Shown: one piece after another, positions 1 through 64,000 of the stretch
Position numbering within the stretch: position 1 is the stretch's first letter
Layout: every line of letters begins with the position of its first letter
Assembly: GCF_001019715.1 (NCBI RefSeq)
Contig: NZ_BBXJ01000001.1
Coordinates: 1,302,001 to 1,366,000 of the forward strand
From: Rodentibacter caecimuris
Lineage (GTDB): Bacteria; Pseudomonadota; Gammaproteobacteria; Enterobacterales; Pasteurellaceae
Length of the DNA stretch: 64,000 nt
Reading direction: 5' to 3'
Translations under genes and position numbers: made by a program
Notes under the pieces: model-generated
Database searches by the model: none
What the model was told of the DNA's origin: nothing
Seen by the model: the letters and a program-made list of their open reading frames with translations, nothing else

Positions 1-219
1 AACCGTGAAGCCGATGGCTATTTATGGATCGGTATTGTTTCTGCGATTTTATTTGGCGTTACTGTCGTTCGCTTGGCAATGACAGAAAATGTACAAGCGG
101 GGCACATTTATGCGGTGATTACCTATCTTTGGACTTTTGCCACAAGTCTTGATGACGCACCAAGACTACTTGAGCAATTTTCCAATTTGAGAGATATTGG
201 CAAACGGGTTGAAGTGTAG
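1..219 (+). CDS. C-terminal end of an ABC-transporter membrane-domain protein (partial)
   Basis: An open frame runs from base 1 to a TAG at 217-219 and gives the last 72 residues of a larger protein. It holds two hydrophobic stretches (around IGIVSAILFGVTVV and IYAVITYLWTFAT) followed by a polar tail ending NLRDIGKRVEV. This pattern resembles the 'ABC transporter six-transmembrane domain' family (ABC_membrane_3) found in Haemophilus. The start lies outside the window, so neither the ATPase partner nor a substrate can be seen. The family call rests on the tail sequence only and is tentative. Confidence 0.5.
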   Translation, partial: NREADGYLWIGIVSAILFGVTVVRLAMTENVQAGHIYAVITYLWTFATSLDDAPRLLEQFSNLRDIGKRVEV

Positions 220-306
220 GCTCTTAATGATAAAAAACACAAATGAATTTGACCGCACTTTTTATTTCAGTATCATACCGCCCATAATTGAAAAAGAGGC
301 AAAATT

Positions 307-630
307 ATGACAACTGAACTTCAAAAACTTGATCCTGATGCCGCAATTGACATTGCTTATGATATCTTCTTGGAAATGGCGGGAGAAAATTTAGATCCGG
401 CGGATATTATGCTATTTAATCTCCAATTTGAAGATCGTGGCGCCGTGGAATTTGTCGAAACGGCAGAAGATTGGGAACAGGAAATCGGGGTATTAATCGA
501 TCCGGAGGCTTTTGCCGAAGTCTGGATCGGTTTAGTCAATGATAAAGATGAAATGGACGATGTCTTTGCCAAATTCCTTATTTCTCACAGTGAAGAAAAT
601 CGTGAATTCCACGTTGTTTGGAAAAAATAA
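307..630 (+). CDS. DUF440 family double-stranded-DNA mimic protein
   Basis: This 107-residue protein is very acidic, with runs of Asp and Glu throughout, and closely resembles H. influenzae HI1450 (E. coli YciU). HI1450 is a small protein whose structure and charge pattern imitate the DNA backbone. Family members are thought to bind DNA-binding proteins such as HU-type partners rather than DNA. The start ATG follows AAAGAGGC at good spacing. It is a single gene, ending about 100 bp before the proposed prophage attachment core, so it is the last host gene on this side. I am confident of the family; the cellular target is not visible from sequence. Confidence 0.85.
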
Positions 631-649
631 CATTAAATCCAGATTCTAA

Positions 650-668
650 AAGGCTTTATAGCCGTTTT
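650..668 (+). terminator. weak terminator after the DUF440 gene
   Basis: A short hairpin GGCT-ttat-AGCC (652-663) followed by GTTTTA lies 20 bp after the stop. The stem is only 4 bp, so it may be weak. Confidence 0.35.
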
Positions 669-732
669 ACGTTCCAAAATTATTGCGATTTTGCTATAAA
701 TTTTTCTTTATAAATCAATATTCGTCAATTTC

Positions 733-746
733 ATTTCGGAACGTTT
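733..746 (+). repeat. proposed left attachment core (att) of the prophage
   Basis: The 14-mer ATTTCGGAACGTTT occurs here and again at 28600-28613. The second copy lies 20 bp after the stop of an integrase remnant. All phage-like genes lie between the two copies and all clearly chromosomal genes lie outside. This is the usual arrangement for a tyrosine-integrase prophage core. Inference from position and identity only. Confidence 0.65.
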
Positions 747-800
747 TTTCAGGTTAATTTGCTATTTTTAATCAAAGTGACAGGGTTGAGTTATCAAAGA

Positions 801-826
801 AAAGCACGGTAAACCTACCGCGCTTT
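801..826 (-). terminator. terminator at the end of the prophage tail operon
   Basis: AAAGCACGGT and ACCGCGCTTT are inverted around AAACCT. On the minus strand the one mismatch becomes a G-U wobble and the stem is followed by TTCTTTG. It lies 15 bp past the stop of the last minus-strand phage gene. Confidence 0.6.
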
Positions 827-841
827 TATCAAAAATTTATT

Positions 842-1459
842 TTAACGATCAGACTCATTCCCGCCATCTTCTATTATGCCTGAATAAACCTCCACGCCGA
901 GGTAATAGAGTTTAAAAGATTCACCGGCAGAAGTAAGATTAAACAATCCTGTTGTTTTATATTTATTGTTGAGATTTTCAAAAACAAATATTCCCGCTTC
1001 AATCGAGATTTTTTTAAATTCTTCAAAATCCATATTCAGCACGTGACTGTCATCTGAGAGCGGATAACCCATTAGCTCACCCCATTGGCTAACGCGGTAA
1101 CTAATATTCAATCTGCGCACAAGCTCCGGACTTGGCAATTCCACTTCACTGTCTTGATTGTCACGTCTTAAATAGACCCGCTGGGTAAAAGGGTCTAACC
1201 AATAGCCATCATTTGGTCTGTCACCATACCAAAAAATACCGTCTCTATACCCTGTCTGAACGAGCTTGATATTAGCCAAGTTCTTTACCTGTCTGTACAC
1301 AGCATTGTCTGTTGCAACCAATCTGTTTTCTACTTCCATTACCCGTGGGACAGGCTGATTTTTTAATACTTCAATCTCGTTTTCAAGATTAACTATATCT
1401 TTTGCCACGTTGTAAGCAAACATTGCATCGACGGGTTCGTTTTTATTTATTCTCGCCAT
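842..1459 (-). CDS. hypothetical phage protein downstream of the tail tip gene
   Basis: I do not recognise the family of this 205-residue protein. I place the start at the ATG at 1459 because AGGAG lies just upstream of it; a longer frame to 1510 lacks such a site. The N-terminal 60 residues look helical (NVAKDIVNLENEIEVLK), possibly a short coiled coil. Aromatic, Asn/Asp-rich text (around FWYGDRPNDGYWLDPF) follows and suggests a beta-rich surface domain. It is the last gene of the late operon, after the host-specificity protein J, where phages carry side-fibre or receptor-binding accessories. A tail-fibre-type role is an inference from position. Confidence 0.5.
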   Translation of the reverse strand: MARINKNEPVDAMFAYNVAKDIVNLENEIEVLKNQPVPRVMEVENRLVATDNAVYRQVKNLANIKLVQTGYRDGIFWYGDRPNDGYWLDPFTQRVYLRRDNQDSEVELPSPELVRRLNISYRVSQWGELMGYPLSDDSHVLNMDFEEFKKISIEAGIFVFENLNNKYKTTGLFNLTSAGESFKLYYLGVEVYSGIIEDGGNESDR

Positions 1460-1584
1460 TTCTAAGCTCCTGTTTTGTTTGTTGGTAAATTTTGTTGAGA
1501 GATTCGTCATATTCTCTGTGGTTTAAGACGATATATTGAGATTTGATTAACCGCACTTTGTACAATTTCTTATATGTAAAAGGA

Positions 1585-1932
1585 CTACTCATCATTAACC
1601 ATCGTAATATCGTGAACTAACGTTAATTCTCCACCGGCAATCGTGCGCACTTTTTGATACTGGTCGATACACTGTAAATCCCATTTGGCAGATTCCCATT
1701 TCACACCTTCCGTTTTATCGTGTGAGATTGAGATGTAGATAAGGTGATTTTCTACTGCAATTTCACCCGTTTCGGATGACAATTTAATGATTTCTCCTCG
1801 TTTCGGTTTAATGTGTAAATCAAACCGGCAACCATCAAAATTGACCGCACTTTCTTGCTCGTCATCTTCTACAATCTCAAATGTAAAACCTTCATCGTCG
1901 CCTCAAACCATCTCTAAGTCGATTTGTTCCAT
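1585..1932 (-). pseudogene. small tail-associated protein (BppU-N-like) with an in-frame TGA at codon 10
   Basis: From the ATG at 1932 the frame is open for 115 codons to the TAG at 1585-1587, except for a TGA at 1903-1905. Past the stop the text reads GDDEGFTFEI, then NFDGCRFDLHIKP, ending LTLVHDITMVNDE. This is the layout of the small N-terminal domain that begins many baseplate upper-protein-like phage proteins ('VRGD..F.F.I...' at the start). An arginine at the TGA is expected, so CGA-to-TGA is the likely change. Without suppression only a 9-residue peptide or an internally started fragment would be made. Family assignment is moderate; the intact frame on both sides of the stop is directly visible. 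Confidence 0.5.
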
Positions 1933-1943
1933 TTTCGCTCCAA

Positions 1944-1967
1944 TAAAAAAGCCCTCATTTGAGGGCT
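1944..1967 (-). terminator. intra-operon terminator
   Basis: GCCCTC-attt-GAGGGC; read on the minus strand it is followed by TTTTTTATT. It lies between the 1972-2258 gene and the interrupted 1585-1932 gene. Confidence 0.75.
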
Positions 1968-1971
1968 ATGA

Positions 1972-2258
1972 TTAAACGTAAATTTGCTGCGTTTCTTTCA
2001 AATGATTGTAGATTCGCGCAAGCATAATTTGTGTTGGGGTTTTACCAATGTCTTCCTTAGTGAAAGGTGCATCATTAATCGCTTTCGCTGCTTCGGCATC
2101 AATCCATTTATACTCGCTGATAATAGGCGTGAAATCAGTTACCACACCGTCATTATCCGTGCCGGTACCAATGACATATTTGGCATTAATTGAACCGTCT
2201 TCTTGCGTGCTGTAACTTGCAATGGCGGAATACATTGGATTTTGTTAAATGTTGTCAT
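1972..2258 (-). pseudogene. small hypothetical phage protein with a frameshift near its start
   Basis: The best ribosome site in this stretch (AAGGAG before ATG at 2258) starts MTTFNKIQ. That frame then continues as unrelated text to a stop at 2139. A second frame starting MYSAIASYSTQEDG runs to 1972 and has coding character, but has no ribosome site of its own. Restoring one A in CCAATG joins them as MTTFNKIQMYSAIASYS. The simplest reading is a one-base deletion in a gene of about 95 codons. No family recognised. It is the second-last cluster of the late operon. Confidence 0.45.
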
Positions 2259-2282
2259 AATAAAAACTCCTTGTTTTAGATA

Positions 2283-2314
2283 AAAGAAAACCCCGATAGT
2301 TTTCACTATCGAGG
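2283..2314 (-). terminator. terminator after the 294-residue tail protein gene
   Basis: CCCCGATAGT and ACTATCGAGG pair around TTTC. On the minus strand the stem is followed by TTTTCTTTTA. Confidence 0.8.
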
Positions 2315-2358
2315 CTATGTTTAAAAAAACGCCTAAATTTAACCGACCTTTTATGCAG

Positions 2359-3243
2359 TTAAAATTCGGCAATCAGTACTAACGGGTTTATAATACTGTA
2401 ATTTGTATAATAATCACTAGCTTGTGATGGAAATGTTCTTTTTTTTCTGGATTCTACATAAAATTCAGATACTAAAGTAATTGATACCATTCCTTTTTCT
2501 GATATTGTGGGTAAAATTTCTCCAGCGTCAAAGTAACCTCTGTTGCCGGGTGTAGGATAACACATATCATAATATCCAACCGGGGAAATTAACATAAATT
2601 CATTATTCCCAAGTGTTATAGTTTGTGTTTTATTTCTAAACTCTTGAGCATAATGATTGCTATCGTTTCTAGAGAAAGAGCTTAATCCTAAGTTATGAAC
2701 CCTAAGACGTTTCGCATAACCCTTCGTAGCATTACAATATTTGCAGTTTCCATTTTCGTCATAAACAGCTATTCCGTATTGAGGAATATCGTTTATTTTC
2801 TTTAATGGGACAACTATTTTTAGTCTAAGTCTTGCCTTTTGAAGATTAGCACGATCATTTAACCCATAAAAATATGGATCTTTTAATTTTACACCTTCCC
2901 AATCATGATTATTAGCAAATGGAAAATTAGATCTAATTCGTATTTGAAAATGCCCATCTTTTTTGCGGATAATTGGTCTATAATAACCAAATACACCTGT
3001 ATGTTTTGAACCGCCCCACGAGGCTTGTCTAACGCCTTCAAAATACGTAATGAAATGTCTATTTGCAAAAACAAGCACCTCATCTTCGGAATAATCATTA
3101 GTGTTTAAAATATCAGTGTTAGGTAAATCCCACCACCCTTGAGTTAATTGACCCGAAACATCAATATCATGTACACAAACAAGTAATTTTTCATCTGTCA
3201 TTGAAAAATTTTTTCCAAAAAGATGTATTCCATATTTATCCAT
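2359..3243 (-). CDS. phage tail-tip-associated protein (DUF6453-like)
   Basis: This 294-residue protein is encoded right after the 3247-3627 gene, with 3 bp between them. It starts MDKYGIHLFGKNF, which matches the style of the neighbour's internal start MYGVEVYENGQTF, so the two may share an N-terminal fold. The rest is rich in Tyr, Asn and Gly with alternating hydrophobics, typical of a beta-sandwich surface protein. Cysteines at CKYC could bind metal. It resembles Pasteurellaceae prophage proteins placed after J and grouped as DUF6453, but I am not certain of the family. The role is probably in the tail tip or fibre, by position. Confidence 0.5.
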   Translation of the reverse strand: MDKYGIHLFGKNFSMTDEKLLVCVHDIDVSGQLTQGWWDLPNTDILNTNDYSEDEVLVFANRHFITYFEGVRQASWGGSKHTGVFGYYRPIIRKKDGHFQIRIRSNFPFANNHDWEGVKLKDPYFYGLNDRANLQKARLRLKIVVPLKKINDIPQYGIAVYDENGNCKYCNATKGYAKRLRVHNLGLSSFSRNDSNHYAQEFRNKTQTITLGNNEFMLISPVGYYDMCYPTPGNRGYFDAGEILPTISEKGMVSITLVSEFYVESRKKRTFPSQASDYYTNYSIINPLVLIAEF

Positions 3244-3246
3244 AAT

Positions 3247-3627
3247 TCACCCCAAAACTAAAACTGTAATATTGTTTCCATATGGTTTGTTTCGACAACG
3301 TACCCATTCCCAATGAATAGTTTTACCTTCAATCCGGAACTTCGGTAATAAACTGTCATTTCCAAATATATAGCCACCAGACACGGTATATACTGCAGTC
3401 AAAACATTATCATCATAAGATTTACTCCCATTTTGTCCGTAGGGAATTGTAAATCTATCAACAAGCAATACTGTTTTGTTTGCAATATCAAATGTCTGAC
3501 CATTTTCATAGACCTCGACACCGTACATATCATTACCTCCTGTTCTTTTTGATTTTTTTCTTTTTTTCAAAAAGAAAACCGTGGTAAAAACCACGGCAAT
3601 AAGAACAATAACTAAAAAATAAATCAT
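3247..3627 (-). CDS. small tail-associated protein; two possible starts, one adding a membrane segment
   Basis: The frame opens with an ATG at 3627 that overlaps the stop of the J gene (ATGA). It encodes MIYFLVIVLIAVVFTTVFFL, a clear membrane segment, followed by a Lys/Arg-rich patch. Inside it, an ATG at 3528 is preceded by a near-perfect AGGAGG at ideal spacing and starts MYGVEVYENGQTF, a 93-residue soluble protein. That start resembles the start of the next gene. I think the soluble form is the main product. The longer membrane-anchored form, made by translational coupling to J, is possible. Function unknown. Confidence 0.5.
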   Translation of the reverse strand: MIYFLVIVLIAVVFTTVFFLKKRKKSKRTGGNDMYGVEVYENGQTFDIANKTVLLVDRFTIPYGQNGSKSYDDNVLTAVYTVSGGYIFGNDSLLPKFRIEGKTIHWEWVRCRNKPYGNNITVLVLG

Positions 3628-6600
3628 CTTAATTTTCCTATTTTCAATCGTGGGTTCCCTTGCTGATCATAAACAACAATGTATTCATTATTCATAACAA
3701 GCCCTACATTTCCTTGATTAGCTCTCATCTCAACTTGCCCTTGGTTGCTCACTTTAAACCGATTGTTGATATTCAATGAGCCACCAGTAATGCTGCCCAA
3801 ATTCGCACTAATCGCAGATAAGCTTGATATATTGAGTTTATCCGCAGTTAATGTCTTAGAGACAACATGCGAGGCATTGATACTGCCTGCTGCCATATTT
3901 CGAGCGGCGATAGTACCGGCTGCAATCTGATTAGATGTAATCGTGTTTGCTGCGATTTGTTGAGCAGTGATGGTGTTTGTGACAATCGATCCGCCGTGAA
4001 TAGACGTTACGCCGGCATTTTGCCATACATTCGGTTCTTTGGTGGTCGGTAAGCACTCTTCAAGCATCGGTCTGCGAATCATTAAAGCCGGGTTATTTTG
4101 CGCACCCTCCGCCCACATATTGATAATCATACGATAGGTAGCATTATCACCTGTCGCTTTGAATATCACATAGATACGCCTGTTTTCTTCAATACCGGTT
4201 TCAGTATTGTTGTTACCGTAACCGCCATTTTTACCTCGTCCACTCCACGATTTTTTAATAATTTGTACTGAACCTTGTTCAATGTTCAAATCAATAAAAG
4301 CTCTATGCGCACCAATATAGGCAGAGAAACAATAGTATTTATCTTTTACCAATCTTAAATCTTGATAAAGTCCACCTAATCTAACATTACCTGTGTTTGT
4401 ATTTTTGCGGTTTCTTTGCCACCTAAATTTAAGTTCGGTAGGTAGATACGCTCCGCCTTGATATGCGCCGATTAGATTATTAAAAGTCCAATCCGCATTA
4501 TCCATATTGGCGGAATCAACATACATCGTCCAACCATTACCATTATTCGCAAAAATCGGGTTATACAAGAGATTCCCACCCAACCCAATCGCCAATTTAT
4601 CCGCCGTTAGCTCACCTGCTGCAACGTGATTCGCCCGCACTGCACCGGCTTGTAATGCAGCGGCACTAATTGAGTCTGCTGCTATTTTGTCAGCCGTTAC
4701 CACATTTGCACCTAAGTGCTGAGTGCCGATAACATTTGCAGCGATTTGTTGTGCGCCAATCGTTCCTGTGAGCTGTTTAGTGGGAATTTGTAGTTTTCCA
4801 ACATCCACACTATTATCAACGTATTTTGTGCCGTTCCACGTGTATAACTTGCCGTCAGTGGTGTTATGGACTTGGTTATAGCCTGCAAACTCATTAACGT
4901 TTAATCCCGTCACCGTTTTGATTAGCTCAAGATTGCGTGCCGGCAATGCGGTATCAATCACGTCATTGATGATATTTTGTGACAACTTTTCATTAAGCAG
5001 CGCTAATTCTTCGTCAATATCGACCGCACTTTCCGCCCTTAAGCCGGATTGTTGATAAAACGGGCCGACATTAATGCCACGGGTATGACGTAACCAATAG
5101 TAACGCACTTGTTTTGCGCCCACTTCGTGGGTGTACATTCGAGCGGTGACTTTTGCAATACGTTTTGCAGTTTGAATATCGTCCGTTTCTGCTGCAAAAA
5201 TCTCTGTAGCTGTCGCGTCATTTATCCAATCCCACTCAAGCGTGATATTGCCTAAACCGCCTGTTGTCCGCACACCGGTTGGTGCAGGAGGGCGATCAAC
5301 AATAAACTCTTGTGTACGTTCGTTAAGTAGCTGCCCCTTGTCATTTCTTGCACGAATCACGACAAGATACTCGCCATTGGTAAGGTTGCTTAAATCAAGC
5401 TCCGGTGATTTTAATCCAAGACGTACCTCAAAGAGGTTGTCGCCTTTATAGATAAGCACATCGTATTTCACCAAGCCGTTTCCGCCGCTAACATCAGCAT
5501 TAATGCCAATACTGCCGTCCGGATTGGTGAGGATTTGAATATCATTGACTTTCGGCACGACAAGGATACTGGTCGCTTTCGGTTCAAAAACCGCCCCGTT
5601 ATCAACGATGGCTTCTTTCTGTGGCTCGTGTTGTAAAGCAACAATGGTATATTTGCCTTTGTCTTGCTCTTTCACACTTAAGGCACGGAATAATTGCGTA
5701 TTGATTCGTTGCGTGGTGAGCGACCAAACCCCATATTCCGTCAAGCCTGTCGGTTCAGTATCGAGGGTGATTTCCGCCCCATTTGCTGACAAAATTTTAA
5801 TATCTTGATGTTTTGCCTGTGCATTGATGTAGGTAAAGTAACTATTTGCCGTGATGTCGATTTCACGATCTAACGTGACGTTCCTACCGTCAATGTTTAA
5901 TACCCGCCCACCGATATTGGTGCCGGCATAATCAATATCTGCCACCTTGATAATATCGCCCGGTATGTGCATTAACCCTTCCGTTCCGACAGTAAACGTC
6001 ACGGTTTTGGTTTCCAGTTTTTCAGTCTGTAATAACCACAAGCCGGTACGGTGTGCTTGGCCACGGGAAGTACAACCAAATGCAGTGATTTTCTTCACGT
6101 TTAAACCATTTTTTCGGATTGCCTCATCATCTGATACATATTCAATGGTTTTTTCATAAGCATTGTCTTTATCTGCATATTCCACTTGGATCGCATTATG
6201 ACGGGCTTTTTTGGCTGAAAAGGTGTAAGTAAACTCACCGTTTTCAACATTCGCATTGGTGTAAGTCCACACCGGATCGGACGGACGATCCATTACGACC
6301 ATGAGTTCTCGCCCATTCCATACCGGCATTGCACGGAAAATCGAACAAATATCATTGATCACATCATAAGCCGCCTGTTGCTCAGTCAACCACACATTAC
6401 AGGTAAAACGAGGTTCTTCACCGCCAAAGCCATCCGGCACCAATTGATCGCAATATTGCGCCGCTTGGTACAACGCCCATTTATCTGCGCCAAACTCCCC
6501 TAGACGTTGTCCCAAGCCATAGCGTTTGTTGGTCACAATGTCATAAAGCACCCAAGCCGGATTATCCGACCACGCCAGTTTAAAGGTGCCGTCCCACATA

Positions 6601-7355
6601 CCGCGATATTGTCGGGTTTTCGGATCGTAATTTGACGGTACTTTGACCTTAATCCCTTTGACATCATAAGTGCGATTCGGGATATTCGAGAAATATTCCG
6701 AATCAAATTTCACCCCGATTAACGCCGTGTTCGGATAAGTAAATTCCGTATCGATAATTTCCGTGTAACTCGCCCATACCGTGTTATTTTGCAATCGCTG
6801 TGATTTGCTATCCTCTGAGTTTCGTTCAACACGAATCGTAAACGGCATCGCAGGCAAATCGGAAAAGGTATGTTGCTGTAAATACTGTGAACTGTATTTG
6901 CCACTAATCGTTATTGGATAGTGCTGATTGCCGATATACACCGTTAAGTTTACACTTGCACCGTTCGTATCCCCCTGATCGTTTTGTTGGAACAGTGATT
7001 GAACACCAAGGGTTAAACGTAAACGGGAGACTTTGCTATCTGTTATCGTGCGGGTAATCGGTGTTGTCTTCCGCACTTGTGTGCCAACCGAGATTTCTTT
7101 TTCTGACGTATTGAAACCGGAGATAATATCCTGAACCTGTGAACCTACCCGCCCTTCAAGTTGAACATTGCTGAAATTGTAAGAGCCGTCCTGATTTTGA
7201 ATAGGGGTATTATCAAGATAGACGGATTTCATCCCGTCTGCTAAGCCTGCAATTTCCCCTTCTGAAATAATTTCAACGATTTTGACAAGCTGCTTACTGC
7301 GTCCGCTTTCTTTTGCTTCAACCGGTGTACGTCCGCCACCGCCGCCTTTACCCAT
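3624..7355 (-). CDS. tail tip / host-specificity protein J
   Basis: This 1243-residue protein is of the lambda gpJ family, the central tail-tip protein that contacts the host receptor. It begins MGKGGGGGRTPVEAKES, continues with the conserved ISEGEIAGL and LDNTP region near residues 30-50, and has fibronectin-like modules around residues 620-770 (PPAPTGVRTTGG). Two blocks of the short repeat 'T(I)xAxQIAAxxI' occur near residues 865-920 and 1120-1180. They flank a jelly-roll-like domain starting GGNLLYNPIF. The ATG follows GGAG. The gene directly follows a 33-residue membrane microprotein gene and gene I, as expected for lambda order. The frame is intact end to end, unlike many neighbours. Confidence 0.93.
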   Translation of the reverse strand: MGKGGGGGRTPVEAKESGRSKQLVKIVEIISEGEIAGLADGMKSVYLDNTPIQNQDGSYNFSNVQLEGRVGSQVQDIISGFNTSEKEISVGTQVRKTTPITRTITDSKVSRLRLTLGVQSLFQQNDQGDTNGASVNLTVYIGNQHYPITISGKYSSQYLQQHTFSDLPAMPFTIRVERNSEDSKSQRLQNNTVWASYTEIIDTEFTYPNTALIGVKFDSEYFSNIPNRTYDVKGIKVKVPSNYDPKTRQYRGMWDGTFKLAWSDNPAWVLYDIVTNKRYGLGQRLGEFGADKWALYQAAQYCDQLVPDGFGGEEPRFTCNVWLTEQQAAYDVINDICSIFRAMPVWNGRELMVVMDRPSDPVWTYTNANVENGEFTYTFSAKKARHNAIQVEYADKDNAYEKTIEYVSDDEAIRKNGLNVKKITAFGCTSRGQAHRTGLWLLQTEKLETKTVTFTVGTEGLMHIPGDIIKVADIDYAGTNIGGRVLNIDGRNVTLDREIDITANSYFTYINAQAKHQDIKILSANGAEITLDTEPTGLTEYGVWSLTTQRINTQLFRALSVKEQDKGKYTIVALQHEPQKEAIVDNGAVFEPKATSILVVPKVNDIQILTNPDGSIGINADVSGGNGLVKYDVLIYKGDNLFEVRLGLKSPELDLSNLTNGEYLVVIRARNDKGQLLNERTQEFIVDRPPAPTGVRTTGGLGNITLEWDWINDATATEIFAAETDDIQTAKRIAKVTARMYTHEVGAKQVRYYWLRHTRGINVGPFYQQSGLRAESAVDIDEELALLNEKLSQNIINDVIDTALPARNLELIKTVTGLNVNEFAGYNQVHNTTDGKLYTWNGTKYVDNSVDVGKLQIPTKQLTGTIGAQQIAANVIGTQHLGANVVTADKIAADSISAAALQAGAVRANHVAAGELTADKLAIGLGGNLLYNPIFANNGNGWTMYVDSANMDNADWTFNNLIGAYQGGAYLPTELKFRWQRNRKNTNTGNVRLGGLYQDLRLVKDKYYCFSAYIGAHRAFIDLNIEQGSVQIIKKSWSGRGKNGGYGNNNTETGIEENRRIYVIFKATGDNATYRMIINMWAEGAQNNPALMIRRPMLEECLPTTKEPNVWQNAGVTSIHGGSIVTNTITAQQIAANTITSNQIAAGTIAARNMAAGSINASHVVSKTLTADKLNISSLSAISANLGSITGGSLNINNRFKVSNQGQVEMRANQGNVGLVMNNEYIVVYDQQGNPRLKIGKLR

Positions 7356-7364
7356 AATTCACTC

Positions 7365-7466
7365 CTATTTTTTCCAATCTTTAATCACGGCAAGAATATT
7401 CGGCAAACGCCAAATAAAAATAAGAAAAGCAACACCTAGAATTGTTTGTAAGAAACCATATTCCAT
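7365..7466 (-). CDS. 33-residue membrane microprotein (WRLPNI type)
   Basis: ATG at 7466 follows AAGGAG at good spacing and encodes MEYGFLQTILGVAFLIFIWR, then LPNILAVIKDWKK. There is one membrane helix with a basic C-terminus. It ends 9 bp before the J start. A paralogue of the same design lies at 13541-13660 (MQYGLWET...AWRLPNIINSIKN). Both start M-x-YG, hold one helix and carry WRLPNI. The conserved motif, ribosome sites and repeated position ahead of tail genes argue that these are real. Function unknown. Confidence 0.65.
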   Translation of the reverse strand: MEYGFLQTILGVAFLIFIWRLPNILAVIKDWKK

Positions 7467-7548
7467 TATAAACTCCTTGATAAAAGGAATGATTGTTGTA
7501 AAATTATCCAAAGTTTATGTCCTCTTAGGGTAAGTAAGTGGATATGAA

Positions 7549-7579
7549 AAACCCCGAAAGCGGCAAACTTTCGGGGTTT
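7549..7579. terminator. strong hairpin before the J/microprotein cluster
   Basis: AACCCCGAAAG and CTTTCGGGGTT pair around CGGCAAA, with A-rich and T-rich flanks usable in both directions. On the minus strand it lies just past the stop of tail gene I. Confidence 0.8.
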
Positions 7580-7606
7580 GTTTTATATTAAGTTAAGTTT
7601 TTTCGT

Positions 7607-8221
7607 CTACCTTACGCCAAATCTGCGTCTGCCTTGATTTTGCTCCGGCGGTGCGACATCAACATCCATCGTTTCAATACCTTGTGAAATAATCAATGCT
7701 CCCGTTCTGATTCGCCCATAAGCCAACGGCATTGGTTTTCCTTGTGCTACCATATTAGATAGATTAGAAAATGATGTTGAATTTTTCTTTTCTTGTTCGT
7801 TTCCCATGCCCGGCATTGAAGGCATTTTAGTGAGCATTTGAGATACCCCTCCAAGCAAAAGCCCAACACCAAGATTACCTACTACTGCCCCGACACCCGT
7901 CCAAGACATTGCGTAACCTACAACAACCATTACCGCACCAACGATGGTTTGAAATAATCCCGCTTTTTTCGATCCTTTTAGCACTGGTGTAAAACAAACT
8001 GACATTCCCTCTTTTAACTGATAGAACATCCCCTTTTCTAAATAGCGGCTATCAAGATAATCTTTACCAATACGCACTTTAAATAAGCCTTGTTGTAAAA
8101 ATTGGCGTAAATTTGGAATTTGACTTGTTAATGCTCGGACAATTTCTGCCGTGTTGTTTACCTCTAAATTAAATTCAGTGCCAAACTGTTTAAGGGCACC
8201 GTAAAATCTAACTTTGACCAT
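7607..8221 (-). CDS. tail assembly protein I (lambda gpI family)
   Basis: A 204-residue protein. It starts MVKVRFYGALKQFG and continues with the ubiquitin-like N-terminal domain typical of gpI. A glycine-rich hydrophobic stretch follows (about residues 88-130, GLFQTIVGAVMVVVGYAM then GVGAVVGNLGVGLLLGG). The C-terminus holds PMPLAYGRIRTGALIISQGI, the conserved family motif. In lambda this protein helps assemble the tail tip and is not kept in the mature particle. Gene K (NlpC/P60 peptidase) should lie directly upstream but is absent; only a remnant at 8277-8453 is there. Confidence 0.88.
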   Translation of the reverse strand: MVKVRFYGALKQFGTEFNLEVNNTAEIVRALTSQIPNLRQFLQQGLFKVRIGKDYLDSRYLEKGMFYQLKEGMSVCFTPVLKGSKKAGLFQTIVGAVMVVVGYAMSWTGVGAVVGNLGVGLLLGGVSQMLTKMPSMPGMGNEQEKKNSTSFSNLSNMVAQGKPMPLAYGRIRTGALIISQGIETMDVDVAPPEQNQGRRRFGVR

Positions 8222-8233
8222 TTTTTCTCTCCA

Positions 8234-8262
8234 TAAAAAAACCGCACATGAAAGTGCGGTCG
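8234..8262 (-). terminator. uptake-sequence terminator upstream of gene I
   Basis: ACCGCAC and GTGCGGT (uptake-sequence cores) are inverted around ATGAAA. On the minus strand the stem is followed by TTTTTTT. It lies 13 bp before the gene I start, so it ends transcription from the truncated gene upstream. Confidence 0.7.
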
Positions 8263-8276
8263 GTTTTGAATAAGTT

Positions 8277-8453
8277 TTAGAATCCGCCTAGTCGGTGCTT
8301 TGGTCTGAGAATATCGTTATCCCGAATGGTTGGAAGAACTCGGTTCCAGTTTTCATCGCCCCACATTTCGACTTTAAAGTCGGCAGTGAGCTTTTGAATT
8401 AGCGGTTGATGTCGGCGTAACATTGAGCCATACTCGCTCACGATACTGTGGGC
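8277..8453 (-). pseudogene. C-terminal remnant of an unidentified phage gene
   Basis: Between tape measure and gene I, where lambda-like phages carry M, L and K, only 59 open codons remain. They read from AHSIVSEYGSMLRRHQPLIQ to ILRPKHRLGGF. The frame upstream is closed by a TAA at 8454-8456 and there is no convincing ribosome site. I do not recognise it as the end of M, L or K. It marks the scar of a deletion or replacement that removed the tail-tip genes. Confidence 0.45.
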
Positions 8454-8529
8454 TTAAAAGATGAATTTTTAACTTTGTTTTGATATACTTCATTGTAATT
8501 TATTACTCATTCCTACTAATGGGTAAATA

Positions 8530-8572
8530 AAAAGCCCCAAGTAATTAACGGTTACTCGGGGCTTGTTTTTTG
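8530..8572. terminator. hairpin terminator after the tape measure gene
   Basis: AAGCCCCAAGTAAT pairs with GTTACTCGGGGCTT around TAACG. A-rich sequence on one side and T-rich on the other allow use from both strands. It follows the tape measure stop directly on the minus strand. Confidence 0.75.
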
Positions 8573-8580
8573 TGGCTGAA

Positions 8581-11500
8581 TTAGCGGGCAAAGATACCGC
8601 CGGCACGCATATTTTGTTGAATCACATCATTTGATTCGGCACGGGCAATTTGACGCATTAATTCGACGGTGATTTCCATCTGTCCGTTGCGCTGTTTCTG
8701 CGTTACGTTTGCATCCATCGGCTCACCGTTATTAATCACTTTCACCGAGATATTGCCGGAAGCACGCCCCGCCTCGTAATTGACCTGAGGCAAACGAGGT
8801 ACGCCTACTCCCCCGCCATTTGCAAATCCACGTCCACGAAATGCATTCCCATAATTAAGATAATTTAAATAATCTAAACCAATGCGAGAAGTTGCCTCTT
8901 TCGTTAAAACATATTCACCTTTGTGAACGATACCCGCAGGTGTATATTTTCCACCTAATCCAGTGAATCCGCCTCCATCAAATCCAACTAACCCACCGAC
9001 ATAGCGCATATCCGGCGAACCTACAACTCCACCACCAGAGAAACCAAATCCTACTGCGTTAGCAGCTGATTTAATAGCATTAAATAACATCATTTTTACA
9101 ATCATGTTGGATATATCCCTCATGATTGATACTGCCATTCCTCTAAAATCAGCTTTTCCGGTCATTACAAAATCAGTAAGCGCATCCGACATATTATTGA
9201 AAGCAGTTACTGTGAGGTTGCTGATATTACCCGCGACATTGGAAACTTGATCTTCAATGGTTTGCATACCTTGTTGAAATCCTATCATTGCACTTCCTCG
9301 AGATTCTTCATTCTGTTTTTGAATCTCCGCACGGCGTGCTTTTAATTTCGCAATTTCCTCATCAAGTTTTGCAATGTTTTCTTCACTCATACCAATTTTC
9401 AATCTTGCCGCTTCAAGATCGAGTTGATGGTTATATTGCATTAATTCTTGCTCTTGACGGGTTTTACCAAGCAAAGTTAATTCAAACTCCATCGCCTCTA
9501 ATTTTTCGGTGTTGTCATAAGTAAATTGATTAATTGCCACTTTTTGTTGGGTTGAATCAATCTTTGCCGCCATTTCTTTTAGTTTGGCTAACCCCTCTGT
9601 GCCAAAGTGCGCATATTTTTCACCGTTGGCAGCAATATCTTGCGTGAGCTTATTCACCTCTTGATATTGGCTTGGCTGACCGAATAGCGCAATATCTTGA
9701 GCATTGGCTTTTAATTCCGCCAAACGTTGTTGCATTTGGGTGAGCTGCTCGGTGTATTGTTTTACATAATCGGTTTTAGCGCCTTTCTTCTTTGCTTTGT
9801 CACGCTCTTTTTTATCCTCTTGAGACTTAAACAACTCATAAGAGTTGTTATATACCGCATCATAATCAGCCGTTCCTTTTTTAAAGCCGGCATTGATTGC
9901 AGCATCTTCAGCTTTTAATCGTCTTGCTTCTTCCGGTGTTTTGGCATTATTAATCGCAATCTGACGATTTTGGCGATCAATGATATTCTGTGCTTTATCA
10001 CTTAATGCAGTTTGGATTGATAACCCTAAGGCATCAAACTGCCCTGCAACCAGTAATGCCATTGCGCCCATTTTTTCAACCGCACTTGTAATAGACACCG
10101 TTCCGCTTTCAGCAGAGGGGAAAATACGGTTTAAATCTTCCAGAGAAAAACCTACGTTATCAATATTTACTTTTGATAAATCTAGGCTTGGCAATAACTC
10201 TTTGAGTTTTGAATTAAGTTCGGCTACCGGCACTTGCTCCGTAATTGTTGCAAGGTTCCGTTCCGATTTTTCCAACTTTTGATTTGCTGCGGATACTTCA
10301 CCTTTTTTAATGGCAACTTCTTGTAGCAGCTTATTGTAAGCTTCAAGGATAGTCTTATTGTCTGATAGACCATGTTCAGACATTAACCGAGCGGAATTTT
10401 TAGCCTGCTGTTCGAGTTTTGCCAATTCATCACGTAGCTTAGCTAATTCCTCACGCTGCACTCCGATTGATTGTTCTAACTTGGCTTTCATTCCGCCTAG
10501 TACCTCACCCGTCATTGCTTTGAGTGATTCAGCCGTTACATCAAGCGAATCGGCAAAAGCGAGGGAATCTTGTCGTGCTTGTTCGGTTTTTTGTGAATAT
10601 TCATAAAAGGCGCCGGCAAGAGCCGTAATACCAATAATTGTAGCGCCCACAGGTCCACCAACAAATCCCAATGCTGCGCCTAATGCCCGATTACCGATAT
10701 TTGCTGATTTTTGGGCAATAGCAAGATTTCGCTGTGCTGCCGCTTCCATATTAATGGCATTCGTCAATTTTCTACTCTGAACTTCAGCAAGTTGTTTTGC
10801 AGAAACTAATTCTGCTTCTGTACGAGCGTGAGCGATCTTAATTTGGATCAAGCTCATTTCAGCTTGCGCTTCTTGTCTCAACGCTGCTGTTCTTGCAACT
10901 TCTGCCTGTGCAGCCTTAAGCGCAACATTGGCTTGCGCATTGCTTTCAGAAATAAATGAACGAATTTTATTAATACTATATGCCGCACCAACACTTGTCG
11001 CAGCTGCCGCAAGAGTGGTTAAATGACCTGCTAAACCATTAATTACATCTGCAACGCGACGGCTTATACCAAACATTTGATCCGTTTCGCCTATCCATTT
11101 TGTAACAGATGTATTCAGATTCTCAAATGCCGCAGAAATCGTTAAAACACGTGTGCTAAATTGAGCATCTACTGTAGATTTTGCTTTCTCAAGTGCGGGA
11201 ATAAGCACATCCATTGTAAGCTTTCCGTCATTAGCCATTTCACGAAGTTCACCGGTTGTCACCCCAAGCCCACGGGCAAGTGCTTGCGCTAATCCGGGTG
11301 CCTGCTCCATCACGGAATTAAATTCATCACCACGTAAAACACCACTACCTAATGCTTGACCAAATTGAGTGATTGCGGCTTCTGCCGATGCGGCACTTGA
11401 ACCGGAAATCGCCACCGCTTTTGAAACGGTTTCAGTGAGAGAGGCAACTTGTTCTTGACTGATTTTTAAAGATGAGGCGTTTTGTGCAAATTTTTGATAA

Positions 11501-11856
11501 ACCGTTGAAGTTGCACTAATACTTTGGTTTGTACGTAATGCAATATCAAAAACCGATTCCATACCACGGCTTGCATTTATGCCGGCACTTTCAACAAGAT
11601 TCAGACGATTTTTAATTTCCGTATAACTATCAGCGTAATTTTTCAATTCAACTAAGCGACCGCCGGCAAGACCACTCCAAAAATTCAATCGACTTAAGTT
11701 ATTTAAGTTTTTGGCAGCTTTTTCAATATTATTTAAATATTGCACTGTTCGTGAGGAAAATTGCCGAGCCTTATTTTGCGCTCTTTCTAAATTTTGCTGA
11801 AAACGGACTTGATCAAGTGTTAATTGAATGCCTAATTTTCCTAATTGATCGGACAT
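8581..11856 (-). CDS. tail tape measure protein
   Basis: This 1091-residue protein sets tail length. The N-terminal third (from MSDQLGKLGIQLTLDQVRF) carries the tape-measure N-terminal domain with the conserved region SASTVYQKFAQNASSL and GEFNSVMEQAPGLAQALARG-like text. Residues about 300-390 and 640-870 are strongly coiled coil. Hydrophobic Gly-rich segments lie near residues 395-420 (AALGFVGGPVGATIIG). The C-terminus has the lambda-H-type domain (MTGKADFRGMAVSIMRDISN). By the usual 1.5 angstrom per residue rule a tail of roughly 160 nm is implied. The frame is intact. Confidence 0.92.
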   Translation of the reverse strand: MSDQLGKLGIQLTLDQVRFQQNLERAQNKARQFSSRTVQYLNNIEKAAKNLNNLSRLNFWSGLAGGRLVELKNYADSYTEIKNRLNLVESAGINASRGMESVFDIALRTNQSISATSTVYQKFAQNASSLKISQEQVASLTETVSKAVAISGSSAASAEAAITQFGQALGSGVLRGDEFNSVMEQAPGLAQALARGLGVTTGELREMANDGKLTMDVLIPALEKAKSTVDAQFSTRVLTISAAFENLNTSVTKWIGETDQMFGISRRVADVINGLAGHLTTLAAAATSVGAAYSINKIRSFISESNAQANVALKAAQAEVARTAALRQEAQAEMSLIQIKIAHARTEAELVSAKQLAEVQSRKLTNAINMEAAAQRNLAIAQKSANIGNRALGAALGFVGGPVGATIIGITALAGAFYEYSQKTEQARQDSLAFADSLDVTAESLKAMTGEVLGGMKAKLEQSIGVQREELAKLRDELAKLEQQAKNSARLMSEHGLSDNKTILEAYNKLLQEVAIKKGEVSAANQKLEKSERNLATITEQVPVAELNSKLKELLPSLDLSKVNIDNVGFSLEDLNRIFPSAESGTVSITSAVEKMGAMALLVAGQFDALGLSIQTALSDKAQNIIDRQNRQIAINNAKTPEEARRLKAEDAAINAGFKKGTADYDAVYNNSYELFKSQEDKKERDKAKKKGAKTDYVKQYTEQLTQMQQRLAELKANAQDIALFGQPSQYQEVNKLTQDIAANGEKYAHFGTEGLAKLKEMAAKIDSTQQKVAINQFTYDNTEKLEAMEFELTLLGKTRQEQELMQYNHQLDLEAARLKIGMSEENIAKLDEEIAKLKARRAEIQKQNEESRGSAMIGFQQGMQTIEDQVSNVAGNISNLTVTAFNNMSDALTDFVMTGKADFRGMAVSIMRDISNMIVKMMLFNAIKSAANAVGFGFSGGGVVGSPDMRYVGGLVGFDGGGFTGLGGKYTPAGIVHKGEYVLTKEATSRIGLDYLNYLNYGNAFRGRGFANGGGVGVPRLPQVNYEAGRASGNISVKVINNGEPMDANVTQKQRNGQMEITVELMRQIARAESNDVIQQNMRAGGIFAR

Positions 11857-11870
11857 ATTTACTCCAATAA

Positions 11871-11894
11871 AAAAGCCCGCATATTGCGAGCTTT
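11871..11894 (-). terminator. intra-operon hairpin before tape measure
   Basis: AAAGCCCGCA-tatt-GCGAGCTTT. On the minus strand it reads into TTTTTTATT, between the 58-residue membrane protein gene and the tape measure start. It could limit read-through into the tape measure gene. Confidence 0.6.
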
Positions 11895-11911
11895 CAAATA
11901 TTTATAATTAA

Positions 11912-12088
11912 TTAACGGTTACGCCAAAAATACCAATCCAGTATAGCCTGTTGCTTATCCTTTGGAGCAAATTTTCGAATAAGGAAAGGAACACCGAAAG
12001 TAAGTATTAACAGTTCGGCAATAATCGCCCCAATGAAGTAGCGTACATTGGTGCCAACATCTAGTAGCTCTAATAATGCTCCGTACAT
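11912..12088 (-). CDS. 58-residue membrane microprotein
   Basis: ATG at 12088 follows AAGGAGGAG, one of the strongest ribosome sites in the prophage. The product starts MYGALLELLDVGTNVRYFIG and has a membrane helix around AIIAELLILTFGVPFLI, then a basic tail (RKFAPKDKQQ) ending DWYFWRNR. It lies between a TA pair and the tape measure gene. Its start M-x-G and single helix resemble the two WRLPNI microproteins, but the motif itself is absent. Function unknown. Confidence 0.65.
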   Translation of the reverse strand: MYGALLELLDVGTNVRYFIGAIIAELLILTFGVPFLIRKFAPKDKQQAILDWYFWRNR

Positions 12089-12116
12089 ATGCTCCTCCTT
12101 AGTTCACGCCCTACCC

Positions 12117-12419
12117 TTAAAGATTGAAAGTCACCGTTTTCCCTGTAGGTAACTCAACGGATAAACTTAATGCACCGCCCATCGCTTCTACATAACGTTT
12201 AACCGATGATAACTTAATATCATTTCCTCTTTTTTCTAAAGCTACAACCGACGGTTGTTTAATATTTAACGCTTCTGCCATTTGCTGTTGTGAAATTTCA
12301 AATTCTTCACGAATGCGATGTAATTGTAACTCCATACGCATTTCTTCAGCCATAGCTTTGACTTCAGCGCGCTTTTCAGCCGGAAGCCCATTCATCAATT
12401 CTTTAAATTTTACGCTCAT
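12117..12419 (-). CDS. HigA-type antitoxin with XRE helix-turn-helix
   Basis: A 100-residue protein. A coiled N-terminal part (residues 1-40) precedes a clear XRE helix-turn-helix: ISQQQMAEALNIKQPSVVAL, then KRGNDIKLSSVKRYVEAMGG. The C-terminus (LSLSVELPTGKTVTFNL) is the usual tail of HigA2-type antitoxins. It overlaps the upstream toxin gene by 17 bp, giving toxin-first order as in higBA systems. It would neutralise the toxin and repress the pair through the helix-turn-helix. Confidence 0.85.
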   Translation of the reverse strand: MSVKFKELMNGLPAEKRAEVKAMAEEMRMELQLHRIREEFEISQQQMAEALNIKQPSVVALEKRGNDIKLSSVKRYVEAMGGALSLSVELPTGKTVTFNL

Positions 12420-12795
12420 TTTCTTGCTCCTGTGAAAATGTAGAAAGGTAATTATCGTAAGTTTGTTCTGCTAAAGCGATCATCTCTTTATAAAAAAGCT
12501 TTTCTTTTTTGCCTTTTTTGCCTTTTTTATATCCACCACACAACACAATAGCTTGTCTAATAGGGTCGAAAATAAAAAACAAACGAAATACCGATAACTT
12601 AGACTGTACACGCAATTCTTTTAAATTGGGATATTTTGAGCCTTGAATAGTATCAGCATAAGGTCTTCCTAGCTGTGGACCTTCTGTTGATAATAATTCA
12701 AGTGCAGCGTAGATTTTTAATAAATCCTCTTCTATTAAAGATTCAAACCAATTCAAAAGTGGGTCTTGTAAAATGATTTCCCATTCTTGCTTCAT
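12403..12795 (-). CDS. RelE/HigB-type toxin of a type II TA pair
   Basis: A 130-residue protein of the RelE/ParE fold: WFESLIEEDLLKIYAALELL then EGPQLGRPYADTIQGSKYPN and LKELRVQSKLSVFRLFFIFD, followed by IVLCGGYKKGKKGKKEK. The Arg residues and the 'R.FF.F' strand match HigB mRNA interferases that cut mRNA on the ribosome. It sits between tail assembly genes and tape measure, on the same strand as the late operon, with a 69-bp gap upstream that could hold its own promoter. Confidence 0.85.
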   Translation of the reverse strand: MKQEWEIILQDPLLNWFESLIEEDLLKIYAALELLSTEGPQLGRPYADTIQGSKYPNLKELRVQSKLSVFRLFFIFDPIRQAIVLCGGYKKGKKGKKEKLFYKEMIALAEQTYDNYLSTFSQEQENERKI

Positions 12796-12864
12796 ACAGT
12801 AACTACCTTTCCTTATTACTTATATAAATTGCAATCTATAAACAATCAAAAAGCAATGAATAAT

Positions 12865-13164
12865 TTATCGATTCGCTAAATATTCCGCCGTACCGTCATC
12901 TTCATTTTCACCCTCACTTTTATCCCGATAAAACGGCATAAAATCTGACAATTCGGGTGGTTTTGATTTTGAATCACGGTTTATTATGGCTAATAAATGG
13001 GATATTTGAGCAGTGCGATAATCTTCGCGCCAAAGCCCGAAAGGCTGCTCTTGATAAAAAAGCTCATATTCTGCCAAATGGCGTTCTGGCATTTGCTCAA
13101 TTTCCTCTAGGGTTTTACCGAGAGAAAGCGAGAGGTTTATTTGGAACTTTCTTCGGTTGGTGAG
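12865..13164 (-). CDS. tail assembly protein T, made as a G-T frameshift fusion
   Basis: The frame is open from 13164 to the stop at 12865. It reads FQINLSLSLGKTLEEIEQMP and continues RHLAEYELFYQEQPFGLWRED, the DUF4035/gpT signature. The part before the ATG at 13092 has clear gpT character and no ribosome site, so T is expressed by a -1 shift from G at the A AAA AAC site (13164-13170). The fusion would be about 226 residues. In lambda, G and the G-T fusion in a fixed ratio act as tail assembly chaperones around the tape measure. The frame is intact. Confidence 0.85.
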   Translation of the reverse strand, partial: LTNRRKFQINLSLSLGKTLEEIEQMPERHLAEYELFYQEQPFGLWREDYRTAQISHLLAIINRDSKSKPPELSDFMPFYRDKSEGENEDDGTAEYLANR

Positions 13165-13544
13165 TTTTTTGGTTCAAGCTCCGCAATTGCATTATTCAGC
13201 TCTTCATACACTGACTTATCCAATTCAGATAACGCTTTCAAATCTTCCTCATTTTGAGGACTGAATAAGTTATTGCCGTTTTCATCACATAGGCGTTGAG
13301 CCAAAGCACGTGGTAAACGATAAGGATCGTAAACTTGTGCAAGCTGTTTTGTAAGTTCCGTTTCATCGTCAAAATTGAGTTCAATCCCTTGTGTACGTGC
13401 GATTTTGATTAATTCTTGTTGCGCACCGTAAATTGCTTGATTTGCCTCACCAACAGTAAACTCACGGATATAATAATCATCACCATTAATTTTGATTTTG
13501 TTTACTTTGGGTTTATTGGCTAAAAGTTTTTCACGTAAATTCAT
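13137..13544 (-). CDS. tail assembly chaperone G
   Basis: A 135-residue protein following the tail tube gene cluster, in the lambda G position. It starts MNLREKLLANKPKVNKIKIN, with YYIREFTVGEANQAIYGAQQ near residue 24, typical of tail assembly chaperones of the TAC type, and has an acidic C-terminal tail. Its last nine codons lie after the slippery site, so most ribosomes end here and a fraction go on into T. The ATG overlaps the stop of the 39-residue microprotein upstream (ATGA), which implies translational coupling. Confidence 0.85.
   Translation of the reverse strand: MNLREKLLANKPKVNKIKINGDDYYIREFTVGEANQAIYGAQQELIKIARTQGIELNFDDETELTKQLAQVYDPYRLPRALAQRLCDENGNNLFSPQNEEDLKALSELDKSVYEELNNAIAELEPKNSPTEESSK
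13164..13170 (-). promoter_or_regulatory. programmed -1 frameshift heptamer A AAA AAC
   Basis: In the G reading frame, codons 126-127 are AAA AAC preceded by A. This gives a canonical X XXY YYZ heptamer, 27 bases before the stop codon begins. Slipping back one base enters the T frame, which is open across the junction. G/T pairs of long-tailed phages are known to use such a site. Confidence 0.85.
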
Positions 13545-13660
13545 TGTTTTTCACCTTTGTTTTTAATTGAATTAATAATGTTTGGAAGTCGCCAAGCGAT
13601 AATGAAACATACACCTAACACTAAATAGGCTAAGGTCGTTTCCCATAATCCATATTGCAT
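13541..13660 (-). CDS. 39-residue membrane microprotein (WRLPNI type)
   Basis: ATG at 13660 follows AAGGAG and encodes MQYGLWETTLAYLVLGVCFI then IAWRLPNIINSIKNKGEKQ. It has one membrane helix, the WRLPNI motif and a basic tail. It overlaps the start of G by four bases, so the two are probably coupled. Together with 7365-7466 it forms a small paralogous family within the same operon. Function unknown. Confidence 0.65.
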   Translation of the reverse strand: MQYGLWETTLAYLVLGVCFIIAWRLPNIINSIKNKGEKQ

Positions 13661-13747
13661 AGCTTGCTCCTTGAATAAAGGAAGAAGGTTGGTTATAATT
13701 TCCACTGTAAATTATTCCTTTTAAATTGTTCTTAATCGGAATGAATA

Positions 13748-13777
13748 AACCCGAAGAGTGGCTGCTCCTCGGGTTTT
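13748..13777. terminator. hairpin after the tail tube gene
   Basis: AACCCGAAGAG and CTCCTCGGGTT pair around TGGCTG. It lies 40 bp past the tail tube stop on the minus strand. It would trim transcripts so that the abundant tail tube message ends here. Confidence 0.7.
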
Positions 13778-13817
13778 ATTTTTCGTAAAAGGCGGTCAAA
13801 TTTAACCGCACTTTGGG

Positions 13818-14474
13818 TTATGCACTGACCGGCAATAAATAATCACGTTTCGATTTTTTAATCGTCACACCTGATTCAAATTTGCCTTTTACTTCACCAC
13901 TGAAATTTGGCGAGGTTTGAATAAACCCGGTGCCATAAAGCGATCCTTGCTCATTTTTCAACACCATCATCCACGGGAACGTTTCTTTAGCGTAGAATTT
14001 TTGACGCAAATCTTGTTGCATGGTGGTTGCCGGCGCATAGAAGAAAGTCAATTTAATTGAACCATATTCAATTTCGCCCGCTTCGGTTTCCGTGCCTTCC
14101 GAACACATTGTGGTAATGTCTTCTTCCGTTAAGGTGTCGCCGTCACCTTCAATCTGTTTAATCGCACAGAAATTAGATGACCATCTCACAATTGACACTT
14201 TGGCAGAGGTAAAATCAGTCGGTTGATCGCTTCCGCTCCAATTCACCTCATCGGCTAAGGTGATTTTATCAGCCGTTGTGGATTTAACCGGATAGTAACC
14301 GTCAAGCGAACCAAGATTACTTACTTTGATAAAATCCCCTGTTTTAGCACCATGTCCGGCAGCGGTAATGGTTGCATTGGGTTTGACGGTACAAGCGGTA
14401 ATCGCTTTTTCTTCGGTGTGTCCGACACCAAGATAAAATTTTGTGCCTTGGAAAGGCGTGGTTTTTGTTGCCAT
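13818..14474 (-). CDS. major tail tube protein
   Basis: A 218-residue tail tube protein (lambda gpV position). It begins MATKTTPFQGTKFYLGVG and carries GDGDTLTEEDITTMCSEGTE, followed by FFYAPATTMQQDLRQKF, the pattern of lambdoid tube proteins that stack as hexamers. A short insertion around residues 30-85 (ITAAGHGAKTGDFIKVSNLG) looks like an added surface Ig-like piece of the ubiquitin-like 'tail tube decoration' kind. It is followed by a strong terminator, as expected for the most abundant tail protein. Confidence 0.85.
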   Translation of the reverse strand: MATKTTPFQGTKFYLGVGHTEEKAITACTVKPNATITAAGHGAKTGDFIKVSNLGSLDGYYPVKSTTADKITLADEVNWSGSDQPTDFTSAKVSIVRWSSNFCAIKQIEGDGDTLTEEDITTMCSEGTETEAGEIEYGSIKLTFFYAPATTMQQDLRQKFYAKETFPWMMVLKNEQGSLYGTGFIQTSPNFSGEVKGKFESGVTIKKSKRDYLLPVSA

Positions 14475-14477
14475 AAT

Positions 14478-14887
14478 TTAATCCTCATATTTAATTTGAT
14501 AACGCACATTGGCGACGAACCAAGTGCGGTTGGTTTGGTCTTGCTCGTAGGTATAACCTGACAAGGTGATTTCATTTAATTGACTTGGCAATTCGTCATT
14601 TTCGATCGCCGTCATTAAACGATTTTTGATTTGTTCGGCAATATTATCTAATTCATCCTCGCCTACCGATGTTTAAGATAAATGGCGATATTTAAAGACG
14701 CTTCCCACTCGTGCGAACAAAGGGTCAATTCATCACATTGAATATCATCAATAAATACGGCAATCGCCGATTTATCCTGATCAATGTCAATAAAGAGCGG
14801 GCGACCGGAATAAAAATGTTGAACACCGGTGATTTGAGGTTTCAGTAATTCAACAATTTGATGTCTTATTTTTTGATGAACAAGCAT
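14478..14887 (-). pseudogene. minor tail protein U (tail terminator), frameshifted
   Basis: The first frame (ATG 14887) reads MLVHQKIRHQIVELLKPQIT, HFYSGRPLFIDID, then SLNIAIYLK, and stops at 14663. The next frame continues TSVGEDELDNIAEQIKNRLM to ITLSGYTYEQ and VRYQIKYED, ending at 14478. Together they match lambda gpU (FFDGRP..., SGYDY..., ...YVITYEM) over its whole length. Restoring one A (AAACATCGG to AAAACATCGG) joins the frames. gpU caps the tail tube, so loss would give over-long, inactive tails. Confidence 0.8.
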
Positions 14888-14895
14888 TTTTTCTC

Positions 14896-15426
14896 CTATT
14901 TATGAAAAACACGGCTTAATTCTTTTACCAGTTCCACTTTCACTTGTTCTTGATAATCTTTCAGTTCATCATGAAAAGCTTGCGTCAAAGGCCCTGAGAG
15001 GGGAATTTTTACGACATCAATCGGATAACGGGCTTTGCCTTGTCGTTGCATGACATGGATTCGTCCGTTTTTTAACGTTTGAATAAATCCACGTTGAATG
15101 CGATGTTTGCCGATTTTGATTTGCCCCTGCCGTGCGATCACCTTTCGCCTTGGATCTTCCAATAAGCGTATCAGCGGTAAATTCGACCGATTAACACTAA
15201 TTTTAGCGACAGGGATTCTTGAGGTGGCTTTCTGTTTAAGTTGCACGCGTTTACGGATTAATTTCACCGGGGCATTAACCTGCTTGGAAACCGTTTTAGT
15301 GCCATTTTTCATCGCCTTTCTTGCCACTTTATTAATACTTTTGGCGACACTTTTTGGCACAGTTTGTTTCGATAAGCGTTGAATATTGGCAGTAAGCTGT
15401 TCAAGTCCAGTAACTTTCGCACCCAT
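14896..15426 (-). CDS. minor tail protein Z
   Basis: A very basic 176-residue protein of the prophage minor-tail-Z family. It begins MGAKVTGLEQLTANIQRLSK, then KSINKVARKAMKNGTKTVSK and LIRKRVQLKQKATS, and ends in a coiled C-terminal helix. In lambda gpZ acts at the top of the tail so that finished tails join heads correctly. It sits between the FII-like gene and U, which is lambda order. The frame is intact. Confidence 0.82.
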   Translation of the reverse strand: MGAKVTGLEQLTANIQRLSKQTVPKSVAKSINKVARKAMKNGTKTVSKQVNAPVKLIRKRVQLKQKATSRIPVAKISVNRSNLPLIRLLEDPRRKVIARQGQIKIGKHRIQRGFIQTLKNGRIHVMQRQGKARYPIDVVKIPLSGPLTQAFHDELKDYQEQVKVELVKELSRVFHK

Positions 15427-15429
15427 TTA

Positions 15430-15729
15430 TTACTCCAATTGCAATACGATTAGATCGTCCACAAAACTAAAACTACGCACAATGTAGCTTTGCCCTCGCT
15501 GTGTCACCACATCACCCAATCTCGGCTTATAACCCGATCTTTTAAAAAGCGTCAGTGTGCGGGTTGTACCATTTATCAGGTGATCATCACGATAACTATC
15601 GCCCATTAGGTTAGGTGATTCATCCAATACCGCTCTATAGCGTTTGCCATTAATCAAAAAAACGGACAGCATAACCTCCGTTATCACGCTATCCGCCTTT
15701 GTTAGGGCATTATCAAACGGGCTAGGCAT
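15430..15729 (-). CDS. head-tail joining protein (gpFII-like)
   Basis: A 99-residue protein in the lambda FII position, 3 bp before gene Z. It begins MPSPFDNALTKADSVITEVM, then LINGKRYRAVLDESPN, and ends RSFSFVDDLIVLQLE. This resembles the phage head-tail attachment family (Phage_attach, gpFII), a small beta-barrel that caps the connector. The frame overlaps the end of the truncated DUF2190 gene by 8 bp, as in closely packed phage operons. Confidence 0.7.
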   Translation of the reverse strand: MPSPFDNALTKADSVITEVMLSVFLINGKRYRAVLDESPNLMGDSYRDDHLINGTTRTLTLFKRSGYKPRLGDVVTQRGQSYIVRSFSFVDDLIVLQLE

Positions 15730-15978
15730 TGATTTTCACATCCACTTCCGCCGAAGCCGTGTCAGAATCCGTCCACGCAATGCCTAGGCGTTTGTTACCG
15801 CCTGCAGTAAGCGTTGCACCGTCGGCATCCGACCAGTACAACACTGCACCTTGTTTGATGTCATCCGCTTGTTTGGCTTTAACACGCCATACCCCGCCGA
15901 CAATGCCTGTACCGGTTGCTTTGTTGTCAATATCCGTTACCGCAATAGCGATTAAATCGTTCAGTACGACGACATGGG
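15722..15978 (-). pseudogene. DUF2190 family capsid-associated protein, N-terminus deleted
   Basis: Right after the capsid stop codon the text continues in another frame as HVVVLNDLIAIAVTDIDNKA, GTGIVGGVWRVKAKQADDIK, ending ASAEVDVKINA. This is the usual C-terminal three quarters of DUF2190 proteins, small capsid-decoration-type proteins encoded next to ClpP/capsid genes. The first 25 or so residues are missing and no start codon or ribosome site exists. The join lies within a few bases of the capsid stop, so a deletion brought them together. Confidence 0.7.
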
Positions 15979-17941
15979 TTAAGCGTTGGTTACACGTACA
16001 ATGCCGCGGTGGTCTAATACATTTACACCGGCATCAATACGTACTTTGGTAGTAACGCCATCGACAGTAAAGCCGGTTTGTTGGTCGATAAACGGGGTTT
16101 CCACACCGTTTAAGTAGCTGACCTCAATCGCCTCTTTATTGATGAGATACCATTGTTTGGCATTGTGTGCCTGTAAACGTTGGGATTTAGTGACCGGCAC
16201 AATATTTTGTAACGGGTTGATAATGCCCGCATTAATATCCGCCCCCTCTACTGAGCTTGAACCTAACACTTGTTTGGTTTTGGTGTAAAGTGCGGTCGGT
16301 GTCAACAATAAATCCGGTTCAATCGCAAGCTGTTTGCCGTCAAAGGATTTTTGCGCATTCATTAACTGAATGGCGCTATCAATGGTGGCAATATCAATTT
16401 TCCCACCGGTTAGCGTGTTTTTGTGCGCTGCGTCATACAATTTTTTGTTGTCGTAGCTCATTACCGGATCACCGGTTAATTGGGCAAAGACCAAATCGGC
16501 AATAGTCGCGCGTGCCGCTTGTCCGAGTTTATACGGAATAGCGGTCAGCATATTCATATCGTCATTGATGATGGTCTGACGGGTAATGCTGAACAATCCA
16601 CCGTAAGTGGCAAGGGAAACGTGCATACCGGTATCACCCAAGGTCACGTAAGTATATTCTGCCCCTTCACGCACCATTGGCAAGCTATCAAAGCCCCCTA
16701 AGCCCACACGATAAGCCGGACGGAAGTCGGTTAAGGTGCCTTTGTGTGTCCATTGCTCAAAGTTTTCAGTGCTTTCAGCCCAACCTTTCAACACGGATTT
16801 ATGCGCTACATCAATTAAGATTTGTCCGAAATCAGAAGTGGAATGGGTAAACGCCATGCCGACGATTTGCATTGGGTTGTAATTGAGTACGCTCACACCA
16901 CGATCGACCAATGACGCACGGGCAAGCTCACGCAAGGTCATTGCATTGTAAGCGTTGTCTTTTTGGTTTTCTTCAAGACCGGCTCGGGCAAGTAATGAGG
17001 CTTTTACACTATCACTGATAAGATTTCCGTTGCCCGCGTGGATATGGCTTTGTGGGACGCTTGGCGTGGTGCCTTCACCGAGTTTTGCCAGTAATTTATC
17101 TTTGGCTTGTTCAGCGGTGATATTGACATCGCCCAAACATTCCACTAATAAATCGTTAAATTGTCCGTTAAACGGCGCAAACACCGCTTGAATAGTTTGG
17201 TTGCGTTGTGCCATTGCCGCTTGTACTTGTGCCGTATTATCGACAGCAGCAGCCGGTTTTTCGACTTGTGCTTGCACTTGTTTTGGTTCATCGCTTTTTG
17301 CCACTGTTTGGGTATTGGCGTTGCCTTGTGGCTTAAACAACATGTCTTTCATTGCTTTTGGCATATTTGAGTAATCCTCTAGTTTTTTTGATTGAATAGA
17401 AGCCATTGTCACAAGTGGCTCGGCGAGTTTGTCGGCGAAACCCTGTTCAACACATTCTTTTGCGTTTAGCCAAGTTTCCGCTGAAAGCATTTCTGCAAGT
17501 TCTTCAGGTGTTTTACCTGTTTTTTCGGCATACGCAGGAATCAACGTATTTTCGACTTTATCGAGTAAATCTGCATATTTACGCATATCTTCGGCATCAC
17601 CGCCCTGAATCCCCCACGGTTTATGAATCATCATCATGGCATTTTCAGGCATAATGACTTCATTCCCGACCATGGCAATAACAGACGCCATAGAGGCAGC
17701 AAGACCGTCGATATAGACGGTCTTATTAGCCGGGTGATTTTTCAGTAAGTTGTAAATAGCAATACCGTCAAATACATCGCCACCGGGCGAGTGGATATGC
17801 AAATTAATTTGTTTCAGGTTATTAGGCTTTTAATTCCTTAGAAAATTGTTGTGCTGTTACGCCCCAGAAACCGATTTCATCATAGATTGAGATGTCGGCC
17901 GTATCCTTGGCAGCGGCTTTAATGGAAAACCAAGATTTCAT
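15979..17941 (-). pseudogene. ClpP-like prohead protease fused to major capsid protein, frameshifted near the start
   Basis: From the ATG at 17941 (AGGAG upstream) 39 codons read MKSWFSIKAAAKDTADISIY to QFSKELKA, then TAA. The next frame continues LKQINLHIHSPGGDVFDG and is open for about 610 codons. A small indel near 17818-17826 therefore splits the gene. The ClpP (S14) part shows GGDVFDG, the nucleophile region DGLAASMASVIAM and MMIHKPWG. The capsid part begins around residue 250 and has the HK97-like features expected of the 'prohead protease/major capsid fusion' family. Unless the downstream part starts at an alternative codon (TTG at 17802), no complete capsid protein is made. Confidence 0.85.
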
Positions 17942-17958
17942 TTATTTTCTCCTGATAA

Positions 17959-17986
17959 TAAAAAACCACACATAAAAGTGCGGTCA
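17959..17986 (-). terminator. uptake-sequence hairpin after the KilA-N gene
   Basis: ACCACAC and GTGCGGT pair around ATAAAA, with a G-U wobble on the minus strand, followed by TTTTTTATT. It ends the KilA-N transcript just before the capsid gene. Confidence 0.65.
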
Positions 17987-18000
17987 GTTTTGGTTGAATT

Positions 18001-18648
18001 TTAATCTAGTAACTGCTGAAAGGCTTTGACTAATGCCAATCGTTCAGTATTGGATTGAATAAACTGTTTGGCTTTCGCCATTGTTTGTTCAAGCGGATAT
18101 TTGAAATTGTAAAGATATTGCCCGCCAATCTCATTTTCCATTTGTTTTGGAATGTTCGTGCCACGTAATTTTTCTTGCATTTCGTGCGCTTGGAAACAAA
18201 AGCTATACATTCTGATAAATAGGGCTAATGCTTCTTCGCTTTGAGAAATATGATCAATGCGGTAATCCGGTTCCGGCAAGGCAAGCTGTTTCGGCTCGTT
18301 CCGGTGCATTGCTAAAAATGCTCTCAAGACGATTAGGTGGAATTTAGGGCTTATCCAAGTTGCATAGGCTAGGACTAATGCCTCACACACCCACGTTCCT
18401 TGAAGTTCAGGGTTGCGACCGCCACGGACAATTTTGACCGATGCGCAGATCTGCGCATCGCTATTTTTAGAGTTTTGAGAATTTGCGGAACGATCAATTT
18501 CAGCAATTAAACCCTGTGTTGTATCAAGGCGCATAAACTGATTAGGACGATGTTTAGGATCGTTACCACATACAACGTGAAGATCATTTAAAGAAAAAAG
18601 ACCATCTAAGGAACGAATTTTAGTATTAAGGATAGTTAAATTTGACAT
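18001..18648 (-). CDS. KilA-N domain protein, likely antirepressor
   Basis: A 215-residue protein. The N-terminal two thirds form a KilA-N domain (FSLNDLHVVCGNDPKHRPNQ; GRNPELQGTWVCEALVLAYA; ISPKFHLIVLRAF), a DNA-binding module used by phage antirepressors. The C-terminal part is helical and unassigned. It stands behind a C4-type RNA leader, the known control element of phage ant genes, so an antirepressor role that is silenced during lysogeny is likely. It occupies the place where terminase and portal genes should be, so those were replaced or lost. SD GAAGGAA precedes the ATG at 18648. The frame is intact. Confidence 0.82.
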   Translation of the reverse strand: MSNLTILNTKIRSLDGLFSLNDLHVVCGNDPKHRPNQFMRLDTTQGLIAEIDRSANSQNSKNSDAQICASVKIVRGGRNPELQGTWVCEALVLAYATWISPKFHLIVLRAFLAMHRNEPKQLALPEPDYRIDHISQSEEALALFIRMYSFCFQAHEMQEKLRGTNIPKQMENEIGGQYLYNFKYPLEQTMAKAKQFIQSNTERLALVKAFQQLLD

Positions 18649-18670
18649 ACTGATTTCCTTCTGAATAGAA

Positions 18671-18770
18671 GCCCTAATTTTGAGTTAGGGTGATCGACAG
18701 CTCAAAACTGGTCAGTATTCCAGCGGACGTATTCCCCTTTCGGGTGTTGTATTAGTCGCACTGTCGATCA
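18671..18770 (-). ncRNA. C4-type antisense RNA in the leader of the KilA-N gene
   Basis: On the minus strand, a 10-bp closing stem TGATCGACAG...CTGTCGATCA (18761-18770 with 18691-18700) encloses three elements. They are CCC-gaaa-GGG, the hairpin CTGG-AATACTGA-CCAG (18708-18723) and a free TTTTGAG (18701-18707). Outside it, CCCTAA-CTCAAAA-TTAGGG (18672-18690) shows CTCAAAA in its loop, complementary to TTTTGAG. The AATACTGA loop is complementary over 7 bases to TCAGTAT, which covers the KilA-N start codon (18647-18653). Two antisense contacts with the downstream leader are the mark of phage C4 RNA (P1/P7/N15 type), which blocks translation of the antirepressor gene. Confidence 0.8.
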
Positions 18771-18852
18771 TTGATTACATTGTTGTTTTTGTATCGTTAA
18801 ATATTGTGGTAAAGAGAAAGAGATCACAAGCTTTAGATACAAAAAAATCACG

Positions 18853-18999
18853 CTAACGGGGTGAATACCGATACTGATAAAGGCTTTTGAGACCTAGCTC
18901 TTTAAGAGCTTGAGAAGAATACTCTTTAATTTTTGTTCTGTCAAATTCTCTCAAAATAAATTCGGCTTGCCTTTCTGTATCCAAAACTATACAATACAC
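18853..18999 (-). pseudogene. short coding-like remnant upstream of the KilA-N leader
   Basis: A frame of 48 codons, with GTG as the only possible start, reads YCIVLDTERQAEFILREFDR then KIKEYSSQALKELGL and ends YQYRYSPR. It looks like the C-terminus of a helical phage protein and has no ribosome site. It overlaps the promoter of the TA pair on the other strand. I cannot name the parent gene. It may be the last trace of the packaging region. Confidence 0.3.
18967..18995 (+). promoter_or_regulatory. promoter of the toxin-antitoxin pair at 19019
   Basis: TTGCCT and TACAAT are separated by 17 bp, about 25 bp before the toxin start. The sequence around the -10 element (CTATACAATACACC) may also be the antitoxin operator, but no clear palindrome is seen. 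Confidence 0.6.
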
Positions 19000-19018
19000 C
19001 TAAATAAAAGAGGCGATT

Positions 19019-19333
19019 ATGTATATCATTGAAGAAACCGATATATTTTCCAACTGGTTAGAAAATCTAACCGATGAACTGGCGATAGTTAATATTGTTG
19101 CCCGTATCGAACGTGCCAAGCTAGGCAATTTCGGCGATCATAAATCCGTAGGCAATGGAGTATTTGAAATGCGCATCACAAAAGGAAAAGGCTATCGGCT
19201 GTATTATGCACGCAAAGGAGAAATTACTTATCTTTTACTTTGTGGCGGTGATAAATCAACGCAAGATAAAGATATTTTACAAGCCAAAGCGATATGGACA
19301 GAACTCAAACAGGAGCTTAAAAATGACCATTAA
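19019..19333 (+). CDS. RelE/ParE-type toxin (HI1419-like)
   Basis: A 104-residue toxin of the 'addiction module killer' family: FSNWLENLTDELAIVNIVAR, then VFEMRITKGKGYRLYYARKG and YLLLCGGDKSTQDKDILQAK. These are the conserved features of Gp49/HigB-like toxins next to HI1420-type antitoxins in H. influenzae. AAGAGGCGATT precedes the ATG. It is on the plus strand, against the surrounding phage genes, with its own promoter and terminator, so it is an independent cargo cassette. Confidence 0.87.
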   Translation: MYIIEETDIFSNWLENLTDELAIVNIVARIERAKLGNFGDHKSVGNGVFEMRITKGKGYRLYYARKGEITYLLLCGGDKSTQDKDILQAKAIWTELKQELKNDH

Positions 19334-19616
19334 AATTCAAGAATTTGATGCCGCGCGTTATTTAAAAAATGAAAAAATGATGGCGGCTTATTTAGCAACA
19401 GTTCTTGAAGACGGTTCAACCGAAGAATTTATTCAAGCACTCAATACTGTTGCCCGTGCAAAAGGGATGACAGAATTAGCCGAAAAAACAGGGATTGGGC
19501 GAGAAAGCCTTTATAAAACTTTATCAAGCGAGAAACCACGCTTTGATACCATTATGAAAATCATCAATGCACTAGGCTTAAATGTGTCTGTCACGCCTAA
19601 AACGATGAGTGCATAA
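19323..19616 (+). CDS. antitoxin (HI1420-like) with helix-turn-helix
   Basis: A 97-residue antitoxin. It starts at the ATG at 19323, overlapping the toxin end by 11 bp, behind AGGAGCTTAAAA. It begins MTIKIQEFDAARYLKNEKMM and has AYLATVLEDGSTEEFIQALN, then the helix-turn-helix GMTELAEKTGIGRESLYKTL. The family binds its toxin and represses the shared promoter. A longer in-frame reading back to 19155 overlaps the toxin gene and lacks a ribosome site. Confidence 0.88.
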   Translation: MTIKIQEFDAARYLKNEKMMAAYLATVLEDGSTEEFIQALNTVARAKGMTELAEKTGIGRESLYKTLSSEKPRFDTIMKIINALGLNVSVTPKTMSA

Positions 19617-19621
19617 ATAAA

Positions 19622-19644
19622 AAGCCTGTTTTGGTAACAGGCTT
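19622..19644 (+). terminator. terminator of the TA pair
   Basis: AAGCCTGTT-ttggt-AACAGGCTT begins 6 bp past the antitoxin stop, followed by GTAATTGTT. Confidence 0.7.
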
Positions 19645-19728
19645 GTAATTGTTCCCTAAAATAATAATGAATAAAATACTCAATCCTTATTCAATCCTAA
19701 CGAACCTAAGTGTCATATTTGAGTCTAT

Positions 19729-20103
19729 TTAGCTTCTATATTTTAAAGTCTGATTTTCTTTTGCTGTGAATGAATCAGTATCTTCAATATTAGGACATAA
19801 TCCAGCTCCTGATTTTAACCTTAAAACATGTTCACCATAAGATACATACAAATTAGCATATTCCCCTTGTTTTAAGGAAACAGCCTTAGTTTTATCTACA
19901 AAAATATCGTGACTACATCCTGACCCAGTAAACCCAGAGTCACGAAGAATAACAACTTTAGCTGTGTTTTTTGCCGGGGTAGTTAATGTCAAATCATAAA
20001 CTCTTTCTTTAGGAACCTGCTTACCAGTGTTTTCAGTAATTGGTGTAGTTGAACACCCGGTCAATAAAATTCCTACTAAAATACTTAAAATTAATTTTTT
20101 CAT
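19729..20103 (-). CDS. small lipoprotein, probable lysogenic cargo gene
   Basis: A 124-residue precursor from the ATG at 20103. It starts MKKLILSILVGILLTGCSTT, a clear type II signal peptide with lipobox LTGC, giving a mature lipoprotein of about 108 residues. The mature part (VVILRDSGFTGSGCSHDIFV, QGEYANLYVSYGEHVLRL) is beta-rich with an extra Cys pair and has the general layout of DUF2846-type lipoproteins. It is placed between the antiterminator and the TA pair, where lambdoid phages carry cargo ('moron') genes. An imperfect CRP-like site lies upstream at 20164-20179. Function unknown. Confidence 0.7.
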   Translation of the reverse strand: MKKLILSILVGILLTGCSTTPITENTGKQVPKERVYDLTLTTPAKNTAKVVILRDSGFTGSGCSHDIFVDKTKAVSLKQGEYANLYVSYGEHVLRLKSGAGLCPNIEDTDSFTAKENQTLKYRS

Positions 20104-20222
20104 TTCAAGATCTCTATACAAGTAAAAATAAACTGCATTTTATAAAGTTGATTTCACTTTTTCCGCGATCTAGATCACAACATAGGAAAAAAGAGCCAAG
20201 CGGTTGATTGCTTGAGTGATTT

Positions 20223-20594
20223 TTAAGCAAGAAAAATACATTTATTTTCGGATAGCATTAGTAACAATGACTGTTTAGCTGCAAAAAGATGCTTTTTATA
20301 AAAATCTTCTTTAATATCTAACTCAAATAATATCCTCTTTACCTCTTGTTTTGATACATACTTCCGCATAAATACTTCAAATAGTAATGGTGAAACTTTA
20401 CACATAACAAGTAATTTATCGTGTATGAGCATTCCCATTTCATCGCTTAATGGTATAACAGGATAACGATCTTCAGGAGTTGCCTCACGCAAAAAAGGTT
20501 GCATAGAGGGATATGAGATATTCGGGTTGGCTCGACACCATCTTCCATAGCTTATAGATAAAGCTTCAATGTTAGTAAAAGTATAACCTCTCAT
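20223..20594 (-). CDS. antitermination protein Q family
   Basis: A 123-residue protein directly after RusA, where lambdoid phages place Q. It begins with ALSISYGRWCRANPNISYPS and contains IPLSDEMGMLIHDKLLVMCK, the pattern of the phage antiterminator Q family (Phage_antitermQ). It would let polymerase read through terminators into the late operon. It overlaps the RusA stop by 4 bp. With the next late genes deleted, its natural target is unclear. Confidence 0.65.
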   Translation of the reverse strand: MRGYTFTNIEALSISYGRWCRANPNISYPSMQPFLREATPEDRYPVIPLSDEMGMLIHDKLLVMCKVSPLLFEVFMRKYVSKQEVKRILFELDIKEDFYKKHLFAAKQSLLLMLSENKCIFLA

Positions 20595-20944
20595 TCCAAT
20601 CCCCTTATGGTAACTACAATTTTTCCGCTTTTTATCGGATTGTGCTTTTCCGCAGTCAGTTTATCAATCAAACTATCATCAGCGATAACGCCGGCATAAG
20701 TCAGCGAATCAAATAATGCTTTAAAAATATTATCAATATCCCGTTTGTGTTTATCCGGCAGGTAAATCGCAACATTTAACGACACTTTTCCGGTAAATTT
20801 TTTGGTATTTTTAGGTAAAAAACCGACCGCACTTTGATAAGCCTTTCCCTGCTTTGTCACGTAATGAATGCCATTGCGGGTATGCTTCCAGTAGTGATTT
20901 ACTGTCGGCAGGTATGGGAGCTCTAAGACGACTTCATCTACCAT
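20591..20944 (-). CDS. rusA: RusA family Holliday junction resolvase
   Basis: A 117-residue protein with the RusA signature: LPYLPTVNHYWKHTRNGIHY near the start, then DKHKRDIDNIFKALFDSLTY and AGVIADDSLIDKLTAEK. The conserved acidic residues (D of RDIDN, DD of IADDS) bind magnesium at the active site. It cuts four-way junctions during phage recombination and replication. It overlaps DUF1364 and the Q-like gene on either side. Confidence 0.9.
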   Translation of the reverse strand: MVDEVVLELPYLPTVNHYWKHTRNGIHYVTKQGKAYQSAVGFLPKNTKKFTGKVSLNVAIYLPDKHKRDIDNIFKALFDSLTYAGVIADDSLIDKLTAEKHNPIKSGKIVVTIRGLE

Positions 20945-21227
20945 TTACTTTCCCTTCATTGACTAAGTTTGCAATCGTCCGAAATACTCCATCTGCATGA
21001 GCCTGTTTTACTTCGTCTAAATCACAGCAGCGGGTACGGCGATCAATTTCATCGTGACAAGAACTACAAGCCCAAGCACCCAATATATCGGTTGCTTTCT
21101 GCCCTACACCAGTAATCCCCGCCATTCTGATATGCGCCAATACCGTCGTTTTCGGATTAAAATTGCAAATGCCTGCAAGTCTCACTTGGCACTCACGCTC
21201 TTTCGCTTCTTTTCATAGATTTGCCAT
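20934..21227 (-). pseudogene. DUF1364 (NinG-like region) protein with an in-frame TGA at codon 5
   Basis: From the ATG at 21227 the frame reads MANL, TGA (21213-21215), then KEAKERECQVRLAGICNFNP and on through CSSCHDEIDRRTRCC to 20934. Known DUF1364 proteins start MA(N/D)LRK.A..R.CQVR, so the stop replaces an arginine (CGA to TGA). The Cys/His positions of the HNH-like zinc-binding fold (C...C, CSSCHDEID) are kept. A GTG at codon 15 could restart translation with loss of 14 residues. Confidence 0.8.
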
Positions 21228-21689
21228 TATTTCCCCTAAAAAACGCATATAACTGGTTAATCACATTCTCATCTGTGGTATTACCAAAAATCTCTTTGAG
21301 CGCGGCATTGATTCATTGATTAATGCTGAGTAACATTTTTCAAATTCATCTTGCTCCATATTGCCATAACTCAAACTTTGAGCTTCTACCCGTAGGCTGC
21401 CGTCCAATTTGTAAGTCACATCTTTATAGCCGGCAATCACTGTCAGATTCTTGCGGAAAGTGTCAAACTGCTTGCGTTCGTCAAAGTATTTCCATTCGGT
21501 TTTATCTGCGGCCCAATGCTCAAAACAGAAATTAAAAAAGGCGAAAACCTTACGATGAAATGCCGGATTGCGAACTTGCTTAATTTCGATTTCGTATTGC
21601 TCGCCGTTGCGGAACTTCTGCAAGGCTTCCGTTTCCGTTGCCGGCACAAAAGTTCCCCCCGGTAACTTCGTCATCTGAAATCTAGCCAT
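21193..21689 (-). pseudogene. DUF1367 protein, frameshifted by an 8-bp tandem duplication
   Basis: From ATG 21689 the product begins MARFQMTKLPGGTFVPATET and carries VRNPAFHRKVFAFFNFCFEH, the DUF1367 hallmark. Near the C-terminus, CATTGATT is present twice in tandem (21306-21321). Removing one copy restores ALINAALKEIFGNTTDENVI and NQLYAFFRGNNGKSMKRSER, ending at 21193. As it stands the protein ends early with unrelated residues (ESMPRSKRFLVIPQMRM). In lambdoid phages this gene sits in the nin-like region. Confidence 0.8.
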
Positions 21690-21775
21690 TAAACTTCCCA
21701 ACCCTCATTAAAAAATCTCTCTGAAAAAATAAATAGAACCACAAATTCATTTTTACGTCTTCTTGGATAAATTTT

Positions 21776-22490
21776 GGGGCTGAAGTAGATTAGCCCTAAA
21801 TTTCACACCATTTTCGCAAGGTTTTAAGCTGCATTTTAGGTGTCCCAACGTTAAACCGAAATTCACATTCCTTCAAGAATAAGGGAAAGTTTTTTCGGTT
21901 TATTCCATTATATTTTCGAAGTACTCGCTTGGCTTGACTCCAAAAATTTTCAATCCCATTAATGGGATTTTCTCGCTCGGCAAATATCTCTGAATGATTA
22001 ATTCGCTCGTGGTGAAATTCACTCACATCAAGAGCATCATCGCTACGATAAGTATCCGTATAAACCCAGCTATCGGGCTTAATTTTCCTTTTAATAACAG
22101 TGAAGTAACGTTTCGCTCTTGGTATTTTCAACAACGACAGTGAAGACCTTTCCCTGTCGTTTTAAAATGCCAAATACAGCGACCTTTCCTGCTGGCGCCT
22201 CGTCCTCTTTTTCCTTTACGATGACCACCAAAATAGCTCTCATCCAGCTCAATTTTTCCCTCAAAAATCTCATCGACTTCAAGGGATAAATGGTAGTCGA
22301 TGACTTGGCGAATTTTATGGTAAAACAGAATTGCCGAATTAGGCTGAATACCGAGGAGATCTGCTGCTGAACGAGCGGTCACTTCTAGCACAAAAAATTC
22401 AAGTAACCTTTTTTGTATAGATTTCTTTAATTTACAATGGGTTATCTTCATTTTTATAGACTAACATAACTGTTAATCTACGTCAGCCCC
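21776..22490 (-). mobile_element. IS1016-like element (IS1595 family), degenerate
   Basis: A 715-bp element bounded by inverted repeats GGGGCTGAAGTAGATTA (21776-21792) and TAATCTACGTCAGCCCC (22474-22490), with one mismatch. The flanking 8-mers TAAATTTT (21768-21775) and TTAATTTT (22491-22498) differ at one base and are the likely target duplication. Size, ends and transposase text match H. influenzae IS1016. The transposase is broken, so the copy is inactive by itself. Confidence 0.88.
21796..22451 (-). pseudogene. IS1016 transposase with two frameshifts
   Basis: Three frames together give the IS1595-family transposase. The first runs from MKITHCKLKKSIQKRLLEFF to KIELDESYFGGHRKGKRGRG. The second reads APAGKVAVFGILKRQGKVFT. 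The third reads KIKPDSWVYTDTYRSDDALD to ERENPINGIENFWSQAKR and LKECEFRF, ending at 21796. The shifts lie near 22195-22205 and 22095-22130. The conserved LDESYFGG and the acidic residue in WVYTD are visible; the broken frame means no active enzyme. Confidence 0.85.
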
Positions 22491-22723
22491 TTAATTTTTG
22501 CAATCCCTTTAATTCGTCTGGCTTTAGTTAATTTTCTATAATCTAAGCCTTTCAAAATAAAAGGGAGATTTATCTGAATCTTAATTCTTCCAGTCGCACA
22601 AACTTGATTAAAATCAAGTGTTGGAAATTGACTTTTTACAAATTGACGTAATAGTTTTTTATTCATACCCACCGACCTTTTTCAACTCTTCCAACTTAAA
22701 CCAACCGCAAGACTTCGTGCGGT

Positions 22724-22876
22724 TTAAACTGCAATCCCGACTGACATTCGGGAATCGTCCCGTGTAATGCCCGGCACAGCGAAAAGGTTCGTCTCAAACC
22801 AACCCCATTCATCACCGGCACTGCAATCCTCAATTTCCCCACCGCATTTAGGACATTGGTATTTAGTGTCGGTCAT
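22724..22876 (-). CDS. 50-residue zinc-ribbon-like phage protein
   Basis: ATG at 22876 overlaps the stop of gene P (ATGA), with GAGGAGCAATGCA upstream. The product starts MTDTKYQCPKCGGEIEDCSA and ends SRMSVGIAV. CPKC plus one later Cys suggests half of a zinc ribbon. Such short 'restriction alleviation/Lar-like' genes are common after P in lambdoid phages, but I cannot assign it. Confidence 0.5.
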   Translation of the reverse strand: MTDTKYQCPKCGGEIEDCSAGDEWGWFETNLFAVPGITRDDSRMSVGIAV

Positions 22877-23508
22877 TGCATTGCTCCTCGAATTATGGCC
22901 ATTGCTCTTTCTCTCGCTTGGTCTGCGCGGGCTTTGTCGTAAAAACTCGGTTTCTCTGGAATCATTTTCGGAATGTCCTCAAAAACAAAATTCGACCGCA
23001 CTTTTTTCGCTGCATTGTCAAGTAACTTAGGGATGTATTTCAGCGTGTCCTCTTCCGATTTTTTCCGGCATTTCTCGTAGATATTTTTCAATAGCCAAAA
23101 CTCAACGTTTGAGCGGTAGTCAAATTCTGCTTGATTGAATCGGGCATAACCCAAGAGTGATTTATAACGTTGATATAATTCCGTTTCGTTCGGCAAACCC
23201 AGTGCGTGATAGTCTTCACTACACCAAGCAATAAATTGTCCAACACTAGGGAAAAACGGACTTTCAGAACCCGCTGCTCGATCTAATCCACGTTTTAATG
23301 CCAATGGGGTCATCACATCCGCTTTGAGCAATTCTTCAAGCCATACTTGCTTGGTTTCGTTGTAAGTTTCCATGCTGTCAAATGCCTGTTTCCCAGCTGG
23401 GAAAAGCGATTTCAATCAGGCAAACATCCGGTCAATTAATTTCGTTGCATTACCGGAAACATCGGATTTTTCGACCGCACTTTTCTGAGTTGGTATAATT
23501 GCGTTCAT
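22873..23508 (-). pseudogene. replication protein P with an in-frame TGA at codon 31
   Basis: From ATG 23508, which overlaps the end of gene O, the frame reads MNAIIPTQKSAVEKSDVSGN to KLIDRMFA, then TGA (23416-23418). It then continues LKSLFPAGKQAFDSMETYNE to IIRGAMQ. The family (lambda P-type helicase loader) has Arg-Leu at this point, so CGA to TGA is likely. The remainder is intact: DRAAGSESPFFPSVGQFIAW is the conserved core. P loads the host replicative helicase at the phage origin; a 31-codon truncation would abolish it. Confidence 0.82.
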
Positions 23509-24243
23509 CGTAAATACTCCGGAATTAAACTTGGAGCGATGTTTAATTTTCTTCCCACGCTCCATGTGCCGCTATCGGCAAAAGGATCATTGCTTGCACT
23601 TGAGTTTACCGTTCGATTAGGCGAGGACTTCAGCGCAAATAACCCGGTGTAGGTGTTGGCGATAGATTGATCTAAAATTGCCCTCGCCAAATCAGGATCA
23701 CCCCCACTGAGTTTTTCCAAGTCTCGTAAATATCGATTAATCGTATCTTGGGTTTTAATTTCCGCCCGCTTGGCTTTACGCATTCGGCAATAAGCGATCC
23801 ATGTCTCACGATCGACATAACCCGGCAAAGGAATATTTTCTGCGTTGATTTTTCCAATCGCAGGCGTAGCCGATTCCCCTTGGGGGGGATATTTTGTATA
23901 TTGTTTTTTGTAGAGTGCCAATTTTTGGTACTGGTTTAAAATCGTTATTTTCATCAATGAAAAAGTTGAGTGAAAACTCGTTAATTTCACCTTGTTTACG
24001 CTCAATATTAACCAGATTCACCGATTCTAATTCTTCTATTGCTGCATAAGCCGTTTTTCGATCTTTAATACCGCATTGAGCCATAAATTGAGAGGTAGAA
24101 ATACGATCGGAATCTTTTCTCCAACCAGTCGTTTTCCGTGCAATGAGCAAATAACACTTAATAGCCTTGCCGGAGAGTGAATCTAAGTATTCATCAACAA
24201 AAGAATTTGGAATTTGAAAAGAATTGGGAATAAATCGACTCAT
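23505..24243 (-). pseudogene. replication protein O, frameshifted at a C7 tract
   Basis: The first frame (ATG 24243) begins MSRFIPNSFQIPNSFVDEYL with the winged-helix domain (ISTSQFMAQCGIKDRKTAYA) and runs to KISPPRG. The true continuation ESATPAIGKINAENIPLPGY, then RETWIAYCRMRKAKRAEIKT, is in another frame that ends PEYLR at 23505. The switch falls at CCCCCCC (plus-strand G7 at 23882-23888). O binds the phage origin with P. A length change in a homopolymer could revert easily, so slipped-strand switching or a sequencing error should both be kept in mind. Confidence 0.8.
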
Positions 24244-24932
24244 AACATCAACTTCGAAGCGTAACGTGACGCAATGAATTCAATACCTTTGCTTGTCACT
24301 CGTGTTTGTGTGAAATTGTGACCGTGTTCTGCCGTGCCGGTTTTGACGGTGAACAATTCTTTTGAATGAGCAGATTGATACGGCAACAAATTACCGGATT
24401 GACGATAAAGCAATCTGTCATCAATCAAGCGATTGATTAATGCTCTTTCCGGCATCTTCAAAATCTTAGCGGTTTCGCGTAAGGATTTACTTGTTCCCAC
24501 TTCGACATAATGATCTACAAAAGCCACTTTAGGTGCATTACGTTCTTTCTCAGCTTGTAATTCAGCCGCTAAAAGTAATGCCTCAGAAAATGATTGTGGG
24601 ATATTTATAGCCGGTTTTTGTTGATTTTCGAGTTCTTGCCAGCGATCAATAATACGTTTGCGTAATTTGACGTTATAACCGGCAATGAGCGTAAGGGTTA
24701 AATCGTAAGGTAAAAGAAATTCTCGGTAAGTTTGCCCATTTTGGGAGTATGTCCAAAAATGGGCATACCCCTCAGAGTTAATTTCAAGTTGCTCAAACAT
24801 CATTTCAATATCACGAGTAACATGTCGATGTTCTTTTTCACACAATTCCGCAATCTCTCGACTGCTCATTGTCAAAGTGCTTGCATTTTCGTTAATTATT
24901 GGTAATAATTTACCCACTAAATACATCTCCAT
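24240..24932 (-). CDS. Rha/ANT-type phage regulatory protein (antirepressor)
   Basis: A 230-residue protein. The N-terminal half is a Rha domain (MSSREIAELCEKEHRHVTRD, then YREFLLPYDLTLTLIAGY). The C-terminal half is a KilAC/ANT domain (VDHYVEVGTSKSLRETAKIL, RALINRLIDDRLLYRQSG, TRVTSKGIEFIA). It ends overlapping the start of O by 4 bp. It lies in the early operon and is one of two antirepressor-type genes in this prophage. The frame is intact. The exact start is unsure (M1, M3 or M22). Confidence 0.82.
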   Translation of the reverse strand: MEMYLVGKLLPIINENASTLTMSSREIAELCEKEHRHVTRDIEMMFEQLEINSEGYAHFWTYSQNGQTYREFLLPYDLTLTLIAGYNVKLRKRIIDRWQELENQQKPAINIPQSFSEALLLAAELQAEKERNAPKVAFVDHYVEVGTSKSLRETAKILKMPERALINRLIDDRLLYRQSGNLLPYQSAHSKELFTVKTGTAEHGHNFTQTRVTSKGIEFIASRYASKLML

Positions 24933-24967
24933 AGATAGAAAATTGCCACGGTTGCAGCCGTGGTTTT

Positions 24968-25411
24968 TTATTGCCGTTTGTTTAATACAATCACACTCTC
25001 AATCGAAAGCTGTGTCGCCGATAAATGCTTGCTCAAGGCTTGACGAATTTTGTCTTCCTCATGTGACGTTATTTCACCGTCTTGCAATGCCTGCTCTAAG
25101 ATTTTGTAAAGTAACCCGCGTGCAGATAATTCTTGAATCTGCAAGAAAGATAATTCCGCATTGTCTAACTCATCTGCGCTCACATTCGGTACAAAACGAC
25201 CACCGGACAGTCTGCAAATCTAATCGGTAAAATCCGTTAAGCCGTACTCTTGCTGAATAGCGATTAACTCTTCCGTCTTAAATCGCTGCCCTTTCGTCTG
25301 ATAGAGCCGATTGTTTAGCTCGCTTTCTGAAAAACCAAGAAAGCCTGCGACCGCACTTTTACCGCCCGGTACTTTCTCGATCATCTCAATAATCATTTTC
25401 TTCATCGCCAT
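24968..25411 (-). pseudogene. YmfL-like regulatory protein with an in-frame TAG at codon 64
   Basis: From ATG 25411 the frame reads MAMKKMIIEMIEKVPGGKSA to GLTDFTD, then TAG (25220-25222), then ICRLSGGRFVPNVSADELDN to VIVLNKRQ. The two halves in the same frame match the YmfL/CII-like family, in which the conserved RLYQTKGQRFKTEELIAIQQ region is followed by SGG.FV. A CAG-to-TAG change is likely. It lies directly after Cro in the early operon, where CII-type activators sit, so loss would weaken the lysis/lysogeny switch. Confidence 0.7.
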
Positions 25412-25459
25412 AATTTCCTGTGGTTTTTTATGGTTTTCATTTGGGGGAAATCGGGTAGA

Positions 25460-25666
25460 TTAGTTTTTGACAGGGAAAACATCGTCAAGAGAGACATTCG
25501 CACCCAAAATGTTTAGTGCAACAATGATTTGTCTCGCTACAGCCAATGATGGCTTACGGGTTCCGGTTTCGTAATTTGCAATTCTTGGTTGACTCCAGCC
25601 AATACTGCTCGCCAATTGAGTTTGAGTTACACCAATTTGATTGCGGATTTTTGCAATATTGTTCAT
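25460..25666 (-). CDS. Cro-like XRE repressor
   Basis: 68 residues from ATG 25666: MNNIAKIRNQIGVTQTQLAS, then SIGWSQPRIANYETGTRKPS, a complete XRE helix-turn-helix. It is divergent from the CI-type gene at 25796, the classic immunity arrangement. Upstream in-frame ATGs (25678, 25732) would add residues read from the operator region and are unlikely starts. It shares the SQPRIANYE helix with the CI protein, so both may read the same operators. Confidence 0.82.
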   Translation of the reverse strand: MNNIAKIRNQIGVTQTQLASSIGWSQPRIANYETGTRKPSLAVARQIIVALNILGANVSLDDVFPVKN

Positions 25667-25795
25667 ATATATTTCCATTTGTAATAAATTCCATACAAAT
25701 AAAATCACAAAAAGAATGTTTGGTAATTGCAATTTGAAATTATGAAAATATAACGGAACGTATTAAAATAGATTAAAGATAAAATTAGGGGGAAA
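25667..25795. promoter_or_regulatory. divergent cro/cI promoter-operator region
   Basis: 129 bp between Cro and CI. ATTTGTA (25677-25683) and TACAAAT (25694-25700) form an inverted repeat that may be an operator. TTGCAA (25727-25732) and TATAAC (25749-25754), 16 bp apart, could be the cI promoter. GGGGGAAA precedes the cI start. A cro promoter is expected on the minus strand but I cannot fix it. Confidence 0.5.
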
Positions 25796-26455
25796 ATGGC
25801 AACAACATTAGGCGAAAGAATCAAGGCTTACAGGGAGCAACTTGGTATAAGTCAAAAGGAATTAGCTGAACGTAGCAATCAGCTAGATAAAACAAATTCA
25901 AATTGGGGGCAGCCAAGAATAGCTAACTATGAGAAAGGTAATCGAACACCGAATCTTGATGATATAAAAATCTTAGGAAAAGTCCTAAATGTAGATCCAC
26001 AAGTTTTGGCTTTTGATACCAATGTTGAACCAATAAAAATTGTAAGATCTCGCGAATATCCACTGCTTAGCAAAGTACAAGCCGGCTTATGGACCGGAAT
26101 TGATTATCTCCAAAACATTGATGAGGGCTTTGAATTTTTATCAACCAACACACTTGCTTCCGAAAATGCTTTCTTTTTGCAAATATCCGGACAGTCAATG
26201 GAAACTCGCTTTCACGAAGGGGATTTAGTGTTAATCGATCCGGACCTTGCTCCGACACTGGGCAAATTTGTTGCGGCTGTTAATGGTGATGGTGAAGCAA
26301 CATTTAAGAAATATAAAGAACTTGGTATTTTTGATGAATAGGGTTCTCCACACTTTGAATTAGTGCCGCTTAACGATGTATTCCCAACATTAAGCTCTCT
26401 CAACCAAGAGATACGCATTATAGGTGTAGCCGTTGAGCATCGACAAGGCTTGTAA
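25796..26455 (+). pseudogene. CI-type repressor (XRE + S24 peptidase-like) with a TAG at codon 182
   Basis: The product begins MATTLGERIKAYREQLGISQ and has the helix-turn-helix NSNWGQPRIANYEKGNRTPN. The S24 domain shows the nucleophile SGQSMETRFHEGD and the Lys in GDGEATFKKYKE. At 26339-26341 a TAG interrupts GIFDE|GSPHFELVPL. The frame then runs on for 37 more codons to a TAA at 26453, ending IIGVAVEHRQGL. CAG to TAG is likely. The protein would lose its last 37 residues, part of the C-terminal dimerisation/cleavage domain. The prophage also lost its packaging and capsid function, so relaxed repression may be tolerated. Confidence 0.85.
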
Positions 26456-26522
26456 TGAGAGTAAACCAAAGCCAGAAGTTGATTTTATTACAGGCAAGAA
26501 TCAATATAAATTAGGAGTAAAA

Positions 26523-26822
26523 ATGCAACAGAAAATTCAACAAGCCCAAGATAATTACGGGCTACTACTCGAATTACAGAAAAAACTGGCAGAGAGCCTA
26601 AAAGATTGGCAGGAAGCCACTAAATTAGCCAAAGAGCTTGAAACTTTTTACCAACAGCCAGAATGGATAGAGTTACACGATAACTCCGAAAAATATACCT
26701 TCGACACCAAAGGCAATTACAGCGTCCTATCGGAAGATGCAATTTGGAATACATTGTGGGAGCAGAAGGAGCTGGCAGGTGAAGTAGCCAACATCGCAAT
26801 CAATATCTTACGAAATAAATAG
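26523..26822 (+). CDS. DUF4298 domain protein
   Basis: 99 residues from the ATG at 26523, behind TTAGGAGTAAAA. Two thirds is helical (NYGLLLELQKKLAESLKDWQ), followed by LETFYQQPEWIELHDNSEKY, the YY-x-EW-like core of DUF4298, then a helical tail. DUF4298 proteins are small cytoplasmic proteins of unknown role, often near phage or mobile genes. It stands alone between the CI gene and a second repressor fragment, so it is probably cargo expressed in the lysogen. Confidence 0.65.
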   Translation: MQQKIQQAQDNYGLLLELQKKLAESLKDWQEATKLAKELETFYQQPEWIELHDNSEKYTFDTKGNYSVLSEDAIWNTLWEQKELAGEVANIAINILRNK

Positions 26823-27194
26823 AGAAAAATATTGATTATGCATAGCACAGAAGCTGGATTTTGAACTGAGACAGGACAAACTGTTGGAGAAAGTGGTTTG
26901 GAATGTGTTGTTTGTGCTTTAGTCTTAATTTAGAAACAAGTGTACCATTTTAATAACAAAATCAAGTTTTTATAGATGGAAACACCTGTTGTAACTGCAA
27001 CCTTTTCTCAAGGTATTTTTGACATTTCAATTAATAAAAAAATTCCGATGGGTATTTTTGACTTATAGGCGTAGCAATAGAGCATAGGCAGGGGTTGTAA
27101 TGCAAGACACGAGTACTGTCTGAATAGAATAAAGAGTTAATTATTAACCTAGCCTTCCTCAAACAGAGATTTATCTAAAATAGGATGGGAAACG
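26823..27194. other. gene-free stretch holding repressor debris
   Basis: There is no convincing gene in these 372 bp. GGTATTTTTGA occurs twice (27011-27021, 27051-27061), as it does in the CI gene around codon 178, and a repressor tail fragment follows at 27065. The rest is AT-rich and unassigned. Confidence 0.5.
27047..27100 (+). pseudogene. second CI-type repressor C-terminal fragment
   Basis: The text GATGGGTATTTTTGACTT followed by ATAGGCGTAGCAATAGAGCA encodes GIFD then IGVAIEHRQGL and a stop. It is closely similar, but not identical, to the end of the CI gene (GIFDE... and IGVAVEHRQGL, 26418-26455). About 90 bp between the two parts are missing. It is the tail of a different repressor allele, left by recombination between related phages. 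Confidence 0.6.
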
Positions 27195-27713
27195 ATGAAA
27201 ATTGAACCAAACGAACAAGAGTTATCTATTACTTTTCCACAAAATTTATATTACTCAACAACAAAGCCTCTACATGTTAATGATGTTATAAAGTCATTAC
27301 GAGGTTTAAATGTGGTTGTCAAAAGTACAAAGCCAACGTTAAATGTAGTATTTGATACAGAAATTTCCAATATAGAACTTTATGTAAAGTCAATAGAAGA
27401 AGGTAGCTTATTAGAAGAAACTTTTATAAAATTATTCTTCAATTCACAAGCTGAATATGATGCCTTTTTAAGAAAAATTCACGATAAATTTGGAGATAAA
27501 GCGATGAAAACGACAGGAGCAATCATATTAGCTGTTGTTTCTTGCTTTACACTCTATGGAATGTATAAAGCAGCAACAGCCGGTTCAGCTAGTGGAACAA
27601 TTGCTGTTGAAAGTTATAATACAATAAATAATTATTACATTGCTCCTGAAATCTGGAAGAAAGGTGCTGACTTAGCAAAAACATCTTGCCGGCAGAGACA
27701 AAAAACTAATTGA
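27195..27713 (+). CDS. hypothetical membrane-anchored protein, possible cargo gene
   Basis: A 172-residue protein behind AGGATGGGAAACG. Residues 1-110 are a soluble, mixed alpha/beta domain (LSITFPQNLYYSTTKPLHVN, then FDTEISNIELYVKSIEEGSL). A membrane helix follows at about 111-128 (TGAIILAVVSCFTLYGMY), then a Gly/Ser linker and SYNTINNYYIAP. The last residues (TSCRQRQKTN) look foreign and run into the remnant at 27676-27810, so the true C-terminus may be lost. I do not recognise it. Its place between repressor and integrase, on the repressor strand, fits a lysogenic conversion or superinfection-exclusion gene. Confidence 0.55.
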   Translation: MKIEPNEQELSITFPQNLYYSTTKPLHVNDVIKSLRGLNVVVKSTKPTLNVVFDTEISNIELYVKSIEEGSLLEETFIKLFFNSQAEYDAFLRKIHDKFGDKAMKTTGAIILAVVSCFTLYGMYKAATAGSASGTIAVESYNTINNYYIAPEIWKKGADLAKTSCRQRQKTN

Positions 27714-27810
27714 TATTGCCAACTACAACTGCGTAAAAGGCAAAATCAAATTCGGTCAAGTCAGAGCCAAAGAACGCCGACAAATGGGTTGTCGGGAGTT
27801 AGTGAGGTAA
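27676..27810 (+). pseudogene. C-terminal remnant of an unidentified phage protein
   Basis: An open frame with no start reads HLAGRDKKLIDIANYNCVKG, then KIKFGQVRAKERRQMGCREL and VR. It is basic and coding-like but overlaps the end of the 27195 gene in another frame. It marks a deletion junction. Parent gene unknown. Confidence 0.4.
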
Positions 27811-27910
27811 ATATTTTTTGGTGAAATAATCAGGCAAGCTTTAATAGAAATCTATTGATTAAAGTAACCTCGGTGATTGAGCCAATCCGAGTAGGTCACG
27901 TTAAGACTGG

Positions 27911-27981
27911 GGGTAATTAGCTCAGTTGGGAGAGCGCCGGACGCAATCCGGGTGTCAATGGTTCGATTCTATTTATTACCC
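27911..27981 (+). tRNA. tRNA-like element with a 5-nt anticodon loop (GCA), probably a degenerate phage tRNA
   Basis: The acceptor strands GGGTAAT and ATTACCC pair perfectly. The D arm is GCTC-AGTTGGGA-GAGC. The anticodon stem CCGGA/TCCGG closes over only CGCAA instead of seven bases, with GCA (Cys) at its centre. A 5-nt variable region and a T arm AATGG-TTCGATT-CTATT follow, then one extra T before the acceptor. The end is CCCG-CTA, not CCA. The fold is too good to be chance, but the short loop and extra base make a working tRNA unlikely. Confidence 0.55.
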
Positions 27982-28154
27982 GCTAACTTGCACCACAAGA
28001 TAAAAAATGGGGATCGGTTGAGCCTTACAACCTAAAAGAAAGGCAATCATCAAAAACAGCTCTTAAAACCCTGTGCAAAGCAATTCGCCCAATCTTCTTG
28101 AATCTGCACCGAGAGCGGTTTTTAATGACATATAGACCCAGTCTCACTCCATTT

Positions 28155-28177
28155 GCCCTCGTGCGAGGGCTTTCTTA
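28155..28177 (+). terminator. terminator before the integrase remnant
   Basis: GCCCTC-gtgc-GAGGGC followed by TTTCTT. It would end transcripts coming from the repressor side before the chimeric gene. Confidence 0.7.
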
Positions 28178-28229
28178 TACCCCAAAACTACTCTAAAATG
28201 ACCAAAAAACAGTAACTCAAGGAGAAAAA

Positions 28230-28580
28230 ATGAATTTACCCGATGATTATTTTTTAGATACTGATGATGAAATGCTTGAGTATTTGGAAAATCAAGCCAA
28301 ACAAAGCATTGCAGAAATACAGAAATCAAATGAACAAAACCGAGAAAAAGCCTATCGTTTACTAAACTATCTCGTAGCAGGCATAGGCGGGGTAGCCTAC
28401 CCCGAATTTGCTGATGACATTCTAGCCGTCCAATTTCGCGATCTACGGGCCAAAGCCGGAACAGATACTTTCCTTTCTTCCAATACCGAATCGGCCCAAA
28501 AGCAACTCGGTCATGCCTCCCCTCAAATGACCAAACGTTACATCCGAAAAGATAAAATCGTTCAACCTACTAAGTCATAG
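28230..28580 (+). pseudogene. chimera of a small phage protein and the integrase C-terminus
   Basis: The frame of 116 codons follows CAAGGAGAAAAA. The N-terminal half (MNLPDDYFLDTDDEMLEYLE to LLNYLVAGIGG) is a charged helical region ending in a hydrophobic turn, unlike an integrase. From about residue 65 the text is the end of a tyrosine integrase: FRDLRAKAGTDT, then QLGHASPQMTKRYIR with the catalytic Arg region and the nucleophile Tyr. An internal deletion fused the two genes in frame. The catalytic domain is incomplete, so it cannot integrate or excise the prophage. Confidence 0.75.
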
Positions 28581-28599
28581 TTTCGGAACACCCTCCAAA

Positions 28600-28613
28600 A
28601 TTTCGGAACGTTT
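28600..28613 (+). repeat. proposed right attachment core (att) of the prophage
   Basis: ATTTCGGAACGTTT, identical to 733-746, 20 bp after the integrase remnant stop, where attP is normally found. A partial copy TTTCGGAAC lies at 28581-28589 and could be an integrase-binding or secondary core sequence. Confidence 0.65.
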
Positions 28614-28703
28614 CTAAAAAAATATCAATACAACTATTTGATAGTTAAAAATTTTTCTGAGCGTTTAAATTACGGTGATTATTTGGAAAAAATAATTCCT
28701 GTA

Positions 28704-28736
28704 AAAAAAGAGGGGGAAATTCATCATTTCCCCCTT
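28704..28736 (-). terminator. terminator of the NCS1 permease gene
   Basis: GGGGGAAA-ttcatca-TTTCCCCC. On the minus strand it is followed by TCTTTTTTTAC, 8 bp past the permease stop. Confidence 0.85.
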
Positions 28737-28743
28737 ATCTTTT

Positions 28744-29928
28744 CTATTTTTTTGTCAATTTTCGCACCACGGTGGTTAAGCCAAAGGTGAAAGCAATAAC
28801 AGGAAAAGTTACTCCTAATTCGGTTTCCCATTCTTGCCACATTAAAACACGATAAATAACAAAGCCGATAAACCAAATAGCCAAGCCTATAACATCAATA
28901 TTTTTCTGAGGTTCGCGTTGTTTAAACACAAAGAAATCAGCAATCAATACCCCTATCATAGGAGCGAACACCGAGCCGATAAAAAAGAGAAAATGCTCAT
29001 ATTGTGTGACCGGCAACATTGTTGCAAGAATAATACCGATAACCACCGTGAGAATTGAAACCCATTTCACACTCAATTTCGCGTAAATATTATTCAAGCT
29101 CATTCCCGTGGAATGGGCCGGTAATGCTGTATTAATCATGGTTGATGTGACAACAATCAGCACACCAACGATACTGACACCGGATAATGCCAAAATTTGA
29201 GCGATTTCTGATTTTCCGCTTACAAGCGCAGCCCCTAATCCAATAGAATACATCCAACAGCTTGTAACGGTATAGGCGAGAGTAGAAAGTGCGGTTGTTT
29301 TTAACGGTGTTTTTGTGTGTTTTGTATGATCGGAAACAACCGGAATCCAAGATAACGGCATAATCGCGGCAATCTCTACCGCAGTACCAAACTTAATATG
29401 ATGTTGCTCTTCCAAGAGCGGGATAAAATCACGGCTAATGATTTGTAATGTTAACCAAAGCATTAATAAAAACATCGTCACCAAAGAAAGACTTTTTATC
29501 ACTCCAAGATTAGTAAATCCCATTAATAACCAGACTATGATGAGTACACCTAATCCAACGGTAAATAAGGGGAAAAGTGCATTTTGAGCTTCCTGTTGAT
29601 TCAAAATAGAAATCACTTCTGCCCCCATATAAATCATTACGGCAGTCCAACCGATAAGCTGCATCGCATTGAGCACGGAGAAAAGTATCGAACCTTTTTG
29701 ACCGAAAGAAATCTGTACGGTTTGCATTGCACTTTTTTGTGTTTTGGCACCGATTAAGCCAGCACAAAAGAACATTGCACCGCCAATAATATGCCCGAGT
29801 AGAATAGCAAGAAGCCCTTGTTTCCAACCAAGGGGCGCAAACCAAGTTCCGGTTAAAATTTCAGCCATAGAAATAGCTGCAGTAAACCACACAAGACTTG
29901 CAGTAAGGTTTGAATGTTTGTGTTGCAT
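28744..29928 (-). CDS. cytX: NCS1 family permease, CytX/CodB-like
   Basis: A 394-residue membrane protein with about 12 hydrophobic segments. It starts MQHKHSNLTASLVWFTAAIS, then AEILTGTWFAPLGWKQGLLA, typical of the CytX branch of nucleobase:cation symporters proposed to carry hydroxymethylpyrimidine for thiamine synthesis. The alternative is a cytosine permease (CodB). No thi gene or TPP-riboswitch-like leader is found nearby, so the substrate is not settled by context. It is the first host gene right of the prophage. Confidence 0.75.
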   Translation of the reverse strand: MQHKHSNLTASLVWFTAAISMAEILTGTWFAPLGWKQGLLAILLGHIIGGAMFFCAGLIGAKTQKSAMQTVQISFGQKGSILFSVLNAMQLIGWTAVMIYMGAEVISILNQQEAQNALFPLFTVGLGVLIIVWLLMGFTNLGVIKSLSLVTMFLLMLWLTLQIISRDFIPLLEEQHHIKFGTAVEIAAIMPLSWIPVVSDHTKHTKTPLKTTALSTLAYTVTSCWMYSIGLGAALVSGKSEIAQILALSGVSIVGVLIVVTSTMINTALPAHSTGMSLNNIYAKLSVKWVSILTVVIGIILATMLPVTQYEHFLFFIGSVFAPMIGVLIADFFVFKQREPQKNIDVIGLAIWFIGFVIYRVLMWQEWETELGVTFPVIAFTFGLTTVVRKLTKK

Positions 29929-29997
29929 TTTTTTCTTCCTTTTAGGTTAAGTATTGTTGATTAAAATTTATAATATAAAAAATTCAAAAAGATTAGA

Positions 29998-30915
29998 TTA
30001 AATAGGAATGCTTGAGAAGAATACCAACAAAAGCGGGGGGAGGATATTGGTTACAAATCCAAAAGAAATAGCAATGGGTGTGACTTCTATTCCGCCCGAT
30101 TTTTGGATAATGGGCAAAGTACAATCTAATGCGGTCGCACCGGTGATACCAATAGCGGTTGAGCGAAAATGTTGCATAAAAAGCGGTACGATAAACAAAC
30201 TAATAATTTCCCGAGATAAATCATTGAAAAATGCAATACTCCCCTGCATCGGCCCCCACGCATTTGTCAGAACCACGCTTGATAAAGAATACCATCCCAT
30301 TCCTGAAGCAAATGCTAAACCCTGAGTAATAGGTATCGTTAAAACCAACGCCGCGATGATCCCACCTAATAAAGAAGTAATGGTAAACACAATACCGGTT
30401 TGAAAACCACGTTTATTAAACAATACTTCTTTTAACGTGATGCCATTATTGCGCAGCTGAATACCGACAAAAAAGATTAATGCGATCAGAACATAAAGAT
30501 TAATGCCCGTTGGTAAAACAAGATAAGTGTTAAATAACCAACCACATAAGATACCTAAAACGACCGAGCCGGAGAGTTTAAAAGAATCAACTAACGAATG
30601 CCAACGAGAGATGATCTTTCCTTGGGATTTGAGTACAGGTGCCGGATTAAAACGATCATAAATCATTAACCCAATCATATTTGAAGTTAAAATACTCATT
30701 GAAAGTATCGCTGCTGTTTTACCAATGATGGGTAATTTTGTTTCAAGATCATCAAGCTGACCAAGTAAATATCCCATTAAAAATAAGATAATGTACAACA
30801 GAAATATTACTATTTGATTAATTCCGGCGATATACTTTTTATTTTTTACTTTCAATAAATAGCCTAATAGCATAGGCACTAAAACGATTAACAATCCATT
30901 GATCATGTCCTGCAT
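29998..30915 (-). CDS. lysO: lysine exporter LysO family protein
   Basis: A 305-residue membrane protein from the ATG at 30915 (MQDMINGLLIVLVPMLLGYL). The N-terminal small domain (about 100 residues) and the C-terminal domain with GMGWYSLSSVVLTNAWGPMQ and GATALDCTLPIIQKSGG match LysO/YbjE. LysO exports lysine and the toxic analogue thialysine. It ends 69 bp before the CytX gene start, same strand, perhaps one transcript. The longer reading to 30933 adds six residues and is less likely. Confidence 0.85.
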   Translation of the reverse strand: MQDMINGLLIVLVPMLLGYLLKVKNKKYIAGINQIVIFLLYIILFLMGYLLGQLDDLETKLPIIGKTAAILSMSILTSNMIGLMIYDRFNPAPVLKSQGKIISRWHSLVDSFKLSGSVVLGILCGWLFNTYLVLPTGINLYVLIALIFFVGIQLRNNGITLKEVLFNKRGFQTGIVFTITSLLGGIIAALVLTIPITQGLAFASGMGWYSLSSVVLTNAWGPMQGSIAFFNDLSREIISLFIVPLFMQHFRSTAIGITGATALDCTLPIIQKSGGIEVTPIAISFGFVTNILPPLLLVFFSSIPI

Positions 30916-30933
30916 GATTATTTTCCTTTGCAA

Positions 30934-31400
30934 TAAACTTCGCCTAGCATACCTTTTTTATTAATAGGGTCAAGCCAAGCAATCAATTTTTGAAACTCAT
31001 TGACAATACACGTATTCCTTGTGTGAAAAGTGCGGTGGATTTTTGGGTATTTGACAGGCAGAAAGAGAGCTTTCCGAATTACACCGCTTTTATGAAAAAG
31101 TGCCGATGTATAAAAATGTGCTGTTTAAAAGCTGTTTAACAATAATCAATGAGCGAAGTTCTGTAATATTAGCGAGGATTTTTATCTGGAAAAATAAATT
31201 TGGCGACAAAATTCTCAACACAGAAACCAGTAAGAAAGAGAATGACAAAAACAGCGGAATCGTCAATAACGCAAGCGACTGAGCAATAGGAATAAGGAAA
31301 AACTCACGCTATCCAATGGAGTTGCTACTACGGGTCATCACCGTGAGCCTTGAAACCAATCGGATTGTGAACAGTTTGCCTAAGTTGGAAATTTAGAAGA
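30934..31400. other. gene-free region with coding-like debris
   Basis: No intact gene in about 470 bp. A plus-strand frame from 31055 to 31282 has protein-like text (ELSELHRFYEKVPMYKNVLF) but no start or ribosome site. Another run near 31313-31395 reads YPMELLLRVITVSLETNRIV. They may be scraps of a lost gene. An uptake sequence lies at 31028-31036. Confidence 0.3.
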
Positions 31401-31408
31401 ATGAAAAA

Positions 31409-31434
31409 TGGGGCGTAATTTATACGCCCCAATA
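31409..31434 (-). terminator. terminator of pepN
   Basis: TGGGGCGTA-attta-TACGCCCCA. On the minus strand it is followed by TTTTTCATT, 25 bp past the pepN stop. Confidence 0.85.
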
Positions 31435-31455
31435 TTTTAGAAAACCAACCGTACT

Positions 31456-34065
31456 TTATCTCAACGCTTTCTCAATCTTCTCAAATAAATCTTTGGAAAG
31501 ATTTTCGACAGTGCTTAAGCGTTCCAACGCGCGTTTCATTAGCATTTGACGCTGAGTATCATAACGGGCAAAACGAATCAACGGTTCGATTAGCCGAGCG
31601 GCAACTTGTGGGTTGCTATCATTGAGTTTAATTAACACATCCGTTAAGAAACGATAACCGGAACCGCTAATTTCGTGGAAAGCCTTGAGATTTTGGTTGA
31701 CAAAACTCCCCACTAAAGCACGAAGACGATTTGGATTGTTGAAATTAAAACTTGGGTGATCCATAAGATGATTCACAATTTCTAACACATTTTCATCCGG
31801 TCTTGTGGCTTGCAAAGCAAACCATTTATCCATCACCAAGCCGTCGTGTTGCCATTTTTGCTCAAAATCAGCGAGCAATGTATCACGGCACGGAAGGCAG
31901 GCTTTGGTTGCCGCTGTAAGTGCCGCGAGGGTGTCAGTCATATTATTCGCCGCATTGTAATGCTTATGGACGAGACTATTGCCAAGCGATGTATAAGCCA
32001 AATAATTTAAACAAAGGTTACGCATTGCACGTAAGGCAATATCTTGTTGGGTAATATGATACCCCGCCAAGCGAATATGATTGTAGCGTTTAAGTAATTG
32101 TTCTTTTAGATGTTCGGCAATGGTACGCAACATAAATTCACGGGCTGCCACAATGCCATCGGGATCAATAGTTTTAAAACTTTCGGCAAATTCAATATCC
32201 CGTGGTAAGGTGAGGATTAAGGTTGCCAATTCAATATCGTCTGCATAATTTTCCAACACTTGTAAAAGTGCGGTCAAAATTTGAGGCGAAATCTCAAAAT
32301 CTTCTCCTTGTTGGAAGTGAGTCACGTTACGTCGTAACTCGTTCGTAAATAACATTTGTGCCGCATCCCAACGCACAAAGGCATTTTCGGCAAATTTTAA
32401 TAAAGTAAGAAGTTGTTCCGTGGTGTAATCGTAATCTAACTTCACCGGTGCAGAAAAATCTTCCAACAATGCCGGAACAGGGCGACCATAAATGCCGTGA
32501 AATTCAAACACTTGATCTTTTTCAGTAATATTTAATACCCTGCTTAGTGGTGTGCCATCATACTGGAGCATTTGTTTTGTACCGTCTTGGGCATACAGTG
32601 CCATTTTAAGTGGAATATGCAGATTCACTTTTTCCATTTGATCTGCTGTTGGAGGAGTAGATTGAGAGACGGTTAAACGATAAGTATGGGTTTGTTCGTC
32701 ATAAGCATCGCTAACTAACAATTCCGGAGTGCCTGATTGACTATACCAACGGCGGAATTGAGTTAAATCAAGCCCGTTCGCACGCTCCATTGCAGAGACA
32801 AAATCTTCACAGGTCGCGGCTTTGCCGTCATTTTTCGCAATATATAATGTCATACCTTTTTGGAATCCCTCCTCGCCCAATAAGGTATGCAACATACGGA
32901 TCACTTCTGCGCCTTTTTCATACACAGTAACCGTATAAAAGTTATTCATTTCAATGACTTTTTCCGGACGAATCGGATGTGCCATAGGGCTGGCATCTTC
33001 AGCAAATTGCGTGGTACGTAAAAATTTCACATTATTGATACGATTTACCGCGCGAGAGCCGGTATCGGAAGAAAACTCTTGATCACGGAATACGGTTAAT
33101 CCTTCTTTTAAGCTTAATTGGAACCAATCACGACAGGTCACACGATTCCCCGTCCAGTTATGGAAATACTCGTGGGCAATCACGCTTTCAATGGCTAGAT
33201 AATCTTCATCCGTTGCAGTTTGCGGATTTGCTAACACAAATTTAGAATTGAAAATATTCAATCCTTTATTTTCCATCGCCCCCATATTGAAGAAATCCAC
33301 CGCAACAATCATATAAATATCCAAATCGTACTCAAGATTAAAGCGATCTTCATCCCATTTCATCGATTTTTTCAGACTTTCCATCGCCCAACCGGCACGA
33401 TCAAGATTACCGCGATCCACATAAAGTTCTAATGCCACTTCCCGTCCGCTTTTTGTGGTAAATTTATCTTCCAACAGATCAAAATCACCAGCCACTAAGG
33501 CAAATAAATAGCTTGGTTTCGGGAAAGGATCATGCCATTCAACCCAGTGACAACCATTATCTAACTCGCCTTCAGCAATACGATTGCCATTGGAAAGTAA
33601 GTAAGGATATTTCGTTTTATCTGCCGTAATTTTTGTGGTGTAACGCGCTAGCACATCAGGACGATCCAACATATAAGTAATTTGGCGGAAACCTTCCGCT
33701 TCACATTGTGTGCAAATCCCCTCGCCCGATTGATACAAACCTTGTAGCGAGGTATTTTCTGCCGGTACAAGAATGGTGACAATTTCCAGCTCAAATTCAG
33801 CCGAACTTTTATTGCTCAAATTCAAGGTTAACCCTTCGCCATCCTGCTGATAATCGGTGAAAGATGTACCGTTAAATTTAATAGAGGAAAATTGGAAACT
33901 ATGACCGTCTAAACGCAAACTTCTTGCGTCGTCGTTTAGTCGTTGGAATTTTGTGGTTGCAGTAACTACAGTGTGATTCGGATCTAATTGAAAATCCAAA
34001 TAAATGTCCGTAATAGTAAAATCCGGTTTTTTATAATCTTTTCGATATTTTGCTTTGGCTAACAT
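31456..34065 (-). CDS. pepN: aminopeptidase N
   Basis: An M1 family zinc aminopeptidase of 869 residues from the ATG at 34065 (MLAKAKYRKDYKKPDFTITD), the usual PepN length. It shows GAMEN (near residue 261), HEYFH at about 296-300 and the third zinc ligand Glu in LKEGLTVF 18-19 residues later. PepN removes N-terminal residues in the last steps of cytoplasmic protein turnover. A longer frame to 34146 would add 27 residues from the promoter region and is rejected. It is divergent from purE and shares that intergenic region. Confidence 0.95.
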   Translation of the reverse strand: MLAKAKYRKDYKKPDFTITDIYLDFQLDPNHTVVTATTKFQRLNDDARSLRLDGHSFQFSSIKFNGTSFTDYQQDGEGLTLNLSNKSSAEFELEIVTILVPAENTSLQGLYQSGEGICTQCEAEGFRQITYMLDRPDVLARYTTKITADKTKYPYLLSNGNRIAEGELDNGCHWVEWHDPFPKPSYLFALVAGDFDLLEDKFTTKSGREVALELYVDRGNLDRAGWAMESLKKSMKWDEDRFNLEYDLDIYMIVAVDFFNMGAMENKGLNIFNSKFVLANPQTATDEDYLAIESVIAHEYFHNWTGNRVTCRDWFQLSLKEGLTVFRDQEFSSDTGSRAVNRINNVKFLRTTQFAEDASPMAHPIRPEKVIEMNNFYTVTVYEKGAEVIRMLHTLLGEEGFQKGMTLYIAKNDGKAATCEDFVSAMERANGLDLTQFRRWYSQSGTPELLVSDAYDEQTHTYRLTVSQSTPPTADQMEKVNLHIPLKMALYAQDGTKQMLQYDGTPLSRVLNITEKDQVFEFHGIYGRPVPALLEDFSAPVKLDYDYTTEQLLTLLKFAENAFVRWDAAQMLFTNELRRNVTHFQQGEDFEISPQILTALLQVLENYADDIELATLILTLPRDIEFAESFKTIDPDGIVAAREFMLRTIAEHLKEQLLKRYNHIRLAGYHITQQDIALRAMRNLCLNYLAYTSLGNSLVHKHYNAANNMTDTLAALTAATKACLPCRDTLLADFEQKWQHDGLVMDKWFALQATRPDENVLEIVNHLMDHPSFNFNNPNRLRALVGSFVNQNLKAFHEISGSGYRFLTDVLIKLNDSNPQVAARLIEPLIRFARYDTQRQMLMKRALERLSTVENLSKDLFEKIEKALR

Positions 34066-34151
34066 AATCGGCTCTTTTTTAAGAAAAAATCGCCCACTAG
34101 GATATGATTTTACGGCAAAAGTTGCAATGGAATTTTCTCTCACCACAACCG

Positions 34152-34190
34152 AGCAAACGTTTGCTTAGCCTTGTTAAATTATGCTATTCT
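34152..34190 (+). promoter_or_regulatory. PurR operator and purE promoter
   Basis: AGCAAACGTTTGCT (34152-34165) is a perfect palindrome and matches the PUR box core (GCAAACGTTTGC). It overlaps a -35 element TTGCTT, with TATTCT 18 bp further on (34185-34190), 35 bp before the purE start. The purine repressor bound here would block purE-purK when hypoxanthine or guanine is present. Confidence 0.85.
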
Positions 34191-34224
34191 ACGCACCGTT
34201 TTTAGTTTTAATTGAGAGCAAAAA

Positions 34225-34722
34225 ATGTCCGCAACACAAGCACAAATTGCGATTGTAATGGGTTCCAAAAGCGATTGGACAACCATGCAAGAAAGCACGC
34301 AAATTCTAGATGAACTCAATGTACCTTACCACGTTGAAATCGTTTCAGCCCACCGTACCCCTGATAAACTTTTTAGTTTTGCCGAAAATGCACAGCAAAA
34401 CGGCTATAAAGTGATTATTGCCGGCGCAGGCGGGGCAGCACATTTACCCGGTATGATTGCGGCGAAAACCTTGGTTCCCGTACTTGGCGTGCCGGTGAAA
34501 AGTTCCATGTTAAGTGGTGTGGATAGCCTTCATTCTATCGTGCAAATGCCAAAGGGAATTCCGGTCGGCACTTTAGCCATCGGGCCGGCAGGCGCAGCAA
34601 ATGCTGCTTTGCTTGCAGCACAAATTCTGGCGGCTTGGGATCATGACTTACTTTCCCGTTTACAGGCTTTCCGTGAAAAACAAACAAACGCGGTATTGGA
34701 TAATCCTGATCCACGCGTATAA
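34225..34722 (+). CDS. purE: N5-carboxyaminoimidazole ribonucleotide mutase
   Basis: A 165-residue class I PurE. It starts [20 protein letters not shown] with the conserved GSKSD, then [12 protein letters not shown] and [14 protein letters not shown], and [20 protein letters not shown]. It moves the carboxyl group of N5-CAIR to give CAIR in purine synthesis, working after PurK. The PurR operator lies directly upstream and purK follows. Confidence 0.97.
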
Positions 34723-34738
34723 AACACAAAAAATTTGA

Positions 34739-34768
34739 CCGCACTTAAAAAAGTGCGGTTGTTTTTTC
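34739..34768 (+). terminator. uptake-sequence hairpin between purE and purK
   Basis: ACCGCACTT-aaaa-AAGTGCGGT followed by TGTTTTTT, in the 69-bp gap. By structure it is a terminator, so it may reduce purK expression relative to purE. Confidence 0.65.
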
Positions 34769-34791
34769 GATTATTTTTAACGAGAAATAAA

Positions 34792-35880
34792 ATGCAAAAG
34801 TCTTCACTCTACCCCACGGTTTATGTACTTGGTAACGGTCAATTAGGCAGAATGCTCCGCTATGCCGGCGCCCCTTTAGATATTCAAGTCGAACCTTTAG
34901 CTTTCAACGCCCCTATTTTTGACTTACCGAAAAATGCGGTTATCACAGCTGAAATCGAGCGTTGGGAAAAAACACCTCTCACAGAATTGCTTGGCAACCA
35001 CCCCCATTTTGTTAATCAACGCATCTTTGGCTTGTTGGCGGATCGCTTTACCCAAAAATCACTACTAGATGAACTTGGGCTTTCCACTTCACCTTGGTGT
35101 CTATTGGAAAATAAAGCCCAATGGCAAAGTGTGTTCCAAAGCGTAGGTGAAAAAGTTGTGGTAAAACGCCGTACCGGCGGTTATGACGGACGCGGACAAT
35201 GGATTATCACCAATGAAAACAACACTGAAATTACCGATGATTTATTCGGTGAAGTGATTGCGGAAAAATTTATTCCTTTTGATTATGAGGTGTCCCTTGT
35301 CGGCGCACGTTTCAAAAATGGTGAAAAACACTTTTACCCTGTGACACACAATCTTCAACAAAATGGCATTTTACGTTATAGCGTGATGGACACCACCTTC
35401 CCTCAACACGCCCGCCAGCAAACTCAAGCTGAAATGATGTTAGGTAAAATTATGGACAAGCTCAATTATGTGGGCGTAATGGCGATGGAATGTTTTGTCG
35501 TTGGCGATAAACTTCTGATTAATGAACTTGCCCCACGCGTACACAATAGCGGTCATTGGACACAGCTTGGCTGCACGATTAGCCAGTTTGAATTACATTT
35601 GCGTGCTTTACTGGATTTACCCACACCAAACTTAGAAACCTTTGCGCCTAGTGTCATGGTGAATTTAATTGGCACAGATCATAACCCACAATGGCTGGAG
35701 ACAGAATTTGCCCAACTCCACTGGTATGGCAAAGAAGTGCGTGCAGGGCGGAAAGTCGGGCATATTAATCTTTCTCACCCGAATAAATCCATTATTATTC
35801 AACAACTGGAAAAACTTCGACATACTTTACCGGAAGATTACCAATCCGGTTTGGACTGGACAGTCGCACAATTAAAATAA
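34792..35880 (+). CDS. purK: 5-(carboxyamino)imidazole ribonucleotide synthase
   Basis: A 362-residue ATP-grasp enzyme from the ATG at 34792 (MQKSSLYPTVYVLGNGQLGR). It shows the N-terminal Rossmann-like GNGQLGRML, the ATP-binding VVVKRRTGGYDGRGQWII, ECFVVGDKLLINELAPRVHN with metal ligands and SGHWTQLGC. It uses ATP and bicarbonate to make N5-CAIR from AIR. A reading that starts at 34735 includes the hairpin and is rejected. Confidence 0.95.
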   Translation: MQKSSLYPTVYVLGNGQLGRMLRYAGAPLDIQVEPLAFNAPIFDLPKNAVITAEIERWEKTPLTELLGNHPHFVNQRIFGLLADRFTQKSLLDELGLSTSPWCLLENKAQWQSVFQSVGEKVVVKRRTGGYDGRGQWIITNENNTEITDDLFGEVIAEKFIPFDYEVSLVGARFKNGEKHFYPVTHNLQQNGILRYSVMDTTFPQHARQQTQAEMMLGKIMDKLNYVGVMAMECFVVGDKLLINELAPRVHNSGHWTQLGCTISQFELHLRALLDLPTPNLETFAPSVMVNLIGTDHNPQWLETEFAQLHWYGKEVRAGRKVGHINLSHPNKSIIIQQLEKLRHTLPEDYQSGLDWTVAQLK

Positions 35881-35891
35881 ATTCATTTTTG

Positions 35892-35940
35892 ACCGCACTT
35901 TTTGATGCAATTAACAAAACAAAAAAGTGCGGTTAATTTT
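35892..35940. terminator. inverted uptake-sequence pair after purK
   Basis: ACCGCACTTTTT (35892-35903) and AAAAAGTGCGGT (35922-35933) with an 18-bp loop, followed by TAATTTTTATT. Confidence 0.6.
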
Positions 35941-36019
35941 TATTGTGTTTTTACTTGCTAAACACAAAAGCTTGCAGTATAAAGCAACAGACCTAAATCC
36001 ATTAAAAAAGGAAAACGCT

Positions 36020-37210
36020 ATGTTTGAAAATATCAAAGCCGCCCCTGCCGATCCAATCCTTGGCTTAGGTGAAGCATTCAAATCCGAAACCCGTGCAAAT
36101 AAAATCAATCTTGGCATTGGGGTATATAAAGATGCACAAGGCGCAACACCAATTATGCGTGCCGTAAAAGAAGCCGAAAAACGCTTACTTGATAAAGAAG
36201 ATACCAAAAATTACCTCACCATTGACGGTATAGCGGAATACAACCGATTAACCCAAGAACTTTTATTTGGTGCAGACAGCAATATTATTAAACAACAACG
36301 TGCCAGAACCGTACAAAGTCTTGGCGGAACCGGGGCGTTACGTATTGCAGCGGAATTTATTAAACGCCAAACCAAAGCGCAAAATGTTTGGATCAGCACA
36401 CCTACTTGGCCGAACCACAATGCGATTTTCAATGCGGTAGGAATGACAATTCGTGAATATCGCTATTATGATGCGGAAAACAAAACGCTAGATTGGGATA
36501 ATTTAATCGCCGATTTAAGCAATGCAAACGAAGGCGATGTAGTGCTTCTGCACGGTTGCTGCCATAACCCGACCGGTATCGATCCGACACCGGAACAATG
36601 GAAACAACTTGCCGATCTTTCTGCAAAAAACGGTTGGTTACCATTATTTGATTTTGCTTATCAAGGCTTAGCAAACGGCTTAGATGAAGATGCCCTTGGT
36701 TTACGCACCTTTGCTGCAAATCACAAAGAATTGCTCGTAGCCAGCTCTTTCTCAAAAAATTTCGGTTTATATAATGAACGTGTCGGGGCATTTACGTTAG
36801 TGGCTGAAAATTCAGACATTGCTTCAACCGCCTTGACTCAAGTAAAATCCATTATCCGCACCCTCTACTCTAACCCGGCCTCTCATGGCGCGGCAACGGT
36901 AGTACAAGTGCTAAGCAATCCGATACTTCGCCAATCTTGGGATGATGAACTCACCGAAATGCGCAAACGAATCAAAAAAATGCGCCATTTATTCGTGCAA
37001 TTATTAAAAGAATTTGGTGCCCAACAAGATTTTAGTTTTATTATTGAACAAAACGGCATGTTCTCTTTCAGCGGTTTAACCGCAGAACAAGTCGATCGTT
37101 TGAAAGACGAATTTGCCATTTATGCGGTGCGTTCAGGTCGCATTAACGTGGCAGGTATTACAGAAGATAATATCCGTTATTTATGTGAAAGTATTGTGAA
37201 GGTGCTTTAA
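36020..37210 (+). CDS. aspC: aspartate/aromatic amino acid aminotransferase
   Basis: A 396-residue class I PLP aminotransferase from the ATG at 36020, behind AAAGGAAAACGCT ([20 protein letters not shown]). Family features: [45 protein letters not shown] with the PLP-binding Lys near residue 245, and [10 protein letters not shown] near the end. It moves amino groups between aspartate or aromatic amino acids and 2-oxoglutarate. AspC and TyrB cannot be separated from sequence alone, so the symbol is provisional. Confidence 0.9.
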
Positions 37211-37226
37211 TCCTTCTCCCATCACA

Positions 37227-37254
37227 AAAGGCGTATCTTAATATGCGCCTTTAT
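37227..37254 (+). terminator. terminator after the aminotransferase gene
   Basis: AAAGGCGTAT-ctta-ATATGCGCCTTT (one internal mismatch) followed by ATATCTAT. Confidence 0.7.
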
Positions 37255-37282
37255 ATCTATCATCTTAGGCACGTAACAATCA

Positions 37283-37322
37283 AATAACATTTAAAATATA
37301 ATCAAATACTTTAAATGTTATT
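37283..37322. promoter_or_regulatory. 13-bp palindrome upstream of the urea transporter/urease genes
   Basis: AATAACATTTAAA (37283-37295) and TTTAAATGTTATT (37310-37322) are perfect inverted repeats 14 bp apart. They lie about 105 bp before the utp start and are followed by a related TTAACATTCAAATT at 37327-37340. A direct repeat ATACTTTAAAT occurs at 37306-37316 and 37362-37372. The spacing fits a dimeric regulator better than a terminator, since no T-run follows. Which regulator (a nickel- or nitrogen-responsive one would make sense) is not shown. Confidence 0.5.
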
Positions 37323-37427
37323 CAATTTAACATTCAAATTATTGAAAAGAACAGAGATTAATACTTTAAATCTTAAACAATCCCTTTAAAATACAAGGAT
37401 TTTATTTTATCGGGGAGGGTATTTTTT

Positions 37428-38327
37428 ATGCAATTTATAAAAATTGTCCTTGTTGGAATTGGACAAATTTTTTTACAAAAAAACGGCTTATCAGGTCTTA
37501 TCATCTGCATTGCCATGTTTTTCAGCCATTGGGCTCTCGGCATCGGTTGTTTACTCGGTGCAATCATCGGCACATTAACCGCGATTAAACTCAATTATCC
37601 TAAAGAAGAAATCCAACAAGGTTTATATGGTTTCAATGCCAGCCTTGCCTTTATGTGTACTATGTTCACTTTTGGGTTAAAAGGTGTTTCACTCCCAGTT
37701 TTTCTGTTAGGGGTGATCAGTGCCGTTGTCGCAACCTTGGTTATGCGAGAATTTACCAAAAGAAATTGGGTAGCCTACACTTTTCCTTTCGTATTCACCT
37801 GTTGGATTTTTTGCTGGGGTATCTCACAAATCGGCTTATTCGGTTTATGGCAAACCACGCCGGAACTGGTGGATCACACCGCAACATTAGAATCCATCAA
37901 ACAACCCTTTTATGCTTGGGCGGAAGTCAATTTTGGCGGAAGCCTCATCACCGGTATTCTGTTATTTATCGCTATCGCCATCAGCTCGCCTAATGTGGCG
38001 ATATGGGGAATGAGCGCAACGATCATCAGCCCAACCTTGGCAGGTTTTCTGTTTGACATCGAACCAAATCAACTGGCAAACGGCATTTATAGTTTCTCTG
38101 CAATTCTGCTTGCCTGTGCCTTTTCTGGCAATCGATTCCGAGATCTGGTTTACGTGATTTTCGGCATTACGCTTGCAATTTGTATCCAATTTGGCGTGGA
38201 AAAAACCGGTTTAGCCCCTTATACTATCGGCTTTATTGTTACGGCTTGGCTTATTCTATGGATTAAGGGCAAAGTCGATCACAGCAAGGTGAGTTCGGAA
38301 AAACTCAGTAATTTATTTAATCCATAA
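37428..38327 (+). CDS. utp: urea transporter
   Basis: A 299-residue UT-family channel with about ten hydrophobic segments. It starts MQFIKIVLVGIGQIFLQKNG; YGFNASLAFMCTMF and IYSFSAILLACAF are the two family signature regions, one per repeat half. UT channels pass urea passively. It lies 18 bp before ureA, on the same strand, so the operon couples uptake to hydrolysis. A similar gene precedes urease in Actinobacillus pleuropneumoniae. Confidence 0.92.
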   Translation: MQFIKIVLVGIGQIFLQKNGLSGLIICIAMFFSHWALGIGCLLGAIIGTLTAIKLNYPKEEIQQGLYGFNASLAFMCTMFTFGLKGVSLPVFLLGVISAVVATLVMREFTKRNWVAYTFPFVFTCWIFCWGISQIGLFGLWQTTPELVDHTATLESIKQPFYAWAEVNFGGSLITGILLFIAIAISSPNVAIWGMSATIISPTLAGFLFDIEPNQLANGIYSFSAILLACAFSGNRFRDLVYVIFGITLAICIQFGVEKTGLAPYTIGFIVTAWLILWIKGKVDHSKVSSEKLSNLFNP

Positions 38328-38345
38328 TAAAGAGAGAAGATAACT

Positions 38346-38648
38346 ATGCATTTAACATCAAGAGAACAAGAAAAATTAATGCTTTTTCTTGCAGGTGAGC
38401 TTGCGGCAAAACGCAAAGCCCGTGGCGTAAAATTAAACTATCCTGAATCTATCGCTTATATTGCCAGCCATCTACAAGAAGCGGCACGTGACGGCATGAC
38501 GGTGGCGGAAGTAATGCAGTACGGTGCAACACTTTTAACTGTCGATGATGTGATGGAAGGCATCCCCGAAATGGTACATGAAGTGCAAATTGAAGCAACC
38601 TTTCCCGATGGTACAAAACTCGTTACCGTGCACAATCCGATCAGATAA
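38346..38648 (+). CDS. ureA: urease gamma subunit
   Basis: 100 residues: [60 protein letters not shown]. This is the normal length for the small structural subunit. It assembles with UreB and UreC into a trimer of heterotrimers. It starts the structural part of the operon; a 105-bp gap then precedes ureB. Confidence 0.97.
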
Positions 38649-38753
38649 AGGTTATACGACTGAAGGAAGAATTGTAGTGAAGTGGCAAAAATCAATGAAA
38701 AATAACCGCTCTTTTCTCCCTTTGTAAACGAAACAAAATAAAGGAATAACACA

Positions 38754-39059
38754 ATGATCCCAGGCGAATATAAATTAGCAAACGGTGATATTCACGCGAA
38801 TATTGGGCGGAAAACCGTAAAAATCGATGTCGTTAATAAAGGCGACCGTCCAATTCAAGTTGGATCGCATTACCACTTTTTTGAAACCAATAATGCCCTT
38901 GAATTTGACCGCACTTTAACCCGTGGTATGCGTTTAAACGTCCCCTCAGGCAATGCTGTGCGTTTTGAGCCGGGTGAGGTCAAAACCGTGGAGTTAGTAG
39001 AATTTGGCGGAAACAAAGTGATTTACGGTTTCCATAATAAAATCGACGGCAAATTGTAG
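38754..39059 (+). CDS. ureB: urease beta subunit
   Basis: 101 residues: [20 protein letters not shown], then [20 protein letters not shown] and [20 protein letters not shown], the usual beta-subunit motifs. AAAGGAATAACACA precedes the ATG. The uptake sequence GACCGCACTTT lies inside the coding region at Asp-Arg-Thr-Leu, a common Pasteurellaceae habit. Confidence 0.97.
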
Positions 39060-39069
39060 GGGGGAAATA

Positions 39070-40788
39070 ATGACATTAACAATTCCAAGAGCCCAATATG
39101 TCGCAACTTATGGCCCGACGGTGGGCGATAGCGTGCGTTTAGGCGATACGGATTTATGGGCAACCATTGAACAAGATTTACTCACTCAAGGTGATGAATG
39201 TAAGTTTGGCGGTGGAAAAAGTGTCCGCGACGGTATGGCACAATCCGGTACGGCAACGCGTGATAATCCCAATGTCCTTGATCTTGTCATCACTAATGTG
39301 ATGATTATTGATGCGAAACTTGGCATTATCAAAGCAGATATTGGTATTCGTGACGGGCGAATCGTTGGCATAGGTCAAGCCGGTAATCCCGATACAATGG
39401 ACGGCGTTACCCCAAATATGATTATCGGTGTCAGTACAGAAGTCCATAATGGCGCTAATTTAATTGCGACAGCAGGGGGAATTGATACCCACATTCACTT
39501 TATCTGCCCGCAACAAGCCCAACACGCCCTCGAAAACGGTACAACAACATTAATTGGCGGTGGTACAGGCCCGGCAGACGGTACGCACGCCACCACCTGT
39601 ACACCGGGAGCGTGGAATCTGCAAAGAATGTTTCAAGCAGCGGAAGCATTGCCTGTCAATGTCGGCTTTTTCGGTAAAGGCAACTGTTCAACCCTTGAAC
39701 CGTTAAGAGAGCAAATTCGTGCCGGCGCATTAGGTTTGAAAATTCATGAAGACTGGGGGGCAACACCGGCAGTCATCAATGCGGCACTGAAAGTCGCAGA
39801 CGAAATGGACGTACAAGTAGCGATCCACACCGATACCCTCAATGAGAGCGGCTTCTTAGAAGATACGATGAAAGCCATTGACGGACGAGTGATCCACACT
39901 TTCCACACTGAAGGTGCTGGCGGCGGACACGCTCCCGACATCATTAAAGCGGCAATGTATCCGAATGTACTCCCCGCTTCCACCAACCCGACCCGTCCGT
40001 TCACGGTAAACACCATTGACGAGCATTTGGATATGTTGATGGTTTGTCATCATTTAGATAAGTGCGTACCGGAAGATGTCGCGTTCGCAGACAGTCGTAT
40101 CCGTCCTGAAACCATTGCCGCAGAAGATATTCTGCACGATATCGGCGTATTCTCAATTATGAGTTCCGACTCGCAAGCAATGGGACGTGTCGGTGAAGTG
40201 GTCACCCGTACTTGGCAAACCGCAGACAAAATGAAAGCACAACGTGGCGAACTTGGTTCGGAAGGCAACGATAACTTCCGCATTAAACGCTACATCGCCA
40301 AATACACTATCAACCCGGCTATTGCTCACGGTATTGCGGATCACGTTGGCTCATTAGAAGTCGGCAAAATTGCCGATATTGTGTTATGGAAACCGATGTT
40401 TTTCGGTGTAAAACCTGAAACCGTTATCAAAAAAGGCTTGATTAGCTATGCCAAAATGGGCGATCCGAATGCCTCAATCCCTACACCACAACCGGTATTC
40501 TACCGCCCGATGTATGGCAGCCAAGGCAAAGCTACCGCCCAAACCGCTGTGTACTTCGTGTCACAAGCCGGTGTTGATGCGAATATTAAAGAAAATTTCG
40601 GTATCGAAAAAGAGCTCATTGCGGTAAAAGGCTGCCGTAATATTGGCAAAAAAGACTTGGTTCATAATGATGCCACACCTGAAATTACTGTCGATCCGGA
40701 ACGTTACGAAGTTCGAGTGAACGGCGAACTTATCACTTGTGAACCCGCCGAGAAAGTGCCATTGGCTCAGCGGTATTTTATGTTCTAG
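39070..40788 (+). CDS. ureC: urease alpha subunit, catalytic
   Basis: 572 residues carrying the dinickel active site. It shows HIHFICPQQ (metal-binding His pair), [12 protein letters not shown] with the carbamylated Lys near residue 222, [27 protein letters not shown] and the flap [20 protein letters not shown] with its Cys and catalytic His. It hydrolyses urea to ammonia and carbamate. All catalytic residues look present, so an active enzyme is expected. Confidence 0.98.
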
Positions 40789-40790
40789 TT

Positions 40791-40826
40791 ATTCTCTCTC
40801 TTCTACCGATTTGTAGAAAAGAGAAT
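40791..40826 (+). promoter_or_regulatory. hairpin between urease structural and accessory genes
   Basis: TTCTCTCTCTTCTAC pairs with GTAGAAAAGAGAA around CGATTT. There is no T-run. It may slow transcription or protect the ureABC message, giving more structural than accessory protein. Confidence 0.5.
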
Positions 40827-40847
40827 GTTGAGTTTTATCGAAAAAAT

Positions 40848-41411
40848 ATGAAAATTATCAACTCCATTCTCCCCATTATGGAAAACATCTTGGGCAATTT
40901 ATCCGACCTTCAACAAGAAGGTAAAATCACCACTCAAGCCATTGAGCGTGTGCCGTTACAATGGTATGAAAGCGAACGCAATATTTTACGAAAAACCACT
41001 GACACAGGACGTGAAGTGGCGTTTCGTTTGCTCAAAGAAGGGCAACGGTTGAAACATAATGATGTGGTGTTTATTAGCGATGAACTGGCAATCGTGATCG
41101 ATATTTTGCCAAGTGAAGTCATCGTACTTTCACCAAAAACCTTACCTGAAATGGCGCGAGCCTGCTATGAAATCGGTAACAAACATTCACCGCTGTTTTT
41201 AGACGGTGATGAAGTCACCTTATCTTATGACAAACCGATGTTTGATTGGCTACAAGCTGCGGGATTTAATCCGCAAAAAGCAGAACGCCGTTTAAGCCAA
41301 GCGTTGCGCGCCAATTCCGCACAAGGACACGGTCATTCGCACAGCCATGCTCACGCTCATTCACAGGGTACTTACCATCACCACGGAGACGGAAATTGGC
41401 ATCAACATTAA
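40848..41411 (+). CDS. ureE: urease accessory protein UreE, nickel chaperone
   Basis: 187 residues. The N-terminal peptide-binding domain and the middle metal-binding domain (EIGNKHSPLFLDGDEVTLSY) are followed by a His-rich tail, GHGHSHSHAHAHS then HHHGDGNWHQH, with 11 His in the last 28 residues. UreE binds nickel and passes it to UreG for insertion into UreC. It overlaps the ureF start. Confidence 0.95.
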   Translation: MKIINSILPIMENILGNLSDLQQEGKITTQAIERVPLQWYESERNILRKTTDTGREVAFRLLKEGQRLKHNDVVFISDELAIVIDILPSEVIVLSPKTLPEMARACYEIGNKHSPLFLDGDEVTLSYDKPMFDWLQAAGFNPQKAERRLSQALRANSAQGHGHSHSHAHAHSQGTYHHHGDGNWHQH

Positions 41412-42121
41412 ACCGTAATTTAGCTAAAAACCGTAGTTTGGCTGATCTAGGCGCATTGCTACACTTGGTTGATCCAACCCTACCTATTGGCGGATTTAAC
41501 CATTCCAACGGTTTGGAAACTTTCGTCCAACAACGTATTGTGGAAAGCAAAGCTACGCTTGAAGACTATGTTCAAACCCAGCTGTTACAAAACTGGATTT
41601 ACAATGACGGGGCGTATCTTTCTCTTTCCTTCAATGCAATGGAAAGCCACGATTTCGACCGCTTATGCGAACTGGATTGGGAACTTTCCGCCACCAAGGT
41701 GGCTCGTGAAAGCCGTGAAGGCAGCTTTAAACTCGGTGTGCGGTTGCTCAAAATTTTCATTCGCTATGAAAATCATCCAGTTCTCATGGCATATCAGCAA
41801 GCGATCAGCGAAAAATGCGTACAAGGCTACTTCCCTATCGTATTCGCTATGATCGCCCAAACAATGGGTCTCACCAAAGCCGATACGCTCTATGCCTTTT
41901 ATTACAACGCAGCAGTCGGTGTGATCACCAACGGTGTAAAACTGATTCCGTTAAGTCAAATGGACGGACAAGATATTTTGTTCGGCTTGCGTCAACCGCT
42001 GCAACAAGCGGTAGAACTAAGTTTAAATCCTAATCTTGACTGGCTTGGTTCTGCCACTCTCGCCAATGATATTCGGGCAATGCAACATGAACAGCTTTAT
42101 ACTCGATTATATATGTCATAA
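41396..42121 (+). CDS. ureF: urease accessory protein UreF
   Basis: 241 residues if the TTG at 41396 is the start, as GGAG lies at good spacing and the text MASTLNRNLAKNRSLADLGA is what Haemophilus UreF starts with. The helical protein includes VDPTLPIGGFNHSNGLETFV and LTKADTLYAFYYNAAVGVIT. UreF forms the UreD/H-UreF-UreG complex and acts to make GTP use productive during nickel insertion. Confidence 0.93.
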   Translation: MASTLNRNLAKNRSLADLGALLHLVDPTLPIGGFNHSNGLETFVQQRIVESKATLEDYVQTQLLQNWIYNDGAYLSLSFNAMESHDFDRLCELDWELSATKVARESREGSFKLGVRLLKIFIRYENHPVLMAYQQAISEKCVQGYFPIVFAMIAQTMGLTKADTLYAFYYNAAVGVITNGVKLIPLSQMDGQDILFGLRQPLQQAVELSLNPNLDWLGSATLANDIRAMQHEQLYTRLYMS

Positions 42122-42200
42122 ATAAATTTATTCATTTCTCCGTAAACGACGGAAGTCAAAAGTGCGGTCATTTCTAAACTATTTTTGCTAAGGAAAACCA

Positions 42201-42836
42201 ATGCGTAATTACATTAAAATCGGCGTAGCCGGCCCAGTCGGGGCAGGTAAAACGGCGCTAATTGAAAAACTCACTCGTGAAATTGCCGGCAAATACAGTG
42301 TTGCGGTAATCACCAATGATATTTACACTCAAGAAGATGCGGAGTTTTTAACCAAAAACAGTCTGCTTCCCCCTGAACGTATTATGGGCGTGGAAACCGG
42401 TGGCTGCCCTCATACGGCAATCCGAGAAGACGCCTCAATGAACTTAGAGGCGGTTGATGAAATGGTAGCCCGTTTCCCTGATGTGGAAATCGTGTTCATT
42501 GAATCAGGTGGGGATAATCTTTCTGCAACCTTTAGCCCAGACTTGGCAGATGTCACCATTTTCGTGATCGACGTGGCACAAGGTGAAAAAATTCCACGTA
42601 AAGGCGGGCCGGGTATTACCCGCTCGGATTTACTGGTTATCAACAAAACCGATCTTGCGCCGTTCGTCGGGGCGGATTTAAGCGTGATGGAACGAGACGC
42701 CCGCCGTATGCGTAACGGTCAGCCATTTATTTTCACCAATCTGATGAAAAAAGAAAATCTCGATGGGGTGATCGGCTGGATCGAAAAATATGCATTATTG
42801 AAAAATGTAGAAGAACCTACGGGATTGATAAGATAA
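42201..42836 (+). CDS. ureG: urease accessory GTPase UreG
   Basis: 211 residues. It shows the P-loop [14 protein letters not shown] at about residues 10-23, then [15 protein letters not shown], the metal-binding [19 protein letters not shown] with the Cys-Pro-His motif, [20 protein letters not shown] and the guanine-specifying NKTDLAP. It hydrolyses GTP to drive nickel insertion into urease. Confidence 0.97.
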
Positions 42837-42839
42837 AAA

Positions 42840-42872
42840 CGATCCCTCTTTTTAGCAAAGAGGGAATGATCG
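42840..42872 (+). promoter_or_regulatory. hairpin between ureG and ureH
   Basis: CGATCCCTCTTT-ttagc-AAAGAGGGAATGATCG. No T-run follows. Like the ureC-ureE hairpin it may affect message stability or the amount of UreH. Confidence 0.5.
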
Positions 42873-42884
42873 GTTTGAAAAATA

Positions 42885-43706
42885 ATGAACAGTAAACTCA
42901 AACTTTCCACCAAACTTTCTCCAAACGGGAAAACCCAACTTGCCGAATATTTTGCCACACCACCCTTTAAGGTGATGGTTTTACCCCACTATTCGGGTAG
43001 TTGGCGGCAGGGGTTGAATGCCATGCAAATGTCGTCTTCCCCCGGTGTGTTGGCGGGTGATAGGCTGAATATTCAAATTTCTTTGGCAAAATCAACCGCA
43101 CTTTCGCTCAATACTCAGGCGTTTACCCGTGTTCAATCAATGAATGCAGGCGACTGTGCCGAGCAACTCACACAAATTCATTTGGCAGAGGGAAGCCGCT
43201 TATTCTATTTGCCTCATCCCTTAGTGTTGCATAAAGATTCTGCTTTTAAACAGAAAACCTTAATTGAAATGTGTGAAAAGGCGGAGCTTATTTATGGTGA
43301 GATTATCGCTGTTGGGCGTGTGTTGAATGATGAACGTTTTGCTTTTAGACGGTTTTCATCCCATTTGAAAATTTATACATTGCAAAATGACGGAAAAAAA
43401 CGACCGTTGGTATCAGATTGTATTCAATGGCAGCCCTCCGCAATGAATCTCACCGCATTAAGCCAAATGGAAAATTATTCTCATCAAGGCTCATTAATCT
43501 ATCTAAACCTAGGCAAAAGTGCGGTTGAATTGAAAGCGGTTTTACAATCTATCCACACTCAAATTGCTGAAGTAAAAAATATGTTAGTTGGCGCCTCACT
43601 CTTGAACGAGGGAGGAATGATGCTTCGTGTTCTCGGACACCGTGCCGAACAAATACAAACGCTTTTTCAAGAAATCGCTCAACGTTTTCAAACGAAAAGC
43701 CAATAA
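42885..43706 (+). CDS. ureH: urease accessory protein UreH (UreD)
   Basis: 273 residues of the UreD family, called UreH in Haemophilus. It shows KVMVLPHYSGSWRQGLNAMQ, SSSPGVLAGDRLNIQISL and LFYLPHPLVLHKDSAFKQKT. It is a beta-rich scaffold that docks UreF-UreG on apo-urease. It is the last gene of the operon and completes the set ureABCEFGH. Confidence 0.94.
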   Translation: MNSKLKLSTKLSPNGKTQLAEYFATPPFKVMVLPHYSGSWRQGLNAMQMSSSPGVLAGDRLNIQISLAKSTALSLNTQAFTRVQSMNAGDCAEQLTQIHLAEGSRLFYLPHPLVLHKDSAFKQKTLIEMCEKAELIYGEIIAVGRVLNDERFAFRRFSSHLKIYTLQNDGKKRPLVSDCIQWQPSAMNLTALSQMENYSHQGSLIYLNLGKSAVELKAVLQSIHTQIAEVKNMLVGASLLNEGGMMLRVLGHRAEQIQTLFQEIAQRFQTKSQ

Positions 43707-43707
43707 A

Positions 43708-43732
43708 ACGGGTAGATTGTTCTACCCTATTT
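43708..43732. terminator. shared terminator of ureH and cdd
   Basis: GGGTAG-attgtt-CTACCC between the two convergent genes, with T-rich flank on the plus side. Confidence 0.75.
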
Positions 43733-43734
43733 TG

Positions 43735-44613
43735 TTATACGCCCACATATTCCAATTCAGGTAAATTTAACGTCCGTAAAAGCTGTTCAGCCATGTTTTT
43801 ATGGCTAAAATTTACCACCCGTTCAGCCATTACGATACGCTGAATATCCCCGAGCTTTTTATTATTGAGATAAGCAAAATTCAAGGCGGTTTGTAATGCA
43901 GGCAAACTTGGATTAAACGCCGCATTTTCTGCATATTGCCCGTGAATTGTCTCACCATTTTTAAATAAAATCGCAATGCCATGGGGGCTTTCGGAATAAG
44001 GGCAATGGGATTGATTCGCGGCTAAAATCGCTTGATTAATCAATTCATCGGAAGAATTAGCAGCCAAATGATGATCTTCTTTTGCTAATAGATGTGTCGC
44101 AATATTTAAATCTTTTGGCCCAAAAGAATCCGGCAAATAATTCTGTAAAGGATTATGTAAACTATGGGGTAGGTGAATATTTAAACGTTCTGCACCGTGC
44201 AGCTCATTCATAAATTGTCGGCAATGACCGCAGGGCGTGTAATTAACAACCACATCGGTAATCCTTGTTTCACCACGCAACCACGCATGGCTAATGGCAC
44301 TTTGTTCCGCATGAATAGTTTGCTGAATCGCCGTATCGGCAAACTCCTGATTCGCACCAAAGTAAAAATCGCCCTGTTCGCCTATTGCCACTGCACCAAC
44401 ATTAAAACGGGAAATGTCCGCATGACTATAACAAGCCACGACGGGAAGTAAATATATTGCCAATTCCAAAGGGTTATAATCAAAATCCCGACAAAGCCGT
44501 GCGACTTGTTGATGATTTAAAAAACCTACCCACTGCCCTTCTTCAAGTTTTTTGATAATTGCTTGATTGAGAGCAATATCTAATGGCAATACATTTTTAA
44601 TTAATTCCTGCAC
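43735..44613 (-). CDS. cdd: cytidine deaminase (two-domain form)
   Basis: 292 residues, the long enterobacterial/Haemophilus form with an active N-terminal and an inactive C-terminal deaminase domain. The zinc site is seen in [10 protein letters not shown] and [31 protein letters not shown] lies before it. It converts cytidine and deoxycytidine to uridine forms. Confidence 0.95.
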
Positions 44614-44772
44614 ATTCTCTCCTTAAAAACATTTTAAAATTTAACCGCACTTATTGTAGATCAAAATCAGACTAATCAATCGCTTATTTACAAGATTTGT
44701 TAAAAAGATCAGAAGCTAAGCACGGCGGACATTTGTTAATTAATCGTTAAACCTTTCAAAATATTGGTTTTG

Positions 44773-44838
44773 ATACAAATAATCTATTAATTCTATCTAA
44801 TAAAAGTGGCTTTATTCCCTACTTTTATTATGTATAAT
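44773..44838 (+). promoter_or_regulatory. dps promoter region with possible OxyR-like half sites
   Basis: TATAAT at 44833-44838 has no good -35 element 17 bp upstream. That is usual for activator- or sigma-S-type promoters. ATAC-N7-CTAT (44773-44787) resembles half of an OxyR site; the other half fits poorly. The OxyR idea is weak; the -10 call is better. Confidence 0.4.
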
Positions 44839-44905
44839 GACGACACTTGAAACGAAACAGTTTCGGCTTCTAAAAAATTCATTAACAACATAAGGGGAAA
44901 TCATT

Positions 44906-45388
44906 ATGTCAAAAACATCAATCGGACTAGATACAGCAAAATCGGCAGAATTAGCAAGTAAATTAAATGACCTACTGGCAACCTATCAAGTTTTCTATAC
45001 CAACATTCGTGGTTATCACTGGAATATTAAAGGCGTAAACTTCTTTGAGTTACATGCAAAATTTGAAGAAATTTACACAGATTTAGTCACTAAAGTAGAT
45101 GAAGTGGCAGAACGTATCTTAACCCTAGGCTACACCCCAAATAATGCTTATAGCCAATACTTAAAAGTATCCCGCATTCAAGAAGACATTGCCGTAAGCG
45201 GTGCACAAGAATGTTTATCCGGAACCTTATCCGGCTTAAAAGTATTACTTGAGCAACAACGCGAAATTTTAGCCCTTGCAGGCGATGCGGATGATGAAGG
45301 TACTGCCTCTCAAATGAGCGACTACATCAAAGAACAAGAAAAACTTGTCTGGATGTTCCAAGCGGCTTGCCAAACTTGCCACGCATAA
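44906..45388 (+). CDS. dps: Dps ferritin-like DNA protection protein
   Basis: 160 residues. The ferroxidase residues are all present with Dps spacing: H38 (RGYHWNIKG), H50 and E54 (FELHAKFEE), D65 and E69 (DEVAE). Twelve subunits form a shell that oxidises iron(II) with hydrogen peroxide and protects DNA. AAGGGGAAATC precedes the ATG. It is a single gene with a strong terminator. Confidence 0.93.
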   Translation: MSKTSIGLDTAKSAELASKLNDLLATYQVFYTNIRGYHWNIKGVNFFELHAKFEEIYTDLVTKVDEVAERILTLGYTPNNAYSQYLKVSRIQEDIAVSGAQECLSGTLSGLKVLLEQQREILALAGDADDEGTASQMSDYIKEQEKLVWMFQAACQTCHA

Positions 45389-45401
45389 TTGAGAAATGAT
45401 G

Positions 45402-45430
45402 AAAAAACCTGCCGCTTGGCAGGTTTTTTA
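45402..45430 (+). terminator. terminator of dps (and of grxB from the other side)
   Basis: AAAAAACCTGCC-gctt-GGCAGGTTTTTT, perfect 12-bp stem usable in both directions. Confidence 0.92.
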
Positions 45431-45435
45431 GTTTA

Positions 45436-46083
45436 TTAAATTGCTTTATCAAAATACAAGTCTACGCCACTTAGTTCGGACATTTTCTCCAAATATGCCG
45501 TCACTTCCGCCGGAAATTGAATACCACGGACACAAGTTAAATTACGCAACATTGGGAAAACGATAATATCTTCCAAGGAAAGCGCCCCATTCAATGCAGA
45601 AGCGGATTTCATCAGTGGCACAAGATTGTCGAGATCCTGATGTAAGCGAACAAGATAGTTTGCCGTTTCATCTAAATTCTGTTGAAAATCCCCGATTGAT
45701 TCGGTTTTCTTTTTAGTAAAATAATCCACCGCACTTTGAGTTTTAAATTCCGGTAAGCCCATTTTCACAAAGCGTGGGCTTAGCAAATGGTTGTAATAAC
45801 TACCGACGGTTTTCGTCCAAGCATCAATTTCAGGACGAAGTGGTTCGGAAAGCATTTTTTCACCGATATTCTCATCCACATAACGGACAATATCCAAACT
45901 TTCCGGCATTGCCGTTCCGTCCTCTTTAATTAAAATCGGTACTACTTTTTTACCCACTAACCCGATCGGCGTCGTTTCATCATCATTGGCTAAAATAACC
46001 AATTCAAAAGGGATATTTTTCAAGCCGAAAATCATTCTTGCACGCACACAAAACGGGCAATGATCATAAGCATATAATTTCAT
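45436..46083 (-). CDS. grxB: glutaredoxin 2
   Basis: 215 residues. Thioredoxin-fold N-terminal domain with CPFC at residues 9-12 and the cis-Pro region VVPILIKEDG, then the GST-like helical domain (NLTCVRGIQFPAEV). It reduces disulfides using glutathione. It ends 5 bp before the dps-side terminator and lies 1 bp after recD, probably co-transcribed with recBD. Confidence 0.93.
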   Translation of the reverse strand: MKLYAYDHCPFCVRARMIFGLKNIPFELVILANDDETTPIGLVGKKVVPILIKEDGTAMPESLDIVRYVDENIGEKMLSEPLRPEIDAWTKTVGSYYNHLLSPRFVKMGLPEFKTQSAVDYFTKKKTESIGDFQQNLDETANYLVRLHQDLDNLVPLMKSASALNGALSLEDIIVFPMLRNLTCVRGIQFPAEVTAYLEKMSELSGVDLYFDKAI

Positions 46084-46084
46084 A

Positions 46085-48046
46085 TTAGTCTCCTGTTTGA
46101 ATGAAATTTTCTAATAGTTTACCTAATCCACTCTGCCGTTTTACCGTTTGGCGCACGGCCATTTTCCAAATTTTTTCATCGGCAAAAACCCTGAGTGATT
46201 TCTTGGCTCGGGTTACAGCAGTAAACACCAATTCGCGGGAAAGTACAGGATTAGGCTCTATCGGTAATACCATCAGCGTGTGATCAAATTCCGAACCTTG
46301 CGATTTATGGATCGTCATCATAAATGCCGGTTCATGGGCAGGAATACGGCTGGTTAATACTTCACGATCACCAAACCATACCTTACCCTTTGCCAAACAC
46401 AATCCAATATCGCCGTTATACAAGCGTATATTGTGATCGTTTTCGGTAATCATAATTGGCTTGCCAATATACCAATCTTGCTCATTGTGAAACCAAATAA
46501 GATTTGCACGACGGAGGGCTAACGCGATTTCTTTATTTAGATTTTCTACCCCCAATGCACTGCTACGAAGTGCGGTCAAAAATCGGCTTGAATTAAAAAG
46601 GGATTGAATGATCTCCGCATAGGTTTTGCCGTTTTCGTCCTGACTATTAAAATCTTTATTCTGTCTCTGTAACTCACGTAATGCAGTTAAATAAATACCA
46701 TAATTTTCTACCGCACTTTGCACCACTTGATGCACAAAGACAGGATCATCTTGTTCGACATCAAAACCATTAAAATGCAATTCCTGCGGATATTCCGAGA
46801 ATAATGCCAGACTTTCTTCCCCTTTCCCCTGCTTAATCTGTTCGGCAAGTTTGCCAATGCCGGAATGTTTATCAAAACGACGACTAAAAGTAAGATGACA
46901 TAAACAATCACGCATAGGATTGATTATTGCGGCACTCGGCACATTATAACCCGTCGTTTGGTGCAAATAATCGGCTTGTTCATCGCTATAAGGTTGGTTT
47001 GCCCACTGTGCCAATTCCCCCAATACGGCACCCGCTTCCACAGAAGCAAGTTGCGCTTGATCCCCTAATAAAATCAAACGGGTTTCCGGTTTTAACGCAT
47101 TAACTAATTTTGCCATTAATGGCAAATCAATCATTGACGTTTCATCCACCACCAATACATCCAATTGTAACGGATTATGTTCATTATGACGGGTATTCTC
47201 GTTAAAAGCATTGATTCCAAGCAGACTATGTAAGGTGCCGGCTTTTTGTGGAATAGACTGCAATAAGCGCTCGGATAACGCCATAGACTCTTGCAAACGC
47301 TGTAAAGCATGATGAATGGATTCTTCTAAACGGGAAGCGGCTTTTCCTGTCGGTGCGACTAATTTAATGTGTAATTGATACTGATATAACTCTTGCAATA
47401 CCAGTAATAAACGGGCAACCGTTGTTGTTTTTCCCGTGCCGGGGCCCCCGGTAATCACACTAAAGGTGCTTTTAATTGCAGTCGCGACCGCAACTTTTTG
47501 CCAATCAACCGCGCCAATTTTTTCGCTTTCCTCTACTTTAGATGGGAAATAAACCGCCAATTTTTGGCGGATGTCATCATAGGAAAACGCTAAAGTGCGG
47601 TTATTTTTCAATGTATTTTTAATATATCGAGCCACACGATATTCATCGTGCCAAATACGATAAAAATATAAAGCGTTAAATTGAAACACCATAGGGGCAG
47701 CCTGACTGTGTGGAGTTTGGCTAAAAGCAATGTGCCCCTGTAGTGCTGCCTGCCACTGTTCTACGGGCAAATAATTAATTTTTTGCTGAATTTCCGCCAA
47801 ATAATTTTTTTCGGTCACACGATATGCCAAGCCGAACAAATTTCGTTCCAATGTTTTATCTAATTCAATGCAGGTATTTCCTTGCGCATAGTGCCAACTA
47901 CAAAGTGCGGCAAGTAACACCGCCAAATTCTTAACGGTTTCAGGCTGATTAGCCGGCTGTTTATCCCCGATCAATTTGGCAAAATAGTAATCGGCTAAAC
48001 TGATAATCCCCTGCTCATTCAGCATTCGTAATAGGCTCAACATCAA
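46085..48046 (-). CDS. recD: exodeoxyribonuclease V alpha subunit RecD
   Basis: 653 residues, a superfamily 1B helicase. Walker A is ITGGPGTGKTTTVARLLLVL near residue 200; DVLVVDETSMIDLPLMAKLV is Walker B. LLGDQAQLASVEAGAVLGEL and MMTIHKSQGSEFDHTLMVLP are later helicase motifs. RecD is the 5'-to-3' motor of RecBCD. It overlaps recB by 4 bp (ATGA). recC is not in the window. Confidence 0.96.
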   Translation of the reverse strand: MMLSLLRMLNEQGIISLADYYFAKLIGDKQPANQPETVKNLAVLLAALCSWHYAQGNTCIELDKTLERNLFGLAYRVTEKNYLAEIQQKINYLPVEQWQAALQGHIAFSQTPHSQAAPMVFQFNALYFYRIWHDEYRVARYIKNTLKNNRTLAFSYDDIRQKLAVYFPSKVEESEKIGAVDWQKVAVATAIKSTFSVITGGPGTGKTTTVARLLLVLQELYQYQLHIKLVAPTGKAASRLEESIHHALQRLQESMALSERLLQSIPQKAGTLHSLLGINAFNENTRHNEHNPLQLDVLVVDETSMIDLPLMAKLVNALKPETRLILLGDQAQLASVEAGAVLGELAQWANQPYSDEQADYLHQTTGYNVPSAAIINPMRDCLCHLTFSRRFDKHSGIGKLAEQIKQGKGEESLALFSEYPQELHFNGFDVEQDDPVFVHQVVQSAVENYGIYLTALRELQRQNKDFNSQDENGKTYAEIIQSLFNSSRFLTALRSSALGVENLNKEIALALRRANLIWFHNEQDWYIGKPIMITENDHNIRLYNGDIGLCLAKGKVWFGDREVLTSRIPAHEPAFMMTIHKSQGSEFDHTLMVLPIEPNPVLSRELVFTAVTRAKKSLRVFADEKIWKMAVRQTVKRQSGLGKLLENFIQTGD

Positions 48047-51000
48047 AAGATCTCCTCTAATTCAGAAATGAGTTGCATCTCGGGACGATCGAAAAATATG
48101 CCGGATTGGGTTTCTCCGTTCATACCTCGTAGGAAAAGATAAAATACACCGCCAAAATGACGCGCATAATCATAGTTGCGATCCGCTGTTTTTAAATAAC
48201 GGTGCAATGCCAATGTATAGAGTAAATATTGCCAATCATAATGGTGATGTAACATCGTTTTTTCTAAGTTGTCCGAGGCATAATCACGTGGTTTATCGCC
48301 AAGAAAATTGGATTTATAATCCAGCAAATAATACTTATCCTGATAGCGAAACACTAAATCAATTGTGCCCCGTACCATGCCTTGAATATCCTCAAACTGT
48401 AGCGCCTCACTCGATAAATGATGGTGTCTTTTTAATGCCCGATTAAAGGCGGCGACATCAAAACGATCACGAATAGCCAAATAAAACGCCATTTCTTTAA
48501 TGTAATCGCTCTTGTCTAACGCATTTAGTGTCAAATTAACGGATTCGGACAACGGCGTTTGCACGATGTCTTCAAACCATTGCTGTAAAGAAGGAGTATA
48601 GGATTCGTCTAATTGTAATTCTTGGCAGAGTTTTTCTATTGTAGCCACATTACTCAGCGCATTAAATTCATTTTTTTCTAAATACCGATGGAGCAATGTA
48701 CCAACGTGCGTACCACGTGGAAGCTCAGAAACAATTTGTCTTTTTTCATCAGAAAGTGCGGTTGATATTTCAGCAGAATTTTCCGATATGAGTTGTGTAT
48801 CGTAATCTTTTGTTTCATCAAAAACAGAGGAATTTTTCACCGCACTTTCATTAAGATAATCTTTCCAACGATGTGCCTGTTCAATTCCGGTAAAACTCGT
48901 TACCCGCCAATTTTGTTCGATTTCACCGTAAAATTCCGCAACCGAAAGCCCGTCTTCGTGATGAGATAAAACCAAAGGCGGCAATTTATTTAATTTTTCT
49001 GCCGATTCAATCAATACGCCACCAGACATTTGACTGACGAATGTTTCGAGCAACGGTGCGGTGAGATAGCTTTGCGACAACACCGGATTCTCGCCGATTT
49101 CCCCTTGGGTTAGCACATAAAGTAACGGATTCCATTTTTTCTCAAATTGTGTCGGTAAAGCGAACGCCATTTGATATTTTGCCCGAGTTAATGCCACGTA
49201 GAGCAAACGCAGTTCTTCCGCAAAGGTTTCTTGATTAATCAAGGTCGAATGCTGATTTTCCATATCCCACAACATCCCCTCCCGCTCTTTTGAGTAATAG
49301 AGATTGATCTCTTTTTTCGCGGATTTTGTCGGATCACGGCTCGGCACGGCTAAAAACGGTAACCATACCAAATCATATTCCAACCCTTTGGATTTATGAA
49401 TCGTTACAATTTTCACCAGCTGACGCTCGCTTTCCAAACGAATTTGCGCTTCTTGCCGGATTGCTTCTTGAATTTGTTTTTCAAACCAACTCAATAAAGC
49501 CGCCTCACTATCATTTAACGTCGAAGCCTGCTGTAAAATTTCGCTAAGATGTAAAAAATCCGTTAAATCACGCTCGCCGCTCGCCAGCCCGAGCAAACGC
49601 TCGGCAATTTTTTGTTCAAGTAAAAGTCTATGCAGCATTGGCAATACCCCTTGCTGCTGCCAAGTTTGTCGGTACTGCGCAAAACCGTCCGCCCAACGTT
49701 GCCAATCTTGTTCGTTATGATGAATTTGATGAATTTCTGTGGCACTTAAACCAAAAAGCGTGGTAGCGATAGCATTTAAAATAGAACGTTCCGTTACATT
49801 CAAACAGGCTTTCAAAACAAGCACCAATTCTTTGGCGACCCTGCTGTCAAAAACGCTGTTTTGATCGGATAAATAAACGGAAGCAATACCCAACTGCTGC
49901 AATTCTGTTTTAACCAGTGCGGCTTCATTTTTATCACGCACCAATACGGCGATATCCGCTGCTTGTAAAATTTTGCTATCCTGTAGGTCGCCTTGCCCTT
50001 TAAAAACAGCCTGATTTTCAACCGCACTTTTTATCCAATGTTGAATAGAAACGGCACAGGTGCGGGCAAGTGCCGTTTTATCCGTTTTTTCACCCTCATT
50101 TAAATAAAAGCGATAAGCCGGCTCTTGTTCGCCATTTAAATAAAATTGACGATGATCCGTTCTTGCATTAACCGGGGTAAATTCAATATTGTGATAAATA
50201 AACGGCGAGTTAGGAAAATCGAATAATCTGTTTACGCCTTCCACCACCCGTTGTTCAGAGCGGTAATTTTTCATTAAGCTGAAACGTTCATCTGCCTGAG
50301 CGGCGGCTTTCAGATAAGTAAAAATATCCGCACCACGGAAACGATATATCGCCTGTTTAGGATCACCAATCATAATGAAACCGCTATTTTTAGTCGGTTT
50401 TTCACGATAAATCGTTGAGAAAATCGCGTATTGTTGTGCATCCGTATCCTGAAATTCATCAATCATGGCAAAAGGATATTGAAAACGGATCATTTCCGCC
50501 AATTGATCGCCTTGTGCTTGTTGTAGGGCTTCACAAAGCAATCGCAATAAATCATCAAAGGATTTTTCTTGATGGTTAAGTTGATATGCAAGCAGTTTCT
50601 GCTGAATACCTTGACGATAATGGTAAAGAATAAGTTTGTACAATAATTCGGGGGAAATAGTTTGTTGAAATTCTTCAGCCAAACGATCCAATTTTTCTAA
50701 AATGGGGAAACTATTAGGCTGTTTTTCCTTTGCCGCGTTGGCATTCAGCGCAGATTGCGTAAAATATTTTATAATATCTTCGCTTAATGAATGATCCGTT
50801 CTATTCTTTGCCCAAGCCGCTACCCGTGCATAATAACCGGGTAAATTGTTAGACCTATATTTATTGCCGTTTAATCGCTTATTTTGAAGTTCTTGTGCAA
50901 TGAAATCCTTAATTTCCGGCTCATTTTCTTGCCATGTTTGTTTTAATTTATCAAGGATATGACGTTGCTCCGCCACTTTCTTAAAAAGCCTTTCAAGAGA

Positions 51001-51669
51001 CAAGGTTAGCAGATCGGCATTTTCCAATTCCGCATCGAAATCTTTTCCGATATCATTTTTAAGCACCGCTAATACGCTATCCGGTGATATGAATTCTTGC
51101 GCAATAAAATTGGCAATTTCAAAGGGCTGCGGGTAAAAATGTTCACGCCAAAATTCATTGGCAAATTGTTTCAATAAATCCGACTGATCTTTCACCAATT
51201 CCAAATTAAAATGAACGCCGGAATGAAAAGCGTATTGCATCAGCATTCGGCGACAGAAGCCATGAATGGTGAAAATAGCGGCAAGATCCATATTTTGTTC
51301 CGCTAATTTTAAACGCTGAATGGCAAGTGTAAGGTCATTGATATGTCGAGAAAGTGCGGTCAGAAATTCGTCATTTTTAAACGCACTTTCCGTTTTTGTT
51401 TCTGCATAAGCAGACAATTTTTGAATGGCATCCGTAATGCGTTCACGGATTTTTTGCTTCAGCTCTTCTGTCGCCATTTCCGTAAAAGTTACCACCAAAA
51501 TTTCTTCCACATTCAACGGGCGTGAGAAATTCTGTTCTCCCGCTTGCAGCAAAAGTCTGAGGTATAAAGAACCGATGGTATAGGTTTTTCCCGTACCGGC
51601 TGAGGCTTCGATTAAATTGATTTGGTTTAAGGGTAAAGTGACGGGGTCAAGAGGCGTTGATTTTGTCAT
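48043..51669 (-). CDS. recB: exodeoxyribonuclease V beta subunit RecB
   Basis: 1208 residues. The N-terminal UvrD-type helicase shows LIEASAGTGKTYTIGSLYLR (Walker A), FAMIDEFQDTDAQQYAIF and MIGDPKQAIYRFRGADIFTY. The C-terminal nuclease domain shows GTIDLVFRYQDKYYLLDYKS near residue 1100 with its Asp-Asp-Lys metal site. It combines the 3'-to-5' motor and the single nuclease centre of RecBCD. Because RecBCD is inhibited by lambda Gam-type proteins, it is worth noting that no gam-like gene is seen in the prophage. Confidence 0.97.
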   Translation of the reverse strand: MTKSTPLDPVTLPLNQINLIEASAGTGKTYTIGSLYLRLLLQAGEQNFSRPLNVEEILVVTFTEMATEELKQKIRERITDAIQKLSAYAETKTESAFKNDEFLTALSRHINDLTLAIQRLKLAEQNMDLAAIFTIHGFCRRMLMQYAFHSGVHFNLELVKDQSDLLKQFANEFWREHFYPQPFEIANFIAQEFISPDSVLAVLKNDIGKDFDAELENADLLTLSLERLFKKVAEQRHILDKLKQTWQENEPEIKDFIAQELQNKRLNGNKYRSNNLPGYYARVAAWAKNRTDHSLSEDIIKYFTQSALNANAAKEKQPNSFPILEKLDRLAEEFQQTISPELLYKLILYHYRQGIQQKLLAYQLNHQEKSFDDLLRLLCEALQQAQGDQLAEMIRFQYPFAMIDEFQDTDAQQYAIFSTIYREKPTKNSGFIMIGDPKQAIYRFRGADIFTYLKAAAQADERFSLMKNYRSEQRVVEGVNRLFDFPNSPFIYHNIEFTPVNARTDHRQFYLNGEQEPAYRFYLNEGEKTDKTALARTCAVSIQHWIKSAVENQAVFKGQGDLQDSKILQAADIAVLVRDKNEAALVKTELQQLGIASVYLSDQNSVFDSRVAKELVLVLKACLNVTERSILNAIATTLFGLSATEIHQIHHNEQDWQRWADGFAQYRQTWQQQGVLPMLHRLLLEQKIAERLLGLASGERDLTDFLHLSEILQQASTLNDSEAALLSWFEKQIQEAIRQEAQIRLESERQLVKIVTIHKSKGLEYDLVWLPFLAVPSRDPTKSAKKEINLYYSKEREGMLWDMENQHSTLINQETFAEELRLLYVALTRAKYQMAFALPTQFEKKWNPLLYVLTQGEIGENPVLSQSYLTAPLLETFVSQMSGGVLIESAEKLNKLPPLVLSHHEDGLSVAEFYGEIEQNWRVTSFTGIEQAHRWKDYLNESAVKNSSVFDETKDYDTQLISENSAEISTALSDEKRQIVSELPRGTHVGTLLHRYLEKNEFNALSNVATIEKLCQELQLDESYTPSLQQWFEDIVQTPLSESVNLTLNALDKSDYIKEMAFYLAIRDRFDVAAFNRALKRHHHLSSEALQFEDIQGMVRGTIDLVFRYQDKYYLLDYKSNFLGDKPRDYASDNLEKTMLHHHYDWQYLLYTLALHRYLKTADRNYDYARHFGGVFYLFLRGMNGETQSGIFFDRPEMQLISELEEIF

Positions 51670-51803
51670 TGGGTCGAAAATATGGAACTAAATGGCATTA
51701 TTTTAGGGAGTAATTATTAGTTTGGCTATGTATAAATTGATTTTTTAATCGTGATTATTTCGTTACAATACGTCGCGATAAAAAAGAGGATAATTGAAAA
51801 AAT

Positions 51804-54539
51804 ATGCGTAAGGGTCGTTGTTGTGCCTTATTGGTATTGATATTTTTAATCGGGATAATTTCTTTGCCGTGGTGGATCTCTTCAAAACAACTTGAACGGA
51901 CGATAAATTATTTCCTTGCGCCTGACTATTCCGTGCAATTATCCGATGATTGGGCGCTAAATAGTGGAGGTTTGAAACTCCCTGCTTTGCGAATCAAGGT
52001 CGGAACATGTACGCTGGCTAATCTTCACAAGATTCAACTTAATAATTGGTTTTCACCACATTTAATCGTTGAAAAGGCATCTGTCGATAACGCTTGCATT
52101 CAAAATATGCCAAGTCGCAACAACAAAACACCGGTAAAATTGACCGCACTTTTTGCGACCATGCCAATCTTTGAGATCAATGTTAAACAGTTTCAACTCT
52201 TAAATGCCGATGAGCTTGTTCCGCCTCTTTTTCATGATCTTCTCAATGCCGATATTTCAGCAACGGTCAAGCGTCGCCACGATCAATTTCAACTCAATTT
52301 TTCCGCCCGAAATCAGAAAGGATTAATATTACAACATCAATCAACCCTTTCCCCACAGGATAACCATTTCATTTGGCAAGGTAAAACCGATTATCAACCG
52401 GAAGAGAAACAACATTATCAATCTCATTTTAACCTTCAATTAAATGATGAAATTCTGCAAATGCAGCCAAAAGGTGAAATCACCTTTACATGGCAAAATC
52501 CCAATTTTTCTGTTAATCACGGGGAAGCAAACCTTGCTTGGCAGGGAGAAAAGGGCGTGATTAAAGCACAAGATCTCACGCGTAAATCACCATTGTTGGA
52601 TGTGCCGTTTATTTTTACACAGAACGGACTAGACATTTCGTGGGGAACTTTTTATTGGACATTTGACGGTTATCAGCCGATCAAAGGCTTTTTAGGCTTG
52701 TCTCTACGTACGCCGTCAAAAGGTTGGCTTCCCTTTGGTATTGATACCAATATTATCGTACAAACTTTTGGTGAGTATGGAAAAGGCGAGATTGTGATTT
52801 CCGGCGAAAATGGCGAAATTGGCGGTGGCGAAAACCAAGATCAGATTCATTTTAATTTAAAAACGCGAGGCGATTTACGCTATAACAATACGGTGGCACA
52901 AACAAATTTAACTTATCATCTGGGCGGTTCATTTGCTGATCCATTACTGCGTTTTAACGAAGGTTCTATTTTTAAAATGGATAATCAACAACAAGATACC
53001 AATATTCATGTTCGCTTGCCATTAGATCAAATACAAATTGGTAAATACGGCTTAAACGGTCAATTACAAGCAAGCTTAAAAGGTTTCACACCGCAATTTT
53101 CCGCTATCGATTTAAAATTGGACGGCGAAGCGGACGAATTTATTGCAGGGATCAAAACCATCTTTGAATTACGCGATCCACAACAAAAATTACACGATGC
53201 CGAACAGGATGCGAATAACCGCTGGGATTGGATAATTAACGGTAGCGCTTATTGGAATACCTTAAACACACCGATAAAACTACAAGGTATCGGCTTTTGG
53301 AACGGCGATCATATTGAATTAAATCAGCTTACCGCCTATTCCGATAAAATTCGGACAAATGGCATAACAATGGCGCCGCTCTCGCTAGAACTAAAAGATC
53401 GTTTGTATTGGGATTACGAGAAATCCCATATTCGTGGTTTATTACAAGTCAAAAGCGACCGGATTCACTTTGATTACGGCGGCGGTTTCACTCAACCTGT
53501 TTTTGGCGTCGGTATTGATGGGGAAAGTATCGAACGTTTCAATATTGCCGGCGATCTAAAGGCGGGTACGCTAGGCCCTATTGATCTGTTCGCCCGTTAT
53601 GAAAATCAAAGGCTAACAGGCAATATCAGTTGGAAAAAACAATCAGCAAATATATTCCAATCGCTTTTTCCGCAACAATGGGGCTGGTTAATTCATAATG
53701 GGCATATTAAAGGCGCGAGCAATTTCAATATCGATCATCAAGGAATTACGATGAAAGGGGACGTACGACTTTATCACGTCGGTCTTTCCTTTCCTGATGG
53801 TGAAATTAAAGATCTGGACATTCGTTTTCCGGTTAATTATCAGAATAATGTTTTACAAAATTCAGCAAATAATCCGATTAAAGTTTCTGTTCGCAATATG
53901 CGCAAAGGGGCATTATGGCTGAATGACGCAACATTTAATTTATTCGGTACTTATCCGAATTCTCACGCCAAACCACTTACATTGAGTGATGTAAAAATCG
54001 GTTTATTTGACGGTGAATTAACCATAGACAAACTCAATTTTCCGCAACATCAAATTGCAACGTTAACCTTCCGTAATATTGATCTCAATCAGGTCATGAC
54101 AATGGCACAGTATAATCAAATTCATTTGGAAGGACGTGTGAATGCGACCTTGCCTTTTTGGCTCAATCATTCAGCCTGTTTAATTTGTGACGGCACATTA
54201 CAACAAGCCGACAAAATGCGAATTAAACTGAATGATGAGGTAGCTAACGGATTGAAAAAAGGCGGCTTGACCGAAAGTATTCTGGTTAATTTATTAAAAG
54301 AAATGGAGCTTCAAAACGCCTATGCAAATATTCATCTTACCCCGAACGGGCAAATGAATTTACGTGCCAGCATTAAAGGTTTCAACCTCAATAATCCAAA
54401 CCATGCACCGATTACATTAAACTATCATCACCAAGAAAATATGTTCGAATTATGGAATATGATAGACTACGGTGCGCAATTTGAACAAAATTTACAATAT
54501 CGGCTTTATCAAGATTTAGAACATGAAAAAACACGTTAA
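51804..54539 (+). CDS. ydbH: YdbH family AsmA-like envelope protein
   Basis: 911 residues. An N-terminal membrane anchor (CCALLVLIFLIGIISLPWWI) is followed by a very long beta-rich periplasmic part ending LWNMIDYGAQFEQNLQYRLY. YdbH belongs to the AsmA-like bridge proteins that move phospholipid from inner to outer membrane, redundantly with TamB and YhdP in E. coli. It overlaps a small lipoprotein gene like ynbE by 17 bp, as in E. coli ydbH-ynbE. ydbL is missing here. Confidence 0.87.
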   Translation: MRKGRCCALLVLIFLIGIISLPWWISSKQLERTINYFLAPDYSVQLSDDWALNSGGLKLPALRIKVGTCTLANLHKIQLNNWFSPHLIVEKASVDNACIQNMPSRNNKTPVKLTALFATMPIFEINVKQFQLLNADELVPPLFHDLLNADISATVKRRHDQFQLNFSARNQKGLILQHQSTLSPQDNHFIWQGKTDYQPEEKQHYQSHFNLQLNDEILQMQPKGEITFTWQNPNFSVNHGEANLAWQGEKGVIKAQDLTRKSPLLDVPFIFTQNGLDISWGTFYWTFDGYQPIKGFLGLSLRTPSKGWLPFGIDTNIIVQTFGEYGKGEIVISGENGEIGGGENQDQIHFNLKTRGDLRYNNTVAQTNLTYHLGGSFADPLLRFNEGSIFKMDNQQQDTNIHVRLPLDQIQIGKYGLNGQLQASLKGFTPQFSAIDLKLDGEADEFIAGIKTIFELRDPQQKLHDAEQDANNRWDWIINGSAYWNTLNTPIKLQGIGFWNGDHIELNQLTAYSDKIRTNGITMAPLSLELKDRLYWDYEKSHIRGLLQVKSDRIHFDYGGGFTQPVFGVGIDGESIERFNIAGDLKAGTLGPIDLFARYENQRLTGNISWKKQSANIFQSLFPQQWGWLIHNGHIKGASNFNIDHQGITMKGDVRLYHVGLSFPDGEIKDLDIRFPVNYQNNVLQNSANNPIKVSVRNMRKGALWLNDATFNLFGTYPNSHAKPLTLSDVKIGLFDGELTIDKLNFPQHQIATLTFRNIDLNQVMTMAQYNQIHLEGRVNATLPFWLNHSACLICDGTLQQADKMRIKLNDEVANGLKKGGLTESILVNLLKEMELQNAYANIHLTPNGQMNLRASIKGFNLNNPNHAPITLNYHHQENMFELWNMIDYGAQFEQNLQYRLYQDLEHEKTR

Positions 54540-54726
54540 AAATCGACTGCACTTTTTATTTATCTGTGTAGCTTTTAGCTTACTGACGGGTTGCACCCCG
54601 ACTATTCAGCTTGATACCCCAAAAGAAGGCATCACAATTAATATGAATGTGGTGGTGGATCATAATATTAATGTCACAATGGATGAAAAAACCAAAGCTG
54701 TAATGGCGGAAAGCGATAAAAAATAA
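54523..54726 (+). CDS. ynbE: YnbE-like lipoprotein, partner of YdbH
   Basis: 67-residue precursor: MKKHVKNRLHFLFICVAFSL then LTGCTPTIQLDTPKEGITIN. A lipobox LTGC gives a mature lipoprotein of about 44 residues with INMNVVVDHNINVTMDEK, the YnbE core. YnbE is an outer-membrane lipoprotein reported to work with YdbH in the bridge. The gene overlap supports a shared role. Confidence 0.87.
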   Translation: MKKHVKNRLHFLFICVAFSLLTGCTPTIQLDTPKEGITINMNVVVDHNINVTMDEKTKAVMAESDKK

Positions 54727-54750
54727 TGGCTTACCTCTGTAAGCCATCTT
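54726..54750. terminator. terminator after ynbE
   Basis: ATGGCTTA-cctctg-TAAGCCAT followed by CTTATTTCTT, between convergent genes. Confidence 0.75.
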
Positions 54751-54755
54751 ATTTC

Positions 54756-55112
54756 TTAAAAATTTAATACTTTATCCGCTTCCATCGTCCAATCGGCAAG
54801 CTCTGCCAATGTACCGATTTCTATGCCCTCCGCCAAGGGTAAATCGGTGATCCCCCTCGCATTGGTACAGGTTTTACAAAGTTTTACGACTGCCCCTTGT
54901 GCGGTTAAAATTTCCAACATTTGCTGTAAATGATACCCTTCCGCCGGGTTTTGTTTTGCAAGCCCGCCACTCACCGCATCCGACATTAAAAACAGTTTCA
55001 AATTGACCGCACTTTTATGCTGTTCTTGTAACTGTAAAGCAAGGCGTAATGCACTAAAAAAATGTTCATCGCCATAAGGCGAAGAATGAATAATAAAAAG
55101 GATATTCTGCAT
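54756..55112 (-). CDS. DsrE/F-like (YchN-type) protein
   Basis: 118 residues from the ATG at 55112: MQNILFIIHSSPYGDEHFFS. It also shows VNLKLFLMSDAVSGGLAKQN and VVKLCKTCTNARGI with a Cys-x-x-Cys motif, and ends ELADWTMEADKVLNF. It fits the DsrE fold, small hexameric sulfur-relay-like proteins; the closest known relative is YchN of E. coli, whose job is unclear. It is a single gene whose nearest neighbour upstream is the purine permease terminator. Confidence 0.75.
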   Translation of the reverse strand: MQNILFIIHSSPYGDEHFFSALRLALQLQEQHKSAVNLKLFLMSDAVSGGLAKQNPAEGYHLQQMLEILTAQGAVVKLCKTCTNARGITDLPLAEGIEIGTLAELADWTMEADKVLNF

Positions 55113-55144
55113 AATCACTCTCGTAGTTCTCCTTCAAATATAAA

Positions 55145-55170
55145 AAGGGCGAACTTTCGCTCGCCCATAA
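55145..55170 (-). terminator. terminator of the purine permease gene
   Basis: GGGCGA and TCGCCC inverted around ACTTTCGC; on the minus strand followed by TTTTTATA. Confidence 0.75.
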
Positions 55171-55172
55171 AA

Positions 55173-56468
55173 TTATCCCACCCAAACAAATTTCGCAACA
55201 AATAAAAGTGAAACCACCCAAACCGGTGCATTAATCTCCTTGATACGACCTGTGCAGGTTTTCATAATACAGTAGCTGATGAAACCAAATGCAATACCCT
55301 CCGTAATAGAGTAAGTAAAAGGCATCATGGCTGCGGTAACAAATGCCGGAGCGGCTTCGGTTAAATCATCCCATTGCACACGAATTAGGCTGGATGCCAT
55401 CAAGATACCGACATAAACCAACGCCCCTGCGGTTGCATAGGCAGGCACAACACCAGCAAGCGGTGAAAAGAAAATGGTGAGTAAGAATAATACGCCGACG
55501 GTCACAGCGGTTAATCCCGTGCGCCCCCCAACCGACACACCCGCACCGCTTTCAATATAGGTACTAATTGCAGAAGTGCCGATATAAGAACCACCTACCG
55601 CACTGACACTATCAACTAATAGGGCTTGTTTCATTTTTGGGAAACGTCCTTTTTCATCGCTAATGCCTGCTTTGTCAGTTACCCCTAATAATGTACCAGA
55701 AGAATCAAATAGGTTTACCAATAAAAATGAGAAAATAATACCTAGCAATGCAGTATCTAACGCACCGGTAATATCTACTTTACCTACGACGGTATCTAAT
55801 GCCGGCGGCATTGAAATCACACCGTGAAACATTACCGATTCATCTAACCAAAGTGCAAGCCCCGTGACGACCGCAATAGAAATCAATACGCCGGAAAAAA
55901 TATTACGGGCAGCCAATACAACGATAATGAAAAAACCAAGTACGCCGAGTAACACTTTAGGATCATGCAAATCACCAAGAGCCACTAAGGTAGCCGGATT
56001 AGCCACCACAAGCCCCATATTTTTAAAACCAATTAATGCAATGAAAAAACCAATCCCTGCTCCAATTCCTACGCGAATACTTAACGGAATGGATGCCATT
56101 AACCAATAACGAATTTGTAAAAGCGTTAGGACGAATAAACCGACAGAACCCCAAAAAATGGTTCCCATTCCGATTTCCCAAGAATAGCCCAACTTCCCAA
56201 CAACCACATAAGCGAAAAAGGCATTCAACCCCATTGCCGGTGCAAGTGCGATCGGCAAATTGCTAAATAACCCCATTGCCATTGTCCCAATACCGGCAAT
56301 TAAACAAGTGGTAACAAAGACAACTTGTTTATCCATTCCTGCATCACCCAGTATTGAGGGGTTAACAAATACAATATAAACCATAGTAAAAAAGGTGGTG
56401 ATACCCGCAATAATTTCAGTTTTTGTGGTTGAACCTTTTTCACGCAACTTAAAAACTCGTTCTAACAT
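55173..56468 (-). CDS. AzgA-type adenine/guanine/hypoxanthine permease
   Basis: 431 residues with 12-14 hydrophobic segments. It starts MLERVFKLREKGSTTKTEII, then AGITTFFTMVYIVFVNPSIL and LAPAMGLNAFFAYVVVGKLG. Also DSSGTLLGVTDKAGISDEKG, the conserved NCS2/AzgA motif. It imports purine bases with protons. It lies 16 bp before usg in the direction of transcription, so the two may be one unit. Confidence 0.9.
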   Translation of the reverse strand: MLERVFKLREKGSTTKTEIIAGITTFFTMVYIVFVNPSILGDAGMDKQVVFVTTCLIAGIGTMAMGLFSNLPIALAPAMGLNAFFAYVVVGKLGYSWEIGMGTIFWGSVGLFVLTLLQIRYWLMASIPLSIRVGIGAGIGFFIALIGFKNMGLVVANPATLVALGDLHDPKVLLGVLGFFIIVVLAARNIFSGVLISIAVVTGLALWLDESVMFHGVISMPPALDTVVGKVDITGALDTALLGIIFSFLLVNLFDSSGTLLGVTDKAGISDEKGRFPKMKQALLVDSVSAVGGSYIGTSAISTYIESGAGVSVGGRTGLTAVTVGVLFLLTIFFSPLAGVVPAYATAGALVYVGILMASSLIRVQWDDLTEAAPAFVTAAMMPFTYSITEGIAFGFISYCIMKTCTGRIKEINAPVWVVSLLFVAKFVWVG

Positions 56469-56483
56469 AATTGTTCCTTAAAA

Positions 56484-57437
56484 TTAATAACCTTGATGAT
56501 AAATAGCTTCGAGTAATTTGACGGCAAGATAAGCAAGATTAAAACGTTGATCATCGGCTACCGTCCAAAATTCAATGCCGTTTTCAACCGCACTTAACGG
56601 ATGAATATGTAATTTTACCTGTGTTTCCCCGCTTTCTATTTCCCCATTTATTACCGGACTAATACTTGTGTCATGGTATTGTAAAAGTTCATTATCTTGC
56701 GGTTGGAAATCCGCCGCATAATCCCAAAGTGCGGTTACTTTTTGTGCCATGCCATAAAATACCGGTACTTGCACAGCATGAAATAGCACAGAATGGCATT
56801 GAGGAAAAATCTTTTGAAATTGCTCTGACAACGTCATTGTTTTTTGTGGATAGACATCAAATGCTAACCGCTTTTCATCGTCATCTAACGGGATACCATT
56901 CAACAAACGTGCTGTTTGTCCTGCTAATTTACTGACGGTTTCACCGTTCTGATAAGAAGCAGGAAGCAAAGAAGTCGCAAAAATTTGAGTAATATTGGTT
57001 GTCTGCAATACCGGAGACATCGCTAAAGCAAGTTGGCTAACTTGAGGATCCGGCAAACTCACAATATTACGTTGTCTTAATTCAACTAAATCACCCTCAT
57101 TAATTGTCGGTACGACAACAGGTACATTGGAAAGTGCGGCACACACGCCTTTCATATCTATGATTACGCAACCGCTTTCAGCAGCAATCGCAATAGCGGC
57201 TAATTGTTCAACATCACCGGAAAAAAAGAGGTAATCAACCTCAGACCAATCCATTTCTTGCACAGAACGCTGTACAACGCTTTTATTATTAAAACGCACA
57301 CTTTGTTCTTCATCAAAAGGGGAAATTTCTACAATTGATATGCGACCTATCGTTAGTTTACTTTCTTCAAGAGCTTCAGCAATTTTCTCACATAATTCAA
57401 ATTCTGCCGCAATGGCAATATTTAGGCTTGCATCCAT
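56484..57437 (-). CDS. usg: USG-1 protein, inactive aspartate-semialdehyde-dehydrogenase homologue
   Basis: 317 residues of the Asd-like Usg family: [37 protein letters not shown], and [20 protein letters not shown] where real Asd enzymes have the catalytic Cys. That Cys is absent (Pro-Asp-Pro instead), so dehydrogenase activity is not expected. Function unknown; it is conserved across gamma-proteobacteria. Confidence 0.85.
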
Positions 57438-57494
57438 TTTTTTCTCCGCTATAAAATAAGCGCCCCATTCTACAAAAAAAGGGCTAAAAATAAA

Positions 57495-57974
57495 ATGACA
57501 CCGGCAATCGATTTACTTAAAAAACAAAAAATTCCTTTTATTCTTCATACTTACGAGCACGATCCCAATAATACCCATTTCGGCGAAGAAGCGGCGGAAA
57601 AATTAGGTATAGATCCCCATCGTTCTTTCAAAACCTTACTTGTAGCCGAGAACGGCGATCAAAAAAAGCTAGCCTGTTTTGTGTTACCTACATCCGATAT
57701 GCTGAATTTAAAAAAAGCCGCCAAAGCAATTGACGTCAAAAAACTCGAAATGGCAGACAAAGACGCTGCGCAAAAAAGCAGTGGATATTTGTTAGGGGGA
57801 ATTAGCCCCATCGCACAAAAGAAACGTTTAAAAACAGTTATAAATTCAACCGCACTTAAATTTGAGACCATTTATGTTTCCGGAGGAAAACGAGGATTAA
57901 GTGTGGAACTTGCCCCTAGAGATTTAGCCAATTTATTGAATGCTAAGTTTGTGGATATTATTGATGAAGAATAA
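57495..57974 (+). CDS. ybaK: Cys-tRNA(Pro) deacylase YbaK
   Basis: 159 residues, near-identical in style to H. influenzae HI1434 (YbaK), whose structure is known. It starts [20 protein letters not shown] and has [20 protein letters not shown], the conserved [20 protein letters not shown] and [20 protein letters not shown]. It removes Cys misloaded on tRNA(Pro). Divergent from usg. A strong terminator follows. Confidence 0.92.
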
Positions 57975-57994
57975 GAATTGGGAATAATGAAAAA

Positions 57995-58018
57995 GGACAA
58001 GCTATTAGCTTGTCCCCC
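57995..58018 (+). terminator. terminator of ybaK
   Basis: GGACAAGC-tatta-GCTTGTCC, 21 bp past the stop; only a short C/A run follows. Confidence 0.65.
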
Positions 58019-58085
58019 AAAATCAATTAAGCGTATTCTATCGCTTTAAATTGCTATAACCGATATTTTTATCGATTTCTGACTA

Positions 58086-58619
58086 TTAAAAAGTAGAGGT
58101 ATCTTGAAACAACCCGACTTTCAGATCCGTAGCGGTATAAATAATGCGTCCATCGACTTCGACTTCCCCATCAGCCATTCCCATGACTAATTTACGGTTA
58201 ATCACCCGCTTTATATTAATACGATAAATCACTTTTTTTGCTGTGGGTAAAATCTGACCGGTGAATTTGACTTCTCCAACACCGAGCGCACGCCCTTTTC
58301 CCTTACCGCCGATCCAACCTAGAAAAAAACCGACTAATTGCCACATAGCATCTAAGCCTAAGCACCCCGGCATTACCGGATCGCCAATAAAATGGCAGCT
58401 AAAAAAAGGTAAATCCGGATGAATATCTAATTCAGCCTCAATATAGCCTTTTCCAAAAGAACCGCCCTCTTGTTCCATTTTCACAATACGATCCATCATT
58501 AACATCGTTGGGGCGGGAAGTTGCGGCCCTTCATCACCAAATAATTCACCACGACCGGATGCAAGTAAATCTTCGTAGCTATAACTTTCTTTTTTATTTA
58601 GTGTACAACTGTTTTGCAT
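58086..58619 (-). CDS. fabA: 3-hydroxydecanoyl-ACP dehydratase/isomerase
   Basis: 177 residues with the FabA hotdog fold. [20 protein letters not shown] holds the catalytic His76 and Asp90. It also shows [20 protein letters not shown]-like text near residue 30 ([19 protein letters not shown]). It makes trans-2-decenoyl-ACP and isomerises it to cis-3, the branch to unsaturated fatty acids. It neighbours lonH and matP, as in E. coli. Confidence 0.96.
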
Positions 58620-58765
58620 TTTTCTTCCTTCAATTTATTTTGTTTCAACAAACCTTGATACTAAGCATTCTAAAAGGAATAAGAAAGACTGTAAACAGAT
58701 AACACTTGTTAGCTGAACTTGTCCGATCAGTTTTGTAATGAAGGAATCATAGACATGATATAAAA

Positions 58766-58795
58766 AATAAGAGCGAACATTTGTTCGCTCTCAAT
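58766..58795 (-). terminator. terminator of lonH
   Basis: GAGCGAAC-attt-GTTCGCTC; on the minus strand followed by TTATTTTTTATA. Confidence 0.85.
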
Positions 58796-58801
58796 TTATA
58801 A

Positions 58802-60607
58802 TCACCGAAAAAAATTAAATAAACCTTTTTTCGGCGGTTCCGTACGAAAATCAATTCGCTGCCGGATAAGGCGGGAAATCGGGGTTTTACGATCTTCGTA
58901 AATTTTATTTTCCTCTTCCAATAAATCACGTTGGAAGATCAATTCACAGGTTTGATAAATATCTTCGACCGGAAAAATAAAAAACTCGCCATTTTTGACC
59001 GCACTTACTACTTCATCGGAAAGACTCAGTTGCTGAATGGTTGTAGCCGGAATAATAACCCCTTGCTTTCCGCAGAGTCCTCGGCGTTGACAAATCGTGA
59101 AAAATCCCTCAATTTTGTCGTTTACCCCACCTACCGCATGAACCAGTCCAAACTGATCAATCGAACCGGTTATCGCAATATGTTGCGGCAAAGGCAATTC
59201 AGCCAAGGCACTGACAAGCACACAAAAAATTGCCAACGATGCGCTGTCGCCATCAATTTCACCATAGGATTGTTCAAAAACAAGAGAGGCGGAAAACGGT
59301 AGCTGAGAAGGCAATTCTAAAATATTCGACAGACAGGCCTGTGCAATCATCATTCCTTTACCGTGTAAATTTCCGGCAAGTTCATTTTTACGTTCGACAT
59401 CGACCACTTCCCCTTCGCCAAATTGCACGACACAACTAATCCGTGACGGCTCGCCAAATACCACCGGTGTACCGGGATATTCAATCACAGATAAACCATT
59501 AATCTGCCCGACAATCTCCCCCTCTGTTTCGACATAAACCTGTTCATTGAGAATATCGGCATAGGTTTGCTCTTTTAAAAAGCTGTGTTGTACCCTTTGC
59601 TGTTGAAAAAATGCTTCAAAATCAACCGCACTTAGTGAGTTTTTTTGTGCTAGTGTCGCTGTATTAAGTAATACATTCTTCAAGATAGCAGGCGAAGCAT
59701 TAATTAAAAACCGATTCTCACTTTCCCTTACAAGGAATTGATACAATTTATTTAATGCTGAAAAATCCAAAGCTAGCTGATTTTCCTCAGCGACACCATG
59801 AGCATAGCCGACCCAATTTTTTTGTTCATCAACATCAGTTACCGAAAGATAACTTTCAATTTCGGCATAATCCGCAAAATTGTATAAATTTTCTTCCAAC
59901 TCCCCTAATGTGGCGAGTTCCGTACGATTGCCTAACACAATTACTTTGGTCTCAAGCGGATAACTTGGAATTTCACAAGGTAGTGTTTTAAAAGGATGCG
60001 CAGAATACCAATCGAAACGCTTGGTTTGTAAAATATGTTTTAAACGTTGCCATAAATCAAATTGTGCCAATAATGTTGACGCACTCAAAATCAGTACGCC
60101 TCCATTTGCACGGTGAATTAAGCCCGGATGAAGTTGAATATCTTGCGAGCTAGAATGCAGTCTGACACTACCAAAGAGCCGGAACGGATCACAATGCAAT
60201 GCACTTAGCACTTCACCTGAAGCGGCAAAATTATCTTCCAACGATTGAGCAGGCTCAACTTCAATACGAGGAAATGAGAAGGAATCCCCTTGCTCCACTA
60301 TATAATTTACCCCAAAAATCGACCGCTCTTTAGGTAACATTTGTCGTATTAATGGAATAAGCAAAGAGGCATAATCTACCTGATCATCAGCTTTTAATAC
60401 CATAAGGGAGCGATTTGGATTACGCAAAAACAAAGAAAGGGCGTTTTTGGTATTTGGTTGTAAAGCCCAAAAATCAAGGGGTTGAGAGGGGTGTTCGGTA
60501 TAGGCTAACAGGGGTTGTAGAGATTCCCAATTAAGGGATTGTTCTTGAAAGAAAGATGAACTCACTGGCAATTTCTCATTAGTAAAATTGGTCGCATTAT
60601 CGCACAT
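58802..60607 (-). CDS. Lon-like ATP-dependent protease (LonH/YcbZ)
   Basis: 601 residues. The N-terminal region is a degenerate AAA part (LMVLKADDQVDYASLLIPLI). The C-terminal Lon protease domain has the catalytic Ser in GEIDGDSASLAIFCVLVSAL near residue 455 and the catalytic Lys in AVGGVNDKIEGFFTICQRRG near residue 495. The Walker A motif is not clear, as is typical of YcbZ. Located between fabA and matP as in E. coli. Confidence 0.88.
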   Translation of the reverse strand: MCDNATNFTNEKLPVSSSFFQEQSLNWESLQPLLAYTEHPSQPLDFWALQPNTKNALSLFLRNPNRSLMVLKADDQVDYASLLIPLIRQMLPKERSIFGVNYIVEQGDSFSFPRIEVEPAQSLEDNFAASGEVLSALHCDPFRLFGSVRLHSSSQDIQLHPGLIHRANGGVLILSASTLLAQFDLWQRLKHILQTKRFDWYSAHPFKTLPCEIPSYPLETKVIVLGNRTELATLGELEENLYNFADYAEIESYLSVTDVDEQKNWVGYAHGVAEENQLALDFSALNKLYQFLVRESENRFLINASPAILKNVLLNTATLAQKNSLSAVDFEAFFQQQRVQHSFLKEQTYADILNEQVYVETEGEIVGQINGLSVIEYPGTPVVFGEPSRISCVVQFGEGEVVDVERKNELAGNLHGKGMMIAQACLSNILELPSQLPFSASLVFEQSYGEIDGDSASLAIFCVLVSALAELPLPQHIAITGSIDQFGLVHAVGGVNDKIEGFFTICQRRGLCGKQGVIIPATTIQQLSLSDEVVSAVKNGEFFIFPVEDIYQTCELIFQRDLLEEENKIYEDRKTPISRLIRQRIDFRTEPPKKGLFNFFR

Positions 60608-60693
60608 TTGCGTATATTGTAAAAATCAGCTGGAAAAATTAATTTAAAACACGTATATTAAGTGAGTTACCACGTCACTAAATATTACATATT

Positions 60694-61143
60694 ATGAAAT
60701 ATCAAAAATTAGAAAATCAAGAAGCCAACTGGAAATGGATTTACTTGATTAGAAAATATCGTGAAGGTGAAAATATCACGCGCTACGAAGAAAAAAGCCG
60801 ACAAGAATCGGTTGTGGCAGAATTAGTAGAAAGCCAGAATTATCCTGAAAAGATTGAAAATTGGATCAAACAACATCTTTCTACGGCACTACCGATTAAA
60901 TTGGATCAGGCAATTCGGGCAAGACGAAAACGTTTTTTCAATGCGGAAAAACAATCTACAAAAAAGAAATCCATTGATTTGGAATATGCGGTTTGGTTAC
61001 GTCTTTCAAAATATTCACGCAAAATGAATATGACCCTTTCGGAAACAATCACTTATATGATTGATGAACGTGAAAGTAAAGCCCTATATGAAAGCCAAAT
61101 GTCAGCAATGAAAAGCAGCCTTAAAAATTTATTAAACCAATAA
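60694..61143 (+). CDS. matP: macrodomain Ter protein MatP
   Basis: 149 residues: MKYQKLENQEANWKWIYLIR, KYREGENITRYEEKSRQESV, and the ribbon-helix-helix KKSIDLEYAVWLRLSKYSRK, then MTLSETITYMIDERE, with a C-terminal coiled-coil. MatP binds matS sites in the terminus macrodomain and organises it for segregation. It is divergent from lonH. Confidence 0.95.
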   Translation: MKYQKLENQEANWKWIYLIRKYREGENITRYEEKSRQESVVAELVESQNYPEKIENWIKQHLSTALPIKLDQAIRARRKRFFNAEKQSTKKKSIDLEYAVWLRLSKYSRKMNMTLSETITYMIDERESKALYESQMSAMKSSLKNLLNQ

Positions 61144-61172
61144 AAAAGACAGGGCGGTAAACCTTGTCTTTT
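61144..61172 (+). terminator. terminator of matP
   Basis: AAAAGACAGGG and CCTTGTCTTTT pair around CGGTAAA with one wobble, directly after the stop. Confidence 0.75.
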
Positions 61173-61198
61173 GAATTAAACTAAATAGAGAAGTTTAA

Positions 61199-61226
61199 GA
61201 GCGCAGTTTAATTCGCGCTCCTGTTT
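61199..61226. terminator. hairpin after cspD
   Basis: GAGCGC-agtttaattc-GCGCTC. T-rich on the plus side (CTGTTTTTATT); weaker on the cspD strand, so it may also serve matP read-through. Confidence 0.6.
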
Positions 61227-61436
61227 TTATTCCACAATTGGAATAATCTTTGTGGCATGAGATCCTTTATCGCCGTGAATCACTTCAAATTGCACTTTTT
61301 GCCCTGCTTTTAATGAACGGTATCCGTCCATTTCAATCACAGAATAATGTGCAAAAATATCAGCTTCCACGCCTTCTGCGGAAATAAAACCAAATCCTTT
61401 TGCGTTATTAAACCACTTAACAATACCAATTTCCAT
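61227..61436 (-). CDS. cspD: cold-shock-like protein CspD
   Basis: 69 residues with RNP1 KGFGFISAEG and RNP2 DIFAHYSVI and start MEIGIVKWFNNAKGFGF, a five-strand OB fold. The EVIHGDKGSHATKIIPIVE tail fits CspD rather than CspA. E. coli CspD inhibits replication in stationary phase by binding single-stranded DNA. Single gene. Confidence 0.9.
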   Translation of the reverse strand: MEIGIVKWFNNAKGFGFISAEGVEADIFAHYSVIEMDGYRSLKAGQKVQFEVIHGDKGSHATKIIPIVE

Positions 61437-61581
61437 TATTGACCTCTTAGGCTTCGCCTATACAATCATAAAACAAATAAGACGTGTGCCTTATCACCCG
61501 AATTGGCCGCTATCTTTAAATATTTTGATTTTTTATGCAACAAGCAATATTAAAAAATGTTATGGAGATCACAAAATATTT

Positions 61582-61740
61582 TTATTTTTCAGTATGTTTC
61601 GCTGATTTTTCATGTAATTCACGCAATTCTCTCGCTACAATTTGAATCGCTTCACCACTATTTATTCCTTTTGCCATTAATTCTTGAATTTTTTCAACTG
61701 CGCTTTGTTGTTCTTCGTGTGTTAATTGAATATCTAACAT
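61582..61740 (-). CDS. YoaH family (UPF0181) small protein
   Basis: 52 residues from ATG 61740: [20 protein letters not shown] then [20 protein letters not shown], the YoaH core (E..Q.AVE.IQELMA.G..SG.AI). It is the last gene of the yqcC-truC group, 4 bp after truC. Function unknown, widespread. Confidence 0.85.
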
Positions 61741-61744
61741 AAAC

Positions 61745-62458
61745 CTACCAACCAAATTTTGTTATTAAATTTTGCCATTGCTCATCCAATGGTGCATGAA
61801 TTGTGACTTTAACCTGCGAAATAGGATGAATAAAATATAATGTTTCCGAATGTAACAACAAACGTTTACACCCCGTATTTTCCGTCAACGCCCGATTTTG
61901 ATGTAAATCGCCATATTGAGTATCGCCTAAGATAGGATGAAAAATATGCTTACAGTGTCGACGTAACTGATGCTTCCTTCCAGTATGCGGAATTAAGCGA
62001 ACCAAGGAATAGCGTGAAGTCTTATAACGCCCTGCCGGATAAGGCATTTCTATAGTTTTTAGGCATTCATAATCCGTTACCGCCTCTTGTGCAACTTTGT
62101 CTTCTTTTGCAAACTTATCGGCGATTTTATCAAGTTGAATTTTCAACGGATAATCAATTCTATTCGCCCCCTCTAAATAACCACGCAACACCGCTAAATA
62201 GGATTTTTTCACCTTTTTTTGCTCAAATTGCTGACACATCAAATTTGCAATTTCACTATTTAAGGCAAACAGCAACACACCGGATGTCGGACGATCCAAA
62301 CGATGAATAGGAAATACGTGACGTCCGATTTGATCGCGTAATGTTTGCATAACAAATTGCGTTTCATGGGGATCTAACCAGCTACGGTGTACCAACATCC
62401 CGGCCGGTTTATTTACCGCAACCAGCCATTCATCTTGATATAAAATCTCTAGGATCAT
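61745..62458 (-). CDS. truC: tRNA pseudouridine(65) synthase
   Basis: 237 residues of the RluA family. It shows [20 protein letters not shown] near the start and [19 protein letters not shown] with catalytic Asp55. It also shows [20 protein letters not shown], the conserved substrate-binding region. TruC makes pseudouridine 65 in tRNA(Ile1) and tRNA(Asp). It overlaps yqcC by 4 bp. Confidence 0.9.
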
Positions 62459-62769
62459 TGATTCTGCAATAATTTTTCCAATTCCAATAAAGGGGCAAGT
62501 AATAACGCAAGCCCATCGAATTCTTTTAATGCTTCCTCAATGTAAGGTGAAATAGCAATTTGACTCGGTAGTGGTGCTACACTTTCCAACAACGCATACA
62601 TACGTGGAATAAACACCCATTGTAGCCATTCTTCGGGCGCCATCGTATCAAGTGAAAAAGGCTCTTCGCTCAAAAAAGCTTCCTGTGCCGGTGGCACGGA
62701 TTGCCACAAATTCAAGCTTTGCATGATTTGTTGTAGCTGTTCAAGATGAAGTTTGGTTTGATTACGCAT
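62455..62769 (-). CDS. YqcC family protein
   Basis: 104 residues: HLEQLQQIMQSLNLWQSVPP, then AFLSEEPFSLDTMAPEEWLQ, WVFIPRMYALLESVAPLPSQ, the pattern of YqcC, which neighbours truC in many gamma-proteobacteria. Function unknown. Confidence 0.88.
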   Translation of the reverse strand: MRNQTKLHLEQLQQIMQSLNLWQSVPPAQEAFLSEEPFSLDTMAPEEWLQWVFIPRMYALLESVAPLPSQIAISPYIEEALKEFDGLALLLAPLLELEKLLQNQ

Positions 62770-62861
62770 ATCGTCCTTATAATGAATAATGGAATCTGTC
62801 GCTTAAAAAGTGGTGTATTCTACGTAAAATCACGTTGTTAGGCAAAAAAGTGCGGTCATTT

Positions 62862-63131
62862 TTAATCGCGAATCACTGAAAAATCTTCATCTGAGATTTC
62901 TTTATGTGCATTCACTATCACTCGCTCAACGTTTGCCGTCACAGGCCCTAACCTTAACCATTGTTCGAAACTTTCCAACTGTTCTTCACTCCCCTGTGCA
63001 ATGGCTTCCACCGAACCATCATCACGATTTCGTACAAAACCTTTAATTCCTAATTTTTTTGCTTCTTTCCAAGTAAAATAACGAAATCCGACACCTTGTA
63101 CACGTCCATAAATAAAAAATTGTTTTGTCAT
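62862..63131 (-). CDS. acylphosphatase
   Basis: 89 residues with the acylphosphatase signature GRVQGVGFRYFTW (catalytic Arg17) and VRNRDDGSVEAIAQG (catalytic Asn35). It hydrolyses acyl phosphates such as acetyl or carbamoyl phosphate. Divergent from the ytfE gene. Confidence 0.94.
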   Translation of the reverse strand: MTKQFFIYGRVQGVGFRYFTWKEAKKLGIKGFVRNRDDGSVEAIAQGSEEQLESFEQWLRLGPVTANVERVIVNAHKEISDEDFSVIRD

Positions 63132-63168
63132 ATTATCACTTCTCCCAATCTAACTCTTATTAAGTATC

Positions 63169-63201
63169 TTTCTTGATTTTGGTCATCATTTTATCAAGAA
63201 A
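63169..63201. promoter_or_regulatory. 9-bp inverted repeat between acylphosphatase and ytfE genes
   Basis: TTTCTTGAT (63169-63177) and ATCAAGAAA (63193-63201) around 15 bp. The halves TTGAT and ATCAA are the FNR half-site letters but the spacing is too wide for FNR. Perhaps an operator for a nitric-oxide or redox regulator controlling ytfE. Not certain. Confidence 0.4.
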
Positions 63202-63281
63202 TGAAATTCTAAGCTTTCCAATTCTTTAAAAATACCATACTATTTTTATCGGATTTATTTAGCTTAAATGGAGTGCTTATT

Positions 63282-63947
63282 ATGTCTTTTGCTCAACAAA
63301 CCCTTAGTGAATTAGCCGTTTCAATTCCGGGTGCAACAAAAATTTTCCGTGAATATGATCTTGATTTCTGTTGTGGCGGTTCTGCCCTTTTAGACGTTGC
63401 CGTACAACAAAAAAATCTTAATCTCGCTGAGATAGAAATGCGTTTAGCAAAGTTACAACAGCAAGAAAATACGGAAAAAGATTGGTCAAATACCTCTTAC
63501 AATGAATTAATCGAACATATTATTGAACGCTTTCATAATCACCATCGCGAACAACTGCCCGAGTTAATTACATTGGCGAAAAAAGTAGAAAGTGTACATA
63601 GTGATCGCGAAGATTGCCCGCTTGGTACGGCTGCACAATTAGAAAAAATCCATGCAGAATTAAGCCAGCATATTATGAAAGAAGAAAACATTCTTTTCCC
63701 AATGATTAAACTTGGCAACTACGCCATGGCTGCCATGCCAATTCCTGTAATGGAAATGGAACATGACGAAGCCGGGCAGGACCTAGAGATTTTGAAACTG
63801 CTCACAAATCACCTTACAGCACCGGAAGACGCCTGCTTTAGTTGGCATGCGCTTTATAACGGCATTAATGCCTTTATTGACGATTTAATGCACCACATTC
63901 ATTTAGAGAATAATATTTTGTTCCCGCGAGTACTAAATGAAAAATAA
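63282..63947 (+). CDS. ytfE: YtfE/RIC family iron-sulfur cluster repair protein
   Basis: 221 residues from the ATG at 63282, behind TGGAG. The N-terminal ScdA-like domain has REYDLDFCCGGSALLDVAVQ. The hemerythrin-like C-terminal domain has HNHHREQLPELI, HIMKEENILFPMIKL, MEMEHDEAGQDLEIL and HHIHLENNILFPRVL with the di-iron His and Glu ligands. YtfE helps repair iron-sulfur clusters after nitrosative or oxidative stress. The GTG-started longer form is unlikely. Confidence 0.92.
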   Translation: MSFAQQTLSELAVSIPGATKIFREYDLDFCCGGSALLDVAVQQKNLNLAEIEMRLAKLQQQENTEKDWSNTSYNELIEHIIERFHNHHREQLPELITLAKKVESVHSDREDCPLGTAAQLEKIHAELSQHIMKEENILFPMIKLGNYAMAAMPIPVMEMEHDEAGQDLEILKLLTNHLTAPEDACFSWHALYNGINAFIDDLMHHIHLENNILFPRVLNEK

Positions 63948-64000
63948 AATACGATCAAAACTATCGGTATTATGTGGCTGTTGTACAAAGATTTAGCCGA

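Follow-up and report, generated by a model that had tools for sequence, protein, structure and literature searches.

The window, by which we mean the whole 64,000-nucleotide stretch of Rodentibacter caecimuris DNA that was analysed, carries a prophage whose genes run in the order O-like, P-like, NinB, HNH, RusA and Q-like, followed by a lipoprotein-like ORF, a toxin/antidote pair, an RNA/KilA-N cassette, a head protease/capsid gene and tail genes. The CI-like repressor gene of the prophage lies at 25796-26341 and a further antirepressor gene, of the Rha/KilAC type, at 24240-24932. The interval from the Q-like gene (20223-20594) to the head protease/capsid gene (15979-17802) contains four ORFs of at least 60 aa: lipoprotein-like, toxin, antidote and KilA-N. 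Neither a terminase nor a portal turned up there, or among the window ORFs that were scanned (a part of the 159 listed). The original prediction had placed the KilA-N gene where packaging genes should be, in a prophage without its lytic core, and this placement is supported as far as it was tested.

Several other features of the window deserve mention. The listed frame of the head protease/capsid gene (minus strand) takes an internal TTG as its start, and further upstream the frame looks interrupted. The toxin/antidote pair (19019-19616, plus strand) is of the HI1419/HI1420 type (Gp49-like, dnstrm_HI1420) and is divergent from the RNA cassette, and the tail module contains a second toxin plus HTH pair (12117-12795, minus strand). 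At 39525-39221 (minus strand), the Rfam model for the 5' ureB sRNA (RF02514, 51.9 bits) matches antisense to a 572-aa ORF (39070-40788, plus strand), a match that may merely mirror conservation of the protein gene.

The cassette itself comprises the following features, all on the minus strand:

18001-18648, minus: gene of a 215-aa KilA-N protein, the presumed target of the RNA (Pfam PF04383, E 3.1e-21)
18647-18653, minus: downstream loop target TCAGTAT, a 7-nt exact complement of the loop, over the ATG at 18648-18646
18655-18662, minus: Shine-Dalgarno-like AGAAGGAA of KilA-N (from sequence)
18672-18690, minus: downstream hairpin CCCTAA-CTCAAAA-TTAGGG with the tail target (18678-18684) in its loop (from fold and sequence)
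18684-18769, minus: antisense RNA of about 86 nt, sRNA-Xcc1 family RF02221 (Rfam 70.6 bits, gathering 53, E 8.4e-11)
18701-18707, minus: single-stranded tail TTTTGAG (UUUUGAG) between hairpin II and the closing stem, the second contact
18708-18724, minus: hairpin II, GCTGG..CCAG, with the specificity loop AATACTGA at 18712-18719 (from Rfam alignment and fold)
18735-18744, minus: hairpin I, CCCGAAAGGG inside AATACAACACCCGAAAGGGGAATA (from Rfam alignment and position)
18841-18864, minus: terminator-like TCACCCCGTTAGCGTGATTTTTTT, at which a short IsrK-like RNA is predicted to have its 3' end (from its family-wide position)
18871-18877, minus: upstream loop complement TCAGTAT, exact over 7 nt and 7 nt 3' of the tail complement
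18881-18895, minus: upstream hairpin AGGTCTCAAAAGCCT, which presents the tail complement CTCAAAA (18885-18891), exact over 7 nt
18916-18944, minus: promoter-like TTGACA-17-TATTCT, where the operon transcript is predicted to start (matching 10 of 12 consensus bases)

The RNA and its target sites at the window locus

The RF02221 model aligns with the RNA end to end (18769-18684), directly 5' of the KilA-N gene. The 133-nt leader folds with an MFE z score of -3.10, and none of 200 shuffles was as good. The closing stem, predicted as a closed stem of 10 bp, is borne out as 9 pairs between GATCGACAG (18769-18761) and CTGTCGATC (18700-18692), or 11 when flanking bases are included. The loop of hairpin II, AAUACUGA as RNA, is complementary to the start codon region of KilA-N: AATACTGA matches TCAGTAT (18653-18647), which takes in the first two bases of the ATG, over the 7 bases that had been claimed, and the duplex with a 12-nt loop segment is calculated at about -8.5 kcal/mol. 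The other hairpin that had been proposed, showing CTCAAAA in its loop, is found with the stem CCCTAA..TTAGGG and the loop sequence at 18684-18678; its complement TTTTGAG, said to lie inside the leader, is at 18707-18701 and within the RNA. A consensus scan marks the hairpin at 18690-18672 as terminator-like (1 found versus 0.3 in shuffles). When the downstream leader was dinucleotide-shuffled 20,000 times, a two-part site of 7+7 nt arose in 2 shuffles and one of 6+6 nt in 65.

A second copy of both target sites, in the same order and missed by the original prediction, lies upstream of the RNA at 18891-18871, and both contacts are exact and present twice at this locus. The corresponding shuffles of the upstream region (20,000, dinucleotide) gave a 7+7-nt two-part site in 11 and a 6+6-nt site in 225. 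The consensus scan found no more promoter matches in the upstream region than in shuffles (2 found, mean 2.1) and did not flag the terminator-like sequence at 18864-18841, and both signals at the window therefore rest on family-wide conservation. In the folding model this terminator is weak, with a pairing of 0.07 when free and 0.20 when both sites are blocked.

Pfam places the gene product in the KilA-N type (PF04383), as first proposed. Against PHROG, the protein matches 129 (transcriptional regulator) and, weakly, 2127 (anti-repressor). The P22_AR_C domain, which Pfam finds in the proteins behind the related loci L002 and L004, is absent from the window protein, whose antirepressor function is therefore only putative.

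Family assignment and relation to known antisense systems

The RNA had been called a C4 RNA, as in phages P1, P7 and N15. The two-contact logic behind this claim stands, upheld by the covariation described below, and the membership does not: the C4 covariance model (RF01695) had no match at E<=10 in the region and RF02221 matched at 70.6 bits, which rules out filing the RNA as C4. The c4-a1b1 model (RF03163) had no match in 18500-18950, and neither did the isrK model (RF01394) at E<=10. The family c4-2 (RF02944), which we take to be C4-like, was likewise unmatched at E<=10 in a search over all 4227 Rfam families. The name c4-2 appears in the available part of PMC11701678. RF02221 belongs to no Rfam clan and C4 to CL00128, and the two models did not cross-match on 10 RF02221 and 2 C4 loci at E<=0.5. 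The R. caecimuris genome has three C4 matches elsewhere, two of them over the cut-off.

On this sequence evidence, the RNA is a member of RF02221, a family with C4-type two-contact, double-target organisation. We found no earlier statement of that organisation in the literature searched, which was mostly without subscription papers, and no paper in that same, mostly open, literature treating sRNA-Xcc1 together with an antirepressor. The only paper found there that has both sRNA-Xcc1 and C4 antisense RNA gives them, in its available part, as separate table rows (PMC12189769).

The likeness to C4 of P1 and P7 (RF01695, with targets in RF03163) extends to the closing stem, two hairpins, a loop II that pairs at a ribosome site, a tail that pairs just 3' of the RNA, copies of both sites 5' of the RNA and an antirepressor operon. 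C4 itself is a processed RNA of 77 nt that represses antirepressor synthesis. Measured in the same way, P1 C4 pairs its loop TCACTAAC with b2 at the icd ribosome site and its tail CTGTCAA with a2 just 3', and has a1/b1 upstream; the upstream CTCAAAA hairpin of the window is analogous in position to a1 and the upstream TCAGTAT to b1. The differences are that hairpin I of the window RNA is an AATACAA..CCCGAAAGGG..AATA element, whereas C4 has its own stem there, and that, unlike in P1, the loop target lies over the start codon and an icd-like ORF is absent between the RNA and the target gene.

IsrK (STnc1160, anrP) of Salmonella Gifsy-1 (RF01394) is, in the available text of PMC4825925, a short terminated 5' RNA with a read-through mRNA, a stable processed RNA behind the terminator and an antirepressor-like gene downstream. 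The window may share this layout: sequence signals for a promoter, a short RNA and a terminator are present, but the terminator is weak and unflagged. IsrK works via orf45 coupling, whereas the window has no evident leader ORF. According to the same partial text, short IsrK activates translation in trans, and its authors discuss a CI-like termination role of the processed RNA, for which the co-expression data are no simple fit (PMC4825925). The phage P4 CI RNA, which we liken to the window RNA by its description there, is an antisense RNA with upstream and downstream complementary sites; it differs in causing transcription termination (PMC4825925). Separately, the isrK model scores 35.1 bits (gathering 50) on the a1b1/terminator part of the P1 immI operon (L278, 24231-24312). 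A relationship between IsrK and the C4 leader is thus hinted at by sequence.

The namesake of the family, sRNA-Xcc1 of Xanthomonas, shares RF02221 with the window RNA. Going by the title of Chen 2011, it is reportedly trans-acting and integron-carried. It measures 88 nt by RACE and about 100 nt on Northern blots, in the part of PMC2996969 available. The accessible data of PMC5331693 list an 89-nt Rfam-annotated RNA of Escherichia coli EDL933 with 40293 reads and, on our interpretation of the column, a ribosome coverage value of 0.02; the RNA annotation was not found in the EDL933 stretch at that paper's coordinate, and the paper's own assembly record differs. For Xylella, transcripts of all seven copies are described in cells in the available portion of PMC12189769. 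These reports show relatives of the window RNA to be real small RNAs. In print, RF02221 figures as a virulence-linked, trans-acting RNA of plant pathogens and as a vesicle cargo with predicted plant targets.

Covariation of contacts and the genes behind the RNAs

The genome of R. caecimuris has eight RF02221 matches, seven over the cut-off, and two of these paralogues amount to a natural test of compensation. The window RNA (L003) and L002 are identical at 82 of 86 positions, and all four differences fall in the loop. The upstream and downstream target sites change to fit, so that AATACTGA goes with TCAGTAT and AGTTTCGA with TCGAAACT. L004-L006 have one loop and one site in common. When the eight RNAs were compared with all eight loci, the best downstream match of each was its own, with L008 reaching only a tie, at 6 nt. 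Off-diagonal upstream matches of 7-8 nt were present between the L002 loop and L004-L006, between L007 and both L001 and L008, and between L001 and L008, and the specificities within the genome are therefore not perfectly separate. L006 (G000:C2 16424-16510) is on a 19-kb second contig, and its loop is the same as that of two chromosomal copies.

Family-wide, two sets of RNAs were used. The first was collected with the Rfam model only and no sequence pattern, from the 8 own copies and 28 of 77 matches in relatives (19 of 61 genomes, R. caecimuris included, have a match), and comprised 33 distinct RNAs. With a two-part site scored at a tail match of at least 5 nt and a loop match of at least 6 nt, 31 of the 33 have the upstream site, 30 the downstream site and 29 both. 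Permuting the targets 1000 times gave means of 10.1 (maximum 19), 7.9 (17) and 3.4 (9), respectively. The four exceptions are L149, which has neither site, L146 and L159, with the upstream site only, and L150, with the downstream site only.

The second set consists largely of core-pattern matches in viral and genome contigs, with at least 275 loci. From at least 260 core matches, 250 were kept (of the 260, 7 lay too close to an end and 3 were dropped for a weak stem), giving 214 distinct RNAs and 138 distinct loop segments. A downstream ORF was lacking in 9 of the 138, leaving 129, and fewer than 250 nt of upstream sequence in 5 of these, leaving 124. Among the matches listed, 82 of 129 loops (permuted mean 6.5, maximum 16) are complementary over at least 6 nt to positions -25 to +6 relative to the start, and 79 of 129 tails (permuted mean 16.0, maximum 28; 1000 permutations for both) are complementary to the initiation window, with both contacts in 64 and neither in 32. 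The ends of the loop sites, among these listed matches, fall at -11 to -7, the Shine-Dalgarno region, in 65 of the 82 and at -2 to +2 in 10. Of the 124 loci listed, 99 have an upstream two-part site (permuted mean 9.1, maximum 20) and 76 a downstream one (mean 4.5, maximum 10; 300 permutations each); 14 have neither, 34 have the upstream site alone and 11 the downstream site alone. Scoring by longest run overlooks partial or G-U pairing, and some of the misses may be real sites. The shuffles and permutations rule out chance complementarity.

The tail contact covaries, as TTTCGAA with TTCGAAA, TTTTGAG with CTCAAAA, TTCTGAA with TTCAGAA and TTTACGAA with TTCGTAAA. An alignment of 64 RNAs, drawn from 66 diverse ones with two left out, has changes on both sides in three of the four pairs of the hairpin II stem, and between 3 and 11 sequences break each pair. 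RNAalifold recovered hairpins I and II from these 64 RNAs but missed the closing stem, as its length varies and is misplaced in the alignment; since the extraction demanded a closing stem, support for it is claimed from Rfam alone. The invariant core in the alignment is partly a product of the search pattern and is unused as evidence. The putative two-contact antisense logic on the KilA-N gene is well supported by this covariation. A GC-rich variant in IMG/VR contigs (L012, L015, L024, L041 and similar) has a loop around CATGCGG, followed by TTGACG..TAGCCTAT and a GGGGGCGACCCC leader; neither two-part site was found in L012 and L015.

The upstream element has a fixed form. Among the matches listed, 94 of 99 elements have a T-run after the upstream loop site, versus a fraction of 0.37 at random offsets, and a promoter with at least 9 of 12 consensus bases precedes the element in 64 of the 99 loci, where single-base shuffles expect 6.0. 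The gap between tail and loop sites has a median of 4, the loop site is a median of 28 nt from the T-run (IQR 27-29), and the distance from the T-run to the RNA is 48 (43-58.5) family-wide.

Pfam scans of the downstream genes covered 87 plus 39 proteins, leaving out 3 of the 129 ORFs that were shorter than 60 aa. The 87 proteins, selected by a loop match of at least 6 nt within 150 nt downstream and a nearby start codon and including some doubtful cases, have KilA-N (17), P22_AR_C (13), Rha (12), Bro-N (12), AntA (10), P22_AR_N (6) and ORF6N (5) domains, families that may overlap. The remaining 39 have P22_AR_C (6), SymE (4), Rha (3), Bro-N (3), AntA (2) and KilA-N (2). The genes behind RF02221 RNAs thus often carry predicted antirepressor-type domains, and a few encode SymE (L160, L169, L267 and L270). 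The RNA stands immediately before ant in E. coli phage Rac-SA53 and before 'anti-repressor Ant' in Pasteurella phage Pmp3, and 158 of 5426 complete E. coli genomes contain sequence resembling the leader and RNA of Rac-SA53.

Orphans, with an upstream site and no downstream site, make up 34 of the 124 loci among the matches listed, and 23 of them come from Xanthomonas, Pseudoxanthomonas, Rhodanobacter, Lysobacter, Luteimonas and Dyella. Xanthomonadales loci including L160, L167, L196 and L212 have the upstream site and terminator, with the start-site target absent. Many orphans precede a protein with a GYFLPE-like motif, judged by eye, and no Pfam family was found for the downstream proteins of L199 and L212. 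L160, of X. hortorum, precedes symE and differs from the window locus in having the upstream site without the downstream one. In the available part of PMC12444791, a cassette of symE and sRNA-Xcc1, with the RNA upstream of symE, is the most widespread integron cassette in the Xanthomonas set. A search for a trans target of one orphan RNA in its own genome found nothing convincing: of three matches, two were in its own locus, and the third was no more than expected from the reversed-pattern control, in which one match arose.

Mechanism and meaning

To the observed sites, layout, covariation and antirepressor-type neighbours we add a model in which we infer transcription, processing, silencing and a decoy or attenuator role. 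Transcription of the operon would start near 18910, and part of it would end at the terminator-like sequence near 18841, yielding an RNA of about 70 nt with both target sites. Read-through transcripts would give rise to the RNA of about 86 nt (18769-18684) and the KilA-N mRNA. The loop of hairpin II would pair with UCAGUAU over the KilA-N start codon and the tail UUUUGAG with CUCAAAA in the hairpin loop that shortly precedes the start, the two contacts jointly blocking translation, and the same RNA would pair with the short upstream RNA, which may be a decoy, as in IsrK, or an attenuator. By analogy with these systems, the RNA most likely silences KilA-N at translation initiation. We consider it highly probable that the locus is a prophage immunity-type antisense RNA switch on KilA-N, similar to P1 C4 and with an IsrK-like leader.

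The strongest alternative is that the RNA acts mainly by transcription attenuation, with the RNA and the nascent upstream element favouring the terminator, as for P4 CI with seqA and seqC (PMC4825925, available text), and that the contact at the start codon is secondary. Such a mechanism accords with the commoner upstream site (99 versus 76 of the 124 loci among the matches listed), which is kept in 34 of the 124 without a downstream site, and with its fixed spacing to the T-run. When the sites were blocked in the folding model, terminator pairing rose by more than 0.1 in 36 of 94 elements and fell in 2, the mean going from 0.71 to 0.85. However, for the window the model gives a small effect and for the Xanthomonadales orphan L196 none (1.0 before and after blocking), and attenuation is therefore possible, though we lean against it as the main effect; attenuation alone also does not need a loop site on the Shine-Dalgarno sequence or start codon, where the positions given above place it.

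We also considered that the RNA acts as an antitoxin that prevents toxicity of the KilA-N product, following type I toxin-antitoxin logic, in what would be an addiction module in a dead prophage. SymE toxin genes do stand behind the four RNAs named above, and P1 KilA is annotated 'product can kill host', but many of the neighbours are antirepressor-type regulators rather than small toxins, and we judge this reading unlikely. Slightly more doubtful still is a decaying, functionless remnant in a defective prophage, to which the missing terminase and portal among the ORFs scanned and the internal TTG of the capsid frame would point; against this, the RNA, both double sites, the promoter-like sequence and the 215-aa frame are undamaged, and where the loop departs from that of its paralogue the sites change with it. 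That the RNA is a trans-acting regulator of host or virulence genes, with incidental local complementarity, follows the predicted targets and regulation given for sRNA-Xcc1 and the Xylella homologues in the available parts of PMC2996969 and PMC12189769, but is highly improbable when most loci show covariation of loop and tail with the local sites and the one orphan searched has no convincing second target in its genome.

Returning to the immunity-type switch, each RNA of the family could, like C4 of P1 and P7, silence mainly transcripts of its own specificity, because a loop of its own, with sites to match, is present in most of the members examined. In the window, the switch may have no lytic target left, because the prophage is defective. 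More tentatively, and as a possibility that we would not yet call probable, RF02221 may be a large family of re-addressable immunity RNAs built on one scaffold whose loop and tail change freely; each would fit an upstream decoy or attenuator of its own and, as a rule, the start site of its own antirepressor. A chromosomal branch, in the six genera named above, may be a domesticated form that retains the upstream element and has lost the start-site target. If so, this branch would guard SymE or small genes, or block incoming phage antirepressors in trans, and the description of sRNA-Xcc1 as a virulence sRNA would need revision.

The pair formed by the window RNA and L002, differing just in loop and sites, is a ready compensatory-mutation test provided by nature. 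An Rfam family annotated merely as sRNA gains a proposed mechanism and a testable target, and the results suggest that C4-type control of prophage antirepressors reaches wider than the C4 model shows. They also suggest that the addresses of these RNAs evolve by matched changes at three places, in which case superinfection specificity would be predictable from sequence.
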